DNA of 64,000 bases from Peptoniphilus gorbachii (GTDB lineage: Bacteria; Bacillota; Clostridia; Tissierellales; Peptoniphilaceae). The DNA lies in NCBI RefSeq assembly GCF_016908115.1, contig NZ_JAFBDH010000003.1, positions 124,001 to 188,000 on the forward strand, read 5' to 3'. Positions within the stretch are counted from its first letter, which is position 1; every line of letters begins with the position of its first letter. Shown here piece by piece: positions 1-64,000 of this stretch. A program made the translations under genes and the position numbers. Below the pieces are notes generated by a model. It was not told the DNA's origin. It saw only the letters and a list, made by a program, of their open reading frames with translations, and did no database searches.

Positions 1-15
1 CCAAGTTTATATATG

Positions 16-40
16 AAAAAGAGTAGCTTAGCTACTTTTT
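16..40 (+). terminator. Hairpin, probable terminator of upstream operon
   Basis: An A-run and GTAGC pair with GCTAC and a T-run around a 3-nt loop, with a 2-nt bulge. It probably ends a transcript entering from the left, plausibly the rplK-rplA operon that usually precedes rplJ, but that gene is outside the window. Confidence 0.5.
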
Positions 41-43
41 AGT

Positions 44-93
44 AAAAAAATAGTGTAAGAAGGAAAGTAATTCCTAGCTTGCACTATTTTTTT
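44..93 (+). terminator. Second rho-independent terminator-like hairpin
   Basis: An A-tract followed by TAGTG pairs with CACTA and a 7-T run, with an inner GGAA/TTCC stem. It lies directly after the hairpin at 16-40, so the two look like a double terminator isolating rplJ from upstream transcription. Confidence 0.55.
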
Positions 94-347
94 ATGAAGA
101 TTAGCGTGACGAGTTTTTTTAGGCTTAAAAGATCCGAAAACTTTGGAACTTACATTTTTTATAAAGATGTATGAGAAAAATTTGAAAGGCTTTAGAGCTG
201 GGAAAAATAATAAAATTAAGTTTAAAATAATTTTTAAATCATAAAAATAGAAAAAACTTTATAAACCTTATAAAATTCTATATAATAGGAGAAAATAAAA
301 AATAGATAAGATGAAAGAAAAAAAATAAAAATAAATACAAATAATCA
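94..347. other. A+T-rich intergenic stretch, nothing recognised
   Basis: No open frame with a ribosome site, no strong hairpin and no repeat was seen between the double terminator and the rplJ promoter. The composition is simple A+T-rich sequence. Confidence 0.5.
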
Positions 348-376
348 TTGACAAATCTCCAAAGACTGTATATAAT
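348..376 (+). promoter_or_regulatory. Sigma-A promoter of rplJ-rplL
   Basis: A perfect TTGACA (348-353) and a perfect TATAAT (371-376) are separated by 17 nt. Transcription would start near 383, just before the L10 leader. Confidence 0.9.
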
Positions 377-390
377 ATCAATGTTACTAA

Positions 391-486
391 GCCGCAGACA
401 GTAGGGGGCAATGCCATAAATCCTACCGAGGTTTGAAATTCGGATTTATTTGATTTTCACATCTCACGGCGGCGTGAGATTTTTTA
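391..486 (+). promoter_or_regulatory. L10 ribosomal protein leader with attenuator
   Basis: The conserved core GCCGCAGACAGTAGG (391-405) and TCCTACCGAGG (421-431) match the known L10 leader family of Firmicutes, where the L10(L12)4 complex binds its own mRNA. It is followed by a perfect 8-bp terminator stem, ATCTCACG/CGTGAGAT (461-480), and a T-run. Excess L10 is expected to favour the terminator. Family knowledge gives the mechanism; the motifs and the hairpin are visible here. Confidence 0.88.
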
Positions 487-503
487 TTTTTGGGGGTGAA
501 AAA

Positions 504-1040
504 TTGAAAGAAGAAAAATTACAATCAAAACAAGCCCTAGTAGATGAAATTAAAGAAAAAATTCAAGGTGCACAGTCAATTGTACTTGTAAACTATAGAG
601 GTCTAACAGTTGAAGAAGTAACTGAACTTAGAAGCAAGTTTAGAGAAGCAAAGGTTGATTATAAAGTTTACAAAAACACAATGATGAGACGTGCTTTTGA
701 AGAATTAGGTGTTAATGGTCTTGAAGAATTTTTAAAGGGACCAAGCGCTATTGCTTTCGGAATGGAAGATCCAGCATCCGCAGCAAAAATTTCATCTGAG
801 TTTGCAGAAGATCATGAAGCATTAGAAATTAAAGCAGGATATGTTGATGGAAAAGTATTATCTCTTCCTGAAGTTGACGCACTTGCTAAATTACCATCTA
901 AGGAAGTTCTTGTTGCACAAGTACTTGGTGGCTTGAACGCACCAATCCAAGGATTTGCTAATGTATTAAATGGAACATTATCAGGATTCGCAAGAGTTAT
1001 TGCACAAATCGCTGATAAGAAAGAAAATGAAGCAGCATAA
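504..1040 (+). CDS. rplJ: 50S ribosomal protein L10
   Basis: A 178-residue protein that forms the base of the ribosomal stalk and carries L7/L12 dimers. The usual L10 features are visible: an N-terminal helix rich in K/E, then VNYRGLTVEEVTELR and YKVYKNTMMRRAF, and an Ala-rich C-terminal helix that binds L7/L12. I start it at TTG 504, 7 nt after GGGGGTG; the frame is open up to 450, but those codons lie in the attenuator hairpin and have no ribosome site. It is followed after 47 nt by rplL and controlled by the L10 leader upstream. Identification is certain; the TTG start is inferred from spacing. Confidence 0.95.
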   Translation: MKEEKLQSKQALVDEIKEKIQGAQSIVLVNYRGLTVEEVTELRSKFREAKVDYKVYKNTMMRRAFEELGVNGLEEFLKGPSAIAFGMEDPASAAKISSEFAEDHEALEIKAGYVDGKVLSLPEVDALAKLPSKEVLVAQVLGGLNAPIQGFANVLNGTLSGFARVIAQIADKKENEAA

Positions 1041-1087
1041 TTAGTATGCAAAGAAATTAAAACTTATAAAAATTATGGAGGAATAAA

Positions 1088-1471
1088 ATGTCAGAAAAAG
1101 TAGAAAAATTAATTGAAGAAGTTAAAGAACTTACAGTATTAGAATTATCAGAAGTAGTTAAGGCTCTTGAAGAAGAATTCGGAGTATCAGCAGCAGCTCC
1201 AGCAGCAGTAGCAGCAGCTCCAGTAGCAGGTGGCGCAGCTCCAGCAGCAGCTGAAGAAAAAACTGAATTTGATGTAATTATTACTGAAGCAGGACAAGAA
1301 AAAGTTAAAGTTATTAAAGTAGTTAAAGACTTAACTGGACTTGGACTTAAAGATGCAAAAGCAGTAGTTGACGGAGCACCTAAAGCAGTTAAAGAAGGCG
1401 TTTCAAAAGACGAAGCTGACGAAATCAAAGCTAAACTTGAAGAAGCTGGAGCAACTGTAGAAGTTAAATAA
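1088..1471 (+). CDS. rplL: 50S ribosomal protein L7/L12
   Basis: A 127-residue acidic stalk protein that recruits translation GTPases. The N-terminal dimerisation domain (about 1-35), an Ala/Pro-rich hinge (about 36-56) and the C-terminal domain with [13 protein letters not shown] and the EAGATVEVK end are all present. A GGAGG site lies 6 nt before ATG. It is co-transcribed with rplJ, and a strong terminator follows at 1490. Length and sequence are fully typical of the family. Confidence 0.97.
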
Positions 1472-1489
1472 TTTAACTTAGTTAAATTT

Positions 1490-1522
1490 AAAAAGAACTG
1501 TCCCAGACGGGGCAGTTTTTTT
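1490..1522 (+). terminator. Terminator after rplL
   Basis: AACTGTCCC pairs with GGGGCAGTT around a short loop, preceded by an A-run and followed by a 7-T run. Confidence 0.9.
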
Positions 1523-1530
1523 ATAGATAC

Positions 1531-1564
1531 ATAGTTAACTTAAAATTATATAAGGATAACAAAT
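1531..1564 (+). promoter_or_regulatory. Possible BirA-like operator dyad before biotin genes
   Basis: ATAGTTAACT (1531-1540) and GATAACAAAT (1555-1564) form an imperfect inverted repeat with a 14-nt spacer, resembling the TTGTTAAC-type half-sites bound by bifunctional BirA repressors. The right half overlaps the start codon at 1563. The match is imperfect, so this is a candidate only. Confidence 0.35.
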
Positions 1565-2045
1565 GAAAATTAAAGAATTAACTCTTATACCAATTCTTGG
1601 GACTATAATTTTTTTAACTAGTCTTATAAAAATTCCAAGTATTTTTCAAGGTGCAGAATTTCAAATGTCTGCACCAATGTCAGTACTAATTGCAATGACA
1701 TTTGGTCCCAGAATTTATATTTTAGCTGGTTTAATAGGATCCTTTTTATCTTTCTTTACGGGTATATCAAATATTTATGGAATTATTGTGGCCTTGGTTT
1801 TTAGGATAGGTGTCCTTGTTTTTATACTGCTAATAAAGAATAAAAAATTTTGCCTATTATTTGCATCTTCTTTTGGAACAAGCCTATCGAGAATAGTTTT
1901 ATCAAAATTATTAGGACTACCACTTATAAGTCTTTTGATACCTGCTATCCCAGGTATGATAATAAGTGGCGTATTAGCAAAATTATTTTATGAAAAAATT
2001 TATGAACGATTGTTAACATATAATATTTTGGAGGAAAGAAATTGA
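1563..2045 (+). CDS. Putative ECF-transporter S component / integral membrane protein
   Basis: A 160-residue hydrophobic protein with about five predicted membrane segments and short charged ends (MKIKEL at the N terminus, EKIYERLL near the C terminus). The size and topology resemble substrate-binding S components of energy-coupling-factor vitamin transporters. It shares a 4-nt stop/start overlap with bioW, so import of biotin or a biotin precursor such as pimelate is the simplest guess. The sequence is not a convincing BioY, and no A or T component is nearby; a shared ECF module would have to be encoded elsewhere. Substrate is inference from context only. Confidence 0.6.
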   Translation: MKIKELTLIPILGTIIFLTSLIKIPSIFQGAEFQMSAPMSVLIAMTFGPRIYILAGLIGSFLSFFTGISNIYGIIVALVFRIGVLVFILLIKNKKFCLLFASSFGTSLSRIVLSKLLGLPLISLLIPAIPGMIISGVLAKLFYEKIYERLLTYNILEERN

Positions 2046-2755
2046 AGTATAGCGTTAAGATGAGAGCATCTAAAAATAATAACAAAGAAAACTTACATAT
2101 TGGTGGGGCTGAAAGTATAGTTGATGAAGATGATCTTTTAAATATAATAAATAGTCTTGCATCAAGGGGCTTAAACCATTCAAGAGGACAAGCAGATTTT
2201 GTGAATATAAAAATAAATAAAGTTAGAGAAGATGACATAATAAACATAAGGGCTTTAGAGACTAGGACTATAGAGGTGGATACAAAAGAAGAGGGACTTG
2301 TAGTAATGGAAAAACTTTTGAATTCTATGGGTATAGAGAAATCTCAAAGAGTTATAGATTTGCTAATTAATACGAAAAATATGAGAGGAGCTATAATTTT
2401 AAATATTTTAACCATGGAAAGAATGGAAGGCGACTTAGACAAGGGAGTCAGAGTTACAAATATGGATTATGCTAGTAGGAGAGATATCTCTAATAAAAAT
2501 CACTTTAAAGAAGCTCTTTGTCTTGCAACAAAAACCTTAAATGCAAAGGCAATAATTGGAGAGGTTTGCATTTCAGATGATCCTGATTATGTCACTGGAT
2601 ACCTAGCCAATAAAAAAGAGTATATTAGAATTACAAAGTTAAAGGAAAGAGGAGATTTAAATGGTGGAAGAGTTTTTCTCTACGATCCTCGTCTTGACAC
2701 AATTGAGAATACTATAGATTATTTAAAAAATCAGCTGGTGATAGTACATGAATAA
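2042..2755 (+). CDS. bioW: 6-carboxyhexanoate-CoA ligase (pimeloyl-CoA synthetase)
   Basis: A 237-residue BioW-family enzyme that converts pimelate, CoA and ATP to pimeloyl-CoA, the first committed intermediate of biotin synthesis in bacteria lacking the BioC/BioH route. The family opening SVKMRAS...HIGGAE is present, as are SRGLNHSRGQADFVNI and the C-terminal region with GGRVFLYD. Translation probably starts at TTG 2042, 7 nt after GGAGG, and overlaps the stop of the preceding membrane protein. The end overlaps the bioF start by 8 nt, which suggests translational coupling. Confidence 0.93.
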   Translation: MKYSVKMRASKNNNKENLHIGGAESIVDEDDLLNIINSLASRGLNHSRGQADFVNIKINKVREDDIINIRALETRTIEVDTKEEGLVVMEKLLNSMGIEKSQRVIDLLINTKNMRGAIILNILTMERMEGDLDKGVRVTNMDYASRRDISNKNHFKEALCLATKTLNAKAIIGEVCISDDPDYVTGYLANKKEYIRITKLKERGDLNGGRVFLYDPRLDTIENTIDYLKNQLVIVHE

Positions 2756-3893
2756 TATTTATATAGAAGAAAAACTACAAAAACTTGAAAAAGAACATCT
2801 TATAAGAGAAGAAAGAATTTTTGAAAGTCCTCAACTGGCAAAAAGTATGATTGATTCAAGAGAATATCTTTTATTTTCCTCAAGCAATTATCTTTCACTT
2901 GGAGAAAACAAAGAAATCTTAGAAAAAGTAAAGGAAAAAATGGATGGTATAGGTCTTGGAAGTGGGGGCTCTAGACTAACAACTGGAAGTCACAAAGTTC
3001 ACAAAGATTTGGAAAGAAATCTTGCTGAATTTATTGGATATGAAAATAGCCTTGTATACTCAAGTGGTTTTATGGCCAACCTTGGATTTTTAACTGCAGT
3101 TTGCGATGATGAAACTATTGTATTTTCTGATGAAAAAAATCATGCATCAATAATAGATGGCATTAAACTAAGTAAATCTAAAGTAGAAGTTTATAAGCAT
3201 TTGGACTTTAAAGATTTAGAAGAAAAATTAAAAAAATATCCTAATAGAAATAAAGTTTTAGTTTCTGATGGTGTCTTTAGCATGGATGGAGATATTCTGC
3301 CCCTTGATGAGTTTTGTAGACTGGGGGAAAAGTATAAGGCTTTGACCTATGTTGACGATGCACATGGATTTGGTATTTTAGGAGAAAATGGAAGGGGAAT
3401 AACAGAAATATATAAAACTTATCCCGATGTAATGCTTGTAACTTTTTCTAAAGCCTTGGGCGCAAGTGGTGCGGCTCTTATGACATCAAATTTAATGAGA
3501 AAGTACCTCTATAACACCAGCCGGGAATTTATTTTTTCAACTTCTATAAGCCCTGTTGACACCCTAATTATCTTAGAATCTTTAAATTATATTAAGTCTA
3601 ATAAGAAAAATATAAATAAGTTAAAGGACAATGTTTCATATTTAAAGAAAAAGCTAGAAGAAAATAATTTTGATATTGGTGGAAACTCTCATATAATTCC
3701 TATAAAAGTGGGAAATGAAAAAAGAGCTCAGGAAATATTCAAGAAACTAATTGATTCTGGTATATTTTTATCAATAATAAGATTTCCAGCAGTTCCAAAA
3801 AATCAAGCAATTTTAAGAGTAACGCCTATGTCTAATCACACTAAAGAAGATTTGGATTTTCTTATGGAAAAATTAAATGAATTTGTTAAATAA
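2748..3893 (+). CDS. bioF: 8-amino-7-oxononanoate synthase
   Basis: A 381-residue PLP-dependent alpha-oxoamine synthase that condenses pimeloyl-CoA with L-alanine. Motifs visible are GSGGSRLTTG (about 71-80), the PLP-aspartate/histidine motif VDDAHGFG (about 202-209) and the Schiff-base lysine in TFSKALGASG (Lys235). Its overlap with bioW supports a pimelate-to-KAPA module. No bioA, bioD or bioB is present in the window, so the rest of the pathway must lie elsewhere or be absent. Related 2-amino-3-ketobutyrate CoA ligase is an alternative for the fold, but the bioW neighbour favours BioF. Confidence 0.92.
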   Translation: MNNIYIEEKLQKLEKEHLIREERIFESPQLAKSMIDSREYLLFSSSNYLSLGENKEILEKVKEKMDGIGLGSGGSRLTTGSHKVHKDLERNLAEFIGYENSLVYSSGFMANLGFLTAVCDDETIVFSDEKNHASIIDGIKLSKSKVEVYKHLDFKDLEEKLKKYPNRNKVLVSDGVFSMDGDILPLDEFCRLGEKYKALTYVDDAHGFGILGENGRGITEIYKTYPDVMLVTFSKALGASGAALMTSNLMRKYLYNTSREFIFSTSISPVDTLIILESLNYIKSNKKNINKLKDNVSYLKKKLEENNFDIGGNSHIIPIKVGNEKRAQEIFKKLIDSGIFLSIIRFPAVPKNQAILRVTPMSNHTKEDLDFLMEKLNEFVK

Positions 3894-3933
3894 AAAAAGA
3901 GAACTCATTTTTGATTGTGAGTTCTCTTTTTCT
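3894..3933. terminator. Bidirectional terminator between bioF and nfo
   Basis: GAGAACTCA pairs with TGAGTTCTC, flanked by an A-run on the left and a T-run on the right. It can end bioF on the plus strand and the cysK-cysE-nfo transcript on the minus strand. Confidence 0.85.
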
Positions 3934-3978
3934 TTGCTAATTTGTAGGATGGTTTTATTAAAATTAATTTTTGAAATA

Positions 3979-4809
3979 TTATTTGCGAAGGCTTCTTAAA
4001 AGCTTGATTTCTTCTTTATGGCCTTCTAGGTCTTGAGGAGTTTCTAGATAAAAGGGGAGGTCTTTTAATTTTTCGCGATTTATGATTCTCTCAATGGCTT
4101 GGAGACCAATTTTTCTCTTGCCTATGACTTAGTGTCTGTCTTTTTTAGCTCCTCTTTGGTTTTTTGAGTCGTTTAGTTGAATGGCGTAGAGTTTATCAAG
4201 TCCAATGGATTTATCGAATTCGTCTAAGACTCCAGCTAGGTCACCTACTATGTCGTAACCTGCCTCGTGGACATGACAAGTGTCCATGCAGACGCCGACT
4301 TTTTCTTTTAGTTGTACTCCTTCAATTATTCTTGCAAGTTCTTCAAAGTTTGAGTCAATTTCTGTGCCTTTGCCTGCCATGGTTTCAAGCAGAACTATAG
4401 TATCTTGATCTTTTCTAAGAACCATATTAAGTTGTGCAGAAATTATTTCTATTGCAGCATCTACTCCAAGGCCTGTGTGAGATCCTGGATGGAAATTGTA
4501 GAAAGTCTTTTTAAAATATTTTAGCCTCTCTAAATCTTCTGACAAGACTATATTGGCAAACTCTCTAATACTTTCAGTAGAGGAACAGGGATTTAAGGTG
4601 TAGGGAGCATGAGCTAGAAGTGGTCCAAAATTATTTTCTTCTGCAATTTGCATAAGTTTTTCTATGTCAGCTTCATCTAATTTTTTCATCTTGGAACCAC
4701 GGGGGTTTCTGGAAAAAAATTGAAAGGTGTTAGCAGAAATAGATAGAGCTTCTTCTCCCATGTAGGCATAGCCCTTGGCTGTTGAAAGGTGGGCACCAAT
4801 ATAAAACAT
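3979..4809 (-). pseudogene. nfo: Endonuclease IV interrupted by an in-frame stop codon
   Basis: The reading frame runs from ATG at 4809 and codes for an apurinic/apyrimidinic endonuclease. It includes the family motifs [57 protein letters not shown] and [20 protein letters not shown] at 4129-4131 ends it after 226 residues. The same frame then continues for 50 codons to a normal stop at 3979 and encodes the expected tail, with VIGKRKIGL and LPFYLETPQ. The canonical DRHE glutamate is replaced by the stop, and a usual Gly in that motif is Arg. The lost tail carries the last zinc-ligand glutamate (in the LETP motif). Full length would be 276 residues, the normal family size. It is the third gene of cysK-cysE-nfo, 15 nt after cysE. 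A sequencing error is the main alternative. Confidence 0.85.
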
Positions 4810-4824
4810 ATTACCTACTGATAA

Positions 4825-5376
4825 TTAGTGAAATTTATTTTCGCTGGGGTCGTGAAATTTTACAACTTCAGCTGGTACTCCAACGGCAGTTGAGTTTTTT
4901 GGTATGTCCTTTAATACAAGGGCTCCTGCACCAATTTTTGCACCATCGCCTATTTTTACGGGACCAAGAACAGTTGCTCCAGTTCCAATTATTACATTAT
5001 TTCCCACTGTGGGGTGTCTTTTCTTTTCTTTTTCATTTCCCGTTCCACCTAGAGTTATATTGTGATACATATGGCAGTTGTCGCCAATTTCTGCTGTCTC
5101 TCCTATGACCACAGCCATACCGTGGTCGATGAAGAGATTTTTTCCAATTTTTGCACCAGGATGAATTTCAATTCCAGTTTTTTTGCGAGACCTTTGTGAA
5201 ATCCAACGGGCAAGAGTGGTATGGTTTTTATTATAAAAATAGTGAGCAATTCTGTGGCTAATCATTGCTGATACAATTGGATACATAAATATTGCTTCAA
5301 ATAAACTTTTACAGGCTGGATCTTCTTTTAAAATAAATTTCCCATAGGATTTTAATTCTTTAAAAAAATTATTCAT
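4825..5376 (-). CDS. cysE: Serine O-acetyltransferase
   Basis: A 183-residue enzyme that acetylates L-serine with acetyl-CoA to give O-acetylserine, the substrate of CysK. The left-handed beta-helix hexapeptides ([43 protein letters not shown]) and the catalytic DHG...[11 protein letters not shown] segment are visible. I chose ATG 5376, which overlaps the cysK stop by 8 nt, rather than the longer frame starting at 5424 inside cysK. The short N terminus is typical of Gram-positive CysE. It is transcribed with cysK and subject to the same leader. Confidence 0.93.
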
Positions 5377-6259
5377 ATTTAAATAAGTCTGTAGACATAT
5401 ACCTTTCTGCAGTGTCAGGTGCAACTGTTACAATCTTGCCGCCAATTTCTCTTTGCATCTTTAATGCTCCAAGGACATTTGCGCCTGCTGATATTCCAAC
5501 TGAAAGACCTTCTTCGCGAGAAAGTCTTCTTGCCATTTCAATTGCTTCTTCTGATTTTACTGTAATAGTCTTATTGAGAACTTTTTGATCCAAAACTCCT
5601 GGAATAAAGTTTGCACCAATGCCTTGAATTTTGTGACTTCCAGCTTTTCCTTTTGTAATAAGTGGAGATTCTTCTGGTTCAAGTCCCCAAACTTTTACAT
5701 CTTTATTTTGTGATTTCAAATATCTTCCAACACCAGTAACAGTTCCACCAGTGCCAATACCTGCTACAAAACCAGAAATTTCTTTTAGGTCTCTATAAAT
5801 TTCTGGACCAGTAGTTTTTTCGTGAGCTAGAGCATTGTATTTGTTTTCAAATTGGTTTGGCATAAAGTAATTTCCAGTTGCAACAAGTTCCTTTGCCTTG
5901 TCAAGGGCAGCTTGCATTCCTCCTTCACCAGTTAAAATTAAATTTGCACCAAAGGATGCGATTAAGTTTCTTCTTTCAAGAGACATGGAAGAAGGCATTA
6001 CTATATTTACCTTGTAGCCAAGAGAACGACCAATCATTGCAATAGCAATACCAGTGTTTCCGCTTGTTGGCTCAACAATTTCCATTCCTTCTTTAAGAGA
6101 TCCATCTTCAATTGCTCCCTTTATCATGTAAAGTGCAGCCCTATCCTTAATTGAGCCTGCTGGATTAGATTTTTCTACTTTTACAAAAATTTTGCCATCG
6201 CCAATGTTTTCTAGTTGTACGAGTTTTGATTCGCCTATTGTTTCTAATAATTTTGTCAT
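5369..6259 (-). CDS. cysK: Cysteine synthase (O-acetylserine sulfhydrylase)
   Basis: A 296-residue PLP enzyme that makes L-cysteine from O-acetylserine and sulfide. The PLP lysine lies in NPAGSIKDR (Lys38), the phosphate/substrate loop is TSGNTG (65-70), and the [10 protein letters not shown] glycine loop is present. A TAGGAGG site sits 6 nt before ATG 6259. It is the first gene of cysK-cysE-nfo. A promoter, a Cys-rich leader peptide and an intrinsic terminator lie upstream, which suggests control by cysteine supply. Length and motifs are normal for the family. Confidence 0.95.
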
Positions 6260-6280
6260 TTTTTCCTCCTAAAAGTAAAT

Positions 6281-6313
6281 AAAAAAAGAGAGTATATGAA
6301 TTCATATACTCTC
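6281..6313 (-). terminator. Intrinsic terminator between Cys leader peptide and cysK
   Basis: A perfect 13-bp-arm palindrome centred on GAATTC (6288-6313) is followed on the minus strand by seven U residues (6287-6281). It lies between the leader peptide stop (6358) and the cysK ribosome site, so it must be passed for cysK to be expressed. This is the position of an attenuator. Confidence 0.85.
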
Positions 6314-6357
6314 AAAATCTTTCTTTTTCTTAAAAATCTTAAAATATTGATTCACAT

Positions 6358-6441
6358 TCAAATAAGTCCTATAAAATTTTTTATAGAACAACAACAGAAT
6401 GCTTGGCTTGTGAAATTTTTAAAGTTTTTAAAGTTTTTCAT
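6358..6441 (-). CDS. Putative cysteine-sensing leader peptide upstream of cysK
   Basis: A 27-codon frame begins at ATG 6441, has GAGG 8 nt upstream and ends with TGA at 6360-6358. It reads MKNFKNFKNFTSQAF, then CCC, then SIKNFIGLI. The three adjacent Cys codons are TGT TGT TGT at 6396-6388. It starts about 20 nt after the predicted transcription start and is followed by an intrinsic terminator before cysK. The layout is that of ribosome-mediated attenuation of an amino-acid biosynthetic operon. A small hairpin (6369-6386) directly follows the Cys codons, so a ribosome stalled there would cover part of it. I could not identify a clear antiterminator, so the mechanism is inference. Confidence 0.7.
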   Translation of the reverse strand: MKNFKNFKNFTSQAFCCCSIKNFIGLI

Positions 6442-6468
6442 TTTTATCGCCTCATCAATATGGGTCAT

Positions 6469-6497
6469 ACTATACTATTGTTTTTTTGTTTTGTCAA
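6469..6497 (-). promoter_or_regulatory. Sigma-A promoter of cys operon
   Basis: On the minus strand a perfect TTGACA (6497-6492) and TATAGT (6474-6469) are separated by 17 nt. Transcription would start near 6462, about 20 nt before the leader peptide ATG. Confidence 0.85.
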
Positions 6498-6570
6498 GGA
6501 AAAGAAAAATTTGCTTTTTAGAAAAGCAAAGTAAAATCTTTTAATTAAAGCCTGCGGCTTTAGTGCTTAT

Positions 6571-6616
6571 AAGGAGTGGGTTAAGGGGCGTTGCGAGGCC
6601 CCTTTTCCCCCTCCTT
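6571..6616. repeat. Palindromic repeat copy A
   Basis: The left arm (6571-6589) and right arm (6598-6616) form a stem of about 16 of 19 pairs. The right arm GCCCCTTTTCCCCCTCCTT is identical to the copy at 7221, and the loop (GTTGCGAG) differs slightly. Confidence 0.75.
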
Positions 6617-6652
6617 AAACCACCCCCTTTGAACCCAACGCGCTGAAAGTCC

Positions 6653-6736
6653 AAAAAAATCGGTCATGCTAAATTTTCAAAACTCGCTCTTCGAGCTCAA
6701 ACAGTTGAAAATTTTTAACGCATAACCGATTTTTTT
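6653..6736. repeat. Large imperfect inverted repeat
   Basis: AAAAAAATCGGTCATGC at 6653 pairs with GCATAACCGATTTTTTT ending at 6736, and the stem continues through AAATTTTCAA/TTGAAAATTT. Inside is a small GCTC-TTC-GAGC hairpin (6686-6696). The A and T tracts at both ends would let it act as a terminator in either direction. Confidence 0.75.
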
Positions 6737-6930
6737 GCTTATTTTATGCACTCCCGCAAATTTACAATTACCACCAAAGATATTTTTTGAATAGATAATA
6801 ACTATAGGTTTAAGTATAAACTATCACTTTAATTAGTTTTTTTGTGAGGAAGTAGACAGCCTAGCAAAAATAAAAATCTTGTCGGATGATCCCATAAAGG
6901 GAGGAAGCCGTTAAAAAATTCAACTGTGAA

Positions 6931-6968
6931 TGAGCGATTGTAATTTGCGAAGCAAATTCAGTCGCTCA
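6931..6968. repeat. Two-step hairpin
   Basis: TGAGCGA (6931-6937) pairs with TCGCTCA (6962-6968), and ATTTGC pairs with GCAAAT inside it around a GAA loop. A second small dyad, CGCGAC/GTCGCG, lies at 7026-7038. Confidence 0.65.
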
Positions 6969-7195
6969 ACCGACGAACTCTAACAACGAAAAGGAGCGGA
7001 GCGAACTTTGAGTTGATTAGGTTCGCGCGACGGTCGCGATGAAAAAAGATAGTTAGTCAAAAAAATTTCTAATGTAAAGAAAAAAGTTTGCTTATAAAAG
7101 TTTAAGCGACCTAGTTTTGAATTTTAGGCTGACGTCCGCTTATGGGAAGTAAAGAAAAGGCCCCTGCCAGGGCAAGGGGTTGTAGGGGAGGTTAT

Positions 7196-7242
7196 AGGAG
7201 GGGGAGAAGGGGCATTGCTAGCCCCTTTTCCCCCTCCTTAAA
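7196..7242. repeat. Palindromic repeat copy B
   Basis: An 18-nt left arm (7196-7213) pairs with 7221-7238 with a single G-T wobble, around loop ATTGCTA. From AAGGGGC through CCTCCTTAAA it matches copy A at 6583-6619 with two substitutions and one indel, so the island is bounded by direct copies about 620 bp apart. Confidence 0.8.
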
Positions 7243-7352
7243 ATAAATTTTAGAAATAAAAAATAAACTTTATAAAAAAATCATTATTATTCAATCTAAA
7301 AGCGAAGCTTTTAATAATTTTTCTTTTCTTTTTATTTAATTCTCAAATTTTC

Positions 7353-7382
7353 TTGAATATAAGGGTACAACTTAGTTATAAT
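7353..7382 (+). promoter_or_regulatory. Promoter of glmU-prs-pth-mfd run
   Basis: TTGAAT (7353-7358) and a perfect TATAAT (7377-7382) are separated by 18 nt, about 28 nt before the glmU start. Confidence 0.7.
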
Positions 7383-7410
7383 GTAATAAGTAAATAAAAA
7401 GAGGTGTTTT

Positions 7411-8790
7411 ATGAAAGTTTCAGTTATCCTGGCAGCAGGAGAGGGAACGAGAATGAAGTCAAAAAAACCAAAGGTACTTCATGAAATTCTTGGAAGACCC
7501 ATGCTTTTTTATGTCCTAAATTCTTGCAAGCATTCACAAATTGAAAAGAATCTTGTAGTTGTTGGACACAATAAGGAAAAAGTGTGTCATGCTTTTGAGG
7601 ACGAAAAAGATGTAGAATTTATTGAGCAGCCAATTGGCGAAAATGTGCCTTATGGTACAGGTTATGCTGTTTTAAATGCTCTTGATAAAATAGAAGATGA
7701 AGATACAGTTATTATTTTAAATGGGGATACTCCAATTATTTCAAATTCAACTATATCTTGCTTTTTAAAATTCCATGAAGATAGAAATAATGATGTCACA
7801 GTTTTATCTGCAGACATGAAAGATCCTACTAATTATGGAAGAATTGTTCGTGATGATGAGGCTAATGTTGTAGCAATTGTTGAAGAAAAAGATGCAAGTG
7901 AAAAACAAAAGTTAATTCGTGAAATTAATTCAGGTATTTTTGCTTTTAAAGGTTCTTCATTAAAATTTGCTCTTTCAAAAATCGACACAGACAATGCGGC
8001 AAATGAAATGTATATAACAGATGCTCTTGGCATTTTAGTAGAAGATGGAAAAAAAGTTGATTCTTTTAAATTAAGAGATACTAGAGAAATTCTTGGAGTC
8101 AATTCAAGATATGAGCTTTCCATTGCAGCAGAAATTTTACAAAATAAAATCAACAAAGAATATATGTTAAAGGGCGTTGGTATTATTGATCCTAAGTCCA
8201 CATATATTGAATGGGGTGCTGAAATTGATAGAGATGTTTTGATTTATCCAGGCACTAGAATTGATAAAAATTCTGTTATAAAAGAAGGGGCAGAAATTTA
8301 TTCTTCTACTATAAAAAATTCTATTATAGGAGAAGATGTTCTTATTAGATCTTCTGAAATCGAAGATTCTTCTATTGGAAGAGGCACTACTGTTGGACCT
8401 TATGCCCATCTTAGACCTAATTCAAATATTGGAGAAAATTGCAAAATTGGAAATTTTGTTGAAGTGAAAAATTCTAATGTTGGAAATGCTTCTAAGATGA
8501 GTCATCTTGCTTATATTGGCGATGCCGATGTTGGGTCTGGAGTTAATATTGGCTGCGGGGTTGTTTTTGTAAATTACAATGGTAGAGAAAAATTTAGGGC
8601 AAAAGTTGGCGACAATGCCTTTATTGGTTCTAATTCAAATTTAGTTGCGCCAATTGAAGTTGAAGATAATGCATATATTGCTGCAGGCTCTACGATTACT
8701 AAAAATGTTTTGAAGGGACAGCTTTCACTTGAGAGAGCACCTCAAAAAAATATAGATGGTTGGGTTAAAAGAAAAGGATTTGTCAAATAG
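7411..8790 (+). CDS. glmU: Bifunctional UDP-GlcNAc pyrophosphorylase / glucosamine-1-P acetyltransferase
   Basis: A 459-residue cytoplasmic enzyme that makes UDP-N-acetylglucosamine for peptidoglycan and teichoic acids. The N-terminal nucleotidyltransferase opens with LAAGEGTRMKSKKPK and has PYGTGYAV and LNGDTP. The C-terminal half (about 250-450) is a left-handed beta-helix of hexapeptides with the acetyltransferase residues in GPYAHLRPN, VEVKNS and HLAYIGDADVG. Ribosome site GAGGTG precedes ATG by 6 nt. The glmU-prs-pth-mfd order is conserved in Firmicutes. Length and motifs are normal. Confidence 0.96.
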   Translation: MKVSVILAAGEGTRMKSKKPKVLHEILGRPMLFYVLNSCKHSQIEKNLVVVGHNKEKVCHAFEDEKDVEFIEQPIGENVPYGTGYAVLNALDKIEDEDTVIILNGDTPIISNSTISCFLKFHEDRNNDVTVLSADMKDPTNYGRIVRDDEANVVAIVEEKDASEKQKLIREINSGIFAFKGSSLKFALSKIDTDNAANEMYITDALGILVEDGKKVDSFKLRDTREILGVNSRYELSIAAEILQNKINKEYMLKGVGIIDPKSTYIEWGAEIDRDVLIYPGTRIDKNSVIKEGAEIYSSTIKNSIIGEDVLIRSSEIEDSSIGRGTTVGPYAHLRPNSNIGENCKIGNFVEVKNSNVGNASKMSHLAYIGDADVGSGVNIGCGVVFVNYNGREKFRAKVGDNAFIGSNSNLVAPIEVEDNAYIAAGSTITKNVLKGQLSLERAPQKNIDGWVKRKGFVK

Positions 8791-8802
8791 GAGGATATAA
8801 TA

Positions 8803-9753
8803 ATGAGTACTGTTAATGGAGATATTGTAGTATTTACAGGAAATTCTAATTTAAGTCTTGTAGATAAAATTTGTGAAAATTTAGGAATTGAAAAGGGCGC
8901 TTGTACTGTTTCAACTTTTTCAGATGGAGAAATTTCCATTGATATTGGAATTTCTGTAAGAGGTAAAGATATTTTTGTTATCCAATCTACTTCTGCACCA
9001 GTAAACACGAATTTAATGGAACTTTTAATTTTAATTGATGCCCTAAAGAGAGCTTCTGCAGGAAGAATTAATGCTGTTATTCCTTATTATGGATATGCAA
9101 GACAAGATAGAAAAACTAAGGCAAGAGAACCTATTACATCAAAACTTGTTGCAGATCTTTTAACAAAGGCTGGTGCTGACAGAGTTGTTGCAATGGATCT
9201 TCACGCAGGACAAATTCAAGGTTACTTTGATATTCCTGTAGACCATTTAACTGCAATTCCTTATCTTGCAAGATATTTTAAAGACATTGTTAAGGAAGAT
9301 GACTTTGTAGTTGTTTCTCCTGACTTAGGTGGAGTTACTAGAACAAGAAAATTTGCCAATGAATTAAATCTTCCAATTGCAATTATTGAAAAGAGAAGAC
9401 CAAAGGCAAATGTGTCTGAAGTTATGAATATTATTGGTGATGTTGATGGCAAATCTGTAATTTTAGTTGACGATATTGCAGATACTGCAGGAACTATTAC
9501 TAAGGCAGCTGATGCTCTAAAGAAAAGAGGAGCAAAATATGTTTATGGAGCTGCAACTCATGGTGTATTGTCTGGTCCTGCCATTGAAAGAATTGAAAAT
9601 TCTTCTCTTGAAAAATTTGTAATCACTGATACAATTGAACTTCCAGAAGAAAAGAAGATTGATAAAATTGATGTTGTATCTGTTTCTCCAATTTTTGCAT
9701 CTGCAATTAGAAGAATTAACACATCAACATCAGTTAGTGAAATGTTTGAATAA
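8803..9753 (+). CDS. prs: Ribose-phosphate pyrophosphokinase
   Basis: A 316-residue enzyme that makes PRPP from ribose 5-phosphate and ATP for nucleotide, His, Trp and NAD synthesis. Family motifs visible are [11 protein letters not shown], the [13 protein letters not shown] loop, the [19 protein letters not shown] metal-binding region and the PRPP signature [18 protein letters not shown] lies 8 nt before ATG, 12 nt after glmU. Nothing unusual in length or motif. Confidence 0.96.
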
Positions 9754-9762
9754 GGTGATTAA

Positions 9763-10332
9763 GTGTATATAATAGCAGGTCTTGGTAACCCTGGTAAAAA
9801 GTACGAGGATACTAGACACAATATTGGTTTTAAAACTATTGATGCACTTGCTGATAAATTAAATATAAAAGTAAATAAGATTAAATTTAAGGGGCTTGTA
9901 GGTGAAGGGAGAATAGCGGCAGAGAATGTTATTCTCCTAAAGCCCCATACTTTTATGAATAATTCTGGCGAGTCAATAGTTGAAATTTTAAATTTTTATA
10001 AATTAAAGCCAGAAGATTTAATAGTAGTAGTAGATGACATAGACATTGAGTTTGCACAGCTAAAGATAAAGAAAAATGGATCTGCAGGCACTCACAATGG
10101 ACTAAAGTCAATTGTAAATTTAACAGGAAGTAAAAACTTTGCCAGGTTTAAAGTTGGTGTTGGCAAGAAACACCCCAATGAAGATTTGGCAAATTTTGTG
10201 CTGTCCTCTTTTCCTTCAAAGGATAAAAAACACATTGAAGATGCAATAGATGCTTGTGCAGATGCAATTATTGAAGCTGTAGACAAGGGAATAGACAAGT
10301 CCATGAATTCTTACAACAATAATATTTATTGA
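9763..10332 (+). CDS. pth: Peptidyl-tRNA hydrolase
   Basis: A 189-residue enzyme that recycles tRNA from stalled peptidyl-tRNA. The signature GLGNPGKKYEDTRHNIGF near the N terminus includes the catalytic His, and KPHTFMNNSGE and VVDDIDIE follow. Translation begins at GTG 9763 with AAGGTG just upstream. It lies between prs and mfd, with 9-nt and 8-nt gaps, so all four genes are probably one transcript. Confidence 0.95.
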   Translation: MYIIAGLGNPGKKYEDTRHNIGFKTIDALADKLNIKVNKIKFKGLVGEGRIAAENVILLKPHTFMNNSGESIVEILNFYKLKPEDLIVVVDDIDIEFAQLKIKKNGSAGTHNGLKSIVNLTGSKNFARFKVGVGKKHPNEDLANFVLSSFPSKDKKHIEDAIDACADAIIEAVDKGIDKSMNSYNNNIY

Positions 10333-10340
10333 GGTGAATC

Positions 10341-13300
10341 TTGAATTTTTTAATAAATAGTGTAGAGAATTTAAAATCTTTTAAAGAATTAAATAATTCA
10401 ATAAAAATTTCAAAGAACACTGCAGTTTTTGGTTCAGAAGAGGCAGTGCTCTCTCTTTTTGCGCCTGCCTTTAGTGCTCAGGGAAAAAGGGTTTGTGTAA
10501 TTTCACAAAATAGAATTACTGCAAGGAAGACTTATGAAGATATTTCTGCCATTTCTAATGATAATTGTGTTCTCTATCCAGAAAAAGATGTATTCTTTTA
10601 CGACAGAGATTCAAAGTCAAAGGAAAATACAAAGAATAGGCTTGAAGCTATGGCTGAAGTTTCTGCCGGCAGAGCAAATATTGTAGTGACGACTTTAAAT
10701 GCTCTTACTGCAAAAATTTCTAATAAAGAAATATTTTCTAGCTACAAAATAAATATAAAATCCGAATCACAAATTTCAGTAGAAGATTTAAAGACTAAGT
10801 TAATTGAAATGGGTTATGAAAGATTTCCAAGCGTTGAAGGAGTGGGACAATTCTCTATAAGAGGATCAATTATTGATATTGCTAGCCAAGATGCAAATTA
10901 TAGGATTGAACTTTTTGACGATGAAGTGGATTCTATTAGGAGCTTTGAAATTGACAGTCAAAGGTCTATTGAAAAACTTGATGAGATAAATATTTTTCCC
11001 ATTGAAGATTTGATTTTAAAAAGTGGCGAAAAAATAGAAATTGCTGAAAAAATAAAAAAAGATATAAAAAAGACAAAATTAGTTGGAAAAGAAAAAGATA
11101 GGCTTAATGAAAAGTTTTTGAGATATGTTGATAGACTTGAAAACCATGAAAATATTTTAAATAAGGACTTAATTCTGCCCTATGTTGATGAAAATGAAGT
11201 TTCATCTTTTTTAGATTACTTAGATGATTTTATATTTTTAATTGATGAGCCAAGTAGAATTGTTGAAAGAGAAGATGAACTTTCTTTATCAAATGGCGAA
11301 AAATTTTCTATTTTAATTGAAAGTGGAGAAGTGACAAAGTCTCACGAAAAAACTTTCTACAATTATAAATATCTTGTAGACAAGTTAAATGAAGAGAGAA
11401 TTATAACTTTTAACGCTCTCTTAAAACCACCTAAGATGTTTAAACCACAAGACATTGTAAATATAAAAGTGAAAAGTGTTACAAACTATATGTCTAAAAT
11501 AAAGCTCTTTAAAGAGGATTTGGATTATTATAGCAAAAATGATTTTAAGGTAATTCTTCTTGGTGCCACAGAAAAAAGGGCAAAGAGACTTTTTGAACAC
11601 TTAGTTGAACTTGGCTATTCGCCAGAACTTGTAAAGGACTATGGAAATTTTAAGAAGTATGCCAATTTAGTTGTCACTACTGGATCTCTTAATGATGGAA
11701 TTGAATTTGCAGATTCAAAAACTGTCTATATAAATTATTCTGAAATTTACGGATCTTTTTCAAAGAAGAAAAAAAATAAGCCAGCAAAGAAAAAATCTTT
11801 AAACTTTGACGATTTAAAAATTGGTGATTTTGTAGTTCATGAAGCGCATGGTGTAGGTAAATATGTTGGCACAACAAGGCTTGCTGTTTCTGGAATCCAA
11901 AAGGATTATATTGTAATTGAATATGGCGGCGAGGACAAATTATTTTTGCCAATCGAATCTCTTGATTCCATTTATAAATATGTGCAAGAGGGCAAGAGAG
12001 AGCCAAAGGTAAATAAATTAAATTCTCTTGATTGGAAAAAGAAAAAGGCTCACGCAAAAAAATCTATTGATGACATGGCAGATGAGCTTATAAAACTTTA
12101 TGCCACTCGTGAAAACACAAAGGGTTATGCCTTTAGCGAGGATTCACAATATCAAAGAGAATTTGAAGATGCTTTTATATATGAAGAGACAAGTGGTCAG
12201 CTTACTTCTTCTGAAGAAATAAAAGAAGACATGGAAAGACCTGTGCCAATGGATAGACTTCTTTGTGCAGATGTTGGCTATGGAAAAACTGAAGTTGCCC
12301 TTCGTGCTGCTTTTAAAGCAATTCTTGATGGAAAACAAGTGGCGCTACTTGTTCCTACAACAATTCTTGCTCAGCAACATTACAACACAATTAAGGAAAG
12401 ATTTAAAAATTTCCCAGTGGGTGTTGGACTTTTATCAAGATTTAGAAGTAAGAAGGACCAAAAAAATGATATTGAAGGGTTAAAAAATGGAAACATTGAT
12501 ATAATAGTTGGGACTCATAGACTTCTTTCAAAAGATGTAAAATTTAAGGACTTGGGACTTTTAATTATTGATGAAGAGCAAAGATTTGGTGTTCGACACA
12601 AGGAAAAACTTAGAATGTTAAAAGAAAATGTAGACACTCTAACTCTTACGGCAACGCCAATACCAAGGACCCTACAAATGTCTATGATTGGCATAAGAGA
12701 TATGTCTGTAATTGATGAGCCACCTGAAGAGAGATTTCCTGTTGAAACTTATGTCTTGGAATACAACAATTTAATGGTTCGTGAGGCAATTTTAAAGGAA
12801 ATTGATAGAGGGGGACAGGTTTACTTTTTATACAACAAAGTTTCAAATATGGAAAATAAACTTTTGGAACTTAGAAAACTTGTGCCAGAAGCAACTTTTT
12901 CTATGGCAAATGGTCAAATGAGTGAAAAAGTCTTAGAAGACACAATGATTGATTTTATTGAAGGTAATGTAGACGTCTTAGTTTGCTCGACTATTATTGA
13001 GACAGGTATGGATGTTCCCAATGCCAATACAATGATAATTACTGATTCAAATCGCCTAGGCTTATCACAACTTTATCAGCTTCGTGGTAGAATTGGTAGG
13101 TCGTCAAGAATTGCCTATGCATTTTTTACTTATGACAGACAAACATCAATATCTGAAGTAGCACAAAAAAGGCTTCAAGCCATAAAAGAATTTACAGAGT
13201 TTGGTTCAGGTCATAAAATTGCAGAAAGAGACTTAGAGATAAGAGGGTCTGGATCAATTTTAGGATCAAGACAATCTGGTCACATTGAAAAAATTGGCTA

Positions 13301-13820
13301 CGACCTTTATATGAAATATCTTAAAGATGCAATTATGAAGTTAAAGGGTCTTGAAGTTGAAGAAAAAGTTGACACTACAATTGACATTAAACTGGATTCT
13401 TTTATTCCTAAAGAATATATAGATGATGATAAAACAAGACTTGAGATTTATAAAAAAATTTCTGTTCTTGACACTGAAGATGCCTATTCTGATTTAGTAG
13501 AAGAGTTAATTGACAGATTTTCTGATTTTCCAGATGAAGTTTCAAATTTAATGGATATTGCTCTTTTAAAGAATAAGGCACAAAAGGCAAGCATAAAATC
13601 TATTACACAAAAAAATAATGAATACAGAATAAAAGTAGAGGGTGAAGTTTCTTTAGAGGCAATTATGGAACTTAATAACGAGTTTGAAAGTATTTCTTAT
13701 TCTATGGGTGAAGAAAATGAAATTATTTTAAGTAATTTAAAATATCCACTTGATGAACTTAAAAAACTTGTTGCCATTTTGCATTTACACAAAAAGGACA
13801 CAAAACCATCTAAAAAGTAG
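10341..13820 (+). CDS. mfd: Transcription-repair coupling factor
   Basis: A 1159-residue SF2 DNA translocase that removes stalled RNA polymerase and recruits the UvrABC repair proteins. The order is a UvrB-like N-terminal region (about 1-340), an RNA-polymerase-interaction domain (about 495-570, with VHEAHGVGKYVG), helicase motifs I (ADVGYGKTE, about 645) and II (DEEQRFG), motif VI QLRGRIGRS, and a C-terminal TRCF domain. It starts at TTG 10341, 8 nt after GAGGTG. Length is typical. Confidence 0.95.
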   Translation: MNFLINSVENLKSFKELNNSIKISKNTAVFGSEEAVLSLFAPAFSAQGKRVCVISQNRITARKTYEDISAISNDNCVLYPEKDVFFYDRDSKSKENTKNRLEAMAEVSAGRANIVVTTLNALTAKISNKEIFSSYKINIKSESQISVEDLKTKLIEMGYERFPSVEGVGQFSIRGSIIDIASQDANYRIELFDDEVDSIRSFEIDSQRSIEKLDEINIFPIEDLILKSGEKIEIAEKIKKDIKKTKLVGKEKDRLNEKFLRYVDRLENHENILNKDLILPYVDENEVSSFLDYLDDFIFLIDEPSRIVEREDELSLSNGEKFSILIESGEVTKSHEKTFYNYKYLVDKLNEERIITFNALLKPPKMFKPQDIVNIKVKSVTNYMSKIKLFKEDLDYYSKNDFKVILLGATEKRAKRLFEHLVELGYSPELVKDYGNFKKYANLVVTTGSLNDGIEFADSKTVYINYSEIYGSFSKKKKNKPAKKKSLNFDDLKIGDFVVHEAHGVGKYVGTTRLAVSGIQKDYIVIEYGGEDKLFLPIESLDSIYKYVQEGKREPKVNKLNSLDWKKKKAHAKKSIDDMADELIKLYATRENTKGYAFSEDSQYQREFEDAFIYEETSGQLTSSEEIKEDMERPVPMDRLLCADVGYGKTEVALRAAFKAILDGKQVALLVPTTILAQQHYNTIKERFKNFPVGVGLLSRFRSKKDQKNDIEGLKNGNIDIIVGTHRLLSKDVKFKDLGLLIIDEEQRFGVRHKEKLRMLKENVDTLTLTATPIPRTLQMSMIGIRDMSVIDEPPEERFPVETYVLEYNNLMVREAILKEIDRGGQVYFLYNKVSNMENKLLELRKLVPEATFSMANGQMSEKVLEDTMIDFIEGNVDVLVCSTIIETGMDVPNANTMIITDSNRLGLSQLYQLRGRIGRSSRIAYAFFTYDRQTSISEVAQKRLQAIKEFTEFGSGHKIAERDLEIRGSGSILGSRQSGHIEKIGYDLYMKYLKDAIMKLKGLEVEEKVDTTIDIKLDSFIPKEYIDDDKTRLEIYKKISVLDTEDAYSDLVEELIDRFSDFPDEVSNLMDIALLKNKAQKASIKSITQKNNEYRIKVEGEVSLEAIMELNNEFESISYSMGEENEIILSNLKYPLDELKKLVAILHLHKKDTKPSKK

Positions 13821-13867
13821 TGTATAATAAAATTATTAATTAAAAAATTAAAAGTAAGGAGAAAAAT

Positions 13868-14911
13868 ATGAATTTTAAAAAATTTAGTAAATTAGCAGTA
13901 GCTATTGCCCTAGCTGGAACTTTAGTAGCTTGCAATGGCAAAAAAGAAGGAGTAGCAGCAAGTGTTGGTGGAGTTGATATTCCAATGGATGATTATTATA
14001 AATCTTATGCAGCAAGAGTTAACCAACTTACTTCAATGTATGGCGAAGAAATTCTACAAAATAAACAAGATGGAAAAAAATCCACTGATGAGCTTTTAAG
14101 AGAACAAGCAATTACAGATTTGACAACAACTGAAGCAGTAAAACAAGATGCAGAAAAATCAAAAATCACTGTAAGTGAAGAAGAAGTTAACAAGAGAATT
14201 GAAGAAATTCAAAAACAACTTGGTGGTGAAGAAGCTTTTAATAATTTCTTAAAACAAAATGGTCTTCCTAAGGATTATGTTGTTGAAAACATGAAAGATC
14301 AAATGTTAGTTGGAAAGTACACTAAGGAAAAAAATGATGAGCTTCAACCAAGTGAAGAAGAAGTAAAAAAATATTATGAAGATAATAAGGACAAATTCTA
14401 CAAAGCTAAAGCATCTCATATTTTAGTTGATGATTTAAAAGAAGCTAATATTCTTAGAAAAAAAATCCTAAAGGGAGAAGATTTTGCAAAAGTTGCAAAG
14501 GAAAATTCAAAGGACACTGGCTCTGCTAAAAATGGTGGATCACTTGGTGAATTTACAAATGGTCAAATGGTAAAAGTTTTTGACGATCAAATTGCAAAGA
14601 TGAAAGTTGGAGATATTTCTGAACCAATTCAATCACAATATGGATACCATGTTATTAAACTAGAAGAAAAAACTCCTCGTAAATTTGATGAAGTTAAGGG
14701 AGAAATAAAACAAACACTTCAACAAGAAAAGTTCAAAGAATATATTGATAAAGTTAAAAAAGATGCAAAAATTAAAATTTATGTAGATACTAAAAAAGAA
14801 GTTGAACTTCCTGATGAATTTAAAAACTTTGGTAAAATAGAAAAAGAAAACAGCGCAAAAACTAAGGATGCTGCAAAAGAAAATACAAAAACTGAAAGTA
14901 AAACAAAATAA
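13868..14911 (+). CDS. prsA: PrsA-like peptidyl-prolyl isomerase lipoprotein
   Basis: A 347-residue exported foldase. The signal peptide ends in the lipobox LVAC (Cys22), so it is predicted to be membrane-anchored outside the cell. Residues about 176-270 form a parvulin (PPIC) domain with KASHILVDDLKEA, GGSLGEF and SQYGYHVIKLEEK. The N-terminal SurA-like helical region and a Lys/Glu-rich tail flank it. A TATAAT at 13823 suggests its own promoter after mfd, although the -35 is unclear. GGAG precedes ATG. A strong terminator follows. Confidence 0.92.
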   Translation: MNFKKFSKLAVAIALAGTLVACNGKKEGVAASVGGVDIPMDDYYKSYAARVNQLTSMYGEEILQNKQDGKKSTDELLREQAITDLTTTEAVKQDAEKSKITVSEEEVNKRIEEIQKQLGGEEAFNNFLKQNGLPKDYVVENMKDQMLVGKYTKEKNDELQPSEEEVKKYYEDNKDKFYKAKASHILVDDLKEANILRKKILKGEDFAKVAKENSKDTGSAKNGGSLGEFTNGQMVKVFDDQIAKMKVGDISEPIQSQYGYHVIKLEEKTPRKFDEVKGEIKQTLQQEKFKEYIDKVKKDAKIKIYVDTKKEVELPDEFKNFGKIEKENSAKTKDAAKENTKTESKTK

Positions 14912-14948
14912 TAATTGAAATTTTATAAATTTTAATTTATAATTAAAA

Positions 14949-14996
14949 ACCTGTGCTGAGTCTTGTAAAAATTTACAAGTCTGAGACAGGTTTTTT
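14949..14996 (+). terminator. Terminator after prsA
   Basis: ACCTGT pairs with ACAGGT and an inner TTGTAAA pairs with TTTACAA, followed by six T residues. Confidence 0.85.
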
Positions 14997-15080
14997 CTTT
15001 TATTAAAAGTATTTATATTAAATATATTTTTATAAATCTGTTATAATAAAGTAAAAGGATTTCAGTAGTGAGGTGAAGCA

Positions 15081-16016
15081 ATGAGCTTTTCGTCTGAAGT
15101 TAAGGATGAGGTTGCAAAGATAAAAGTTGATAGTTATGAAATTATTCTATCTGAACTTGCAGGTATAACTCCCATGTGTGGAGTTTTAAATTTCAAAAAT
15201 AATAAAATTTCAATGGAATATATCACAGAAAACGCACCTGTAGCCAGAAGGGTTTTTACCTTTTTGAGAAGATCTTTTGGATTTGATGTTGAAGTAAAAA
15301 ATGCAAAATCAACTCAACTTAAAAAAAATGTATTTATTATATATATATCTCAAGATGAGTCTTGCAGGTTATTACTTGATGAGTTAAAATATATAAAGGG
15401 TGCAAGCGTATTTATGATTAATTATGCGCCCACTGATCTCGTAAAAACTGTGAATGAAAAAAAGGCATACATACGTGGTGCTTTTATGGGTTCAGGTTCC
15501 ATTACAAATCCAAAAAAAGGATATCATTTAGAATTTGTCTCTGAAAACGAATCCAATGCATATTTTTTAATGGATGTAATTAATGAATTTGGATTTAATT
15601 CTAAAATTATTATGAGAAAGGAAAAGTACATAGTCTACATTAAGGACTCAGAACAAATTTCAGATTTTCTATCTCTCATTGGAGCTTATAATTCTGTTTT
15701 AAAGTACGAAAATATTAGAGTTATAAAGGAAATGAGAAATAATGTCAACAGAATTGTAAATTGTGAGACTGCAAATTTAAATAAAACTGTAAAGTCATCC
15801 TATGATCAAGTTGAAGATATTAAGTTAATCGATAGAGAGATTGGTTTAGATAATTTAGATGAGGATCTCAAAGAAGTTGCAATTTTAAGGCTCAATAATA
15901 GATCTATGAGCTTAAATGATATTGCAAATTCTCTAGATTCCAAAGTTTCAAAGTCCACTGTTAATTATAGATTTAAAAAACTTAGGAAAATTGCTAATAA
16001 GTTGAGGGGTGTGTGA
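15081..16016 (+). CDS. whiA: WhiA-family DNA-binding regulator
   Basis: A 311-residue protein with a degenerate LAGLIDADG homing-endonuclease-like N-terminal part (about 1-210) and a C-terminal helix-turn-helix (about 255-305, with LNDIANSLDSKVSKSTVNYRF). In Firmicutes WhiA influences cell division and chromosome organisation, and in actinobacteria it controls sporulation. RIRGAFM-like Y-I-R-G-A-F-MGSGSITNPKKGYHLEF is the family core. The usual partners rapZ and yvcK are absent immediately upstream; an HPr gene follows, as crh does in Bacillus. GAGGTG precedes ATG. Confidence 0.93.
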   Translation: MSFSSEVKDEVAKIKVDSYEIILSELAGITPMCGVLNFKNNKISMEYITENAPVARRVFTFLRRSFGFDVEVKNAKSTQLKKNVFIIYISQDESCRLLLDELKYIKGASVFMINYAPTDLVKTVNEKKAYIRGAFMGSGSITNPKKGYHLEFVSENESNAYFLMDVINEFGFNSKIIMRKEKYIVYIKDSEQISDFLSLIGAYNSVLKYENIRVIKEMRNNVNRIVNCETANLNKTVKSSYDQVEDIKLIDREIGLDNLDEDLKEVAILRLNNRSMSLNDIANSLDSKVSKSTVNYRFKKLRKIANKLRGV

Positions 16017-16017
16017 A

Positions 16018-16284
16018 ATGACAAACAAAAAAGTCGTACTTAATAATAATGATGGGCTTCATGCAAGAGCTGCTGCACTTTTTGTAAGAGAAGCAAATAA
16101 GTTTGCAGCTGATATAAATTTAGAGGCACATGGCGATAAAGTTAATGGCAAGTCTATTATTGGCATTATGTCTTTAGGTGCTTTTTCTGGTGAAGAAGTT
16201 ATTATTGAAGCCATAGGCGCCGATGAAGAAGAAGCTGTTGAAAGACTATCTCACATAGTTGAAAAAGAATTTATAAATCTTTAA
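16018..16284 (+). CDS. HPr-family phosphocarrier protein
   Basis: An 88-residue HPr/Crh-type protein of the sugar PTS and carbon catabolite control. The phosphorylatable His15 is present in GLHARAA, and the regulatory Ser46 is present in GKSIIGIMSLG. The usual Pro18 after Arg17 is Ala. The position straight after whiA and the ALFVREANKF segment recall Bacillus Crh, but Crh lacks His15. I start it at ATG 16018, 1 nt after the whiA stop, with GAGGGGTG upstream. It could be the general HPr or a Crh-like regulator; no enzyme I is nearby. Confidence 0.88.
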   Translation: MTNKKVVLNNNDGLHARAAALFVREANKFAADINLEAHGDKVNGKSIIGIMSLGAFSGEEVIIEAIGADEEEAVERLSHIVEKEFINL

Positions 16285-16302
16285 TAAATATTTTACTTTT
16301 TG

Positions 16303-16330
16303 GAGTTTTGCATTGTCGAAACTCTTTTTT
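16303..16330 (+). terminator. Terminator after HPr gene
   Basis: GAGTTT pairs with AAACTC around a loop of about 10 nt, followed by six T residues. Confidence 0.65.
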
Positions 16331-16452
16331 CATGCCCTTTTAATTGCTTTCCTGCTTTGATAAAATATAGGAAAGATTAACTTATATATATAAGTATAAA
16401 ATTTTGGAATAAATTTTTATTAATGATTAAAGAATAGATTAAGGATGATTCT

Positions 16453-19400
16453 ATGAATAATTTTGTGCATTTGCACCTTCACAGCGAATATTCTCTCTTA
16501 GATGGTTCAACGAGAATAAATCTTTTGCCAAAAAGAGTAAAGGAACTTGGTATGGATGCTGTGGCTTTAACTGATCATGGAAATATGTATGGTGCCATTG
16601 CCTTTTATAAAGCCTGCAAGGACCAAGGTGTAAAACCAATTTTAGGTTGCGAGGTCTATGTTTCAGAAAAAGATATGACTATTAAGGATAAGACCAATAA
16701 GAGGTTTCACTTAATACTTTTGGCAGAAAATAACCAAGGATTTAAAAATATTATGAAAATTGTATCTCTAGCTTTTGTTGATGGATATTATTACAAGCCT
16801 AGAGTTGATAAAGAAGTTTTAAAAAAATATTCTAAGGGCATTATTGCAACTTCAGCTTGTCTTGGTGGAGAAGTTCAAAGATTTATTTTAGATAGAGACC
16901 TTGATGCGGCAAAGGCTGCTGCTCTTGAATACAGAGAAATTTTTGGAGAAAATAATTTTTTCTTGGAGCTTCAAGATCATGGCATGCCAGAACAAGCTCG
17001 TGTAAATCGTGAACTTATAAAAATTTCAGAAGAATTAAATTTCCCCCTTACTGTATCAAATGATGTCCACTACTTAGATAGAGATGATGCAAAAAGTCAC
17101 GATGTCCTTTTGTGCATTCAAACGGGAAAGACAATTAACGAAGAAAATAGAATGAAATTTCCCTCAGATGAATTTTATTTAAAATCTCCAGATGAAATGG
17201 CAGCAATTTTCCCTGAAAATAAAGATGCCCTTGAAAACACTGTAAAAATTGCCAATAGATGTAATGTTGATATAAAATTTCACGAGCAACATCTTCCTGA
17301 ATTTACAGTACCAGAGGGCTACACTCATGAAGAATATTTAAAAAAACTTGCCACTGAAGGAATGTATAACCGCTACGAAAATTTTACTGATGATATAAAA
17401 GAAAGATTTGATTTTGAATTTAATACTATAAAAAATATGGGCTTTGTGGACTATTTTTTAATAGTTTGGGATTTTATAAGATATGCTAGAAAACATGAAA
17501 TTCAAGTTGGACCAGGAAGGGGTTCTGCAGCAGGCAGTATTGTTTCTTATTGCCTTGGTATAACAGATGTTGATCCTCTAAAATTCAATCTTCTATTTGA
17601 AAGATTTTTAAATCCAGAGAGAGTTTCTATGCCAGATATTGACATTGACTTCTGTTATGAAAGACGTGAAGAAGTAATTGAATATGTAAATAGAAAATAT
17701 GGAGAATCTCATGTTGCGCAAATTGTAACTTTTGGAACAATGGCTGCGAGAAATGCCATAAGAGATGTTGGTCGTGCTCTTGATATGTCCTATGCAAAGG
17801 TGGACTATATTGCAAAGCAAGTTCCACAAGCTCTTAACATGACTCTTGAAAAGGCACTGGAAATTTCTGAAACTTTTAAGGGAATTTATGACTCTGAAGA
17901 GGAATCAAGATTATTAATTGACATGGCACTAAAACTTGAAGGACTTCCAAGACACACTTCCACTCACGCGGCTGGTGTAGTTATTTCAAAGGACGAGCTA
18001 ACAGAATATGTTCCCCTAACTAGAAATGATAAAATAATTGCAACTCAGTTTAACATGATTGAACTTGAAGAGTTAGGGCTTTTAAAAATGGATTTCTTGG
18101 GACTTAGGACACTAACTGTTATTCGCGATGCAATAAATTTAATAAGAGAAAATGAAGGTAAGACTATTTCCTTTGAAAAATTTGACTATAATGACCCTGA
18201 GGTTTTAAAGATGTTTGCAAAATCAGAAACCCTTGGAGTATTTCAATTTGAATCTTCTGGCATGAGAGCCTTCTTAAAAGAATTAAAGCCAGATGAATTT
18301 TCTGATTTAGTTGCAGCCAATGCCCTTTTTAGACCAGGACCAATGAAACAAATTCCAAAATTTGTAGCTTCAAAACACGATAAGAGTAAAATTTCTTACA
18401 TTCATCCAAAACTTGAACCAATTCTTAAATCTACTTACGGCTGTATTGTCTACCAAGAACAGGTAATGCAAATTGTTCAACAAATTGGTGGCTATTCTCT
18501 TGGCAGAGCTGATATTGTAAGACGTGCTATATCAAAGAAAAAAATGAAGGTCATGGAAGAAGAAAGACAGAACTTCATTTATGGAAATGAAAAAGAAGGA
18601 GTTTGCGGTGCTATTGCCAATGGAGTAGATGAAAAATCTGCCAATGAGATTTACGACTTAATAATTGATTTTGCTGACTACGCCTTTAATAAATCTCACT
18701 CCGTTGCTTATTCTGTAGTTGCCTATAGAACTGCTTGGCTAAAATATTATTATCCAAGAGAATTTATGGCAGCACAAATTTCCACATACACTAATGATAT
18801 AAAACAGGTAAGTCTTTATATAGAAGAGATAAAAAGACTTGGTATAGACATTTTGCCGCCTAATATAAATTACTCTTTCAAAAATTTTACTGTTGAAAAT
18901 AAAAAAATTCGCTTTGGCTTAAAAGCTGTAAAAAATGTTGGAGACAATTTAATTGATGTAATTGTAAGAGGAAGAGACAAGGGTAAGTATAAATCACTAA
19001 AGGATTTTGTAGATAAAATTAATGCAATAGATAAATCTGCCCTAAATAAAAGGGCAGTGGAAGCTCTTATAAGATGTGGTGCCATGGATGATTTTGAAGG
19101 CAATAGAGCTCAGTATCTTGCAATTTATGAAAGTGTTTTGTCATCTTCATCAAGCACTGCAAAAAACAATGTCCTTGGACAATTTTCTCTTTTTGAAAAT
19201 ACAAATGTAAGTGAAGATCTTCCTATACTTCGAGACTTTAAGCAAAAGGATAAACTTGACATGGAAAAAGAAGTTATTGGCATGTATATATCTGGTCATC
19301 CACTAGATCCTTATAGAGAAATAATTGAAAAATCCACTAATATTAACACAAACCAAATATTTGAAAAGTATAGAGAAAATCTTTTGAAGTATAGTAAGGT

Positions 19401-19878
19401 AAAAGTCGGCGGAATTTTAAAGTCCAAAAAAACTATGATTACAAAAAATAATAAAATGATGGCCTTTGCAGCTTTAGAAGATCTTTTTGGCACAATTGAA
19501 CTTGTAATTTTCCCAAATGTTTTTTCAAAATACAAGGATTTAATTGATGACGAAAATGTAGTCTTTGTTGAGGGTCATTTTCAAGAATCAGAAGTTGAAG
19601 AACCAAAAATTTTAGTAGATGCCATTTCAAAAATTAAGATGCCAACAAAAAATAAACTATACATTTCCATTGACTCCATGAAAAATCCAATTGTTGTTGA
19701 AATGAAAAATGTTTTAAAAGAATATGAAGGAAACACGCCAGTTATATTTTTTGAAGAAGATACTAGAAGGGCCTTTGGAACGGAATCAAACTTGTGGATT
19801 GACTCTACATCCTTTGATGAAATTAAAAATAGGCTGTCAGTTTTTACTAAGAGTAGAGAAAAAATTATTTTAAAGTAG
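16453..19878 (+). CDS. dnaE: DNA polymerase III subunit alpha (DnaE)
   Basis: A 1141-residue replicative polymerase subunit. The N-terminal PHP domain begins HLHLHSEYSLLDG. The catalytic palm has GPGRGSAAGS and MPDIDIDFCYERR, and the fingers have YQEQVMQIVQQIGGYSLGRADIVRRA. A helix-hairpin-helix and an OB-fold (about 990-1070) follow. It is the DnaE type without a proofreading exonuclease insert, so PolC presumably lies elsewhere. pfkA and pyk follow directly, a common order in clostridia (dnaE-pfkA-pyk). Confidence 0.96.
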   Translation: MNNFVHLHLHSEYSLLDGSTRINLLPKRVKELGMDAVALTDHGNMYGAIAFYKACKDQGVKPILGCEVYVSEKDMTIKDKTNKRFHLILLAENNQGFKNIMKIVSLAFVDGYYYKPRVDKEVLKKYSKGIIATSACLGGEVQRFILDRDLDAAKAAALEYREIFGENNFFLELQDHGMPEQARVNRELIKISEELNFPLTVSNDVHYLDRDDAKSHDVLLCIQTGKTINEENRMKFPSDEFYLKSPDEMAAIFPENKDALENTVKIANRCNVDIKFHEQHLPEFTVPEGYTHEEYLKKLATEGMYNRYENFTDDIKERFDFEFNTIKNMGFVDYFLIVWDFIRYARKHEIQVGPGRGSAAGSIVSYCLGITDVDPLKFNLLFERFLNPERVSMPDIDIDFCYERREEVIEYVNRKYGESHVAQIVTFGTMAARNAIRDVGRALDMSYAKVDYIAKQVPQALNMTLEKALEISETFKGIYDSEEESRLLIDMALKLEGLPRHTSTHAAGVVISKDELTEYVPLTRNDKIIATQFNMIELEELGLLKMDFLGLRTLTVIRDAINLIRENEGKTISFEKFDYNDPEVLKMFAKSETLGVFQFESSGMRAFLKELKPDEFSDLVAANALFRPGPMKQIPKFVASKHDKSKISYIHPKLEPILKSTYGCIVYQEQVMQIVQQIGGYSLGRADIVRRAISKKKMKVMEEERQNFIYGNEKEGVCGAIANGVDEKSANEIYDLIIDFADYAFNKSHSVAYSVVAYRTAWLKYYYPREFMAAQISTYTNDIKQVSLYIEEIKRLGIDILPPNINYSFKNFTVENKKIRFGLKAVKNVGDNLIDVIVRGRDKGKYKSLKDFVDKINAIDKSALNKRAVEALIRCGAMDDFEGNRAQYLAIYESVLSSSSSTAKNNVLGQFSLFENTNVSEDLPILRDFKQKDKLDMEKEVIGMYISGHPLDPYREIIEKSTNINTNQIFEKYRENLLKYSKVKVGGILKSKKTMITKNNKMMAFAALEDLFGTIELVIFPNVFSKYKDLIDDENVVFVEGHFQESEVEEPKILVDAISKIKMPTKNKLYISIDSMKNPIVVEMKNVLKEYEGNTPVIFFEEDTRRAFGTESNLWIDSTSFDEIKNRLSVFTKSREKIILK

Positions 19879-19884
19879 GTGCTT

Positions 19885-20838
19885 ATGAGAATTGCAATTT
19901 TAACAAGTGGTGGAGATGCCCCAGGCATGAATGCTGCAATAAGAGCAGTGACTAGAACTTCAATATATGAAGGAATAGAAGTTTTTGGCATAAAGGGTGG
20001 CTACGAAGGCTTAATAGATGCCAAATTTGAAAAATTAATACAGTCTTCTGTGGCAGACATTATACAAAGAGGTGGAACAATTTTATCAACTTCCAGGTCA
20101 GAAAGATTTATGACAGAAGAGGGATTAGAAAAGGCAATTTCTTCTCTTAAAATTTTTGAAATAGATGCCCTTATTGTCCTTGGTGGCGATGGAAGTTTAC
20201 ATGGAGCAAAAATTTTAAAAGAACATGGAATAAATGTTATTGGAATTCCATGTTCCATTGACAACGATCTTGCCTACACAGATTATACAATTGGATTTAT
20301 GACGGCTGTAGAAACTGTTACAGAAGCAGTAAGTCATATTAGAGATACAACAGAGGCTCTTGGTCGAGCTAATGTAGTTGAAGTAATGGGTAGAAACTGT
20401 GGCGACATTGCTCTTTATTCTGGAGTTTCTTCTGGTGCAGAATCAATAATTGTTCCTGAAATTCCCCTAGATATAAATGAAATTGCAGAAAAAGCTATTA
20501 TGGGCAAGAATAGGGGCAAAAAGCACCACATAATTATTATGTCAGAAGGTTGTGGATCTGCCTTTGATTTCGCAAAAGAATTTGAAAAACTTACAGGTAT
20601 TGACACAAGAGTAACTGTCCTTGGATATATACAAAGAGGAGGAACTCCAAGTATAGCTGATAGAATTTTGGCATCTGAGTTTGGATACTTGGCTGTAAAA
20701 GAAGCAAAAAAAGGAAATTCACTTGCCCTTGGTTATAAAGATGGAAAAGTAATAAAAATGAGTTTTGACGAAATTTTTAATGTTAAAAAAGTTTTTAGAA
20801 AAGATCTTTTAGAAATATTAAAAACTGTTTCAATATGA
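19885..20838 (+). CDS. pfkA: 6-phosphofructokinase
   Basis: A 317-residue ATP-dependent glycolytic kinase. Motifs are LTSGGDAPGMNAAIR, the fructose-6-phosphate/catalytic segment GIPCSIDNDLAYTDYTIGF, EVMGRNCGDIAL and the RGGTPSIADR region near the C terminus. I use ATG 19885 with TAGGTG upstream; a GTG two codons earlier overlaps that site. It overlaps nothing, begins 6 nt after dnaE and is followed by pyk. Confidence 0.95.
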   Translation: MRIAILTSGGDAPGMNAAIRAVTRTSIYEGIEVFGIKGGYEGLIDAKFEKLIQSSVADIIQRGGTILSTSRSERFMTEEGLEKAISSLKIFEIDALIVLGGDGSLHGAKILKEHGINVIGIPCSIDNDLAYTDYTIGFMTAVETVTEAVSHIRDTTEALGRANVVEVMGRNCGDIALYSGVSSGAESIIVPEIPLDINEIAEKAIMGKNRGKKHHIIIMSEGCGSAFDFAKEFEKLTGIDTRVTVLGYIQRGGTPSIADRILASEFGYLAVKEAKKGNSLALGYKDGKVIKMSFDEIFNVKKVFRKDLLEILKTVSI

Positions 20839-20846
20839 GGTGATTT

Positions 20847-22580
20847 ATGAAAAAGACAAAAATTGTTGCCACAATTGGTCCTTCAAGTGAAAGTGAAGAA
20901 ATATTAAAAAAATTATTCCTAGAAGGAGTAAATGTGGCAAGACTTAATTTTTCTCATGGAAGTCATGAAGAACACAAGATAAAAATTGACAGAATAAAAA
21001 AATTAAGGCGAGAGATGGATCTTCCCATTGGAATAATGCTAGACACCAAGGGACCAGAAATTAGACTGGGAGATATTGATGGCGAAGTTATTTTAAATAG
21101 TGGCGAAGAATTTATTTTAACTAATAAAGATTTAGTGGGCAATGAAAAAATTTCTAGCATCTCTTATAAAGAACTTTATAAAGATGTAAAAGAAGGAGAT
21201 AAAATTTTAATTGACGACGGACTTGTGGAGTTACTTGTAAAAGAAATTCGCGGAGAAGAAATAGTTACAGAAGTAGAAAATTCTGGTGCTATTTCTTCAC
21301 ACAAGGGAGTTAATGTGCCTGGTGCAAATCTAAATCTTCCAGCTCTTACAGAAAGAGACATCGAAGATATAAGATTTGGCATTAAGGAAGACATTGATTT
21401 TATTGCGGCATCCTTTGTAAGGTCCAGAGAAGATGTCCTAGCCATAAGAAAAGTTCTCGAAGAGGAAAGGGACTATACAACAAAAATAATTTCAAAAATT
21501 GAATCTAAGAGAGCAGTGGAATTAATTGACGAGATAATTGAAGTTTCTGACGGAATTATGGTTGCTAGAGGAGATCTTGGCGTTGAAATCGAAACAGAAG
21601 CTGTTCCAATTGTGCAAAAAGAAATTATAAAAAAATGTAATATAGTTGGAAAATCTGTAATTACTGCAACACAAATGCTTGACTCCATGATAAGAAACCC
21701 AAGACCAACTCGTGCAGAGACCAATGATGTTGCCAATGCAGTTCTTGATGGTACAAGTGCAGTAATGCTTTCTGGCGAAACTGCAAGTGGAAAATATCCA
21801 ATAGAATCAGTTGTTACAATGAGAAAAATTTTGGAGTACACAGAAAATACTATTGACCACGATAAAATTTTGGAAAATAGAATAAGAGATGTGGAAAAAT
21901 CTATGACTAACGCCATAGGAAAAAGTGCCTGTGTAATTGCAAGAGATCTTGGAGCAGAAGCAATAATTACGGCAACAACTTCAGGCAACACTTCAAGAGC
22001 AATTGCAAAATTTAGACCAGAGACGCCAATAATTGCCTCAACACCCTTTGAGAAAATTAAAAATCAACTTAGTCTTGTCTGGGGAATCACACCAGTAAAA
22101 GTTTTAAACTTTAAGGATACGGATAATTTAATTGACGCATCAATGGAAATTGCAGTTAAAAAAGGCTTTATAAAATCTGGAGACTTAGTTGTCCTTACAG
22201 CAGGAGTACCTGCAGGTATTGCTGGCTCAACAAATCTTCTTAAAATTGAAAATGTTTCAGAAATTTTGGGAAGAGGTACAGCAATTGGCAAAAAGAAAAA
22301 GAAGGCAAGGGCAATAGTAGCGAATACCTTTGAAGATTTGGAAGAAAATTTTAAAAGTAAAGATATAATTATTTGCAATGGAACAGATGGAAGAATGATT
22401 CCTTACATGGAAAAGTCTTCAGGATTTGTAACAGAAGAAGCAGGTTTCACATCAAATGGAGCTGTGGCAGCAATTTCTATGGATAAAACTGCCATAGTTG
22501 GCGTAAAAAATATAAGAGAAAAAATAAAAACTGGAGACATAATCACAATTGATCCAATAGATGGAACTGTGAGAAGGTAA
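20847..22580 (+). CDS. pyk: Pyruvate kinase
   Basis: A 577-residue enzyme that makes pyruvate and ATP from phosphoenolpyruvate. The core has KIVATIGPSSES, ARLNFSHGSH, MLDTKGPEIR, the metal-binding IISKIESKRAVE and ITATQMLDSM. Residues after about 475 form the extra C-terminal domain, related to the PEP-utiliser phosphohistidine domain, that Bacillus and clostridial enzymes carry. It starts 8 nt after pfkA with AGGTG upstream, so it is the last gene of the dnaE-pfkA-pyk run. Confidence 0.95.
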   Translation: MKKTKIVATIGPSSESEEILKKLFLEGVNVARLNFSHGSHEEHKIKIDRIKKLRREMDLPIGIMLDTKGPEIRLGDIDGEVILNSGEEFILTNKDLVGNEKISSISYKELYKDVKEGDKILIDDGLVELLVKEIRGEEIVTEVENSGAISSHKGVNVPGANLNLPALTERDIEDIRFGIKEDIDFIAASFVRSREDVLAIRKVLEEERDYTTKIISKIESKRAVELIDEIIEVSDGIMVARGDLGVEIETEAVPIVQKEIIKKCNIVGKSVITATQMLDSMIRNPRPTRAETNDVANAVLDGTSAVMLSGETASGKYPIESVVTMRKILEYTENTIDHDKILENRIRDVEKSMTNAIGKSACVIARDLGAEAIITATTSGNTSRAIAKFRPETPIIASTPFEKIKNQLSLVWGITPVKVLNFKDTDNLIDASMEIAVKKGFIKSGDLVVLTAGVPAGIAGSTNLLKIENVSEILGRGTAIGKKKKKARAIVANTFEDLEENFKSKDIIICNGTDGRMIPYMEKSSGFVTEEAGFTSNGAVAAISMDKTAIVGVKNIREKIKTGDIITIDPIDGTVRR

Positions 22581-22603
22581 ATAATTTTACAAAATAAAAA
22601 GAA

Positions 22604-22652
22604 AAAAAGACCTAAGTGATTTATTAGAAATTATCACTAAAGAGGTCTTTTA
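22604..22652. terminator. Bidirectional terminator after pyk
   Basis: AAAGACCT and AGTGAT pair with ATCACT and AGGTCTTT, with an A-run on the left and a T-run on the right. It separates pyk from the convergent minus-strand gene ending at 22624 and overlaps that gene's last codons. Confidence 0.8.
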
Positions 22653-23352
22653 TTTTTGTGTTCTTAATTCTTTTTAAATTTTCTTCTCTATCTTTTAAAG
22701 ATGAATTAAAATTTTCAAATTTTATTTTAAACTTTTTAGATTCTGACATTAATTTTAAATTTGTTAGCCTTTCTGACTCGTTTAGATAAGCAAAATAATT
22801 TTCGCTTCTAATTTTTAAATTGCAGTAAATTTTATCTAAGCCCTTAGAAAAATCAAGCAGGTGATTTAAAGTTATAATAATATCCATAGCAAAAAATGCA
22901 GTAAATATTAAGGCTAGAGAGTCAATAATTCTATCTTCAGCTGCTGATAAAAATAGTAACATAACTGGAGTAAAATGCTTTACGATAATAATATTTGCCA
23001 TTCCAAAAATCAAAAGACCATATAGGCAAACTCTACTTTTAATTTGGAAGGGATAGTCGCTGTAGTCCCACCATTTTTGATGAAAAAATTTCTCCAAAAA
23101 ATATCCAATAATATATTCTATTGTGCAGGATAAAAGGGCAGAGTAAATAAAAATGTATAGACTTGACTGAAAATCTCTAAGCATTAAGTAAGAAATTGTT
23201 GCGCCAATGCCATAGATTGGGCAGGTCGGTCCAATTAAAAATCCTCTGTTATACAATTTATCTAGTTCTATTGTTGAGCAGGGGAAACTTTCCCAGCACC
23301 AGCCAATAAAGGAGTAGATAAAAAATATTAGATATAATTCTGAAATTCTCAT
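22624..23352 (-). CDS. Integral membrane protein, CmpB/ABC-transporter type IV family
   Basis: A 242-residue protein with about five or six membrane segments in the first 170 residues and a charged C-terminal tail. FIYSFIGWCWES near the N terminus, NRGFLIGPTCPIYGIG, and FHQKWWDYSDYPFQIKSRVCLYGLLIFG are characteristic of a widespread Firmicutes family labelled putative ABC-transporter type IV. No ATPase accompanies it, so a transport role is unproven. It overlaps the upstream HD gene by 4 nt, suggesting one transcript. Confidence 0.75.
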   Translation of the reverse strand: MRISELYLIFFIYSFIGWCWESFPCSTIELDKLYNRGFLIGPTCPIYGIGATISYLMLRDFQSSLYIFIYSALLSCTIEYIIGYFLEKFFHQKWWDYSDYPFQIKSRVCLYGLLIFGMANIIIVKHFTPVMLLFLSAAEDRIIDSLALIFTAFFAMDIIITLNHLLDFSKGLDKIYCNLKIRSENYFAYLNESERLTNLKLMSESKKFKIKFENFNSSLKDREENLKRIKNTKIKDLFSDNF

Positions 23353-23819
23353 AAATTTTCAAAACCCACTTTCATAGATCTTCTCTTTATAGTTTCCACA
23401 GCAGAAACATATTTGTCAGAGAAAGTTACAATCCAAGATTCTAAATACATTGGTGGAAGAATAGTTAGGGGAAACATGTGCTTTACTATTATGTCTCTTT
23501 CAATTCGATTTAAATTTAATTCACTTTTCGCATTTTTATAGGCCTTCATAGGATGAGTAAAACCGTGGATTAATCTTTCCCTTTTGCCATCGTGCCAATC
23601 GTATAGGAAATAATCGTGAAGAAGGGAGCCTCTAATCATTGAGTCCATATCTACATCTAAATTATATTTTTCTGCTATTTCAATAGATTTTTTTGCAACA
23701 GAAATAACATGAGTATAGACTGAAGTGTTGCCATGTTGTATGAAATTTTTTGTTTCTTTAAATCTCGTATTCTCATTTAAAAAGGCGATGATTTCTTGAA
23801 GTTTTTCTTTGTTATTCAT
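23349..23819 (-). CDS. HD-domain phosphohydrolase-like protein
   Basis: A 156-residue soluble protein with HD-domain residues: an early TSVYTHVISVAKKSIEIAEKYN helix with His, then SLLHDYFLYDWH (the HD pair), and KHMFPLTILPP. Proteins of this form are metal-dependent phosphohydrolases of unknown substrate. A GAGG site precedes ATG 23819. It overlaps the downstream membrane-protein gene. Confidence 0.78.
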   Translation of the reverse strand: MNNKEKLQEIIAFLNENTRFKETKNFIQHGNTSVYTHVISVAKKSIEIAEKYNLDVDMDSMIRGSLLHDYFLYDWHDGKRERLIHGFTHPMKAYKNAKSELNLNRIERDIIVKHMFPLTILPPMYLESWIVTFSDKYVSAVETIKRRSMKVGFENL

Positions 23820-23952
23820 AAAATCTCCTCATTGTTATCTTAAACTATAAAAGTAAAAATATTTCAAAGTTTTTGTTAAATTTTTAAAACAATACAAATT
23901 TTATGCCTTAATTATATGTCTTTTATAGATTAATTTTTAAAAATTTTAATTG

Positions 23953-23989
23953 GCAAAAAAATAAAAGCCATATTGCTATGACTTTTATA
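23953..23989 (-). terminator. Terminator after repeat-rich membrane-anchored protein
   Basis: On the minus strand ATAAAAGTCATA pairs with TATGGCTTTTAT (one mismatch) and a U-run follows. Confidence 0.7.
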
Positions 23990-23994
23990 TTTTA

Positions 23995-25326
23995 CTAAAA
24001 TTTTGTTTCAAAGTAAAATCTCTTTTCTTTATCTGACAAAATATCTGTAAGTTCTATGAGTTTTGAACTTTCTTTGTCAACTGTTATTAAAGAGCTTGCC
24101 TTTTCAAAATTAGAAGGACTTAGAGAATATCTCTCTGCAATTTTTTTGATTTCATCTTCTTTTTTTGTCGTAAATTCATAAATTACCTTGTCTTTTCTCT
24201 TTAAAATTGTTGGATTAGTATTTACAGAATTTAAAAATTCAGACAAGTTTTCTCTAGTAAGTGATTTTTTAATTTCATCAAGTGAATAATTTTCAGCTGA
24301 AGCCTTTTTACCTTTAAGGTTAAGGTCTTCTAGTTTGACATTTATTTTTTCGCTGTTAACATCCCAAGGATTTTCATTAAGTCCACTTATAAGGTCCTTG
24401 TATTTTTCGTTAGTAGATATAATTTTTTGACCTTCATTTTTTTCAGCTGGCCTTTCAAGATTTACTTTAGCTTCAGGATTTGGCTCAATATTTTTTTCTT
24501 CATTTTTTATATTTTCTTTAGATTCATAAGTATAGAGGTCAAGTTTTTCAATTGGCTTATAAACTTTTTTAGGCTTAGACTCAGTTTTTTCAGCTGGCCT
24601 TTCAAGATTTACTTTAGCTTCAGGCTTTGGCTCAATATTTTTTTCTTCATTTTTTACATTATCTTTAGATCCATAAGTATCAAGGTCAAGTTTTTCAATT
24701 GGTTTATAAACCTTTTTAGGCTTAGTTTCAGTTTTTTCAGCTGGCTTTACAAAATTTTCTTTTGATTCAAGCTTTGAATCAACTTTATCCACTTTAGGCT
24801 CAGGCTTTTTAAGAGGTTCATTAACTTTTTCCTTAGCCTCTTCTATTTTTGGCTCAACTTTTTCAGCCTTAGCTTGGACTTTTGGCTCAACCTTTTCTAC
24901 AGTCTTAGCTTGGACTTTTGGCTCAACTTTTTCTACAGTCTTTTCAACTTTTTCAACCTTAGTATCAAGTTTTTTATCTTCAATTTTATTAGCAGGAGCT
25001 TTTTTTACTTCTTCTAAATCTGTTTTTCTTTTTTCTCTTCTCTTTTTAGCACGATCTTTCTTTCTGGAACCATCATATTTTTGTTCATCTTGTTTTTCAA
25101 AAGATTTAGTAGAATCATTTTTACTTATATTATCTTCTTTGACCTCAGAAGTTTTTAAAGAATTTTCAGAATCTTTAAGCAATTCTTCCCTATGTACTTT
25201 TTCAGCAGAAGTTTTTTCTCTAGCTTCAATAGATTTTTTTTCTCCAGGAGTATTTTTATTTTGATTTTTTCTCCACATAATATAGCAAACGATTACAATA
25301 ATGGCAATAACAATAAATAAGCCCAT
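23995..25326 (-). CDS. Membrane-anchored, Lys/Glu/Pro-rich repeat protein
   Basis: A 443-residue protein with a single N-terminal membrane segment (about 3-18) and no signal-peptidase site, so it is probably anchored with a long C-terminal part. Residues about 20-330 are a low-complexity K/E/P-rich stretch. It includes short KVEPKVQAKTVE repeats and two nearly identical 49-residue units containing AEKTESKPKKVYKPIEKLDL. The last 120 residues are more globular (NPWDVNSEKINVKLEDLNLK onward) and do not match a family I know. An extended -10 (TGGTATAAT at 25358-25350) lies upstream. Function is unknown; a scaffold for cell-division or envelope proteins is one possibility. Confidence 0.7.
   Translation of the reverse strand: MGLFIVIAIIVIVCYIMWRKNQNKNTPGEKKSIEAREKTSAEKVHREELLKDSENSLKTSEVKEDNISKNDSTKSFEKQDEQKYDGSRKKDRAKKRREKRKTDLEEVKKAPANKIEDKKLDTKVEKVEKTVEKVEPKVQAKTVEKVEPKVQAKAEKVEPKIEEAKEKVNEPLKKPEPKVDKVDSKLESKENFVKPAEKTETKPKKVYKPIEKLDLDTYGSKDNVKNEEKNIEPKPEAKVNLERPAEKTESKPKKVYKPIEKLDLYTYESKENIKNEEKNIEPNPEAKVNLERPAEKNEGQKIISTNEKYKDLISGLNENPWDVNSEKINVKLEDLNLKGKKASAENYSLDEIKKSLTRENLSEFLNSVNTNPTILKRKDKVIYEFTTKKEDEIKKIAERYSLSPSNFEKASSLITVDKESSKLIELTDILSDKEKRFYFETKF
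24444..24590. repeat. 147-bp tandem repeat, unit 1
   Basis: This unit matches the next one (24591-24737) with few differences, exactly in phase with codons (49 residues). The sequence CAGCTGGC starts again at 24444, 24591 and 24738, which fixes the period. Confidence 0.9.
24591..24737. repeat. 147-bp tandem repeat, unit 2
   Basis: Second copy of the 147-bp in-frame unit. Differences from unit 1 are scattered substitutions, so the duplication is not brand new. Confidence 0.9.
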
Positions 25327-25410
25327 AATAACACCTCCAATTAAATAATATTATACCACTTCTATATAAAATAAAACACTTTAATTAGATAAAAAAATAA
25401 AAACTTTATA

Positions 25411-25434
25411 AAAAAAAGACTCGCAAGGAGTCTT
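25411..25434 (-). terminator. Terminator after murJ
   Basis: AAGACTC pairs with GAGTCTT around a 5-nt loop, followed on the minus strand by a U-run. Confidence 0.8.
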
Positions 25435-25439
25435 AATAT

Positions 25440-27050
25440 TTATAAATTATTTTTTGCTAATTTTTTTCTTTCTATTTTATTTTTTAATATTCCTACTACA
25501 TCGCGAACTTCACGTACTCCTAAATAATATAGACATATTACATATACGCAAGCTGCTATTGTAACTATTAACATAAGTAGGATTAGTCTTAGTAGTGTTT
25601 GCATTCCTCCACTTGTAAAGGACATAATGAGTTTTTCGTAAGGGAAGTAGGAAAGTGAAACTGCTCCCATTGCAATTGAAGCCATAAAGGTTTTTATTGA
25701 CGCCTTTATATAGGATTTTGTTCCAAGATTTCCTATTTTCTTTTTTAGTAATATGAAGGAAATAAAAAGTGCAATTGTTGTTGCAATAGAAACTGATGCT
25801 GCAAGTCCATTTGTTCCATAATGTCTTGCTACTAAAAGGTTAAGTCCAACATTTATTATTACATTTGTAACTCCTACGTAAAAAGGTGTTTTTGTGTCTT
25901 CAATGGAATAATAAATTCTATTTAGGACATTTATTACTGAAATTGAAATCAAGGATAGGGAGTAACATCTTAATGTTGATGTTGCTGCTATACCGTCTGC
26001 CATAGTAAAGGATCCACGGACAAAGGCAATTTCTATTATTGGTCTTGCTAATATTATTAAGCCAACAGTTGCTGGAACAGTTATAAAAAGTACAGTTTTT
26101 ATTGATGCATTCATAACTTTTTTGCCAAGTTTCATATCTCCTGAACCTAAAGTTTTTGTAAGGATTGGAAAGACAATTGCTGTTATTGCTGTTATGAAAA
26201 TTCCAATTATCATTGTATTCATTTTATTTGAATAATATAAAATTGATGCGGCGCCTCTACCCATGCCTGATGCCAAGTTTCTATTTACGATTGTGTTTAT
26301 ATCATTTACAGAAACGGATACAAAAACTGGTAGTGCAAGTATAAGTGCTTCTTTTACATATTGATCTTTAAAGTCTGCAATAATTTTTGGTCTGTAACCA
26401 ATTTTCATTGCATTAGGAAGTAAGAATAAAAATTGTGCAAGTATTCCTAAGACTGATGCAATAGTAAGACCCATTATGCCTACATGGCGAGAAAATAGGG
26501 CTAAATAAACTATATATGTTAAGTTGAGTGGAATAGCTATGGCACCAGTTGCTGCAAATTTACCACCATGTTGTAAATATCCTTCCATTACTCCAACCCA
26601 AGAAGAAAATAAAACTACTGGCATTCCAACTTGTATCAATTTAACGACAATGGCGTAAGTTTCTGGGTCAGCTTGTGATGCTGATAAAAGTGCTATTTGA
26701 TTTGGAAAAACAATTCCAAGAATAATAAGGACAAAGGACACTAAAGATGCCACCATTAATAAATTATTTGTGAAATAATTTTTTCTGCTTGGTCCATGGT
26801 CTAATTCAGCTTTTTGTGCAGAAGGTATATAAGTTGTCGCTATTGCCTGTGTTACAAAACTTGCTATCATTGCTGTTGCAGCCTGTGCAAGAGAAAAGGC
26901 ATCCATTTCTTTTCCTGCACCAAAGACGTAGGCAGTTAGTGATTCTCTAAAAAAACCAAAAACTTTTCCTACTAATAAAAAAACAGTGATGGCAAGAGTG
27001 GATTTTGCAATTCTAGAACCTGTGCTACTTTGGCTATTTTTATTTTCCAA
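25440..27050 (-). CDS. murJ: MurJ-family lipid II flippase
   Basis: A 536-residue polytopic membrane protein with about 14 predicted segments that flips lipid-linked peptidoglycan precursor across the membrane. Family features are FGFFRESLTAYVFGAGKEMDAFSLAQ near the N terminus, the GHG-like YLQHGGKFAATG segment and RIYYSIEDTKTPF. A perfect promoter precedes it (27108-27080). An AAAGGAG site lies about 10 nt upstream of the TTG start at 27050. It stands alone as a one-gene unit ended by a terminator. Confidence 0.92.
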   Translation of the reverse strand: MENKNSQSSTGSRIAKSTLAITVFLLVGKVFGFFRESLTAYVFGAGKEMDAFSLAQAATAMIASFVTQAIATTYIPSAQKAELDHGPSRKNYFTNNLLMVASLVSFVLIILGIVFPNQIALLSASQADPETYAIVVKLIQVGMPVVLFSSWVGVMEGYLQHGGKFAATGAIAIPLNLTYIVYLALFSRHVGIMGLTIASVLGILAQFLFLLPNAMKIGYRPKIIADFKDQYVKEALILALPVFVSVSVNDINTIVNRNLASGMGRGAASILYYSNKMNTMIIGIFITAITAIVFPILTKTLGSGDMKLGKKVMNASIKTVLFITVPATVGLIILARPIIEIAFVRGSFTMADGIAATSTLRCYSLSLISISVINVLNRIYYSIEDTKTPFYVGVTNVIINVGLNLLVARHYGTNGLAASVSIATTIALFISFILLKKKIGNLGTKSYIKASIKTFMASIAMGAVSLSYFPYEKLIMSFTSGGMQTLLRLILLMLIVTIAACVYVICLYYLGVREVRDVVGILKNKIERKKLAKNNL

Positions 27051-27079
27051 TTTAAAATCTCCTTTATAAGTCTTATCAA

Positions 27080-27108
27080 ATTATAATTTGTTTAAAAATT
27101 TATGTCAA
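27080..27108 (-). promoter_or_regulatory. Sigma-A promoter of murJ
   Basis: On the minus strand a perfect TTGACA (27108-27103) and a perfect TATAAT (27085-27080) are separated by 17 nt. Confidence 0.92.
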
Positions 27109-27197
27109 GTAAGCTTATTATCTGTACTTTTAAAGAATTTTATTTTTGTGTTATTATTAATATAAATTATTGTATTATAAATTTAAGGGGAGGAAAA

Positions 27198-28943
27198 ATG
27201 AAAAATAAAAATTTGATTAAAAGAGTTTTGCCATATTTTTATAAGTATAGACTGACACTCTTTTTGGATTTATTTTGTGCAGGACTGACTACAGCAAGTG
27301 AAATGATTTTGCCACTAATTCTTCGTGCCCTAACTACTAGGGGCATGAATGATTTAGCCTTAATTAGCTTTGATTTTGTGCTAAAACTTTCACTTTTATA
27401 TATTTTTATAAAATTTATTGAAGTAATTGCCCAATATTTTATGACTAGCATTGGTCATATAATGGGTGCAAAAATTGAGACTGATATGAGAAAAGACCTT
27501 TATTCTCATCTTCAAAGTCTCTCTGATACTTTTTATAATGAGACAAAAGTTGGCGTTATAATGTCAAGAATAACTAATGATCTTTTTGACATTACGGAGT
27601 TTGCTCACCACTGTCCTGAAGAATATTTTATTGGTGCTATAAAAATTATTATTTCATTAATAATTCTTCTTAGCATAAATGTAAAAATGACTCTACTTAT
27701 TTATATTATGATTCCACTTATGATATATTTTTCTAGTCATTTTAGAAACAAAATGCGTGTAGCCCAAAAGGATCAAAGAGTTCACATAGGTCATCTTAAT
27801 TCTTCTATTGAAGATTCTCTTCTTGGCATAAAAGTTGTAAAATCTTTTGCTAATGAAGATGTTGAAAAAGAAAAATTCACTTACGAAAATAATAAATTTT
27901 TAGGTATAAAAAAGAGATATTACAAGTCCATGGCTGGCTTTAATACAATTAATAGAGTCTTTGATGGACTAATGTATTTAATTTTAATTGCAAGTGGCGG
28001 ATATTTTCTCATGAAAAGAGAAATTGGTCCAGAAGATTTAATTGTCTATGTAATGTTTATTCAATCTCTTCTCGCTACAGTTAGAAGAATTATTGAATTT
28101 ACTGAGCAGTTCCAAAAGGGAATGACTGGTATAGAGAGATTTGCAGAAATTATGTCTATTGAACCTGACATAAAGGACAAAAAGGATGCTCGTGAAATAA
28201 AAAATGTTAAGGGAGAAATTTCTTTTAATAATGTTGACTTTTCTTATAAAAAGGGCGAGGTCAAGGTTTTAAATAATTTTTCTGTTGATATTACACCAGG
28301 AGAAAAGCTTGCAATTGTCGGACCTAGTGGTGCAGGAAAGACAACTATTTGTAATCTCATTCCAAGATTTTATGATGTTGATAGCGGATCTGTCACAGTA
28401 GATGGAATTGATGTTCGTGAAATAAAAATAAAATCTTTGAGAGAAAATATTGGCATAGTCCAACAAGATGTATATTTATTTTCTGGCACAGTGAAGGACA
28501 ATATTGGTTACGGAAAAAGTGATGCCACAGAAAAAGAAATTATTGAAGCTGCAAAGCTTGCCGGTGCCTATGAATTTATAAAGAGTCTTCCTAATGGCTT
28601 TGATACCTACGTTGGTGAGCGTGGTGTAAAACTATCTGGAGGTCAAAAACAAAGAATTTCTATTGCCAGAGTATTTTTAAAAAATCCACCAATTTTAATT
28701 TTAGATGAAGCAACATCTGCCCTTGATAACAAAAGTGAAATTGTAGTCCAAGATTCTATAGAAAAACTTTCAAAGGGAAGGACAACTATTACCATTGCTC
28801 ATAGACTTACAACAGTTCAAAATGCAGATTTAATTATTGTCATGACTAGAGATGGCATTGTAGAAAGAGGAAGTCACCAAGAGCTAATGGCAAAGAGGGG
28901 ATACTACTATAACCTCTACACTAAGGGCGGCAGGTTAGAGTAA
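27198..28943 (+). CDS. ABC transporter, fused permease and ATPase
   Basis: A 581-residue exporter half-transporter. Residues about 1-310 hold six membrane segments, and the rest is the ATPase domain. Walker A is GPSGAGKTT, the Q-loop is IVQQDVYLF, the signature is LSGGQKQRISIARV, Walker B is ILILDEATSALD and the switch His is in TIAHRL, so it looks active. I start it at ATG 27198 with GGGGAGG upstream; an in-frame upstream ATG at 27102 lies in the divergent promoter region and lacks a site. It probably works as a homodimer. Substrate is unknown. Confidence 0.9.
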   Translation: MKNKNLIKRVLPYFYKYRLTLFLDLFCAGLTTASEMILPLILRALTTRGMNDLALISFDFVLKLSLLYIFIKFIEVIAQYFMTSIGHIMGAKIETDMRKDLYSHLQSLSDTFYNETKVGVIMSRITNDLFDITEFAHHCPEEYFIGAIKIIISLIILLSINVKMTLLIYIMIPLMIYFSSHFRNKMRVAQKDQRVHIGHLNSSIEDSLLGIKVVKSFANEDVEKEKFTYENNKFLGIKKRYYKSMAGFNTINRVFDGLMYLILIASGGYFLMKREIGPEDLIVYVMFIQSLLATVRRIIEFTEQFQKGMTGIERFAEIMSIEPDIKDKKDAREIKNVKGEISFNNVDFSYKKGEVKVLNNFSVDITPGEKLAIVGPSGAGKTTICNLIPRFYDVDSGSVTVDGIDVREIKIKSLRENIGIVQQDVYLFSGTVKDNIGYGKSDATEKEIIEAAKLAGAYEFIKSLPNGFDTYVGERGVKLSGGQKQRISIARVFLKNPPILILDEATSALDNKSEIVVQDSIEKLSKGRTTITIAHRLTTVQNADLIIVMTRDGIVERGSHQELMAKRGYYYNLYTKGGRLE

Positions 28944-28996
28944 TTTATTGATTTTCGGGTAATATTTTATTAAGAACTTAATTAGCGAGGTGTATT

Positions 28997-29572
28997 ATGC
29001 AAGAATATATAGAAATAATTAAAAAGAGAAGATCTTATTACAATTTGTCTGAAGATATTAAGCTATCTAATGAGGAGATAAAATATTTAATTGAAGATGT
29101 CCTAAATACTACACCTTCTCATATGAATTCACAAACAACTAGAGTACTTTTACTTTTTGATGACAAGTCAAAGGATTTTTGGAAGAGGGTAAATGAAACT
29201 TTTGACAACAAAATTAAGGAAGAAAAATTTCATGGATTTTATCATGCCAAGGGTACTGCCCTAATTTTTATTGACAAAGATGAAATTAAGGAGGAGGAAA
29301 AAAATATTCCTTCCTATAAAGAATATTTTGAAACTTGGGGTCATCATTCAGCCGCTATGATTCAGCTAAATATTTGGCAAGCACTTCGTGATGAAGAAAT
29401 TGGCGCAAGTAATCAACATTACAATCCTGCTATTGATTCTTGGGTAAAAGATCTTTATGAAATTCCTGATTCATGGGAACTTATTGCAGAGATGCCCTTT
29501 GGAAAAATTGAAGAAGAGCCAGAAGAAAAGGATAAAAAACCAATTGATGAAATTTTAAAGGTTATTGAATAA
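28997..29572 (+). CDS. Nitroreductase-family protein
   Basis: A 191-residue FMN-dependent oxidoreductase-like protein. Near the N terminus, KKRRSYYNLS and NTTPSHMNSQTTRVLLL correspond to the FMN-binding RRS..F and P-S-x-x-x-Q segments. ETWGHHSAAMIQLNIWQALRDEEIGASNQHYN is the conserved mid-region of the YdfN/MhqN-like group. A GCGAGGTG site precedes ATG. A terminator follows at 29583. The physiological substrate cannot be told from sequence. Confidence 0.85.
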   Translation: MQEYIEIIKKRRSYYNLSEDIKLSNEEIKYLIEDVLNTTPSHMNSQTTRVLLLFDDKSKDFWKRVNETFDNKIKEEKFHGFYHAKGTALIFIDKDEIKEEEKNIPSYKEYFETWGHHSAAMIQLNIWQALRDEEIGASNQHYNPAIDSWVKDLYEIPDSWELIAEMPFGKIEEEPEEKDKKPIDEILKVIE

Positions 29573-29582
29573 TAATAAGTGT

Positions 29583-29608
29583 AAAAAGTAGGCGAGAGTC
29601 TACTTTTT
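29583..29608 (+). terminator. Terminator after nitroreductase gene
   Basis: AAAAAGTAG pairs with CTACTTTTT around an 8-nt loop. Confidence 0.75.
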
Positions 29609-29622
29609 CTTTTAACTTATAC

Positions 29623-29651
29623 TTGTAATAAAAAATTCTTATGTCTATAAT
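29623..29651 (+). promoter_or_regulatory. Promoter of thiamine transport operon
   Basis: TTGTAA (29623-29628) and a perfect TATAAT (29646-29651) are separated by 17 nt, just before the TPP aptamer. Confidence 0.8.
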
Positions 29652-29655
29652 AAAA

Positions 29656-29762
29656 GTATCAGGGGAGCTTTTGCTGAGATTAGGATATCCTTAAACCCTT
29701 TGGACCAGGACAGGTAATGCTGTCGCGGGAAAAGTACGTCTCCAGCTAGGGGACTTTTTTTA
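29656..29762 (+). promoter_or_regulatory. TPP riboswitch with terminator
   Basis: The thi-box core is present: CAGGGGAGC, GCTGAGA, then AAACCCTTTGGACCAG, then CAGGTAATGCTG and CGCGGGAA. A terminator follows at about 29733-29762 (AAGT..TCTCC pairing with GGGGACTT, then a T-run). TPP binding is expected to stop transcription of the downstream transporter genes. The aptamer motifs are seen; the mechanism follows from the family. Confidence 0.93.
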
Positions 29763-29801
29763 TGCAGAAATTTATTTGCAAATTTATTTGAGGAGGTAAT
29801 T

Positions 29802-30101
29802 ATGAAGATTTCAGTAGCGATACAAATCCTTCCTACAACAAAAGAAGGCACAACAGAATCTATTGTTGAAGTTGTAGATAAGGTAATCGAATATATAAAA
29901 AGTGAAAAGGTAAATTATGTTGTTACGCCCTTTGAAACAGTTATAGAATTAGATGACTTTGACAAAGCCTTTGAAATTCTAAAAAACTGCGTAAAGATGG
30001 CGGGCGAAATTTCAGAACAAGTTGCTTGTTATTCTAAAACATTTTATTCTGAAAAGGGGATTTTGACAATCGATGAAAAAACCGGCAAGTATCAAGGATA
30101 A
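29802..30101 (+). CDS. Thiamine-binding protein, MTH1187/YkoF-like
   Basis: A 99-residue protein of the small ferredoxin-like family that binds thiamine or related compounds. It begins MKISVAIQILPTT and contains the VTPFETVIELDDFDKAFEILK segment typical of the group. It is the first gene behind the TPP riboswitch and overlaps the permease gene by 29 nt. It may hold or deliver the imported vitamin precursor in the cytoplasm. GAGGAGG lies 6 nt before ATG. Confidence 0.88.
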   Translation: MKISVAIQILPTTKEGTTESIVEVVDKVIEYIKSEKVNYVVTPFETVIELDDFDKAFEILKNCVKMAGEISEQVACYSKTFYSEKGILTIDEKTGKYQG

Positions 30102-30834
30102 TATCTCAGCAGCTTCTTTGATTATAATTATTTTTGCTATCTGGCATTTTGTAACTACAAGGGGAATAGTTGGAAGATTTTTACTTCCAAAGCCCTTTGA
30201 TGTTGTAAAAGCTTTTGTTACAGATTTTTCTACTATATCATCTCATCTTGGGGCAACACTTACAGAAGCTTTCATAGGCTTATTTATTGGTGTTACTCTT
30301 GGCTTTTTAATAGCTCTCCTCATGGATTTATCTGATACAGTTTATTCGGCCTTTTATCCAATACTAGTAATAACGCAAACTGTTCCAACAGTTGCTATTG
30401 CACCACTACTTGTACTTTGGATGGGCTATGGAGTTATGCCAAAGATTGCACTAATAGTTATTGGAACTTTTTTTCCAATTGCAGTGTCTCTCTTAGAAGC
30501 TTTTAAAGAGGTGGATCAGGATAAAATAAAATTATTAAAGGCAATGGGAGCAGACAAGGCAGAAATTTATAGGTACATTAAATTTCCAGAGAGCTTAACA
30601 AATTTTTTCGCAGCCTTTAAAATTGCTGTTTCCTATTCTGTAGTTGGAGCTGTTATTGCAGAATGGCTAGGTGGTTATAAAGGTTTAGGAGTATATATGA
30701 TTAGAGTTCAAAAAAACTACTCCTTTGATAAGATGTTTGCAGTTATATTTTTAATTTCGGCAATTTCTCTTATTTTGATGAAGCTAGTTAGCTTTATACA
30801 AAAAAAGATGATGCCGTGGACGGAGGAAAAATGA
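30073..30834 (+). CDS. thiX: ABC transporter permease (thiamine/HMP precursor)
   Basis: A 253-residue permease with about six membrane segments and the BPD-type EAA loop (LLKAMGADKAEIYRYIKFPES). It matches the permease of NMT1/ThiY-type importers for thiamine, hydroxymethylpyrimidine or formylaminopyrimidine. The riboswitch and the neighbouring thiY-like and thiZ-like genes set the role. The start overlaps the preceding gene by 29 nt, and the end overlaps the next by 4 nt, so translation is probably coupled. Confidence 0.88.
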   Translation: MKKPASIKDNISAASLIIIIFAIWHFVTTRGIVGRFLLPKPFDVVKAFVTDFSTISSHLGATLTEAFIGLFIGVTLGFLIALLMDLSDTVYSAFYPILVITQTVPTVAIAPLLVLWMGYGVMPKIALIVIGTFFPIAVSLLEAFKEVDQDKIKLLKAMGADKAEIYRYIKFPESLTNFFAAFKIAVSYSVVGAVIAEWLGGYKGLGVYMIRVQKNYSFDKMFAVIFLISAISLILMKLVSFIQKKMMPWTEEK

Positions 30835-31850
30835 AAAATTTAAAAAAATTATCAGTTTTATTATTAGCAGGTCTTATGCTTACAGCTTGTGGAAAAACTG
30901 AAAACAAAAAAGCTGAAGAAAAGAAAGATCTTCCTACAGAAAAAGTTAGCTTTTTACTTGATTGGGAACCAAATGTAAACCATGCAGGACTATATGTGGC
31001 AATGGATAAGGGATTTTTTGCAGATGAAGGTATTGAAGTAGAAGTAAATCAACCACCAGCAAATGGAGCTGAAGCACTTGTTGCATCAGGAAAAGCAGAC
31101 TTTGGAGTATCTTACCAAGATACAATTGCTCCAGCCTTTGCAAGTGATAAACCACTACCTGTTACAGCAGTTGCTGCAATAATAAATCACAATACTTCTG
31201 GAATTATTTCACTTAAAGATAAAAATATTGAAAGACCAAAAGATATGGAAAATCACAATTATGCAACTTGGGGACTTCCAATTGAACAAGCAATATTAAA
31301 ACAAGTAGTAACAGATGACGGTGGAGATTTTTCAAAAGTTCAACTAATTCCAGAAAATGTAGTAAATGCAGTTCAAGCTATCAGTGGGAAAATTGACACA
31401 GTTTGGATTTTCTATCAAGTTGACGGAGTACTTGCAGGAAAAGAAAATGTTCCAATAAATTATTTTGCTTTTAGAGATATAAGCCCTGTATTTGATTACT
31501 ACACACCTATTTTAATTGCAAATAACGACTTCTTAAAGAATAAAGAAGATGTTGCAAAGAGATTTATGCGTGCTTTTTCTAAGGGATATGAATATGCAGC
31601 AGAAAATCCAAAGGAAGCAGCTGACATTTTAGTTAAAATAAATCCAGAACTTGACAAAGATTTTGTTGAAAAGGGAATGGAATATTTAGCTGATAAATAT
31701 AAAGACGATGCAAAATACTTCGGTGAAATAAATCCTGATAGATGGAATAATTTCTACGCTTGGTTATGGGAAAATAAACTAATCGACAAGGAAATTCCAA
31801 AAGATTTTGGTTTCACTGATGAATTTATTAATCCTGAAAAATTAAAATGA
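30831..31850 (+). CDS. thiY: ABC transporter substrate-binding lipoprotein (NMT1/ThiY type)
   Basis: A 339-residue exported lipoprotein with signal peptide and lipobox LTAC (Cys20). The mature part begins with FLLDWEPNVNHAGLYVAMDKGFF, the recognisable NMT1/THI5-like ligand-binding opening, and has VASGKADFGVSYQD. I start it at ATG 30831 (GGAGG 6 nt upstream), overlapping the permease stop by 4 nt. The likely ligand is a thiamine pyrimidine precursor or thiamine itself; sequence alone cannot decide. Confidence 0.9.
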   Translation: MKNLKKLSVLLLAGLMLTACGKTENKKAEEKKDLPTEKVSFLLDWEPNVNHAGLYVAMDKGFFADEGIEVEVNQPPANGAEALVASGKADFGVSYQDTIAPAFASDKPLPVTAVAAIINHNTSGIISLKDKNIERPKDMENHNYATWGLPIEQAILKQVVTDDGGDFSKVQLIPENVVNAVQAISGKIDTVWIFYQVDGVLAGKENVPINYFAFRDISPVFDYYTPILIANNDFLKNKEDVAKRFMRAFSKGYEYAAENPKEAADILVKINPELDKDFVEKGMEYLADKYKDDAKYFGEINPDRWNNFYAWLWENKLIDKEIPKDFGFTDEFINPEKLK

Positions 31851-32599
31851 GTGAAAAATTAGAAATTTTAAGAGTAGAAAATGTTGACAAGTCCTTTGAT
31901 GACAAGCTAGTTTTAAAGGACATAAACATTAAATTAATGAGAGGCGAATTAGTTTCTCTTGTTGGAGTATCTGGAAGTGGAAAGACTACGCTATTTAACA
32001 TAATAGCTGGTCTTTTAAAGCCAGATAAGGGAAAAGTTTTTTTAAAGGGAGAAGTTGTAACAGGAAGGGCAGGGAAAATTTCCTATATGCTACAAAAAGA
32101 TTTACTCCTTCCTTACATGAGCATAATAGACAATGTTTCTCTTCCCCTTGTTCTTAGGGGTCATAAGAAAAAAGAAGCAAGAGAAAAAGTTCGTGGATTA
32201 TTTAAAGATTTTGGATTAGAGGGCACACAGGAAAAATATCCTTCGCAACTTTCTGGAGGAATGGCACAAAGAGCAGCACTTCTTAGAACTTATGTCTTTT
32301 CCAATGAAGTTGCACTTTTAGATGAGCCTTTTTCTGCCCTTGATGCTATAACAAAGGCTTCAATTCACAAGTGGTATAAAAATATTATTAGCGAGATGAA
32401 AATTTCTACGATTTTTATAACTCATGATATTGAAGAGGCAGTTAAGATTTCTGATAGAATTTATATCATGGGAAAAAATCCTGGAACCATTATTGACGAA
32501 ATTGAAATTAATGAAGATTTTCAAGATAATTTTTTTGAAGATAAAAAATTTATTGAATACAAAAAATACATTATTGAAAAATTAGACAAATTAATTTAA
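31847..32599 (+). CDS. thiZ: ABC transporter ATP-binding protein (thiamine/HMP precursor)
   Basis: A 250-residue ATPase of the nitrate/sulfonate/NMT1-type importer group. Walker A is GVSGSGKTT, Q-loop YMLQKDLLLP, signature LSGGMAQRAALLR, Walker B VALLDEPFSALD and switch IFITHDIEEA. It overlaps the thiY stop by 4 nt and completes the TPP-controlled importer. A terminator follows at 32620. Confidence 0.92.
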   Translation: MSEKLEILRVENVDKSFDDKLVLKDINIKLMRGELVSLVGVSGSGKTTLFNIIAGLLKPDKGKVFLKGEVVTGRAGKISYMLQKDLLLPYMSIIDNVSLPLVLRGHKKKEAREKVRGLFKDFGLEGTQEKYPSQLSGGMAQRAALLRTYVFSNEVALLDEPFSALDAITKASIHKWYKNIISEMKISTIFITHDIEEAVKISDRIYIMGKNPGTIIDEIEINEDFQDNFFEDKKFIEYKKYIIEKLDKLI

Positions 32600-32619
32600 T
32601 ATAGTTATAAGTGGGATTT

Positions 32620-32644
32620 ATGAGGCTTTTAGCCTCATTTTTTT
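32620..32644 (+). terminator. Terminator after thiamine transport operon
   Basis: ATGAGGCT pairs with AGCCTCAT around a 2-nt gap in an AGGCTTTTAGCCT core, followed by seven T residues. Confidence 0.85.
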
Positions 32645-32689
32645 ATAAAAAAAGTCTTAGTTTAAATACAATGATTTATTGCGACATGT

Positions 32690-32718
32690 TTGAAACTACA
32701 GAAAAACTGTTTTATACT
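32690..32718 (+). promoter_or_regulatory. Promoter of pxp operon
   Basis: TTGAAA (32690-32695) and TATACT (32713-32718) are 17 nt apart. An inverted repeat ATACTT/AAGTAT (32714-32732, 7-nt spacer) overlaps the -10 and could be an operator. Confidence 0.75.
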
Positions 32719-32761
32719 TAATACAGAAGTATCTTATTTGTATAAAATTAAGGGGGAAAAA

Positions 32762-33535
32762 ATGAAATATTGTGTAGACTTAAATAGTGATATTGGAGAA
32801 TCTTTTGGAGCTTATAAAATGGGCATGGATTCAGAAATAATAAAATATGTAACAAGTATTAATTGTGCTTGTGCTTATCATGCTGGTGATCCACTAATTA
32901 TGGATAATACTTGTAAAGCTGCAGCAGAAAATGGTGTAGAAATTGGTGCACACCCAGGCTATCCAGATTTAATGGGATTTGGAAGAAGAAAGATGGACAT
33001 AAAGCCTGAAGAAGCTAGAGCATATATGCTTTATCAAGTTGGAGCACTTGCTGCTTTTGCAAAGGCACATGGAAAAAAATTACAACATATAAAACTTCAC
33101 GGAGCATTTTATAATACTGCTTGTAATGATGAAAAACTTGCCAATGCTGTTTTAGATGCCGTTGAAGAATACGATAAAAATTTAATTTTAATGGTACTTA
33201 GTGGTTCATATATTGCAAAAGAAGGAAAAAGAAGAGGACTTAGAGTAGCTCAAGAAGTTTTTGCAGACAGGGGATATAATGAAGACGGTACTCTTGTAAA
33301 CAGATCTCTTCCAGGTGCTTTTGTTAAAGATCCTAAAGAAGCTATTCCTAGAGTTGTAAAGATGATTAAAGAAAATAAAGTTACGACTGCAGATGGAAAA
33401 GAAATTGACATAGTTGCAGATTCAATTTGTGTTCACGGAGACAATCCAGAAGCTCTTGAATTTGTAAAAAATATAAGAGAAGGATTAAAAGCTGAAGGTA
33501 TTGAAATTAAACCTTTGACAAGTTTTTTAAAGTAA
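32762..33535 (+). CDS. pxpA: 5-oxoprolinase subunit A (LamB/YcsF family)
   Basis: A 257-residue subunit of the bacterial ATP-dependent 5-oxoprolinase, which opens 5-oxoproline (pyroglutamate) to glutamate together with PxpB and PxpC. Family motifs are [50 protein letters not shown] and [14 protein letters not shown] 32762 has GGGGG upstream; an upstream in-frame ATG lies inside the promoter. It is the first gene of pxpA - NRAMP-like carrier - pxpB - pxpC. Confidence 0.94.
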
Positions 33536-33544
33536 GGAGGAAGG

Positions 33545-34750
33545 ATGAAGAATAAAAAAAGTGATTTATCAGTTCTAATTGGAGCTGCATTTTTAATGGC
33601 AGCTTCATCAGCAGGTCCAGGTTTTATTGCACAAACAGGAACTTACACTTATGAATTTGGTTTATCTTTTGCCTTTGTAATTATTTCTTCTGTAATTATT
33701 TCTTACATTGCACAGCTAAATGTTTGGAGAGTTATTGCAGTTTCAAAGATGAGAGGACAAGATATAGCAAATAAAGTATTGCCTGGATTGGGATATTTTA
33801 TTGCAATTCTAGTTGCCCTTGGAGGACTTGCTTTTAACATTGGAAATGTTGGAGGAGCAGGGCTTGGTTTAAATGTAATTTTCGGAATTGATGCGAGAAT
33901 TGGTGCAGCAATTGGTGGAATAATTGGCATTATAATTTTTGCATCACCATCAGCAAAAAGTTTATTAGATCAAGTTACTAAATATTTTGGAATAGGTATG
34001 ATTATTTTAATTACTTATGTAGCAGTAAAAACAAATCCGCCTATTGCTGAAGCAGCTAAGTCAGCCTTTTTGCCAGGTGAATCTATTACAAATTTGTTTC
34101 CAGCTATTATAACTTTAATAGGAGGAACAGTGGGAGGATATATTATTTTTTCTGGTGGTCATAGGCTTATTGATGCTGGCATTACTGGGGAAGAAAATTT
34201 AGGCGAAGTAAATAAATCTGCAAGTCTTGGTATAGTAGTAGCTTTAATTCTTAGAATTGTATTATTCCTTGCAATTTTAGGGGCAATGACTGTTTCTATG
34301 TCAAGTATTGATCCAGATAATATTCCTGCAAGTGCTTTTAAAATAGCAGCAGGAAATCTTGGCTATAAAATTTTTGGAGTAGTATTTTTTATTTCAGCTC
34401 TTACGCCAATTGTTGGAGCTGCATACACTTCAGTTTCCTTTCTAAAAACTTTATTTAAAACAGTTGAAGATCACGAAAGTATTGTTACTATAATATTTAT
34501 TGTTTTTTCAACTATTGCCTTTATATTAATTGGCAAGCCACAAAAATTATTAGTAGTCGTTGGAACTTTAAATGGTTTTATTTTACCAATAACTCTTGCA
34601 GTTATTTTGCTTGCCTCTAAAAATAAAAAAATTGTTGGAAATTACCGACATTCAAATCTTCTTTATATTTTAGGCTGGTTAGTAGTTATATTTACTGCAT
34701 ACATGAGCCTTCAAACAGTAATAAATAGTTTTGGTAATTTAATGGGATAA
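33545..34750 (+). CDS. NRAMP-like transporter in 5-oxoprolinase operon (YcsG type)
   Basis: A 401-residue membrane protein with about eleven segments and the NRAMP-type opening SSAGPGFIAQTG. The metal-binding DPGN motif of true NRAMP carriers is not there (the aligned stretch reads GTYTYEFG), and the MPH motif of segment 6 is replaced by a GGTVGGY stretch. It therefore probably does not carry divalent metal. Its place between pxpA and pxpB, as ycsG in Bacillus, suggests import of 5-oxoproline or a related compound. GGAGG precedes ATG by 5 nt. Substrate is inference. Confidence 0.85.
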   Translation: MKNKKSDLSVLIGAAFLMAASSAGPGFIAQTGTYTYEFGLSFAFVIISSVIISYIAQLNVWRVIAVSKMRGQDIANKVLPGLGYFIAILVALGGLAFNIGNVGGAGLGLNVIFGIDARIGAAIGGIIGIIIFASPSAKSLLDQVTKYFGIGMIILITYVAVKTNPPIAEAAKSAFLPGESITNLFPAIITLIGGTVGGYIIFSGGHRLIDAGITGEENLGEVNKSASLGIVVALILRIVLFLAILGAMTVSMSSIDPDNIPASAFKIAAGNLGYKIFGVVFFISALTPIVGAAYTSVSFLKTLFKTVEDHESIVTIIFIVFSTIAFILIGKPQKLLVVVGTLNGFILPITLAVILLASKNKKIVGNYRHSNLLYILGWLVVIFTAYMSLQTVINSFGNLMG

Positions 34751-34764
34751 GTTAGGAGTTAAAT

Positions 34765-35511
34765 ATGTATAAAGAAATAAAATATCTAAGTGCAGGCGAC
34801 TCTGCAATTGTAATGGAATTTGGCGATACAATTGAAAAAGAAATTAATGCAAGTATTGCCGCAGTTGTTGAAAATTTAAAAAAAGAAAAAATAGATGGGG
34901 TTTTGGATATTTTGCCAACTTATAGGTCAATTTTAATTAATTATGATCCTATAAAAATTTCTTACGAAGAAATTGTTGAAAATCTAAAAAAACTTAGTAA
35001 TGCAAATAATATTAAAGAATCTGATAAAGTTAGACTTGTAGAAATTCCAACCTTATATGGTAAAGAATATGGACCAGATATTGAATTTGTTGCAGAAAAT
35101 GCAAATCTTAGCATAGATGAAGTTATAAAAATCCACTCTGGCACAGATTACCTAGTTTATATGATGGGATTTATGCCAGGCTTTACTTATCTTGGTGGAC
35201 TTGATGAGAGAATTGCAACTCCAAGACTAAAAAGTCCAAGACTAAAAATTGAAGCAGGTTCTGTAGGTATTGCTGCAAATCAAACAGGCATGTACCCACT
35301 AGAATCACCTGGAGGATGGCAATTAATAGGAAGAACTCCACTTAAACTCTATGATGATACAAAAGAGCCACCAGTATTTATCCAAGCAGGTGACTATATT
35401 AGATATATTCCAATAGATGAAAAGAAGTACAAAAAAATAGAAAAAGAAGTAAAAAATAATTCTTACAAAATTTCAATTAAAATGTTAAAGAGGAGTGATC
35501 TTCATGAGTAG
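34765..35511 (+). CDS. pxpB: 5-oxoprolinase subunit B (KipI family)
   Basis: A 248-residue subunit of 5-oxoprolinase, once named for the Bacillus kinase inhibitor KipI. The family core YLVYMMGFMPGFTYLGGLDERIATPRLKSPR and GSVGIAANQTGMYPLESPGGWQLIGRTP is clear. It follows the carrier by 14 nt, with TAGGAG upstream, and overlaps pxpC by 8 nt, consistent with assembly of a B-C pair. Confidence 0.94.
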   Translation: MYKEIKYLSAGDSAIVMEFGDTIEKEINASIAAVVENLKKEKIDGVLDILPTYRSILINYDPIKISYEEIVENLKKLSNANNIKESDKVRLVEIPTLYGKEYGPDIEFVAENANLSIDEVIKIHSGTDYLVYMMGFMPGFTYLGGLDERIATPRLKSPRLKIEAGSVGIAANQTGMYPLESPGGWQLIGRTPLKLYDDTKEPPVFIQAGDYIRYIPIDEKKYKKIEKEVKNNSYKISIKMLKRSDLHE

Positions 35512-36448
35512 TATTGATGTAATAAATGGTGGAATTCTTACGACAATTCAAGATTCTGGTAGATATGGATATCAAGAGTTAGGTATTCCAACATCAGGTG
35601 TCATGGATGATTACAATTATAGACTTGCAAATATTTTAGTAGGAAATAAACTTGACGAAGCTGTATTTGAAATGACTTTCTTTGGTCCAACTTTAAAGTT
35701 TAATGAAAATCTTATTATTGCTATTACAGGTTCAAATATGAATCCAAAAATAAATGGAGAGCTTGCTCCAATGTATGAAACAATAAAGGTAAAAAAAGGA
35801 GATACTCTTCAATTTGGAAAAGTTAATGAAGGTATAAGATCTTATTTAGCTTTTGGAGGTTCTATTGATGTGCCTGTTGTAAATGGATCTAAGTCAACTC
35901 ATATTAAGACAAAAATGGGAGGAATAGAAGGCAGAGCTTTAAAAGCTAAGGATGAAATTAACATTAAAAAATCAAAAGAAGAAACAATGAGAAAAATACC
36001 TGAAAAATATATTCCCAAAATTTCACATTGCAATATTTTAAGAATTGTCTTAGGACCTCAAGATGATTATTTCACTGAAAAAGGAATTCACGATTTATTT
36101 AGATCAGGGGGATATCAAGTTACTAAAGACTTTGACAGAATGGGAATTAGATTAAAGGGAACTGCTATTGAACACAAAGAAACAGCTGATATTATTTCTG
36201 ATGGAACTACTTTTGGGTCAATTCAAGTACCTGCAAATGGTCAACCAATTATTCTTGTTGCCGATAGACAAACAACTGGTGGTTATACAAAAATTGGAAA
36301 TGTAATTACAGCAGATCTTCATAAACTTGCCCAAATGACATTTTTGGACAAAGTTCTTTTCCAAGAAATAAAAATTGAAGAATCCCAAAAATTAGCTATT
36401 GATTACAAAAATAAATTTGATTTAATAAAAAAAGAATCTATAATATAA
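35504..36448 (+). CDS. pxpC: 5-oxoprolinase subunit C (KipA family)
   Basis: A 314-residue biotin-dependent-carboxyltransferase-like subunit that pairs with PxpB. Motifs are GGILTTIQDSGRYGYQELGIPTSG, AITGSNMNPKING and LVADRQTTGGYTKIGNV. I use ATG 35504, with GAGTG close upstream, inside the end of pxpB. It is the last gene of the operon. A weak hairpin without a U-run follows the stop. Confidence 0.93.
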   Translation: MSSIDVINGGILTTIQDSGRYGYQELGIPTSGVMDDYNYRLANILVGNKLDEAVFEMTFFGPTLKFNENLIIAITGSNMNPKINGELAPMYETIKVKKGDTLQFGKVNEGIRSYLAFGGSIDVPVVNGSKSTHIKTKMGGIEGRALKAKDEINIKKSKEETMRKIPEKYIPKISHCNILRIVLGPQDDYFTEKGIHDLFRSGGYQVTKDFDRMGIRLKGTAIEHKETADIISDGTTFGSIQVPANGQPIILVADRQTTGGYTKIGNVITADLHKLAQMTFLDKVLFQEIKIEESQKLAIDYKNKFDLIKKESII

Positions 36449-36560
36449 AATCCTTAAAAATTAAATTTTAAAGGAGATTAATTATAATAAAAGCAACTAG
36501 AAATAATTTATTTTTTAGTTTAATATATTCTTTATAAAAAATATTAAAGTAGATGATTAA

Positions 36561-36806
36561 GTGGAAAATAATTATTTAATAATATTTTTAAATTTAATAA
36601 ATTTTATATTGTACGGAATAGACAAGTATAAAGCCAAGCATAATTTGTGGAGAATTAGCGAAAAAACTCTTTTGTCACTTTCAGTTTTGGCTGGAGTTGG
36701 GGGTATTCTTGGAATGGAAATTTTCCACCACAAGACTCGCGAAAAAAAATTTTACCTTGCCAACCTTATTGGTATAGCTCTTACAATTTATTTAGTAAAA
36801 AATTAA
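36561..36806 (+). CDS. Small DUF1294 membrane protein
   Basis: An 81-residue protein with about two or three membrane segments and the family motif YGIDKYKAKHNLWRISEKTLL followed by GGILGMEIFHHKTREKKF. Function is unknown for the family. The start is GTG 36561 with only a weak AGATGA site. A hairpin terminator overlaps the stop. Confidence 0.85.
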   Translation: MENNYLIIFLNLINFILYGIDKYKAKHNLWRISEKTLLSLSVLAGVGGILGMEIFHHKTREKKFYLANLIGIALTIYLVKN

Positions 36807-36832
36807 GGATGCATTTTATTGCATCCTTTTTT
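36805..36832. terminator. Bidirectional terminator between convergent genes
   Basis: AAGGATGC pairs with GCATCCTT around an 8-nt loop, with A and T runs on either side. It serves the DUF1294 gene and the minus-strand gene that ends at 36831. Confidence 0.85.
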
Positions 36833-37733
36833 AATGGTCAATTTCAGCTAAAATATCTCTATTATCTAACATTTTTAAAATATTTTTTATGTCTAAAATT
36901 ATAACATTTTCTTTTTTTAATTTTTCTTTAGTTTCCTTTTTTAAGAAAGAAGTATTTATAAATAAAACTGGAGTTATGCCTTCATATAAACCGGAGAACT
37001 TATCTACTAAAGTTTTTACTTCAGACTCTGGTAAAACTTCTATGTCTTTATATTTTTTAATATCAAGAGCGTATCTCTTTTTGCCTTTTTTTACATAAAA
37101 GTCAAAGGAAGCTTCTTTTCTTGTATTATTAAATCTTTCAACTGTGTAGCCAGTTCTCTCAAGGGCAATTTTTGCAAGTTTTTCTGCTGTAACTTCCTCT
37201 GATAAACTTGAAAGAGCTCGCAAAAGATTTTGTGGAAAAATTTTAAAAATTGCTGTGCAAGTATCCTTATCCTCTGGTCCACTTTTATAGTCAAAGCCAA
37301 TTAACATGCCATTAACTATGTTAAAATGTCCATGAGCCAAGGCATTTCTTATGTGACGAAAAAGAGAGTCAGTTTTTGATTCCCTTTCACCCTTTGTAAG
37401 AATTATTTTTTGTGAGTGAGGACAAATTTTATCTTCATAAAATTTTACTATGTCTTTATCAATATAATCTAAAAAGGCTACGTCCTTATTTTCTAAACTC
37501 ATGTAATTTTTTATTATGCCAAAGACAAAATTTTCAAAACTAAGAGAAGATGTGAGCTCATTTTCAGGTGACTGCAGAGAATTTATATTTGGCACATACC
37601 ATAAGAGGTATTCTAAAGTTTTTGTCATCTCTTCTGTAAGTTTTATGGGCGTATTTTCGTGATAAATAGAATAAGAAACCTTATCTTTACAGGTCTCAAA
37701 TTCAAATCCAAATCTTTTTAAATTAGCTGGCAC
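36831..37733 (-). CDS. HEPN-domain / restriction-endonuclease-like fusion protein
   Basis: A 300-residue protein that I read as two modules. Residues about 35-185 are helical and contain SLFRHIRNALAHGHF, in which R129-NALA-H134 matches the Rx4-6H motif of HEPN RNases; the context resembles the pEK499-p136-type HEPN group. Residues about 185-295 resemble the Mrr-type PD-(D/E)xK fold: LAKIALERTGYTVER, then SFDFYV (Asp211), then YALDIKKYK (Asp224-x-Lys226). Such fusions are usually RNA- or DNA-targeting defence or toxin proteins. No antitoxin, transposase or other defence gene is adjacent. An extended -10 (TGTTATACT) lies about 40 nt upstream. Domain calls are from motif reading only. Confidence 0.65.
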   Translation of the reverse strand: MPANLKRFGFEFETCKDKVSYSIYHENTPIKLTEEMTKTLEYLLWYVPNINSLQSPENELTSSLSFENFVFGIIKNYMSLENKDVAFLDYIDKDIVKFYEDKICPHSQKIILTKGERESKTDSLFRHIRNALAHGHFNIVNGMLIGFDYKSGPEDKDTCTAIFKIFPQNLLRALSSLSEEVTAEKLAKIALERTGYTVERFNNTRKEASFDFYVKKGKKRYALDIKKYKDIEVLPESEVKTLVDKFSGLYEGITPVLFINTSFLKKETKEKLKKENVIILDIKNILKMLDNRDILAEIDH

Positions 37734-37882
37734 ATTTTCTCCTTCTTTCTAAAATACTTCTAAATAAAGTATAACACAGATTAATAATTTTTATAAAAGT
37801 ATAAAAATAGAATTGACTTTATTATAGATATCGTATTAAATAAATATAAATGTAAAAATATAATTAAAATTTTGGAGGGCAA

Positions 37883-38593
37883 ATGGAAAATTTTGACAAC
37901 ATAGAAAAGAAAAAGAAATTTATTCCAAATATAGATACTGAACTAAGAAGAAGACAAGTGTCTGTGCCAGAAGTTACTTATAGAGCAAGTGGAATAAATT
38001 TTCTTGGAAAGAGAATAAAATCGCTCATGTTTACAAATGATATTCCAGTTGTTGTAAATAACAACGCACAAGGTATTATGTCAGTCTATCCCTTTACACC
38101 ACAACTAAAAATAATATCAGCCATAATAGAAGTTGCATCTGTCCCTGTATTTGTTGGAATAGGTGGAGGGACAACATCAGGTTTAAGATCAGTAAATATT
38201 GGCTTGCAAGCAGAATTACTTGGAGCAGCAGGTGTTGTAGTAAATGCACCTATGTCAAATGAAAATATTGAACTAATTTCAAAGACACTTGACATAGCAG
38301 TTATTGCAACTGTAATAAGTAAATATGATGATATATTGGGAAAAGTTAAGGCTGGAGCAAGAGTTTTAAATATTGCAGGTGGTAAAAAGACTGCAGAACT
38401 AGTAAAATATACAAGAAAGATAGTTGGAGATGAATTTCCAATTATTGCTACTGGTGGTCATACTGATGAGCATATACTTGAAACCATAGAAGCAGGTGCA
38501 AATACCATCACTTATACACCAAAATCAAGCTCAGAAATTTTTTCGGAAGTTATGGATAATTATAGAATTAACTTGAGAGAAAAGGATCAATAA
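37883..38593 (+). CDS. TIM-barrel family protein of unknown function
   Basis: A 236-residue soluble protein with alternating strand-helix pattern and two Gly-rich phosphate-binding-type loops, VGIGGGTTSG (about 92-101) and IIATGGHTDEH (about 190-200). It looks like a ribulose-phosphate-binding-type (beta/alpha)8 barrel, similar to proteins loosely annotated as hydrolases. It is 17 nt upstream of nhaC and co-directional, so the two probably form an operon. No catalytic assignment can be made. GGAGGG lies 7 nt before ATG. Confidence 0.65.
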   Translation: MENFDNIEKKKKFIPNIDTELRRRQVSVPEVTYRASGINFLGKRIKSLMFTNDIPVVVNNNAQGIMSVYPFTPQLKIISAIIEVASVPVFVGIGGGTTSGLRSVNIGLQAELLGAAGVVVNAPMSNENIELISKTLDIAVIATVISKYDDILGKVKAGARVLNIAGGKKTAELVKYTRKIVGDEFPIIATGGHTDEHILETIEAGANTITYTPKSSSEIFSEVMDNYRINLREKDQ

Positions 38594-38610
38594 AAGATAA
38601 AGGAGAAAAA

Positions 38611-40116
38611 ATGGAATTTGGAATTTTATCGATAGTTCCTCCAATTGTTGCCATTGCCTTGGCACTGATAACCAAAGAAGTAATAACTTCACTTTTAATA
38701 GGGATTTTATCTGGAGGACTTATCTACACTGGCGGAAATATTATTGCCGCTTTGGAAACAGTTTTTGAATTAATGGGAACTAAACTTGGAGATAATGCTC
38801 TAATGCTAGTGTTTTTAACAATGCTAGGTTCTCTAGTAATGGTAATGAACATGGCAGGGGGCTCCTTTGCTTATGGAAAATGGGCAAGTAAAAAAATTAA
38901 GAGCAAAAAAATGGCAAAGCTTGCCACATCTTTTTTAGGAATGTTAATTTTTATAGACGATTATTTTAACTGTCTAACAGTTGGAGCAGTTATGAAACCA
39001 ATTGTTGATGAAAATAAGGTTTCTAGGGCAAAGCTTGCACACATAATTGACTCAACTGCAGCACCTGTATGTATTCTTGCACCTGTTTCATCTTGGGCAG
39101 CTTCTGTCGTTGCAGTAATAGGAGATACTGGCGTAAAAAACCCAATGAGCGTATTTTTAAGCACTATACCTATGAATGTTTATCCTATACTTACTCTACT
39201 TTTGATTTTATATTTTTGTACATCTGATATAGAAATAGGAGTAATGGAAAAATACGAATTAAATGACACATCAAGAATTCTTGAAAATGAAGAAGTTGGT
39301 TATGAGTACTCAAAAAATGGAAAAGTTTATGACTTAGTAGTGCCAATTTTAGTATTAATTTTTGTAACTGTAGCGATGATGTTAAAGACTGGAGGATTTT
39401 TCTCTGATGGAGTAGGAGCAGCAGCAGCCTTTGGGAATGCAAATGTAAACTTGTCTCTTGTAATAGGAGCTTTTTTTGCAATAGCAGTTTCCTTTGTAAT
39501 GTATATTCCAAGAAAACTTTTAAAGTTTGAAGAATTTATGAAGGGAATAGTTGAAGGAATGAAGACAATGGTTTCTGCAATAGTAATACTTTCTCTTGCC
39601 TGGACAATTGGTGGCATTACAAGTGATGAATTTTTAAATACAGGATCATACATTGCATCACTAATTTCAAACTCAACTATGCCAATGTGGCTTTTACCTG
39701 CAATAATTTTTGTAGTTGGAGCATTTTTGTCTTTCTCAACTGGAACAGCTTGGGGAACTTTTGGAATTTTAATTCCAATAATGGTTCCAATATTAATGCA
39801 TACAAATCACATGCACTACTTGACAATTGTTCTTGCAGCAATTTTTTCTGGCTCAGTATTTGGAGATCACTGCTCACCAATTTCTGATACAACAATACTT
39901 TCATCAGCAGGAGCAGGATGTGATCACATAGCCCACGTATCAAGTCAGCTTTCTTATGCAATTAGTGTAGGCTCTGCATCAGCACTTGCCTTTTTAGTGT
40001 CAGGAATAATAGGAAAGCCTGCGCTTACACTTCCAATTGGAATAGCAATTCTTGCAGTTATAGTCTCTGTTTTAAAGAGAATGACAATAAATAAGTATAT
40101 AAAAAATACTAAATAA
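38611..40116 (+). CDS. nhaC: NhaC-family Na+/H+ antiporter or related carrier
   Basis: A 501-residue protein with about 11-12 membrane segments. NhaC-family features are FIDDYFNCLTVGAVMKPI, DSTAAPVCILAPVSSWAA and SGSVFGDHCSPISDTTILSSAGAGCDHI. Members exchange Na+ for H+, and some exchange organic acids or amino acids, so the substrate is open. It follows the TIM-barrel gene by 17 nt with AAGGAG upstream, and a terminator comes after it. Confidence 0.88.
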   Translation: MEFGILSIVPPIVAIALALITKEVITSLLIGILSGGLIYTGGNIIAALETVFELMGTKLGDNALMLVFLTMLGSLVMVMNMAGGSFAYGKWASKKIKSKKMAKLATSFLGMLIFIDDYFNCLTVGAVMKPIVDENKVSRAKLAHIIDSTAAPVCILAPVSSWAASVVAVIGDTGVKNPMSVFLSTIPMNVYPILTLLLILYFCTSDIEIGVMEKYELNDTSRILENEEVGYEYSKNGKVYDLVVPILVLIFVTVAMMLKTGGFFSDGVGAAAAFGNANVNLSLVIGAFFAIAVSFVMYIPRKLLKFEEFMKGIVEGMKTMVSAIVILSLAWTIGGITSDEFLNTGSYIASLISNSTMPMWLLPAIIFVVGAFLSFSTGTAWGTFGILIPIMVPILMHTNHMHYLTIVLAAIFSGSVFGDHCSPISDTTILSSAGAGCDHIAHVSSQLSYAISVGSASALAFLVSGIIGKPALTLPIGIAILAVIVSVLKRMTINKYIKNTK

Positions 40117-40123
40117 TTTTTAG

Positions 40124-40150
40124 GACTAACTTTTTAGTTAGTCTTTTTTT
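40124..40150 (+). terminator. Terminator after nhaC
   Basis: GACTAACT pairs with AGTTAGTC around a 3-nt T loop, followed by a run of T residues. Confidence 0.9.
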
Positions 40151-40266
40151 ATTGAAATTTTTAAAAAATTTTACAAAGATATATTTTTTGTCAAAAATTT
40201 TCATTTATCTATTTAAAAAATCTTTAAAGTGGTATATATTTTAAAGAATAAAGTAAGGGGTGCATT

Positions 40267-40779
40267 ATGAGCTTTCAAATTGAAAAGAAAAATATATTAG
40301 ATTACGAAGTAGACGCAATAGTGAATGCAGCAAATGCAGAATTAAAAAGAGGCGGCGGAGTTTGTGGACAAATTTTTAAAAAGGCGAGTGACAAAGAATT
40401 AGAAGAAGAATGTAATAAACTTGCACCAATAAATCCAGGCGAATCTGTAATTACAAGGGGCTATAATTTAAAATCAAAATACATAATTCATTCAGTAGGA
40501 CCTATTTATTTTGATGGCAACCAAAAAGAAAGAGAAACTTTAGAAGCAGCTTATAAATCTGCTCTTGAACTTGCAGTGGAAAATAATTTAAAAAGCCTAG
40601 TATTTCCACTACTATCTTCAGGAATTTACGGCTATCCACTTGATGAAGCAGCAGAAGTAGCAGTTTATACAATAAGAGATTTTATTAAGGGTAAGGACTT
40701 AGATGTAACAATTTCTGCCTTAAACGACAATGTAGTAAGGGTATTGAAAGAAAAAAATAAAAAGTGGATTGAAAAATAA
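40267..40779 (+). CDS. Macro-domain ADP-ribose hydrolase-like protein
   Basis: A 170-residue single macro domain. The ADP-ribose-binding motifs are DAIVNAANAELKRGGGVCGQIF, SKYIIHSVGP and VFPLLSSGIYGYPLDEA. Members remove O-acetyl-ADP-ribose or ADP-ribose from proteins or nucleic acids. It stands alone, with AAGGGG before ATG and a terminator after it. No ADP-ribosyltransferase partner is nearby, so housekeeping deacetylation is the default reading. Confidence 0.92.
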   Translation: MSFQIEKKNILDYEVDAIVNAANAELKRGGGVCGQIFKKASDKELEEECNKLAPINPGESVITRGYNLKSKYIIHSVGPIYFDGNQKERETLEAAYKSALELAVENNLKSLVFPLLSSGIYGYPLDEAAEVAVYTIRDFIKGKDLDVTISALNDNVVRVLKEKNKKWIEK

Positions 40780-40809
40780 AAATTTATTTAAAATAAAAAT
40801 TTCTTAGAG

Positions 40810-40838
40810 AAAAAGGACCTGCCTAGCAGATCCTTTTT
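40810..40838 (+). terminator. Terminator after macro-domain gene
   Basis: AAAAGGA and CTGC pair with GCAG and TCCTTTT around a CTA loop, followed by T residues. Confidence 0.85.
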
Positions 40839-40866
40839 TAGTTAAAAATTTTATTTACTTGTGAAT

Positions 40867-41043
40867 TTAGTATAATAATCTCTTTATTTCGTTTCTCATT
40901 CTTATTTTGCCAGCGTGATAGACAACTTTACCTGCTCTCTTTGGGTTTAAAAGTGGCATTAATTTTATTCTTCTCCTTCTTCTTTTTGGCTTTATAAATT
41001 TTATAAAGGCAATAAATTTAATTAAGCTCTTTAATTTTTTCAT
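40867..41043 (-). CDS. 58-residue highly basic protein downstream of PBP
   Basis: A short frame starts at ATG 41043, 5 nt after a strong AGGAGG, and ends at TAA 40867. It begins 8 nt after the class A PBP stop, on the same strand. About 21 of 58 residues are Lys or Arg, with a five-Arg run near residue 21 and an amphipathic hydrophobic N-terminal third (KSLIKFIAFIKFIK). I do not recognise a family. A membrane- or nucleic-acid-associated small protein are both possible. The strong ribosome site and operon position are the reasons to accept it. Confidence 0.65.
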   Translation of the reverse strand: MKKLKSLIKFIAFIKFIKPKRRRRRIKLMPLLNPKRAGKVVYHAGKIRMRNEIKRLLY

Positions 41044-41051
41044 AATTCCTC

Positions 41052-43946
41052 CTATTTTTTCTTTTTACTTGTTTTTATCTTATTAGATGATTTTTTTGAT
41101 TTGTCATGTTTTGAAGACTTTTTAGTCTTTTTATCATTATTATTTAAAGAATTATCTTCTTCATCTTCTCCAAATTCATTATACCACTCTCTAGTGTGAA
41201 AGTCGCAATGTTCCTTTGGCACAGTCATATAGTCATCAGGATAAATGCCATAGTGGTCTTTTGCATCATACTTATCCTTTCTTTCAAAGCGAACAGTATA
41301 TAGGACTGATTCAGATGGACAAAACTGAGTTGCAAGTTTATTTGAATCTTTGCAAATTAAATATTTTTTAAATAAATCATCTTGCTCACTTGGCTCTGTG
41401 CCAGAGATGAATTTTTCCCTGTAAGATGCACCAGCGTAGTTACTCATTTTTGTGGCAAGTTTGCCGCTTTTTGATGAAATATTTCTCGTCACAATATAAG
41501 ATGGATCTTCATCAAATTTTTCATCCTTGCTTAAATTTTTTGCCATTCTATTAAATAACTCAACTGCAGAAGATTTATCAGATGAAAGAGAAATTTTTGG
41601 AGAATCAGCACCAATCCAAAGAGAAATTGTGTGGTTCTTATTAAAGGCATTTAGAAAATAATCTGAATTTGTCTTATTTTGTCCCAAGTAAGCTCCAGTT
41701 TCTGAATTTCCTATACTTGTTCCACTAGCATTACCTCTAGTGCCATTAGAAATAAAAGCATCCTTTAAAAGATGAGAAATCTTATGGTCAAAAAGTTTTT
41801 TCTCCTTCTTGGAGTTGTCTATAATTATATTTCCACTTGGGTCTTCAATTTTTAAAATTGCAGTTTCTTCTTTATATACTCCTTCATTGGAAATTGTCTG
41901 ATACATCTTTGATAAATCATAAAGACTTAAGCCAACTTGCATATTTCCAAGGGCAAGAGACTCTAAGTTTTCGTCATTTTTCTTTTTATTTTCCTTTTGA
42001 TTTATAAAATAATCATTGCCATCTTCCTTTATTATTTCAAATTTTTTAAGGACATCAAGGGCTTTGTCTTTACCAATTTCATTTAGGAGGTCTGCTGCAA
42101 TTACATTGGAAGAATTTTCCATGGCAAGGCGAATAGTCATTAGTCCCTTAAAGGAATCGTAGTAATTGTGTGGCCAAAACATTCCGTCATAAGTTCTTGG
42201 CACATCGTCATAGACATCTCCAAGAGTTTTTCCCTCCATAAGTGCTGGAAGGTAGACAGTTAAAGGTGTAAGGGCAGATCCTGGTTGCCTATAAGAATCT
42301 GTTGCACGATTTAAAATTTTTGCGTTTTTTGTCCTAACATCGAGACCGCCAATTATTCCTTCCACAAAACCAGTGTCATTATTTACGACAATCATTGCTG
42401 ATTGAGGTTGCATAAGAGGGCTTGGGTTGAAGTCAAAATATTTATTTGAAATAATCAACTTGTCATTTTCGATTTTATAGAAATCTGGATAGTCCTTTAA
42501 GTAGGATCCATCAATTATTAAATAATTATTTTTAAGTTCTCCGGCTCCTTCTTCAATTTTTAGTCCACCAATTTCAAAGGTATTTAAAATTTTGTTATTG
42601 TCGATGACATAGGCATCTATAATGTCAATTTTTTGTCCTAAATCTTTGAAATAAAGGCTTTTAATTTTTAAATCACCATGAGATGAAATGCTGTAAGATG
42701 ATTTTGGAATTACTAAATTAAAATTCTCATCTAAAATATTGTTGCGATGAAAGTATAAAATTTCGTCGCCAAAGATAATATTGTTGCCAGCATCAAAGTT
42801 TAAATTTAACATTCTGCTGCCACCAGATGATGACCTATTTAATAAAAAGTTTTTAAAGTTTTCGTATTTATTTTCTAAGTCCTTTTGAATATTTTCGTCA
42901 ATTGTTGAATAAACCTTGTAGCCACCAGTGAAAAGTTTATGCTCGCCTTCTTCCAAACTTGTCTTATAAAAATCAGCAAGGTACCTAGAAGCCTCTTTTT
43001 TTATGTAGTCAGTGGAGTAGGTAGACATGGTGTGATTTTTAAAATTTCGTGGGTTTAAGGCACTTACAATGTCATAGTTTTTTGCTTTTTCATAATCTTT
43101 ATCATCAATATAACCAAGTTCGTGCATTCTCATTAAAACAATTCTTTGCCTTTTAAAGGCGTCGTCATTTAAAACCATGTAAAGGTCCTTGCCGTCAATT
43201 TCACGACTGCCAATAATTTTAAAGTCATCCTTTAAATATTCTTCTGGAACAGATTTAAAGGGAGAATAATTTGTTGGAGACTTTGGTATGCCAGCAAGAA
43301 GGGCAGCTTCTGCTATGTTTAAGTCCACTGCATCCTTAGAAAAATAAGTTTGAGCAGCAGCTTCAATGCCATAGGCACCTTGTCCCAAGTTAATTCTATT
43401 TAAGTAGGCTTCCAAAATTTCATTTTTGTCTAGGACATCCTCAACTCTAAGAGAAAGATATGCCTCTTGAATTTTTCTGCCAAGAGTTTTTTGGTTAGTT
43501 AGATAAACTGATCTCACTAGCTGCTGAGTAATAGTTGAACCTCCACGCAAGAGGGACCTTGATTTTATATTTGCAGCAATGGAAGATGCTATTCCAATGG
43601 GGTCCAGACCCTTGTGCTTGTAAAATCTGTGATCTTCAATGGCAACAAAGGCATTTTTTACATTATCGGGAATGTCATCTATGTCAATTAGTGTTCTGTA
43701 CTCAAGAGATTCAATTTTTTCAATTAAGTTTCCTTCTTTAGAATAAATATAGGAGCTCTGATTAAAGGAAGAGCTCAAATTATTTAAGTCTGTGGCAGGA
43801 GTTTTTGAAATTATTGAAATAATAAGTGCTGAAAAAAGTGAAATAATTAAAACAAAAATTAAAAGCAGAATTAAAAGTCCGATTTTAATTTTTTGACCCT
43901 TATTTAAATTTTTAAAATTATTTTTAAGATGTGCAAAATTTTTCAT
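41052..43946 (-). CDS. Class A penicillin-binding protein with altered transpeptidase motifs
   Basis: A 964-residue membrane-anchored peptidoglycan synthase. A basic N terminus and one membrane segment (about 25-50) are followed by an intact GT51 glycosyltransferase domain with EDHRFYKHKGLD, RGGSTITQQLVR, RKIQEAYLSL and LNRINLGQGAYG. The transpeptidase domain has SSN (in MENSSN), but the SxxK position reads GSALTP (Ser557, Thr560 in place of Lys), and the KTG box reads KTN. The C terminus is a Lys/Ser-rich tail. I start it at ATG 43946 with AAGGAG upstream; an earlier TTG would place that site inside the gene. An extended -10 (TGTTATAAT, 43972-43964) precedes it. Confidence 0.9.
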   Translation of the reverse strand: MKNFAHLKNNFKNLNKGQKIKIGLLILLLIFVLIISLFSALIISIISKTPATDLNNLSSSFNQSSYIYSKEGNLIEKIESLEYRTLIDIDDIPDNVKNAFVAIEDHRFYKHKGLDPIGIASSIAANIKSRSLLRGGSTITQQLVRSVYLTNQKTLGRKIQEAYLSLRVEDVLDKNEILEAYLNRINLGQGAYGIEAAAQTYFSKDAVDLNIAEAALLAGIPKSPTNYSPFKSVPEEYLKDDFKIIGSREIDGKDLYMVLNDDAFKRQRIVLMRMHELGYIDDKDYEKAKNYDIVSALNPRNFKNHTMSTYSTDYIKKEASRYLADFYKTSLEEGEHKLFTGGYKVYSTIDENIQKDLENKYENFKNFLLNRSSSGGSRMLNLNFDAGNNIIFGDEILYFHRNNILDENFNLVIPKSSYSISSHGDLKIKSLYFKDLGQKIDIIDAYVIDNNKILNTFEIGGLKIEEGAGELKNNYLIIDGSYLKDYPDFYKIENDKLIISNKYFDFNPSPLMQPQSAMIVVNNDTGFVEGIIGGLDVRTKNAKILNRATDSYRQPGSALTPLTVYLPALMEGKTLGDVYDDVPRTYDGMFWPHNYYDSFKGLMTIRLAMENSSNVIAADLLNEIGKDKALDVLKKFEIIKEDGNDYFINQKENKKKNDENLESLALGNMQVGLSLYDLSKMYQTISNEGVYKEETAILKIEDPSGNIIIDNSKKEKKLFDHKISHLLKDAFISNGTRGNASGTSIGNSETGAYLGQNKTNSDYFLNAFNKNHTISLWIGADSPKISLSSDKSSAVELFNRMAKNLSKDEKFDEDPSYIVTRNISSKSGKLATKMSNYAGASYREKFISGTEPSEQDDLFKKYLICKDSNKLATQFCPSESVLYTVRFERKDKYDAKDHYGIYPDDYMTVPKEHCDFHTREWYNEFGEDEEDNSLNNNDKKTKKSSKHDKSKKSSNKIKTSKKKK

Positions 43947-43963
43947 ATTTACTCCTTTTTTCA

Positions 43964-43972
43964 ATTATAACA
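43964..43972 (-). promoter_or_regulatory. Extended -10 promoter of PBP gene
   Basis: TGTTATAAT on the minus strand is an extended -10 element with a poor -35. The predicted start would be about 10 nt before the ribosome site, giving a very short leader. Confidence 0.5.
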
Positions 43973-44059
43973 TTTTAAGAAGATGATTACTATTATGTTA
44001 ATGGGCTAAATAGTATTCCCTTATTTTTTTATGACAGCATTATGTAGTATAATGTAGTC

Positions 44060-45349
44060 ATGGATAATGTTTATTTTGAGAATTTAAATTCAAATAAAAA
44101 ATTAGAGAGAGTTATAACTGTTGGCACAAATATTGGCGCCTACCCTCATAGCCTTGAAACTTCCATGAAGGAGTTATCTGATCTTGTCTTTGCAGATGGG
44201 GCAGAGGTTGTGGGAGAAGTTACCCAAAATATTTTAAAGTTCAATCCAAAATATTTAATTGGGTCAGGTAAGGTTGACGAGATAAAGGAAATGGTTGGGC
44301 TCTTAGAAGTTGATGCCGTTGTCTTTAACGACGAGCTTTCTGGCATACAAGTAAGAAATTTGGAAAAGAGAATTAAGAAAAAAGTAATTGACAGGACAAA
44401 TTTAATTTTAGATATTTTTGGACTTCGCGCTACAACTTATGAGGCAAAGCTTCAAGTTGAACTTGCCATGCTTGAGTATCAACTACCTAGACTTCTTGGC
44501 ATCGATGGATGGTCAAGAACTGGTGGTGGAATTGGTACCAGAGGACCTGGTGAGCAAATTATTGAAACTGACAGGAGAAGGTTAAAAAGAGAAATCGATA
44601 AAATTAAAGAAAAACTTGAAAAGGCAAAAAAGACTAGAGACACCACAAGGACTAGAAGACTTGACTCCAATATTCCTATTGTATCCCTTGTTGGTTACAC
44701 CAACGCTGGCAAATCTACTATATTAAATAGATTAAAGGATGAAGATTCAGGAGAAGTTTCTGTTAAAAATATGCTTTTCGAAACCCTTGACCCTTCTTCA
44801 AGAAAGGCAAGGCTTCTTTCTGGTCGTGAGTTTATAATTTCTGACACTGTTGGTTTTGTTTCAAAACTTCCCACAAAAATTGTTGAAGCTTTTAAGTCAA
44901 CTCTTGAAGAAATCAAGTATTCTGATTTAATTCTTCATGTCATTGACGCATCAAGTGAGGATTTGGAAATTCAGTACAAGACAACTATGTCTATCTTAAA
45001 GGACATTGATGTCTTAGATAAAAATATAATCACTGTCTTTAACAAGGTTGACAAGGTAAATACGGAGGACATAAATCTTCCCCTAAAAGTTTTACCAGAG
45101 AAAAAAATTTATATTTCTGCCAAAAAAGACGAGAATATGGATGGGCTTTTAAAGATCATAGAAGACAACCTTGAGGAAAAATATTTTGATGTGAAATTAA
45201 AATTTGCCTATGGTGATACAGATTTACTCTACAAATTAGTAGAAAAATTTGATGCAAAACCAATATATGAAGATGATGGAATTTATTTGGAATTAAAGCT
45301 CGAAGAAAGTGAATACGAAAAAGTAAAGGATTATGTCGTAAATGTATAA
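44060..45349 (+). CDS. hflX: GTPase HflX
   Basis: A 429-residue ribosome-associated GTPase that splits or rescues stalled ribosomes under stress. The N-terminal domain has FNPKYLIGSGKVDEI and the glycine-rich GGGIGTRGPGE segment. The G domain has G1 GYTNAGKST, G3 DTVGF and G4 NKVDK. It overlaps the yigZ-like gene by 8 nt. A TATAAT about 12 nt before the start suggests a very short leader. Confidence 0.93.
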   Translation: MDNVYFENLNSNKKLERVITVGTNIGAYPHSLETSMKELSDLVFADGAEVVGEVTQNILKFNPKYLIGSGKVDEIKEMVGLLEVDAVVFNDELSGIQVRNLEKRIKKKVIDRTNLILDIFGLRATTYEAKLQVELAMLEYQLPRLLGIDGWSRTGGGIGTRGPGEQIIETDRRRLKREIDKIKEKLEKAKKTRDTTRTRRLDSNIPIVSLVGYTNAGKSTILNRLKDEDSGEVSVKNMLFETLDPSSRKARLLSGREFIISDTVGFVSKLPTKIVEAFKSTLEEIKYSDLILHVIDASSEDLEIQYKTTMSILKDIDVLDKNIITVFNKVDKVNTEDINLPLKVLPEKKIYISAKKDENMDGLLKIIEDNLEEKYFDVKLKFAYGDTDLLYKLVEKFDAKPIYEDDGIYLELKLEESEYEKVKDYVVNV

Positions 45350-45974
45350 GACAATTCTAAAAAAGGGAAAAGCTGAAATTGAAATAAAAAAATCTATTTT
45401 TATTGGCAGAGCTTTTTTCGTAAAAAGTGAAGATATGGCCCTTGAAATTTTAAAAGATATAAAGGAAATCGAAAAGTCTGCAACTCACAACTGCCATGCC
45501 TATATAATTGGCGAAGATGGACTTACCCAGAGATATTCTGATGACGGTGAGCCTTCTGGCACAGCAGGAGTTCCCATGCTTGAAGTCCTAAAAAAAGAAG
45601 ACATGAGAAATGTTCTTGTCATTGTCACTCGTTACTTTGGTGGCACAAAACTAGGAGCAGGCGGACTTGTCCGTGCCTACACAGACGCAGTTATAAAGGC
45701 TCTTGATGATGCCAAAAGATGCGTGAGAAAAAATTTTACAAGGACAAAAATAATTTATGACTACACCTTTCATGGTGCTATAATTAATTTACTTGCCAAT
45801 GAAAATTTTAAAATCATTAAAGAAAATTACACAGATAAAGTTGAGGTCACAATTGACATTTCAGATGACAAAAGCATTTTAGATAAAATTAGAGACTTGA
45901 CCTCTGCAAATTTTATAAGCGAAGACTTAGAAGAAATTGAACTTCCAACTATTGATGGAAAAATTATTTATTAA
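45342..45974 (+). CDS. YigZ/IMPACT-family protein
   Basis: A 210-residue protein of the IMPACT family. The core HNCHAYIIGEDGLTQRYSDDGEPSGTAGVPMLEVL and VTRYFGGTKLGAGGLVRAY are textbook matches. Bacterial members are of uncertain function, with links to translation control and proline-peptide metabolism proposed. It lies between hflX (8-nt overlap) and nadE (15-nt gap), probably one operon. Confidence 0.92.
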   Translation: MYKTILKKGKAEIEIKKSIFIGRAFFVKSEDMALEILKDIKEIEKSATHNCHAYIIGEDGLTQRYSDDGEPSGTAGVPMLEVLKKEDMRNVLVIVTRYFGGTKLGAGGLVRAYTDAVIKALDDAKRCVRKNFTRTKIIYDYTFHGAIINLLANENFKIIKENYTDKVEVTIDISDDKSILDKIRDLTSANFISEDLEEIELPTIDGKIIY

Positions 45975-45989
45975 AAATTAGGAGACATT

Positions 45990-46706
45990 ATGGATTATAA
46001 AAAAGTTACAGAAGATTTAGTAAAATGGGTAGGAGATTATGCAAAAAAAGTTGGCGCCAAGGGATTTATTTTTGGCCTATCAGGTGGAATTGATTCAGCA
46101 GTAGTTGCTGCCATAGCAAAAAGAGTTTTTCCAGAAAATTCTCTTGGATTAATTATGCCTTGTGACAGTATAGATAAGGATAGAGATGACGCCCTAAAAG
46201 TTGCCGAAGCAATAAACTTAGAGACAAAGACAATTGATCTCACTAGCACTTTTGAAGAACTCATGAAGGCATCTTTTACATCAGAAAACAAGATGGCAAG
46301 GTCAAACATCAAGCCAAGACTTAGGATGACCACACTTTATTATTATGCCCAAGACCTTGGCTACCTAGTCCTTGGACCATCAAATGCCAGCGAGTGGTAT
46401 CTTGGCTACTCAACAAAATATGGTGACTCAGCAGCAGACATCATGCCAATTGCAAATATTTTGAAGACAGATATTTTTGAAATAGCAAAGGAACTTGGCC
46501 TTCCGGAATTTATAATAAATAAAAAACCATCAGCAGGCCTTTGGGTGGGACAAACTGACGAAGATGAAATGGGCTTTACTTATGAAGTCCTCGACTCCTA
46601 TATTAGAGGAGAAAAAGTTCCAGAGCCTGAAATAAAAGAAAAAATTGACAGGATGCATAAGAATTCTTCTCACAAGAGAGTTATGGCTCCAAAATTTGAA
46701 ATCTAA
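45990..46706 (+). CDS. nadE: NH3-dependent NAD+ synthetase
   Basis: A 238-residue enzyme that amidates deamido-NAD using ammonia. The ATP-pyrophosphatase loop FGLSGGIDSAVVA and the GPSNASEWYLGYSTKYGDSAADIMPI segment are clear, and there is no glutaminase domain. GGAGA precedes ATG. Its last codons (AAATTTGAAATC) were copied in the tandem duplication that follows (see 47121). Confidence 0.95.
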   Translation: MDYKKVTEDLVKWVGDYAKKVGAKGFIFGLSGGIDSAVVAAIAKRVFPENSLGLIMPCDSIDKDRDDALKVAEAINLETKTIDLTSTFEELMKASFTSENKMARSNIKPRLRMTTLYYYAQDLGYLVLGPSNASEWYLGYSTKYGDSAADIMPIANILKTDIFEIAKELGLPEFIINKKPSAGLWVGQTDEDEMGFTYEVLDSYIRGEKVPEPEIKEKIDRMHKNSSHKRVMAPKFEI

Positions 46707-46728
46707 AATTTATTTAAGGCGGGTTTAA

Positions 46729-46896
46729 ATGATAAAAGATAGGATTAAAAATTTATTTATTTTAATATTTTGTATGATAATTTCTAATATATTTATTTGG
46801 TATAAGACGGGGAATTTGAATTACAATATTATAGAAAGTGACATTTTTGTCATTGGAATTTATATAATAACTTGCCTTATTATCTATCTAATTTAA
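46729..46896 (+). CDS. Tiny membrane protein, copy 1
   Basis: A 55-residue protein with two predicted membrane segments. It begins MIKDRIKNLFILI and has YKTGNLNYN before the second segment. AAGGCGGG lies 5 nt before ATG. It is homologous to the 60-residue protein at 47158. Function is unknown. It ends earlier than the copy because the aligned codon is TAA here and TCA there. Confidence 0.65.
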   Translation: MIKDRIKNLFILIFCMIISNIFIWYKTGNLNYNIIESDIFVIGIYIITCLIIYLI

Positions 46897-46911
46897 GGAA
46901 AAAGGTATAAA

Positions 46912-47094
46912 ATGAAAAATTACATCAAGCATTCCCTAGTCTTATTTGCTTACTTAATTCTAGTGAGGAAGTTTTTTATTTACAAGTTTGGGACCTATGA
47001 GGGAGAAAAATTAAAAATTGCCCTAATAGCCTTTGTCTTATATGTCTTAACTTACTTTGTCATAGAAAAAATAAAAAATAAAAAAGAAAATTAA
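46912..47094 (+). CDS. Tiny membrane protein after copy 1
   Basis: A 60-residue protein with two predicted membrane segments (about 8-20 and 34-50) and a basic tail. It lies 15 nt after the first tiny gene with AAGG upstream. A truncated remnant of the same gene follows the second copy at 47346. Family is not recognised. Confidence 0.6.
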   Translation: MKNYIKHSLVLFAYLILVRKFFIYKFGTYEGEKLKIALIAFVLYVLTYFVIEKIKNKKEN

Positions 47095-47157
47095 AATTTT
47101 CTAATATTATTAATTACTTAAAATTTGAAATCAAAAATCTATTTAATGGAGGTTTAA

Positions 47158-47340
47158 ATGTTAAAAGATAGAATTAAAAATTTATTTATTTTAATAATTG
47201 CTATTATATTTTATGATGGATTTACTTATTACAAGACAGGAAAACTTAGTTCTGCAACAATAAAAAATGATATTTTTTTCATAGGAGTTTATCTAATAAT
47301 TAGCCTTATTATTTATTTCATTTCAAGAAGAAAAGGATAA
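47158..47340 (+). CDS. Tiny membrane protein, copy 2
   Basis: A 60-residue paralogue of the protein at 46729, sharing KDRIKNLFILI, YKTGKL and the second hydrophobic segment, with an added RRKG tail. GGAGG lies 6 nt before ATG, a better ribosome site than in copy 1. Confidence 0.68.
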   Translation: MLKDRIKNLFILIIAIIFYDGFTYYKTGKLSSATIKNDIFFIGVYLIISLIIYFISRRKG

Positions 47341-47345
47341 ATTAA

Positions 47346-47396
47346 ATGATTAGATTAAAAATATTATAGAAAAAATAAAAAAATAAAAAAGAAAAT
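47346..47396 (+). pseudogene. Remnant of second tiny membrane-protein gene
   Basis: An ATG at 47346 is followed by only seven codons and a stop. The sequence after it matches the 3' end of the gene at 46912-47094. It is what remains after an internal deletion in the second duplication unit. Confidence 0.6.
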
Positions 47397-47407
47397 TAAA
47401 AATCTTC

Positions 47408-47436
47408 TTGACAAATAATTTTCCTGTGCCTATAAT
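47408..47436 (+). promoter_or_regulatory. Promoter of first T-box transcript
   Basis: A perfect TTGACA (47408-47413) and a perfect TATAAT (47431-47436) are separated by 17 nt. Confidence 0.92.
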
Positions 47437-47454
47437 ACTTTCTAATAAAATAAT

Positions 47455-47698
47455 AAATGCGAAGAAAGAGAAAAAGGTATTTAATAAGTCTTAAAGAGAG
47501 TGGGGATGGTGAGAGCCCACAGACAAGTTAGTATCATATATTCACTCTAAAGCATGAAGATTGAACGCGAGTAGATCTTCACGGCAGTCACCGTTATCAT
47601 GGACTAGAGATTGTTAGATCTTTAATGAGGAAATATTTATATTTCGAACTTAGGTGGTACAGCGAATCCTTCGCCCTATATGGGTGGAGGATTTTTTT
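47455..47698 (+). promoter_or_regulatory. T-box leader 1, aligned specifier TTC (Phe)
   Basis: Stem I runs to about 47550, with the distal loop GATGGTGAGAG held by GTGGG/CCCAC. The codon before ACTCTAAAGC is TTC (47541-47543). The T-box sequence AGGTGGTACAGCG is at 47652-47664, with CAGCG where most leaders have CCGCG. The terminator ATCCTTCGCCC/GGGTGGAGGAT and T-run end at 47698. The TGGT bulge pairs with a tRNA ending ACCA, which fits tRNA-Phe. Specifier assignment is by alignment with leader 2, so it is inference. Confidence 0.85.
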
Positions 47699-47730
47699 AT
47701 TATTTTAAATAATTTTTTTGGAGGACAAAA

Positions 47731-48705
47731 ATGAAAAATTTAAAGAAAATGGTAAAAGTTATAAGTATTGGTGCCCTTGCACTTTCACTTGTTGGATGTG
47801 CAGGCGATAAGAAAGCAGAAAAAGAAGATGGCAAAATAAAAATTGGCGCCATTCAGTATATTGAACACGTGTCCCTAGACAATGCCCTAAAGGGTTTTGA
47901 GGATAGGTTAAAGGAAGAAGGCATTGAGGCAGAAGTTGAAGTTGAAAATTTGCAAGGCGACCAAGCTTTAACTACTACTGCACCAAAAAAATTTGAAGGC
48001 GATGACTACAAATTAGTTTACGCTATTTCTACTCCAGCTGCACAGGGAGCAAAGACTGCTCTTCCAAATAAAAATATTGTCTATTCAGCAGTTACAGATC
48101 CAGTGGAAGCAGGGCTAATTGAAGGACCAGATAAAATTACAAACATCACAGGAGTTAACGATGCAGTTTCAGCCAAGAATCAAATTGAATCCTTCTTAAA
48201 AATTTATCCTGACATAAAAACTATAGGAACAATTTTCTCAACTAATGAAGCTAATTCAAAGGTACAAGTGGAAGCTTTAGAGAATGCTTGTAAGGAGCTT
48301 GGACTTAAACTTGAAACAGTTGGAATAAATAATATAAATGACATTGGTCAAGCTCTTTCAACTTTAACTGGAAAGATCGATGCCTATTATGCCCTAACAG
48401 ACAACACAGTTGCATCAGCTGGTCCAATCGTTGCTGAAAGTTTATTAAAAGAAAAAATTCCATCTCTTTCAGCAGAAGAGGGACAAGTTTCTAAGGGACT
48501 TTTAATGAGCGAAGGCGTTGACTACTACGAACATGGAAGACAAGCAGCTGATCTTGCCATAAAAATTTTAAAGGGCGAAGACATTAAAAATATTCACGCA
48601 GAAGACAACAAGGCTTCAAAGAAAAAGGTAAATGGAAAAACTGCAGAGGCTCTTGGACTTGATTTAAACAACGAAAATTTAAAGGATGCTGAAATTTTAA
48701 AATAA
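47731..48705 (+). CDS. ABC substrate-binding lipoprotein 1 (TrpX-like, aromatic amino acid)
   Basis: A 324-residue exported lipoprotein with lipobox LVGC (Cys23) and an ABC_sub_bind-type fold. IKIGAIQYIEHVSLDNALKG, STPAAQGAKTALPN, AVTDPVEAGLI and SAEEGQVSKGLLMSEGVDYYEHGRQAA are typical of the TrpX-type family tied to aromatic amino-acid uptake. It is paralogous to the protein at 49084 and has no permease or ATPase directly after it. It probably docks on the shared permease at 50105. Control by T-box 1 suggests phenylalanine. GGAGG precedes ATG. Confidence 0.86.
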   Translation: MKNLKKMVKVISIGALALSLVGCAGDKKAEKEDGKIKIGAIQYIEHVSLDNALKGFEDRLKEEGIEAEVEVENLQGDQALTTTAPKKFEGDDYKLVYAISTPAAQGAKTALPNKNIVYSAVTDPVEAGLIEGPDKITNITGVNDAVSAKNQIESFLKIYPDIKTIGTIFSTNEANSKVQVEALENACKELGLKLETVGINNINDIGQALSTLTGKIDAYYALTDNTVASAGPIVAESLLKEKIPSLSAEEGQVSKGLLMSEGVDYYEHGRQAADLAIKILKGEDIKNIHAEDNKASKKKVNGKTAEALGLDLNNENLKDAEILK

Positions 48706-48772
48706 TTTCAGCGAGCATTAATTAAATTTTAAAAACTAAATAAAAAATTTTTTGGGAAAAATAAAAAAAGGC

Positions 48773-48801
48773 TTGACTTTGTTCTGCTACTAGAATATAA
48801 T
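48773..48801 (+). promoter_or_regulatory. Promoter of second T-box transcript
   Basis: TTGACT (48773-48778) and a perfect TATAAT (48796-48801) are separated by 17 nt. Confidence 0.88.
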
Positions 48802-48819
48802 CAATTTAATTTAATAAAA

Positions 48820-49066
48820 GCGTTGAAAGAGAAAAAAGAATTTTTGATGATTTAAGAGAGTTGCCGTCTGGTGCGAGGCAATACACAAAAGTTTAATATA
48901 CACTCTAAAGCTTATTTGTTGAAATTAGTAGGCAAGTACGGAAGCCACCGTTAACTGAGGCTAGAGGTTGTTAGACCTTAAGGTGAGGTAATCTTTTTAG
49001 ATTATAAAATCGGGTGGTACCGCGAAGTCAGTCTTTCGTCCCAATGTGGATGAAAGGCTTTTTTTA
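48820..49066 (+). promoter_or_regulatory. T-box leader 2, aligned specifier TAC (Tyr)
   Basis: The Stem I distal hairpin is TTGCC/GGCAA around GTCTGGTGCGA. The codon before ACTCTAAAGC is TAC (48899-48901). The canonical T-box sequence GGGTGGTACCGCG is at 49012-49024. The terminator pairs CTTTCGTCC with GGATGAAAG and ends in a T-run. The TGGT bulge fits a tRNA with discriminator A, such as tRNA-Tyr, and argues against bacterial tRNA-Trp (discriminator G). Tyr assignment is inference. Confidence 0.9.
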
Positions 49067-49083
49067 TTTTATGGAGGTTTTTT

Positions 49084-50073
49084 ATGAAATTTAGAAAGTT
49101 GTTTGTTTTACTTATTATGTCCCTTGTCCTTGTGGCTTGTGGCAAAAGTGGAAATAGTGAAAATGTGAAAGAAGAAACTGCTAAGGAAACTAGCAGTGCA
49201 AAAAAAATTGGTGTCATTCAAATTGCAGACCACATTGCCCTTGAAAGAGCAAGACAAGGTTTTGAAGATGAAATAAAAAGGACTAATCCAGATGTTGAAA
49301 TTATTTCAAAAAATGCCAATGGAGATTTGACAGTTGTCCCATCAATTATTAAATCTTTTCAAGATAAAAAAGTTGATTTGATTTATGCAATTGCAACTCC
49401 AGCTGCACAAGGTGCAAAGAACGGTGAAAAGGAAATTCCAATTATTTTTAACGCAGTAACTGATCCTGAAAGTGCTGATCTTCTTAAAAATTTAGAAGAG
49501 CCAGAAGAAAATGTAACTGGTGTCAGTGATTATTTTTCAATCTCTGCACAACTTGAAGAAATGATAAGTATTTTCCCAGATGTCAAAAATGTTGGCGTTA
49601 TGTTTTCTACAAACGAAGCCAATTCAAAATTCCAAGTAGAAGAACTTAAAAAAGCAGCTGCAGGTTTTGGATTAAATGTAGTTGAAGTTGGAGTAAATAA
49701 TATTAATGACGTGTCAACTGCAATAAAGACAATAGAGCCAAAGATTGACATCTTTATGGCGATTACAGATAACACAGTTTCATCTGCCTCAACAATAATA
49801 GCAGAATCTTTAAAGGAATCAAAAATTCCTTCCTTTGCATCAGAAGAAGGACCTGTAGAAAATGGAATACTATTTAGTGCAGGTGTTGACTATGTAGATC
49901 TTGGAAAGAAAGCAGCAGGCATGGCAAGTGAAATTCTTGGCGGCAAAAAAGTTTCTGAACTTCCAGTAGTATTTTCAACTGACACAAGAAAAGTTGTAAA
50001 CAAAAAAACTGCTGAGGCCCTTGGACTAAGTAATGAAGATAATTTAATGAAAGACGCAAAGGTCGTTGAATAA
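49084..50073 (+). CDS. ABC substrate-binding lipoprotein 2 (TrpX-like, aromatic amino acid)
   Basis: A 329-residue lipoprotein with lipobox LVAC (Cys19), paralogous to the protein at 47731 throughout (IGVIQIADHIALERARQG, ATPAAQGAKNG, AVTDPESADLL, FASEEGPVENGILFSAGVDYVDLG). It heads the operon with permease and ATPase and is controlled by T-box 2, so tyrosine is the likely ligand. GGAGG precedes ATG. Confidence 0.88.
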   Translation: MKFRKLFVLLIMSLVLVACGKSGNSENVKEETAKETSSAKKIGVIQIADHIALERARQGFEDEIKRTNPDVEIISKNANGDLTVVPSIIKSFQDKKVDLIYAIATPAAQGAKNGEKEIPIIFNAVTDPESADLLKNLEEPEENVTGVSDYFSISAQLEEMISIFPDVKNVGVMFSTNEANSKFQVEELKKAAAGFGLNVVEVGVNNINDVSTAIKTIEPKIDIFMAITDNTVSSASTIIAESLKESKIPSFASEEGPVENGILFSAGVDYVDLGKKAAGMASEILGGKKVSELPVVFSTDTRKVVNKKTAEALGLSNEDNLMKDAKVVE

Positions 50074-50104
50074 AAAATTATAATAAATTTTAGGAGGAAG
50101 AAAG

Positions 50105-50989
50105 TTGAATTCAGTAATAATGGAATCCATTGTCATGGGACTTATATTTTCCATATTGACAATAGGAGTAGTAATAACATTTAAAATTTTAGATTTTCCA
50201 GATATGTCTGTGGAAGGTACCTTTCCGCTGGGAGCTTTTGCCTTTGCAAAGATGCTAACTCTTGGAATGAACCCACTACTTGCAATGTTAGTTTCACTTA
50301 TTGCAGGTGGTCTTGGTGGATATATAACTTATATTTTATTTAGAAAATTTAAAATTCAGGCAATACTTGCAGGGATTTTGACCATGACATTTTTATATTC
50401 AGTTAATTTGAGAATTACTGGCACGCCAAATGTTACCTTCTTTGATTATAAAACTGTTTTTCAACTTTTTGAAAGCCTTCCAAAAATTGTAATTTTAATT
50501 GTCATGACCCTAATAATAAAAATTATTTTAGATTGGTTTTTAAAAACAGAAAAAGGATATTTACTTTTGGCAACTGGCGACAATGAAACTCTAGTAAAAG
50601 CTCTTGGCAAAAATCCAGACAAGTATATTGCTATAGGTCTTATAATTTCAAATGCATTGGCAGCCTTGGCAGGAGCCTTAATGGCACAGTCAAATGGCTA
50701 CGCAGACATAACAATGGGTCAAGCCATAATCGTATCTGCTCTTGCATCAGTTATTATAGGCGATGCCTTTTTAAAGAACGCAAACTTTTTAAATAGAACT
50801 ACAAGGGCAATAATAGGAGCAATAATTTATAGAATCATTTACGGCATAGCCCTTTACCTTGGACTTGCTCCAAGTGATTTAAAGGGAATAACTGCAATAA
50901 TAGTTGTATTCTTTATAGTTTATAATAATGTCTCCTCCAAGGGACTATCTGTATTAAAGGGAAAGAGGGAAGAAAATGCTACAAATTAA
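50105..50989 (+). CDS. ABC transporter permease (TrpY-like)
   Basis: A 294-residue permease with about eight or nine membrane segments of the branched-chain/TrpY type. ILDFPDMSVEGTFPLGAFAFAKM near the N terminus and ALGKNPDKYIAIGLIISNALAALAGALMAQSNGYADI are family-like. It starts at TTG 50105, 7 nt after AGGAGG; ATG 50120 is possible. It overlaps the ATPase gene by 14 nt. It probably serves both binding proteins. Confidence 0.9.
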   Translation: MNSVIMESIVMGLIFSILTIGVVITFKILDFPDMSVEGTFPLGAFAFAKMLTLGMNPLLAMLVSLIAGGLGGYITYILFRKFKIQAILAGILTMTFLYSVNLRITGTPNVTFFDYKTVFQLFESLPKIVILIVMTLIIKIILDWFLKTEKGYLLLATGDNETLVKALGKNPDKYIAIGLIISNALAALAGALMAQSNGYADITMGQAIIVSALASVIIGDAFLKNANFLNRTTRAIIGAIIYRIIYGIALYLGLAPSDLKGITAIIVVFFIVYNNVSSKGLSVLKGKREENATN

Positions 50990-51797
50990 AAATATATCAA
51001 AAACTTTTTACAAGGGAATGGAAGAAGAAAATCAAGTATTTAATAACTTTTCCCTTGATATTGAAGAAAATAAGTGCGTTGCAATTTTAGGACCAAATGG
51101 ATGTGGCAAGTCTACATTATTTAATATGATTTCTGGATCACTTAACCCAGATAAGGGAGAAATTCTCTTAGACGATGTAGACATTGCAAAATTATCTGAA
51201 GACAAGAGGGCAATAGACATTGGAAAGGTAAATCAAGACCCTTCAAAGGGAGTTTGCCAAAGCCTAAATATTTTAGAAAACATGTCCATGGCTTTTAAAA
51301 AGGGACATAAATTTACCTTCAAAAAATTAATCGACAAGGCTAACAATGAAAAAATAATTGAAAAACTAAAGAGCCTTGACCTTGGACTTGAAAATAAATT
51401 AAAGACACAAGTAAAATTTTTATCAGGTGGACAAAGACAATCACTATCTCTTTTAATGGCGACAGTAAAAAAACCAAAAATACTTTTACTTGACGAACAT
51501 ACAGCAGCCCTTGACCCAAAGACATCAAAGCTAATCATGGATAAGACTAACAACTTAATTAAAAAAGAAAAGATCACAACACTTATGATTACTCACAACT
51601 TGAAAAATGCCATAGAATATTCTGACAGAATAATAATGCTAAATAAGGGCGAAGTTGTCCTAGACATTCTTCCAAGTGAGGTGACAGAAGAAGAATTAAA
51701 TAGAATTTACAACGAAAAAATAGAAGAATCAAATAATATAGAATCAGAAAGATTAAAAAGTTTAGAAAATATGAAACAAATAGAAAAAATTGCATAA
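50976..51797 (+). CDS. ABC transporter ATP-binding protein (TrpZ-like)
   Basis: A 273-residue ATPase with intact motifs: Walker A GPNGCGKST, Q-loop VNQDPSKG, signature LSGGQRQSLSL, Walker B ILLLDEHTAALD and switch MITHNL. It overlaps the permease gene by 14 nt and is the last gene of the T-box 2 operon. A terminator follows. Confidence 0.93.
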   Translation: MLQIKNISKTFYKGMEEENQVFNNFSLDIEENKCVAILGPNGCGKSTLFNMISGSLNPDKGEILLDDVDIAKLSEDKRAIDIGKVNQDPSKGVCQSLNILENMSMAFKKGHKFTFKKLIDKANNEKIIEKLKSLDLGLENKLKTQVKFLSGGQRQSLSLLMATVKKPKILLLDEHTAALDPKTSKLIMDKTNNLIKKEKITTLMITHNLKNAIEYSDRIIMLNKGEVVLDILPSEVTEEELNRIYNEKIEESNNIESERLKSLENMKQIEKIA

Positions 51798-51820
51798 ACC
51801 TCATAAAATAATTGCATTGG

Positions 51821-51854
51821 AAAAAGTCCTACCTTTTGTCGGGTAGGACTTTTT
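51821..51854. terminator. Bidirectional terminator between convergent genes
   Basis: AAAAAGTCCTACC pairs perfectly with GGTAGGACTTTTT. It serves the ATPase gene on the plus strand and the anti-sigma gene ending at 51870 on the minus strand. Confidence 0.92.
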
Positions 51855-51869
51855 CCATAATATAAATTT

Positions 51870-52907
51870 TTATTTTAAAGTGAGAGTAAACTCGTCACCA
51901 ATTGCTTGTTCTCCAATAGGCATTTCTTTGTCATAGCTGTTGACTGTCACTCTGTATAATTGGCATTTTAGTGTTTTGATTTCATTTAAAAGTTCATCGG
52001 CAGTGACCTTGCTAATGACTGGTGAAAAATATAGAGTGGATTTATTTTTCTCTGCTTCGCGAGTTTCAAAGTAAACAAATCTATCTTTAGAATCTCTGGC
52101 TTTTATTGTATAAATAAATCCATCTTCGGAGTCAGGATAGGTCAATACAATTTTTTGTGAAGCTGGGCTTGTAGTAAGGCTTTCAATGACAATATTATTA
52201 GTATCTGGAATAGTAAAGTCCTTTGCTATAATATTTTTATTCATTTTCATTTGTGACATATCTATATTTGTTGAGAGACTAATTTTTTTCTTGTTTCCTA
52301 AAAACTCATCGAAGAAAAATTCTAAATTAACTTTGCCTTCTTTTGGCAAAGAATCTTCTAAATCATATTTAAGAGTATAAACATTTACTTTTTCATCTTC
52401 AGCTAAAGTATATCCAGAGGCACTGGAGCCAAGAATTTTATTTTTCTTGCCATTAACCTTAAGTTCAGTTAAGGAAACTTTTCCAGAGAGCATTTTTTTT
52501 GAGTCATTTAGGCTCAAAATTACAGTGTATAAATTATTATCTTCAATAATAAATTTATCAAAAATATATTTTTTGCCATTTATTTCAAAAGCTTCATTTA
52601 AATTTACGCTGTACTTATCAACTTCCCTTGAAAGACCCATGGCATCTGATAAAGAAATTTTAAAATTACTTGCTAATTCTCTTGTCTTAGCTAAGACATA
52701 GCCACCGGATTTGTAGTTTGTTATTCCAAAAATCAATATAAGAGATGCTGCTATTGCCACCACTTTTTTATTAAACTTATTTTTCTTGTTTTTTATTTTT
52801 AATGATTTAACAGTTTTATTTAGTTTTTCTCTTTCGAAATCATTAAGAGGAACTTCTTCATATTCTATTTTCATGTCGTTTAACTCATCATAAATATTAT
52901 TTTTCAT
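51870..52907 (-). CDS. DUF4179-type anti-sigma factor
   Basis: A 345-residue single-pass membrane protein. The cytoplasmic N-terminal part (about 1-47, charged) would hold the sigma factor, one membrane segment follows (about 48-64, VVAIAASLILIFGI), and the outside part carries the DUF4179 region (SLSDAMGLSREVDKYSVNLN) and a beta-rich C-terminal domain. It overlaps the sigma-factor gene by 11 nt, as expected for a sigma/anti-sigma pair. The signal it senses is unknown. Confidence 0.85.
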   Translation of the reverse strand: MKNNIYDELNDMKIEYEEVPLNDFEREKLNKTVKSLKIKNKKNKFNKKVVAIAASLILIFGITNYKSGGYVLAKTRELASNFKISLSDAMGLSREVDKYSVNLNEAFEINGKKYIFDKFIIEDNNLYTVILSLNDSKKMLSGKVSLTELKVNGKKNKILGSSASGYTLAEDEKVNVYTLKYDLEDSLPKEGKVNLEFFFDEFLGNKKKISLSTNIDMSQMKMNKNIIAKDFTIPDTNNIVIESLTTSPASQKIVLTYPDSEDGFIYTIKARDSKDRFVYFETREAEKNKSTLYFSPVISKVTADELLNEIKTLKCQLYRVTVNSYDKEMPIGEQAIGDEFTLTLK

Positions 52908-53418
52908 AAAAACTTTCCCTCCATTTTTTTAAAAAATTTCTTCCTCTGCTAACTTTTTTATAGGCATTTGCTGTGGAAATATTTTGTTTAGATGCTGCCT
53001 CTTTATAAGAAAGACCATGGATAAAAATATTTTCAAAAAGTTTTTTGTCATCTTCATTTAAAAGTGAAAGGATTTCTTCTATTTCTAGATTTGAAGATAA
53101 ATCTGAATCCACAATTTTTGAATCTTCATCTAGTCTAAGGCTTTCAAATTTAATTTCTTTTCTAAGAATATCTATGGCTCTATACTTTGCAACAAGGGCA
53201 CACCAATTTTTAAAAGTGGACCTACTGGAATCAAAGTAATCAATATTTTGCCATATACTAAAGAGGGCGTCATTCATGGCTTCTTCCCAAAGGTTTGGAT
53301 ATTTCCAAAGCGTTTTTGAAATAACACCTTTTAATATTTTTCCGTACTCTTCAATAAATATATAAAGGGCATCTTCATCTTTCTTTTTTAGCCTTTCTAT
53401 CAAGTCTTTATTATCCAT
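52897..53418 (-). CDS. ECF-type sigma-70 family factor
   Basis: A 173-residue RNA polymerase sigma factor. Region 2 is about 25-90 (LWEEAMNDALFSIWQNIDYFDSSRSTFKNWCALVAKYRAIDILRK), and region 4 is about 110-165 with helix-turn-helix HGLSYKEAASKQNISTANAYKKVSRGR. GGAGG precedes ATG 53418. It is followed by its anti-sigma gene. A self-recognised promoter cannot be defined from one site. Confidence 0.92.
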   Translation of the reverse strand: MDNKDLIERLKKKDEDALYIFIEEYGKILKGVISKTLWKYPNLWEEAMNDALFSIWQNIDYFDSSRSTFKNWCALVAKYRAIDILRKEIKFESLRLDEDSKIVDSDLSSNLEIEEILSLLNEDDKKLFENIFIHGLSYKEAASKQNISTANAYKKVSRGRNFLKKWRESFYEK

Positions 53419-53507
53419 ATTTCCTCCTTCACTAATATATTCGTGATAGAGATAATAATTCTGACAAATTTTTAAAATTAGAATTTATGAAAAATAATTT
53501 TGAGTAC

Positions 53508-53541
53508 AAAAAAACTACTTTGTTTTAAGCAAAGTAGTTTT
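53508..53541 (-). terminator. Terminator after ABC-2 permease gene
   Basis: AAAACTACTTTG pairs with CAAAGTAGTTTT around a 7-nt loop, followed on the minus strand by a U-run. Confidence 0.9.
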
Positions 53542-53547
53542 CTAAAA

Positions 53548-54387
53548 TTAATATTTAAGTTCTTTATTTGAATAGATTGTGTAAGTCAATACTATCATGA
53601 GGATAAATATGACTGCATTTGCTATTATGCCAAATAGGTTTAAGTTTGCACTGACAAAGCTATAAGGTCTAAAGGCTTCGTTAGGGAAGTAAGAAACAAG
53701 CATGCCAAAGACATCGCCTATAACTTTTCCTACAATTGTAAGTAGGACAATTAAAAATATAAATAGGGCAGCCACTGCATCTTGGTGTAGTGAAGATTTT
53801 GACATTGAAGAAAAGAAAAATCCAATAGACATAAATACAAGACCTGAGCCAAGTAGTCCAACAAAAACTTTTACTACTGCTTCAAAAATTTCAAAACTTG
53901 TTATTTCAGCTGCATCACTTGCACCAATTCCTATGGAAGAAATTCCAAGGACAAGTCCAACTGTTGCAAGTGCCATAATTATTAAAAATAAAATGTAAGT
54001 CAACAAGTTGGCAGCAATTTTTCCTGTTACGATTTCTGATTTTGAAATTGGATTTGAATAAATGTATTCGATGTTACCTGAACTTTGTTCCTTTGCAAGA
54101 GAGCTTGCTCCAAGTTGCATTGCAAATACAAATATTAAAACTGCAAGGTAATGGTAAACAAGGGCAATGTAATCGCCAATATTTACTATATCCATTCCTT
54201 CATAAAGACCCAAAATATTTCTAGTTGGCTCGTTAAAGCTTTCCATAACTGAATTAAATAGTGAGTTCATTTGTGATTCTGCAAGGAAGGGATAAAAGGC
54301 AAGCATAAGTCCAAGTAAAATTATTAGGACAATAGCCCAAGATATCATCTTTGCAAAATTTGATTTGAATTCCATATTAAATATCAT
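53548..54387 (-). CDS. ABC-2 type transporter permease
   Basis: A 279-residue protein with six predicted membrane segments and the ABC-2 layout, a first segment followed by a large loop (MEFKSNFAKMISWAIVLIILLGLML). LAKEQSSGNIEYIYSNPISKSEIVTGKI is the typical gate region. It overlaps the upstream ATPase gene by 11 nt and must work with it. Function could be drug, lipid or peptide export; nothing narrows it. Confidence 0.85.
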   Translation of the reverse strand: MIFNMEFKSNFAKMISWAIVLIILLGLMLAFYPFLAESQMNSLFNSVMESFNEPTRNILGLYEGMDIVNIGDYIALVYHYLAVLIFVFAMQLGASSLAKEQSSGNIEYIYSNPISKSEIVTGKIAANLLTYILFLIIMALATVGLVLGISSIGIGASDAAEITSFEIFEAVVKVFVGLLGSGLVFMSIGFFFSSMSKSSLHQDAVAALFIFLIVLLTIVGKVIGDVFGMLVSYFPNEAFRPYSFVSANLNLFGIIANAVIFILMIVLTYTIYSNKELKY

Positions 54388-55714
54388 CTTTATCCTCCTT
54401 TAGCTTTGTCTCTTCTGTTGCATTAAAGACGCCTTCATCAGAGGTTTTAAAAATAATTGTATCATTTTGTTTATTTTCTTCTGAATTGTCACGGAAAAGT
54501 TCTTTATTTTCAATTGAGTTTTCTTTAACTATATCATCAACTTCATTTTCTGCATTTTCATTTTTTATTGCAGGAGAAGCTTCTTCGTCAAGGACAACTT
54601 TATCTTCATCTACAAAAAGATTTGTCTTTGTGTTATGAATAATATCTTTTTCAGAATTTTCTAAATTGACACCTTCTACTTCAGAAAAATTATTTTCTGC
54701 TTCATTAATTTTTATTGTATTTTCTGTAACTCCATTAACTTCAGAAGTTTCAAGACTATTTTCAGAAATTTTTTCTGTAGGATTCTCAATTACTTCTTTT
54801 TCTGGAGCTGGTGCTTTTCTTCTAGGAAGCTTTGCATTTTCTCCCTTGTAATAAGCATTTACCTTGTCAGATAATTTTGCATCTTCAAGGACATAATTTT
54901 CTAGACCTTCTTCATAGATTACCTTTGAAAGTTCAGGTAGAGCTCCGTCGAAGTAAAGAATAGTTTCATCTTCCTCATCTTTAATAATTCTTGCACCAAT
55001 GGAAGTAAAGTAATTTAAATTTCCTCTGTAAGAATCAATTTTTAAAACCTTATCTCCAGCGGCCTTTACATTATTGTATTCAGTATCTTGAATTTTTCCA
55101 TCAGATAAGTAGGCAATTCTTGAAGAATATTTTTTTGCCTCTCTAAGTGAGTCGGATAATAATAAAACAGTTAAGCCTTCTGTTTCATTTAATCTCTTGA
55201 TATAAGAGAAAAGTTTATCAACATCTTTATCTTCTAAAAATTTTGTAGGTTTATCTAATATTATAAGTCTTGGTTTAATAACTAAGGCATTTATAATAGA
55301 AAAAAGTTTTCTTTCCCTATCTCTTAAATCGCAAATGCGAAGGTTTGAATTAAAGTCAAAATAATCACAGAGAACATCAATATCTTCTGTGTTAGATAGA
55401 CCATGTGCGTTAAGTGTCTTCTTTAATAAAGCATAAGATTTTATCTTTGAATCGAAAATCATATCTTCAGAAACGAAGGACACAGTTTCTTTTATTTCCT
55501 TTGATTCTTTAAATGAATCCATATCATAAACCCTAATAGATCCTCTACCGGGTTTTAAGTATCCCATAATAATTCTTGCAAGAGTTGTCTTTCCGGAGTT
55601 TTCTGTTCCAAGAAGAGAGAAAAATTCGCCATCTAAAATTTCTAAATTTAAATTTGATAAGACTTTTTCCTTGCCCTTGCCTTTTGTCAGGTCATTTATG
55701 ACGATGGCACTCAT
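54377..55714 (-). CDS. ABC transporter ATPase with degenerate catalytic motifs and acidic tail
   Basis: A 445-residue protein. Residues 1-210 have the ABC ATPase layout with intact Walker A (GTENSGKTT, 36-44). The Q-loop Gln is Glu (SED, near 83), the LSGGQ signature is missing (DLRDRERKL, 129-137), Walker B reads LIILDKPT with Lys155 in place of the catalytic Glu, and the switch His is replaced (LLLSDS, near 188). Residues about 300-445 form an acidic, low-complexity tail. I start it at ATG 55714 (GAGGTG upstream). The permease follows with an 11-nt overlap. Confidence 0.85.
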   Translation of the reverse strand: MSAIVINDLTKGKGKEKVLSNLNLEILDGEFFSLLGTENSGKTTLARIIMGYLKPGRGSIRVYDMDSFKESKEIKETVSFVSEDMIFDSKIKSYALLKKTLNAHGLSNTEDIDVLCDYFDFNSNLRICDLRDRERKLFSIINALVIKPRLIILDKPTKFLEDKDVDKLFSYIKRLNETEGLTVLLLSDSLREAKKYSSRIAYLSDGKIQDTEYNNVKAAGDKVLKIDSYRGNLNYFTSIGARIIKDEEDETILYFDGALPELSKVIYEEGLENYVLEDAKLSDKVNAYYKGENAKLPRRKAPAPEKEVIENPTEKISENSLETSEVNGVTENTIKINEAENNFSEVEGVNLENSEKDIIHNTKTNLFVDEDKVVLDEEASPAIKNENAENEVDDIVKENSIENKELFRDNSEENKQNDTIIFKTSDEGVFNATEETKLKEDKDDI

Positions 55715-55747
55715 ACTATTCACCTCTTTAATAATTGTTAAACTCAT

Positions 55748-55924
55748 TATACAATAAAAAAAAGCTAAATAAAAGTTAGACTAGCCTTTTATAGTGCAAT
55801 TAATTTAAAAATTTAAGATTTATTTAAGATTTTAATGATATTAAAAATTTTTTTAAAGAAAAATAATAAATTAATTAAAGTTTTATTATTAATAGAATAA
55901 ACTCAAAAATTTTTTATAAATGAA
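55748..55924. other. A+T-rich intergenic stretch
   Basis: Between the divergent ABC ATPase and ychF genes the sequence is very A+T-rich. A TATAAT-like element on the minus strand near 55750 may serve the ATPase gene. Nothing else was recognised. Confidence 0.4.
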
Positions 55925-55930
55925 ATTAAA

Positions 55931-55958
55931 TGACGTCTTGGCCCGCCTGTGATATAAT
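55931..55958 (+). promoter_or_regulatory. Extended -10 promoter of ychF operon
   Basis: TGATATAAT (55950-55958) is an extended -10 with a perfect TATAAT. A weak -35 (ATGACG) lies 17 nt upstream. Confidence 0.7.
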
Positions 55959-55982
55959 TTTAATTTGAATGGAGGTTTTCTA

Positions 55983-57071
55983 ATGAAACTTGGAATCGTA
56001 GGACTACCAAATGTTGGTAAGTCAACTTTATTTAATGCCCTTACAAGTGCTGGTGCTGAAGCTGCAAATTATCCCTTTGCAACTATTGAACCAAATGTTG
56101 GGGTTGTAAATGTACCTGATGAAAGATTAGATGTGCTTGCAAAGTTAAGCAAGTCAGAAAAAATTGTTCACACTAATATAGAATTTTATGATATAGCCGG
56201 TCTTGTTAAAGGTGCAAGTAAGGGGGAAGGACTTGGAAATCAATTTTTATCAAATATTCGTGAAGTTGATGCCATTGTACATGTAGTTAGATGTTTTGAC
56301 GATGAAAATATTATTCATGTTGACGGATTAATAGATCCTCTTCGTGATATTGAAAATATAAATTTAGAATTAATTTTTTCAGATCTTGAACAAGTAGAAA
56401 ACAGATATGGAAAAGTTGTAAAAAAAGCTAGAGCAGAAAAATCTCTTGCTAAGGAAAGAGATCTTTTAGAAAAAATTAAAAATGCTCTTGAAGAAGGAAA
56501 AGCTGCAAGAGAAGTTGAGCTTGACGAGGAAGAAGAAAAAATCATAAAAAATTATTCTCTTTTAAGTGCAAAACCTGTAATTTATGTATGCAATGTAGCC
56601 GAAGAAGAATTAAATAAAGAAGACAATGAATATGTAAAAAAAGTTAGAGAATACGCAGAAAAATCTGGCGACGAAGTTGTAGTAATCTCTGCAGAAATAG
56701 AAGCAGAAATTGCCTCTCTTGATCCAGATGAAAAAGAACTTTTCCTTGAAGAACTTGGCCTTGATTCTTCTGGTCTTGACAAATTAATTAAATCTTCCTA
56801 TAAACTATTAGGTTTAATTTCATTTTTAACAACTGGTGAAATGGAAACTAGGGCTTGGACAATTAAAAAGGGCTCAAAGGCACCAACAGCTGCAGGGAAA
56901 ATTCACACTGATATGGAAAGAGGCTTTATTAAAGCTGACACTGTTAGCTACAAGGACTTAGTTGAGTCAGGTTCAGTTGCTGCGGCAAGAGAAAAGGGAC
57001 TTATAAGAAGTGAAGGAAAAGATTATGTCGTTGAAGATGGCGATGTAATTGTATTTAAATTTAATGTATAG
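55983..57071 (+). CDS. ychF: Redox-regulated ATPase/GTPase YchF (Obg family)
   Basis: A 362-residue Obg-family P-loop ATPase with GLPNVGKST (G1), DIAGLVKGASKGEGLGNQFL (G3 region), the NVAEEE specificity region and a C-terminal TGS domain ending FKFNV. I use ATG 55983 with GGAGG upstream; the open frame starts earlier at 55965 without a better site. Normal family length is about 363. It heads a run of co-directional genes. Confidence 0.95.
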   Translation: MKLGIVGLPNVGKSTLFNALTSAGAEAANYPFATIEPNVGVVNVPDERLDVLAKLSKSEKIVHTNIEFYDIAGLVKGASKGEGLGNQFLSNIREVDAIVHVVRCFDDENIIHVDGLIDPLRDIENINLELIFSDLEQVENRYGKVVKKARAEKSLAKERDLLEKIKNALEEGKAAREVELDEEEEKIIKNYSLLSAKPVIYVCNVAEEELNKEDNEYVKKVREYAEKSGDEVVVISAEIEAEIASLDPDEKELFLEELGLDSSGLDKLIKSSYKLLGLISFLTTGEMETRAWTIKKGSKAPTAAGKIHTDMERGFIKADTVSYKDLVESGSVAAAREKGLIRSEGKDYVVEDGDVIVFKFNV

Positions 57072-57078
57072 GTGATTT

Positions 57079-57906
57079 ATGATTAAAATGGTTTCTATGG
57101 ATTTAGATGAAACTCTTTTGAATACAGAAAAAGTTATTACTAAGAGTTTTGAATCCTTTGTACAAAAACTAAAATCAAATAATATTATTCCAGTTGTTGC
57201 TACGGGAAGAGAATATTATTCTGCCCATAAATTTGTTGGAAATAATGTAGATATAGATTTAATTTGCAATAATGGAAATGTAATTAGAGATAATTTAACT
57301 GGCAAAGTTCATTATGTAAATCCAATTAGTGACGAGGACTTAAAGAGGGTCATGGCCTTTGATGACAATGATAAAGTATATACATCACTTCACATCCAAA
57401 GAAATGATGGCATTGATCTTGTTTACAAGAAAAAGAATTTTACAAATTTTGAGGGCACTTATGTTGATGCCTTTAGAGAAAGAAATCTAGGATTAGATGA
57501 TTTTGAAAATTTAGAGGGAAATCCTCTTTCTATTGTCTTTGCTGGAAGTCATGACGATTTGGTAGACCTTAGAAATAGAATGAGAGATAAAATTTCTGAT
57601 AGATTTAATTTTCACATAATGAAAATCAGAAGAGAGCCAAAGTGGATGCTTGAAGTTTTGCAAAAGTCTGGCGACAAATTTTATGGTGTAAAAAAATACG
57701 CAGAAATTAGAGGCATAGATTTAAAAAATGTCGCTGCAATTGGCGATGACTCCAATGACGTTATGTTAATAGAAAATGTTGGGCTTGGCATTGCCATGAA
57801 AAATGGTGTAGAAAGATTAAGAGAAAGAGCCGATGTGGTATCTGATTATGACAACAATAACGATGGAGCAGTAAAAATTTTAGACAAGGTTTTATTTGGT
57901 GATTAA
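57079..57906 (+). CDS. Cof-type HAD-superfamily phosphatase
   Basis: A 275-residue HAD hydrolase with a type IIB cap. HAD motif I is MDLDETLLN, motif III includes the Lys in YGVKKYAE, and motif IV is GDDSNDVMLIENVG. Members dephosphorylate sugar phosphates or cofactors. It lies 7 nt after ychF and immediately before rbgA. Substrate is not predictable. Confidence 0.92.
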   Translation: MIKMVSMDLDETLLNTEKVITKSFESFVQKLKSNNIIPVVATGREYYSAHKFVGNNVDIDLICNNGNVIRDNLTGKVHYVNPISDEDLKRVMAFDDNDKVYTSLHIQRNDGIDLVYKKKNFTNFEGTYVDAFRERNLGLDDFENLEGNPLSIVFAGSHDDLVDLRNRMRDKISDRFNFHIMKIRREPKWMLEVLQKSGDKFYGVKKYAEIRGIDLKNVAAIGDDSNDVMLIENVGLGIAMKNGVERLRERADVVSDYDNNNDGAVKILDKVLFGD

Positions 57907-58758
57907 ATGAATATTAACTGGTATCCAGGTCACATGAAAAAGACAATTGAAGACATTGAGAAAAAATTAAAACTCGTTGATTTTGTAATTGAGATAATTG
58001 ATTCTCGCATTCCCTTCTCAAGTAGAAATCCTCTTTTTGATGACCTATTTAAAAACAAAAAAAGACTTTTAATATTTAACAAGTCAGATTTGTCAAATCC
58101 AAAATTAAATGAAGAGTGGATGGAAAAAATTACTGACGAAAATAATTTTGCCATATCCTACAATGCAATGAAGCCCAATGTAAATTTAGTTGTAAAAAAA
58201 TCTGAAGAACTCATGGCAGATGAGATAAAAAAGTATGAGGACAAGGGACTTAATAAGGGTCCACTTCGTGCAATGATTGTGGGAATACCAAATTCTGGCA
58301 AGTCAACTTTTATTAATTCAATTTCTGGTACAAAATCTGCAAGAACTGGCAATAGACCTGGAGTGACAAAGACAAATCAGTGGATAAAAATTCATTCAAA
58401 GCTTCATCTATTAGACACGCCAGGAGTTTTGTGGCCAAAGTTCGAAGAAAAAGTTGGACTTAACCTTGCCTTTACTGGTGCCATAAAAGATGAAATTATG
58501 GATAGAGAAACTCTTGCCTTAAAATTAATTGGAAAATTAAAAAAAATTGCTCCAGCTGCTCTTGAAGAAAGATATAAACTTTCTAATATCGAAGATATAG
58601 AAGCCATAGAAATTATGGATGAAATTGGAAAAAATAGAGGGGCGCTTATGCGTGGCGGTCTTATAGATTATGAAAAAGTTTCTGGAATTATTTTAGATGA
58701 ATTTAGAAAGGGAACTCTTGGACGAATAACATTGGAGGAGCCCAATGAATTTTTATAA
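57907..58758 (+). CDS. rbgA: Ribosome biogenesis GTPase RbgA (YlqF)
   Basis: A 283-residue circularly permuted GTPase needed for late 50S assembly. The opening NWYPGHMKK is diagnostic, and NKSD (G4) comes before GIPNSGKST (G1) and DTPGVLWP (G3). It abuts the HAD gene and overlaps rnhB by 14 nt; rbgA-rnhB is a conserved pair in Firmicutes. Confidence 0.95.
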   Translation: MNINWYPGHMKKTIEDIEKKLKLVDFVIEIIDSRIPFSSRNPLFDDLFKNKKRLLIFNKSDLSNPKLNEEWMEKITDENNFAISYNAMKPNVNLVVKKSEELMADEIKKYEDKGLNKGPLRAMIVGIPNSGKSTFINSISGTKSARTGNRPGVTKTNQWIKIHSKLHLLDTPGVLWPKFEEKVGLNLAFTGAIKDEIMDRETLALKLIGKLKKIAPAALEERYKLSNIEDIEAIEIMDEIGKNRGALMRGGLIDYEKVSGIILDEFRKGTLGRITLEEPNEFL

Positions 58759-59362
58759 ATTTGAAAATGAATATTACGACAAGGGCTACAAATATGTATG
58801 TGGCATAGATGAAGTTGGCAGAGGCTGCCTCTTTGGCGATGTAGTTTCCTGTGCAATTATCATGCCTAAGGATGATTTCATCGAGGGAGTAAATGATTCA
58901 AAAAAACTTAGTCCCAAAAAAAGAGAAGAGCTTTACCCAAAAATTTTAGAAAGCGCCATTGCTGTAGGCATTGGCAGGGCAAACCCAGATATAATTGACA
59001 AGGTAAATATAAAAATGGCAACTCATATTTCTATGATAAATGCTCTTGAAAATTTGAGAAATAAAAAAGGGGAAAAAGTTATTGCAGATTGTGTTTTAAT
59101 AGATGCAGAGACAATTGAAACTGGAATTTTTCAACACGCCATCATTAAAGGCGATGAGTCCTGCTATTCCATTGCCTGCGCATCAATAATTGCAAAAGTC
59201 TATAGAGATGATCTTTGCAACAAATGGGCAGAGGAGTATCCTCACTATGGCATTGAAAAGCACAAGGGTTACGGCACAAAGTATCACAGAGATGCTTTAA
59301 AGGCCTATGGACCAACTAAGATGCACAGAAAAACTTTTTTGAAGAATATGAAATTATGGTAG
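58745..59362 (+). CDS. rnhB: Ribonuclease HII
   Basis: A 205-residue enzyme that cuts RNA in RNA-DNA hybrids. The catalytic Asp-Glu pair is in GIDEVGRG, and the other acids are in LIDAETI and IACASIIAKVYRD. After GRG the sequence is CLFGDV, where most family members have PLAGPV; the acidic catalytic residues are kept. It overlaps rbgA by 14 nt and yraN by 7 nt. Confidence 0.93.
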   Translation: MNFYKFENEYYDKGYKYVCGIDEVGRGCLFGDVVSCAIIMPKDDFIEGVNDSKKLSPKKREELYPKILESAIAVGIGRANPDIIDKVNIKMATHISMINALENLRNKKGEKVIADCVLIDAETIETGIFQHAIIKGDESCYSIACASIIAKVYRDDLCNKWAEEYPHYGIEKHKGYGTKYHRDALKAYGPTKMHRKTFLKNMKLW

Positions 59363-59715
59363 GACACAATTTATTTTTTGGAAATCGTGGAGAGGACCTT
59401 GCCACAAATTTTTTGGAGAAAAAAGGCTATGTAATATTAGAAAGAAATTATAGAGCTCTTGGAACTGAGATTGACATTATTGCAAGGGATAAAGATGAAC
59501 TTGTCTTTGTTGAAGTGAAGTCTCGTAACTCCAGGAAATATGGCGATGCCTACGAAGCTGTAACTGAATTTAAAATGCAGAACATTATTCAAACTGCAAC
59601 AGCATATATTATGGAGAAAAATCTTTTTGACATAATGGTAAGATTTGACATAATTGAAATTTATTTTAAGGAAAAGGAAATCAATCACATAGAGTCGGCA
59701 TTTATGCTTTCATAA
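59356..59715 (+). CDS. YraN/UPF0102-family endonuclease-like protein
   Basis: A 119-residue protein with the Holliday-resolvase/PD-(D/E)xK-like fold. GNRGEDLATNFLEKKGY, EIDIIARDKDELVFVEVKSR and VRFDIIEIY are the conserved elements. It follows rnhB with a 7-nt overlap, the usual genome context. Biological role is not established. A terminator follows. Confidence 0.92.
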   Translation: MVGHNLFFGNRGEDLATNFLEKKGYVILERNYRALGTEIDIIARDKDELVFVEVKSRNSRKYGDAYEAVTEFKMQNIIQTATAYIMEKNLFDIMVRFDIIEIYFKEKEINHIESAFMLS

Positions 59716-59738
59716 ACTAGGTTAAACCTAGTTTTTTT
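59714..59738 (+). terminator. Terminator after yraN
   Basis: AAACTAGGTT pairs with AACCTAGTTT with almost no loop, followed by seven T residues. It overlaps the yraN stop codon. Confidence 0.85.
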
Positions 59739-59840
59739 ATTTGCAATTAATATTTGATTATTAAAAAACTTGTGTTATTATAGTTAATAGAAAAAAACAT
59801 AGTAATTTTGTATGAATTATTTTTTATAAATGGAGGAAGT

Positions 59841-60587
59841 ATGACTGAGTTATTGAGAGTAGAAAATTTAAGTGCAGGCGTGGAAGATAAAGAGATATTA
59901 AAAAATATTAATTTAAAAATTAATTACGGTGAAGTTCACGTAATTATGGGACCAAATGGTTCAGGTAAATCCACACTTGCCAATGTAATTATGGATAATC
60001 CAGTTTACAATGTAAGTAGTGGAAAAATATTTTTAGATGGCGAAGATATAACAGACCTTACAACAGACAAGAGAGCTAACAAGGGACTTTTTATGTCCTT
60101 CCAAAGTCCAGAAGAAGTGCCAGGCATTTCTGTAGAAAATTTTATTAGAACAGCTAAATCTTTAAAGGAAGACAAGACAATTTCTATTTTAAAATTTAAA
60201 AAACAAATTAAAAAGGAAATGGAAGAATTAAAAATGGATTCTTCTTACGCAGAAAGATATTTAAATGTTGGTTTCTCTGGTGGAGAAAAGAAGAAAAATG
60301 AAATTCTTCAAATGCTTATGCTAAATCCAAAACTTGCCATTCTTGATGAAACAGATTCAGGACTTGATGTTGATGCTACAAGAATTGTTTCTAGTGGAAT
60401 TGAAAAGTTTTTAAATAAGGACAATGCAGTTTTAATTATAACTCACCACAAGGAACTTATTGATAATATTAAACCTGATTTTGTTCACGTAATTTTAGAT
60501 GGACAAATTGTTAAAGAAGGAGACGCTTCTCTAATTGATAAAATCGAAAAAGAAGGATTCAATTGGATAAGAGAAGAGGTGAAATAA
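59841..60587 (+). CDS. sufC: Fe-S cluster assembly ATPase SufC
   Basis: A 248-residue ABC-type ATPase of the SUF complex. Walker A is GPNGSGKST, then SFQSPEEVPGI, signature FSGGEKKKNEILQML and Walker B AILDETDSGLDVD. I use ATG 59841 with GGAGG upstream; an earlier in-frame ATG at 59808 has no ribosome site. It is the first gene of sufCBDS. Confidence 0.96.
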   Translation: MTELLRVENLSAGVEDKEILKNINLKINYGEVHVIMGPNGSGKSTLANVIMDNPVYNVSSGKIFLDGEDITDLTTDKRANKGLFMSFQSPEEVPGISVENFIRTAKSLKEDKTISILKFKKQIKKEMEELKMDSSYAERYLNVGFSGGEKKKNEILQMLMLNPKLAILDETDSGLDVDATRIVSSGIEKFLNKDNAVLIITHHKELIDNIKPDFVHVILDGQIVKEGDASLIDKIEKEGFNWIREEVK

Positions 60588-62000
60588 TTGACTAAGACAG
60601 AAAAAACTTATGTAGAAGACATGGACCGTGGAGTTTATGACATTAAAAATGAATTTACCTATAGGTCCAAGACTGAAAAGGGACTTACTGAAGAGATTGT
60701 AAGACAAATTTCAAAGGAAAAGGACGAGCCAGAATGGATGCTTGAAAGTAGATTAAAGGCTCTAAAGATTTTTAATGAGAAGAAAAATCCAGAGTGGGGT
60801 CCTGATGTTTCAGAAGTAGACATGGATAAAATCACAACTTACATTAGACCTGATGCCGATATGTCTGATGATTGGAAAAATGTTCCTGACGAAATAAGAG
60901 ATACCTTCGATAAACTTGGCATACCTGAAGCAGAAAAAGAATCAATGCTTTCTGGTGTTGGAGCACAATATGACTCTGAAGTAGTTTATCACAACATTCA
61001 AAAATATCTTTCTGATCAAGGAGTAATTTACACTGATTTTGAAAGTGGACTTAAAAAATATCCAGAAATCGTAAAAAAATATTTCAGCAAGTGTATCACT
61101 CCAAATCTTCACAAATATGCAGCTCTTCACTATGCAGTTTGGTCTGGTGGATCCTTTGTCTACGTGCCAAAGGGAGTAAATGTAGATATTCCTCTACAAT
61201 CTTATTTTAGACTTAATGCACCAGGCGCAGGACAATTTGAACACACACTTATAATTGTAGAAGACGGAGCTTATTGTCACTTTATAGAAGGTTGTTCTGC
61301 TCCAAAATATAATGTAATAAATTTACACGCAGGTGCAGTTGAACTTTTTGTAGGCGAAAATGCAACTCTAAGATATTCAACAATTGAAAACTGGTCAAGA
61401 AATATGTACAACTTAAACACAAAGAGAGCCATTGTAGAAAAAAATGGAAAAATCGAATGGGTATCTGGTTCTTTTGGTTCAAAAGTTTCAATGCTTTATC
61501 CTGCATCAATTTTAGTTGGAGAAAATGCATCTAGTGAATTTACTGGAATTTCCTTTGCAGGTGAAGGGCAAAATCTTGACACAGGAGCACAAGTTGTTCA
61601 TGCAGCACCACACACTAAGTCAACTATTAACACTAAGTCAATTTCAAAATCTGGCGGAATTGCAATTTACAGAGGACTTGTTGAAATAAAAGAAAATGCT
61701 ATTGGCTCAAAAAATTCAACATCATGTGAATCACTAATGCTTGATAATGAGTCTAGGTCAGATACAATTCCTACAATAAAAATTGAAAACAACGACATAG
61801 ATATTGGACATGAAGCAAAAATAGGCAGAATTTCTGACTCTGTAATTTTCTATTTGATGTCAAGGGGAATATCTGAACAAGAGGCAAAGGAAATGGTTGT
61901 AAGAGGATTTGCAGAACCAATTGCCAAGGAACTTCCTATGGAATATGCAGTTGAAATGAATAATCTTATTAACCTTGAACTTGTTGGAGCAATTGGGTAG
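60588..62000 (+). CDS. sufB: Fe-S cluster scaffold protein SufB
   Basis: A 470-residue scaffold with the SufB core: YDSEVVYHNIQ, HYAVWSGGSFVYVPKGV, GCSAPKYN, STIENWSRNMYNLNTKRA and the C-terminal LMSRGISEQEAKEMVVRGF. It starts at TTG 60588 directly after the sufC stop, with AGAGGTG upstream. SufB with SufC and the SufD-like protein builds the nascent cluster. Confidence 0.96.
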   Translation: MTKTEKTYVEDMDRGVYDIKNEFTYRSKTEKGLTEEIVRQISKEKDEPEWMLESRLKALKIFNEKKNPEWGPDVSEVDMDKITTYIRPDADMSDDWKNVPDEIRDTFDKLGIPEAEKESMLSGVGAQYDSEVVYHNIQKYLSDQGVIYTDFESGLKKYPEIVKKYFSKCITPNLHKYAALHYAVWSGGSFVYVPKGVNVDIPLQSYFRLNAPGAGQFEHTLIIVEDGAYCHFIEGCSAPKYNVINLHAGAVELFVGENATLRYSTIENWSRNMYNLNTKRAIVEKNGKIEWVSGSFGSKVSMLYPASILVGENASSEFTGISFAGEGQNLDTGAQVVHAAPHTKSTINTKSISKSGGIAIYRGLVEIKENAIGSKNSTSCESLMLDNESRSDTIPTIKIENNDIDIGHEAKIGRISDSVIFYLMSRGISEQEAKEMVVRGFAEPIAKELPMEYAVEMNNLINLELVGAIG

Positions 62001-62007
62001 GTGAAAG

Positions 62008-63054
62008 ATGAATATAATTGGAAATGAAATTGCCTTTAAGACTTTTAGCTTTTTAAAGGTAAATGAAACTGAAATAAAAATTCCTGAAATAAACGGGAAA
62101 TTATATAGAGAAGTTGGAGAAAAAAATCCAGGAGAAATTTCTGAATTTGAAAAAATAAAATATGGAATTTCAGAAGATGCACTAGAATTAAATAGAAAAT
62201 ATTTAAATTATTATTCTTCTTATCTAGCAAAAGAAGATGAAGAAAAAGAAGATTTTAAATTATTTGAATTAGATGATAACTATTCTGAACTTTTTGATCT
62301 TCATCACATTCTTGCAGAAAAAAATTCAAAATTAAAGGTCGTTTTAGACTACACATCTTCTGGCCAAGGTGAAAAATTTAGAAATTCTGTAATAAAGGTC
62401 CTTGCAAAGGAAAATTCTGAAGTAGAAGTTTTTGTTATTGCAAGAGACGATGACAAGTCCCTTGTCCTTGAATCAATTGGAATTTATACAGAAGATGGCG
62501 CAAAAGTTACTCTTCACCAATATGAACTTGGGGCAGGAAAACTTTATACAAATTATAAATGCGAATTAATTGGAGAAAAATCTTCATCAATAGTAGATTC
62601 AATTTACTTTGGTCAAAAGGATGAATATCTAAATATGAATTATGACATGATTCATAGAGGAAAAAAGACTGAATCAGATATTTTAGTAAATGGAGCCTTA
62701 AAGGATAAAGCCTTTAAAAATTTTAAATCAAATCTTCAATTTATAGAAGGTGCCAAGGGAGCTATTGGATCTGAAGAAGAGTATTCAATTTTACTAGATG
62801 ATACAGTTCATTCAGTTTCAGTGCCACTAATGCTTGCTCACGAAGATGATGTAGTTGGGAATCACGCATCAAGTGCAGGTAAGCTTGACATGAATCAAAT
62901 ATTTTATCTCATGAGTAGAGGCATCAGCCACGAAGAAGCTGAAGCACTAATAGTTGAATCCAAATTTTCTCGTGCCATTGACGCTCTTTCTGATGAAAAA
63001 TTGAGAGATGAAGTTTGGGATTCAGTTAGAAGAATTATAAAGAGAGGAAATTAA
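62008..63054 (+). CDS. sufD: SufD-like Fe-S cluster assembly protein
   Basis: A 348-residue SufB/SufD-family protein without the extended SufB N terminus. The family ending FYLMSRGISHEEAEALIVES and the segments HEDDVVGNHASSAGKLD and NYDMIHRGKKTESDI are present. Its place between sufB and sufS supports SufD. It starts 7 nt after sufB with AGGTG upstream. Confidence 0.94.
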   Translation: MNIIGNEIAFKTFSFLKVNETEIKIPEINGKLYREVGEKNPGEISEFEKIKYGISEDALELNRKYLNYYSSYLAKEDEEKEDFKLFELDDNYSELFDLHHILAEKNSKLKVVLDYTSSGQGEKFRNSVIKVLAKENSEVEVFVIARDDDKSLVLESIGIYTEDGAKVTLHQYELGAGKLYTNYKCELIGEKSSSIVDSIYFGQKDEYLNMNYDMIHRGKKTESDILVNGALKDKAFKNFKSNLQFIEGAKGAIGSEEEYSILLDDTVHSVSVPLMLAHEDDVVGNHASSAGKLDMNQIFYLMSRGISHEEAEALIVESKFSRAIDALSDEKLRDEVWDSVRRIIKRGN

Positions 63055-63055
63055 G

Positions 63056-64000
63056 ATGTTTACAAAAAATGAAATAGAAGATATTAGAAAAGAGTTTCCC
63101 TTTTTAAAATTAAAGCCAAATGGCAAGGACATTATATATTTTGACAATGGGGCAACAACACAAAAACCTCGTGAAATTTTAGATAATATAAAGAATTTTT
63201 ATGAAAATGAAAATGGAAACCCACACAGGGGAGCTCACTATCTTGCCATGATGTCTACAGAAGTTTATGAAAATGCAAGACAAAAGGTTGCTGATTTTAT
63301 AGGAGCAAAAAAAGCAAGTGAAATTGTATTTTTAAGAAATGCCACAGAAGCTCTAAATTTAGTTGCCTATTCCTATGGACGAAACAATTTAAGTGAAGGT
63401 GACGAAATTTTAATTTCAATAATGGAGCACCATTCAAATTTAGTTCCTTGGCAAGAAGTCGCCAAAAAAACTGGAGCAAAATTAAAATTTTTATATATAG
63501 ATGATGATAAGCAAATTCCTTTTTCTGAAATAGAAGAAAAAGTTACTGAAAAGACAAAAATTTTATCAATCACTGGAGCATCTAATGTAGTTGGAACAAA
63601 TCCTGACATTGAAAAAATTGTCAAATACGCAAGAGAGCATTCTCATGCAAAAATTATTTTAGATGGCGCACAACTTGTGCCTCATAGAAAAGTAAATGTA
63701 AGTGAACTTGATGTGGATTTTTTAGCCTTTTCTGGTCATAAAATGTATTCTGCTCTAGGCATTGGTGTACTTTATGGAAAAGAAAATCTCTTAAACCAAA
63801 TGGAACCCTTCCTATCAGGTGGCGACATGATCGAATATGTTTACGAAGACCACACAACTTTTTTAGATGCGCCACAAAGATTTGAAGCAGGAACTGCCAA
63901 TGTCGAAGGTGCAGTAAATCTTGCAGCAGCCATTGATTTTATAAATAAATATGGCATGGATAAAATTGACGAATATGAAAGATATTTAACTGACTATTGC
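63056..64000 (+). CDS. sufS: Cysteine desulfurase SufS (partial, cut by window end)
   Basis: A PLP enzyme that supplies sulfur from cysteine. The first 315 residues are in the window. Visible are YFDNGATTQKP, RNATEALNLVAYS, MEHHSNLVPW, the PLP Asp in LDGAQ (203-206) and the Schiff-base Lys in FSGHKMY (Lys229). The catalytic Cys loop lies beyond the end. It begins 1 nt after the sufD stop. The class II (SufS/CsdA) type fits the suf context. Confidence 0.95.
   Translation, partial: MFTKNEIEDIRKEFPFLKLKPNGKDIIYFDNGATTQKPREILDNIKNFYENENGNPHRGAHYLAMMSTEVYENARQKVADFIGAKKASEIVFLRNATEALNLVAYSYGRNNLSEGDEILISIMEHHSNLVPWQEVAKKTGAKLKFLYIDDDKQIPFSEIEEKVTEKTKILSITGASNVVGTNPDIEKIVKYAREHSHAKIILDGAQLVPHRKVNVSELDVDFLAFSGHKMYSALGIGVLYGKENLLNQMEPFLSGGDMIEYVYEDHTTFLDAPQRFEAGTANVEGAVNLAAAIDFINKYGMDKIDEYERYLTDYC

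Follow-up and report, generated by a model that had tools for sequence, protein, structure and literature searches.

A probable cysteine-responsive leader-peptide attenuator upstream of the cysK-cysE operon in a lineage of anaerobic Firmicutes

Leader-peptide attenuators are classic for amino acids other than cysteine, and Firmicutes are thought to control their amino-acid genes through T-boxes and repressors, not through translated leaders. In attenuators of the trp/his type, such as E. coli trpL, a run of regulatory codons within a leader ORF is combined with nested competing helices and with an intrinsic terminator located before the operon. For cysteine, uORFC-8-2 is a predicted attenuator of cysS in Rhodobacterales; tandem Cys codons at approximately positions 14-15 lie in the first of two stems, the second one being an intrinsic terminator (PMC8632094). 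Cys-codon leader peptides devoid of terminators were also reported upstream of cys genes in Actinobacteria (PMC1262725), and in mycobacteria, leaderless polycysteine ORFs that respond to cysteine are described as attenuating translation (Canestrari 2020, cited in PMC13236596). Finally, His leader peptides are found in place of T-boxes at hisS/hisZ in Bacilli (PMC2965389).

The leader considered here was identified in the window, that is, the whole stretch of 64,000 nucleotides of DNA that was analysed, which belongs to a low-GC genome of 1.87 Mb. It resembles uORFC-8-2 in the arrangement of its tandem Cys codons and two stems, but precedes cysK in a Firmicute of low GC content and therefore falls outside the setting of uORFC-8-2, namely cysS, a tRNA synthetase gene, in alpha-proteobacteria of the Rhodobacterales. 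Moreover, uORFC-8-2 mostly uses UGC codons and its accessible description mentions no antiterminator (PMC8632094); by their descriptions the two leaders are set apart. As in the polycysteine ORFs of mycobacteria and other Actinobacteria, a Cys run is carried by a short ORF ahead of cysteine genes (PMC13236596; PMC1262725). Those ORFs differ, however, in that the mycobacterial ones start leaderless, in that no terminator hairpin was found and in the translational or Rho mode proposed (PMC13236596; PMC1262725); the ATG of the present leader is 27 nt past the -10 element and follows a Shine-Dalgarno (SD)-like sequence, and its start is thus not leaderless. The His leaders of Bacilli likewise are Firmicutes leader-peptide attenuators that substitute for a T-box, but they concern histidine and genes of the tRNA-synthetase family (PMC2965389). 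The initial annotation of this DNA had considered a Cys leader peptide an unusual solution for Firmicutes. This is fair, except that the replacement of T-boxes by His leader peptides is known in Bacilli (PMC2965389). Searches of an open-access library brought up no description of a Firmicutes cysK gene with a Cys leader, which does not prove that there is none. Since Cys-codon leaders are already known from Rhodobacterales and mycobacteria, and His leaders from Bacilli, the cysK leader is best described as a known class of regulator in a new place, for which the parts of a full mechanism have been identified.

All the elements of the leader lie on the minus strand, and their coordinates are given here in the direction of transcription. 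The promoter (6497-6469) comprises a -35 TTGACA (6497-6492), a 17-nt spacer and a -10 TATAGT (6474-6469). With 11 of 12 positions matching the consensus, it is the top match in the 3.5 kb scanned and deserves the qualification of strong promoter that it had first received; TTGACA and a -10 are also present upstream of the leader in most congeners. The distance of less than 20 nt initially given between the promoter and the leader frame is correct for the ribosome site (15 nt from the -10 to the SD) but not for the ATG (27 nt). The leader ORF (6441-6358) extends over 27 codons, from an ATG at 6441-6439 to a TGA at 6360-6358, and encodes the peptide MKNFKNFKNFTSQAFCCCSIKNFIGLI. It is preceded by an SD-like GAGG (6453-6450) and contains three consecutive, putatively regulatory Cys codons TGT TGT TGT (6396-6388); direct reading of the minus strand agrees with the initial annotation on the frame, the ribosome site and the Cys codons. 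Further downstream, the previously noticed perfect-palindrome terminator is indeed present at 6313-6281, as an 11-bp hairpin GAGAGTATATGAATTCATATACTCTC (6313-6288) followed by a U-tract of seven T (6287-6281). Then come the SD sequence AGGAGG (6270-6265) and the coding region (6259-5369) of cysK, encoding cysteine synthase A (O-acetylserine sulfhydrylase; TIGR01139, 373.9 bits for a cut-off of 350.95), and cysE (5376-4825), encoding serine O-acetyltransferase (TIGR01172, 220.9 bits for a cut-off of 210.65; the protein is also above the cut-off for the EpsC model). The start of cysE overlaps the end of cysK, and cysE is found directly 3' of cysK in 14/14 congeners, the window genome included. 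The operon downstream of the Cys-codon leader consists of cysteine-making genes.

Two features flanking this region deserve mention on their own. Beyond cysE, a deoxyribonuclease IV (nfo) frame at 4129-4809 on the minus strand has 226 aa, for models of 279-297 aa; it is closed by an in-frame stop at 4131-4129, after which the same frame stays open and Nfo-like for about 50 further codons. It is possibly a pseudogene or the result of a sequencing error. On the other side, the intergenic region 6545-6800 contains an imperfect inverted repeat AAAAAATCGGTTATGC...GCATGACCGATTTTTT flanking a TTTGAGCTCGAAGAGCGAG core. A 94% copy is present elsewhere in the window genome (G000:C4:10055-10275), with fragments nearby, and similar elements occur upstream of cysK at L005, L008, L009 and L010. 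The repeat probably corresponds to a small mobile palindromic element.

The leader ORF, the Cys run, the hairpin and the terminator precede cysK in all 14 genomes of the genus (the window genome and 13 others), as does the pattern ATTCTGTTGT-N-GAATG; alignment of the region upstream of cysK, one of the checks suggested at the outset, thus shows the Cys run and the terminator to be conserved in 14/14 congeners. Among the cysK upstream regions of the family, the leader was further recognized in G128, G119 and G153, each from another genus. Start codon and frame are kept in the 17 genomes. An SD-like sequence is kept in 15 of them, reading AAGGAGG in G153 and AGGAG in G006 and G119; that of G001 and G008 is weak. 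The distance from the start to the first Cys codon is 12, 13, 14 or 15 codons, the frame being constant. Three Cys codons are found in 15 leaders and two in those of G001 and G008, which are shorter and clearly different (CysK 69-71% identical). In G119, the codons are TGT TGC TGT, the middle one being synonymous. Besides that of the window, the leader peptides include MKIFKNFTTQAFCCCSIKNFIELI, MFYSNYKNLTAQAFCCCSIKIL, MKNLFLKNSTMAFCCPIYK, MKRFFLQNLSKAFCCPILQ, MLVFKNLGKFNIKTLCCCSIKEIL and MFLQLTSKTPHFLCCCSMTFA; their cores read, for instance, QAFCCCSIK, KTLCCCSIK, HFLCCCSMT or MAFCCPIYK, and the N- and C-terminal parts diverge and vary in length. Nothing in the peptides is constant except the Cys run, the frame is kept despite the variable spacing and G119 uses TGC; the comparison thus points to selection acting on the Cys codons in a translated leader frame. 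TGYTGYTGY alone is common, with 217 occurrences in the window genome, and what stands out is the context in which it is found here.

One may ask whether the ORF is nothing more than a gene for a small protein, with a terminator that ends its own transcript and with cysK controlled separately, as promoter, ORF and terminator do form a complete unit. This appears extremely improbable. The peptide ends diverge and change length and no protein-family match was found for the peptide, the promoter scan returned no second promoter-like site between the terminator and cysK, and the unit always lies directly upstream of cysK, with which it seems to have once travelled (G128, see below).

The Cys codons are embedded in an RNA structure. 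The 5' strand of helix P1, GCAUUC (6402-6397), immediately precedes them and pairs with GAAUGU (6359-6354). Hairpin P2, GUUCUAUAA...UUAUAGGAC (GUUCUAU/AUAGRAC; 6389-6366), begins within the third Cys codon, and the first Cys codons occupy the 5' side of the internal loop between P1 and P2. The hairpin CTATAAAA/TTTTATAG first reported at 6386-6369 is therefore recovered and extended to G6389/C6366. Compared with dinucleotide shuffles, the leader RNA fold has a z of -3.2. When the 17 true rows are counted alone, P1 of G119 (CAUUG/CAAUG) displays a compensatory two-sided change with respect to CAUUC/GAAUG; P1 of G153 (UUCCUAUG/CAUGGGAA) is in a shifted register, and the core P2 pairs are kept through U-A/U-G/C-G changes. 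In a model-fitted alignment, which is biased towards structure and in which some rows are partial antisense sequences, 96.7% of the P1/P2 cells are paired and five pairs show two-sided changes, with 0/500 shuffles as high and at most 46% paired in slid controls; the small MAFFT alignment by itself contains one two-sided change in P1/P2.

P1/P2 is the most conserved part of the leader, its 98% identity exceeding that of the rest of the ORF, and loop nucleotides are conserved on both sides. These observations would suit an RNA that itself senses the signal through P1/P2 and the conserved internal loop, as a riboswitch or a protein-binding element, the ORF being incidental. Such a sensor is nonetheless very improbable, since start, frame and ribosome site are kept in four genera despite different spacer lengths, since the peptides have only the Cys run in common, with a synonymous TGC in G119, and since searches of Rfam with the leader gave no match beyond chance level even at a relaxed threshold.

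The initial annotation had found no convincing antiterminator arm. A candidate does exist, however, and is complementary to the terminator in every lineage. In the window, the predicted antiterminator 5' strand AAUGUGAAUCAAUAUUU (6358-6342) can pair with most of the terminator palindrome, arm and loop, which would double as the antiterminator 3' strand; the resulting helix has 17 bp, contains bulges and amounts to -11.1 kcal/mol. The corresponding duplexes range from -9.4 to -12.7 kcal/mol in 17/17 leaders. When compared with shuffled linkers in 10 leaders, the fraction of shuffles as good is 0.000-0.183, with a Fisher combined p of about 7e-5 over six lineages; the leaders of G006 and G153 do not clearly exceed their shuffles. 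Among 11 close congeners, identity reaches 90% in this strand and 60% in the 22-nt linker next to it, even though the strand is not part of the ORF and, for the most part, not of P1 either. Equivalent pairings are made with different letters in G001 (AUGUGUAAAA:UUUUACAUAU), G008 (AUGUGUAAAU:AUUUACAUAU), G119 (GCAAUGC:GCGUUGU) and G153 (CAUGGG:CCUAUG). G011 has changed on both sides, being the sole congener with GAAUGCG and the sole congener with the loop AUUGCAU.

A second element, A (AUAUUGAU; 6461-6454), is located at the predicted RNA 5' end and is complementary to AUCAAUAU at 6351-6344. Several congeners have lost this pairing or keep a shorter version of it, and clear covariation is absent; tentatively, element A may act as an anti-antiterminator that aids termination of an untranslated leader. 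As a separate candidate for the sole control, a local helix between the B strand and the terminator 5' arm, together with A:B, was considered and set aside as not robust, since in several species its formation does not require a ribosome.

It can also be imagined that the leader does respond to cysteine but that its target is translation, mRNA stability or Rho and not the intrinsic terminator. The mycobacterial polycysteine ORFs, described as attenuating translation (PMC13236596 citing Canestrari 2020), would be a precedent, and the position of the stop codon varies relative to the antiterminator. On the other hand, a strong intrinsic terminator with a U-tract is conserved between the leader ORF and cysK in 17/17 leaders, a complementary antiterminator strand is conserved as well and no strong hairpin of the leader fold includes the cysK SD, which makes this mode of action very improbable.

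The behaviour of the leader RNA was modelled in three states, with a ribosome placed on the first Cys codon, with one placed on the stop codon and with none, the terminator being forbidden via soft constraints. The energy gap measures by how much free energy the terminator is favoured over the best fold that lacks it. In the window, it amounts to 4.6 (stalled), 9.4 (at stop) and 7.9 (no ribosome) kcal/mol, to be compared with 4.2, 13.1 and 11.1 kcal/mol for E. coli trp using the identical method. Folding with and without a ribosome footprint, as had been proposed, thus indicates that a stalled ribosome would narrow the terminator advantage (4.6 versus 7.9). The stalled-state gap is similar to that of trpL, and the modelled shift is in the same direction but of smaller amplitude. 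The modelled stalled gap is below the ribosome-free gap in 16/17 leaders and below the stop-bound gap in 14/17 with a 10-nt footprint and in 17/17 with a 14-nt one; in G007, G006 and G001, the stop codon is inside P2 and the stop-bound model at the 10-nt footprint shows no preference for termination. In none of the modelled states does the antiterminator reach the stability of the terminator, and the same holds for trp; control would therefore have to be kinetic, as for trp by the same method. Beyond its modelled amplitude, the window leader differs from the trp/his type by the amino acid concerned, by its AT-richness, by an antiterminator strand that spans most of the terminator palindrome including the loop, and by P1/P2 holding this strand only in part.

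Taken together, these data make it very probable that the cysKE operon is controlled by a transcription attenuator that is mediated by the ribosome and responds to cysteine. The parts, their conservation, the covariation and the complementarity above shuffles are seen in the sequence, and from them we infer that the leader is translated, that ribosomes stall on it and that termination and readthrough occur, all in dependence on cysteine. The trp/his-type layout first recognized at this locus is upheld by the conservation of its parts in 17 genomes from four genera, by the frame, by the synonymous codon and by the antiterminator. In the proposed mechanism, RNA polymerase would start near 6462 and a ribosome would load on the leader ORF. 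With charged Cys-tRNA available, the ribosome would pass the three Cys codons and reach the stop, over or beside the antiterminator strand; after its release, P1/P2 would fold again and sequester a portion of this strand, the terminator (6313-6281) would fold and transcription would end. If charged Cys-tRNA were scarce, the ribosome would stall on 6396-6388 and cover the P1 5' and P2 5' strands, thereby freeing 6358-6342. The freed strand could then pair with the emerging terminator arm and loop, and the polymerase would read into cysK and cysE.

The distribution of the leader is narrow. Searched in 391 genomes of the class, the pattern TGYTGYTGYTCTAT-N(2-20)-ATAGRAC was found in cysK leaders only, that of G153 included, with one match for the reversed-pattern control. 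The P1/P2 model detects a single copy per genome, always in a cysK leader, in the genus, G119 and G128. Its weak order-level matches in G158, G205 and G239 (E 0.004-0.009 per genome, 249 genomes) are probably due to chance. Among the matches listed for the loose pattern ATTCTGTTGT-N-GAATGTG over genome contigs, most are chance, and the loose family-wide pattern TTYTGYTGY-N-GAATG was uninformative. G128 (L231/L159) is Mediannikoviicoccus vaginalis (Bacillota, Clostridia), which identifies the family studied here as one of the Clostridia. In the CysK tree, it nests within the genus of the window beside G012 (support 98/92). This position, together with a near-identical leader, suggests that the leader and the cysK operon moved together into G128 by horizontal transfer. 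Two changes suffice to account for the presence and absence of the leader on this tree.

Relatives that keep cysK but lack the Cys codons or the frame, which the initial annotation would have counted against the attenuator, were not found within the genus. They do exist outside it: the leader is absent at the closest leaderless cysK genes, those of G145, G146 and G018 (68-74% identical, same family). As related cysK genes outside the genus lack it, the leader is considered a lineage feature. In G145 and G146 (L232, L233), about 100 nt upstream of cysK, a shared stretch GGGTATAT...ACATAGTT...ACTATAGTAACTT.TGGAGG is observed, with an AT hairpin in G145; it is possibly another cis element.

This distribution raises the question of what controls cysK in related organisms. 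Cys T-boxes (RF00230) are found at cysK in two genera of the family, g9 and g17, and also in further families of the order, with TGC at the specifier position in GAAGTGCACC according to motif reading. They serve the same gene and sense uncharged tRNA-Cys, but they bind the tRNA directly, contain no ORF and have a sequence that is absent from the window leader. Covariance-model searches for a T-box gave no match in the window leader, nor in leaders L004, L015, L017 and L018. The window genome has 12 T-boxes elsewhere, none at cysK. Within the window, one T-box leader is located at 48814-49046 on the plus strand (G000:C3:172814-173046; 118.9 bits), and the Rfam L10 leader (RF00557) is found at 374-495, upstream of rplJ-rplL, as expected. 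Given the T-boxes at cysK of relatives and the leader in the present lineage, the leader appears to have replaced a Cys T-box at cysK.

A broader scenario can be put forward tentatively, with somewhat less than an even chance of being right as a whole. A Firmicutes-borne Cys attenuator would have replaced the ancestral cysK T-box in one anaerobic family, would move between genera with its operon and would operate as a three-state RNA switch in which element A competes for the antiterminator strand. Were this true, it would be the first case of a cysteine-synthesis operon preceded by a Cys leader with an intrinsic terminator. The cysK leader would in any event offer a clean natural case in which one sensor of tRNA charging was swapped for another, and a directly testable cysteine switch in anaerobic bacteria.
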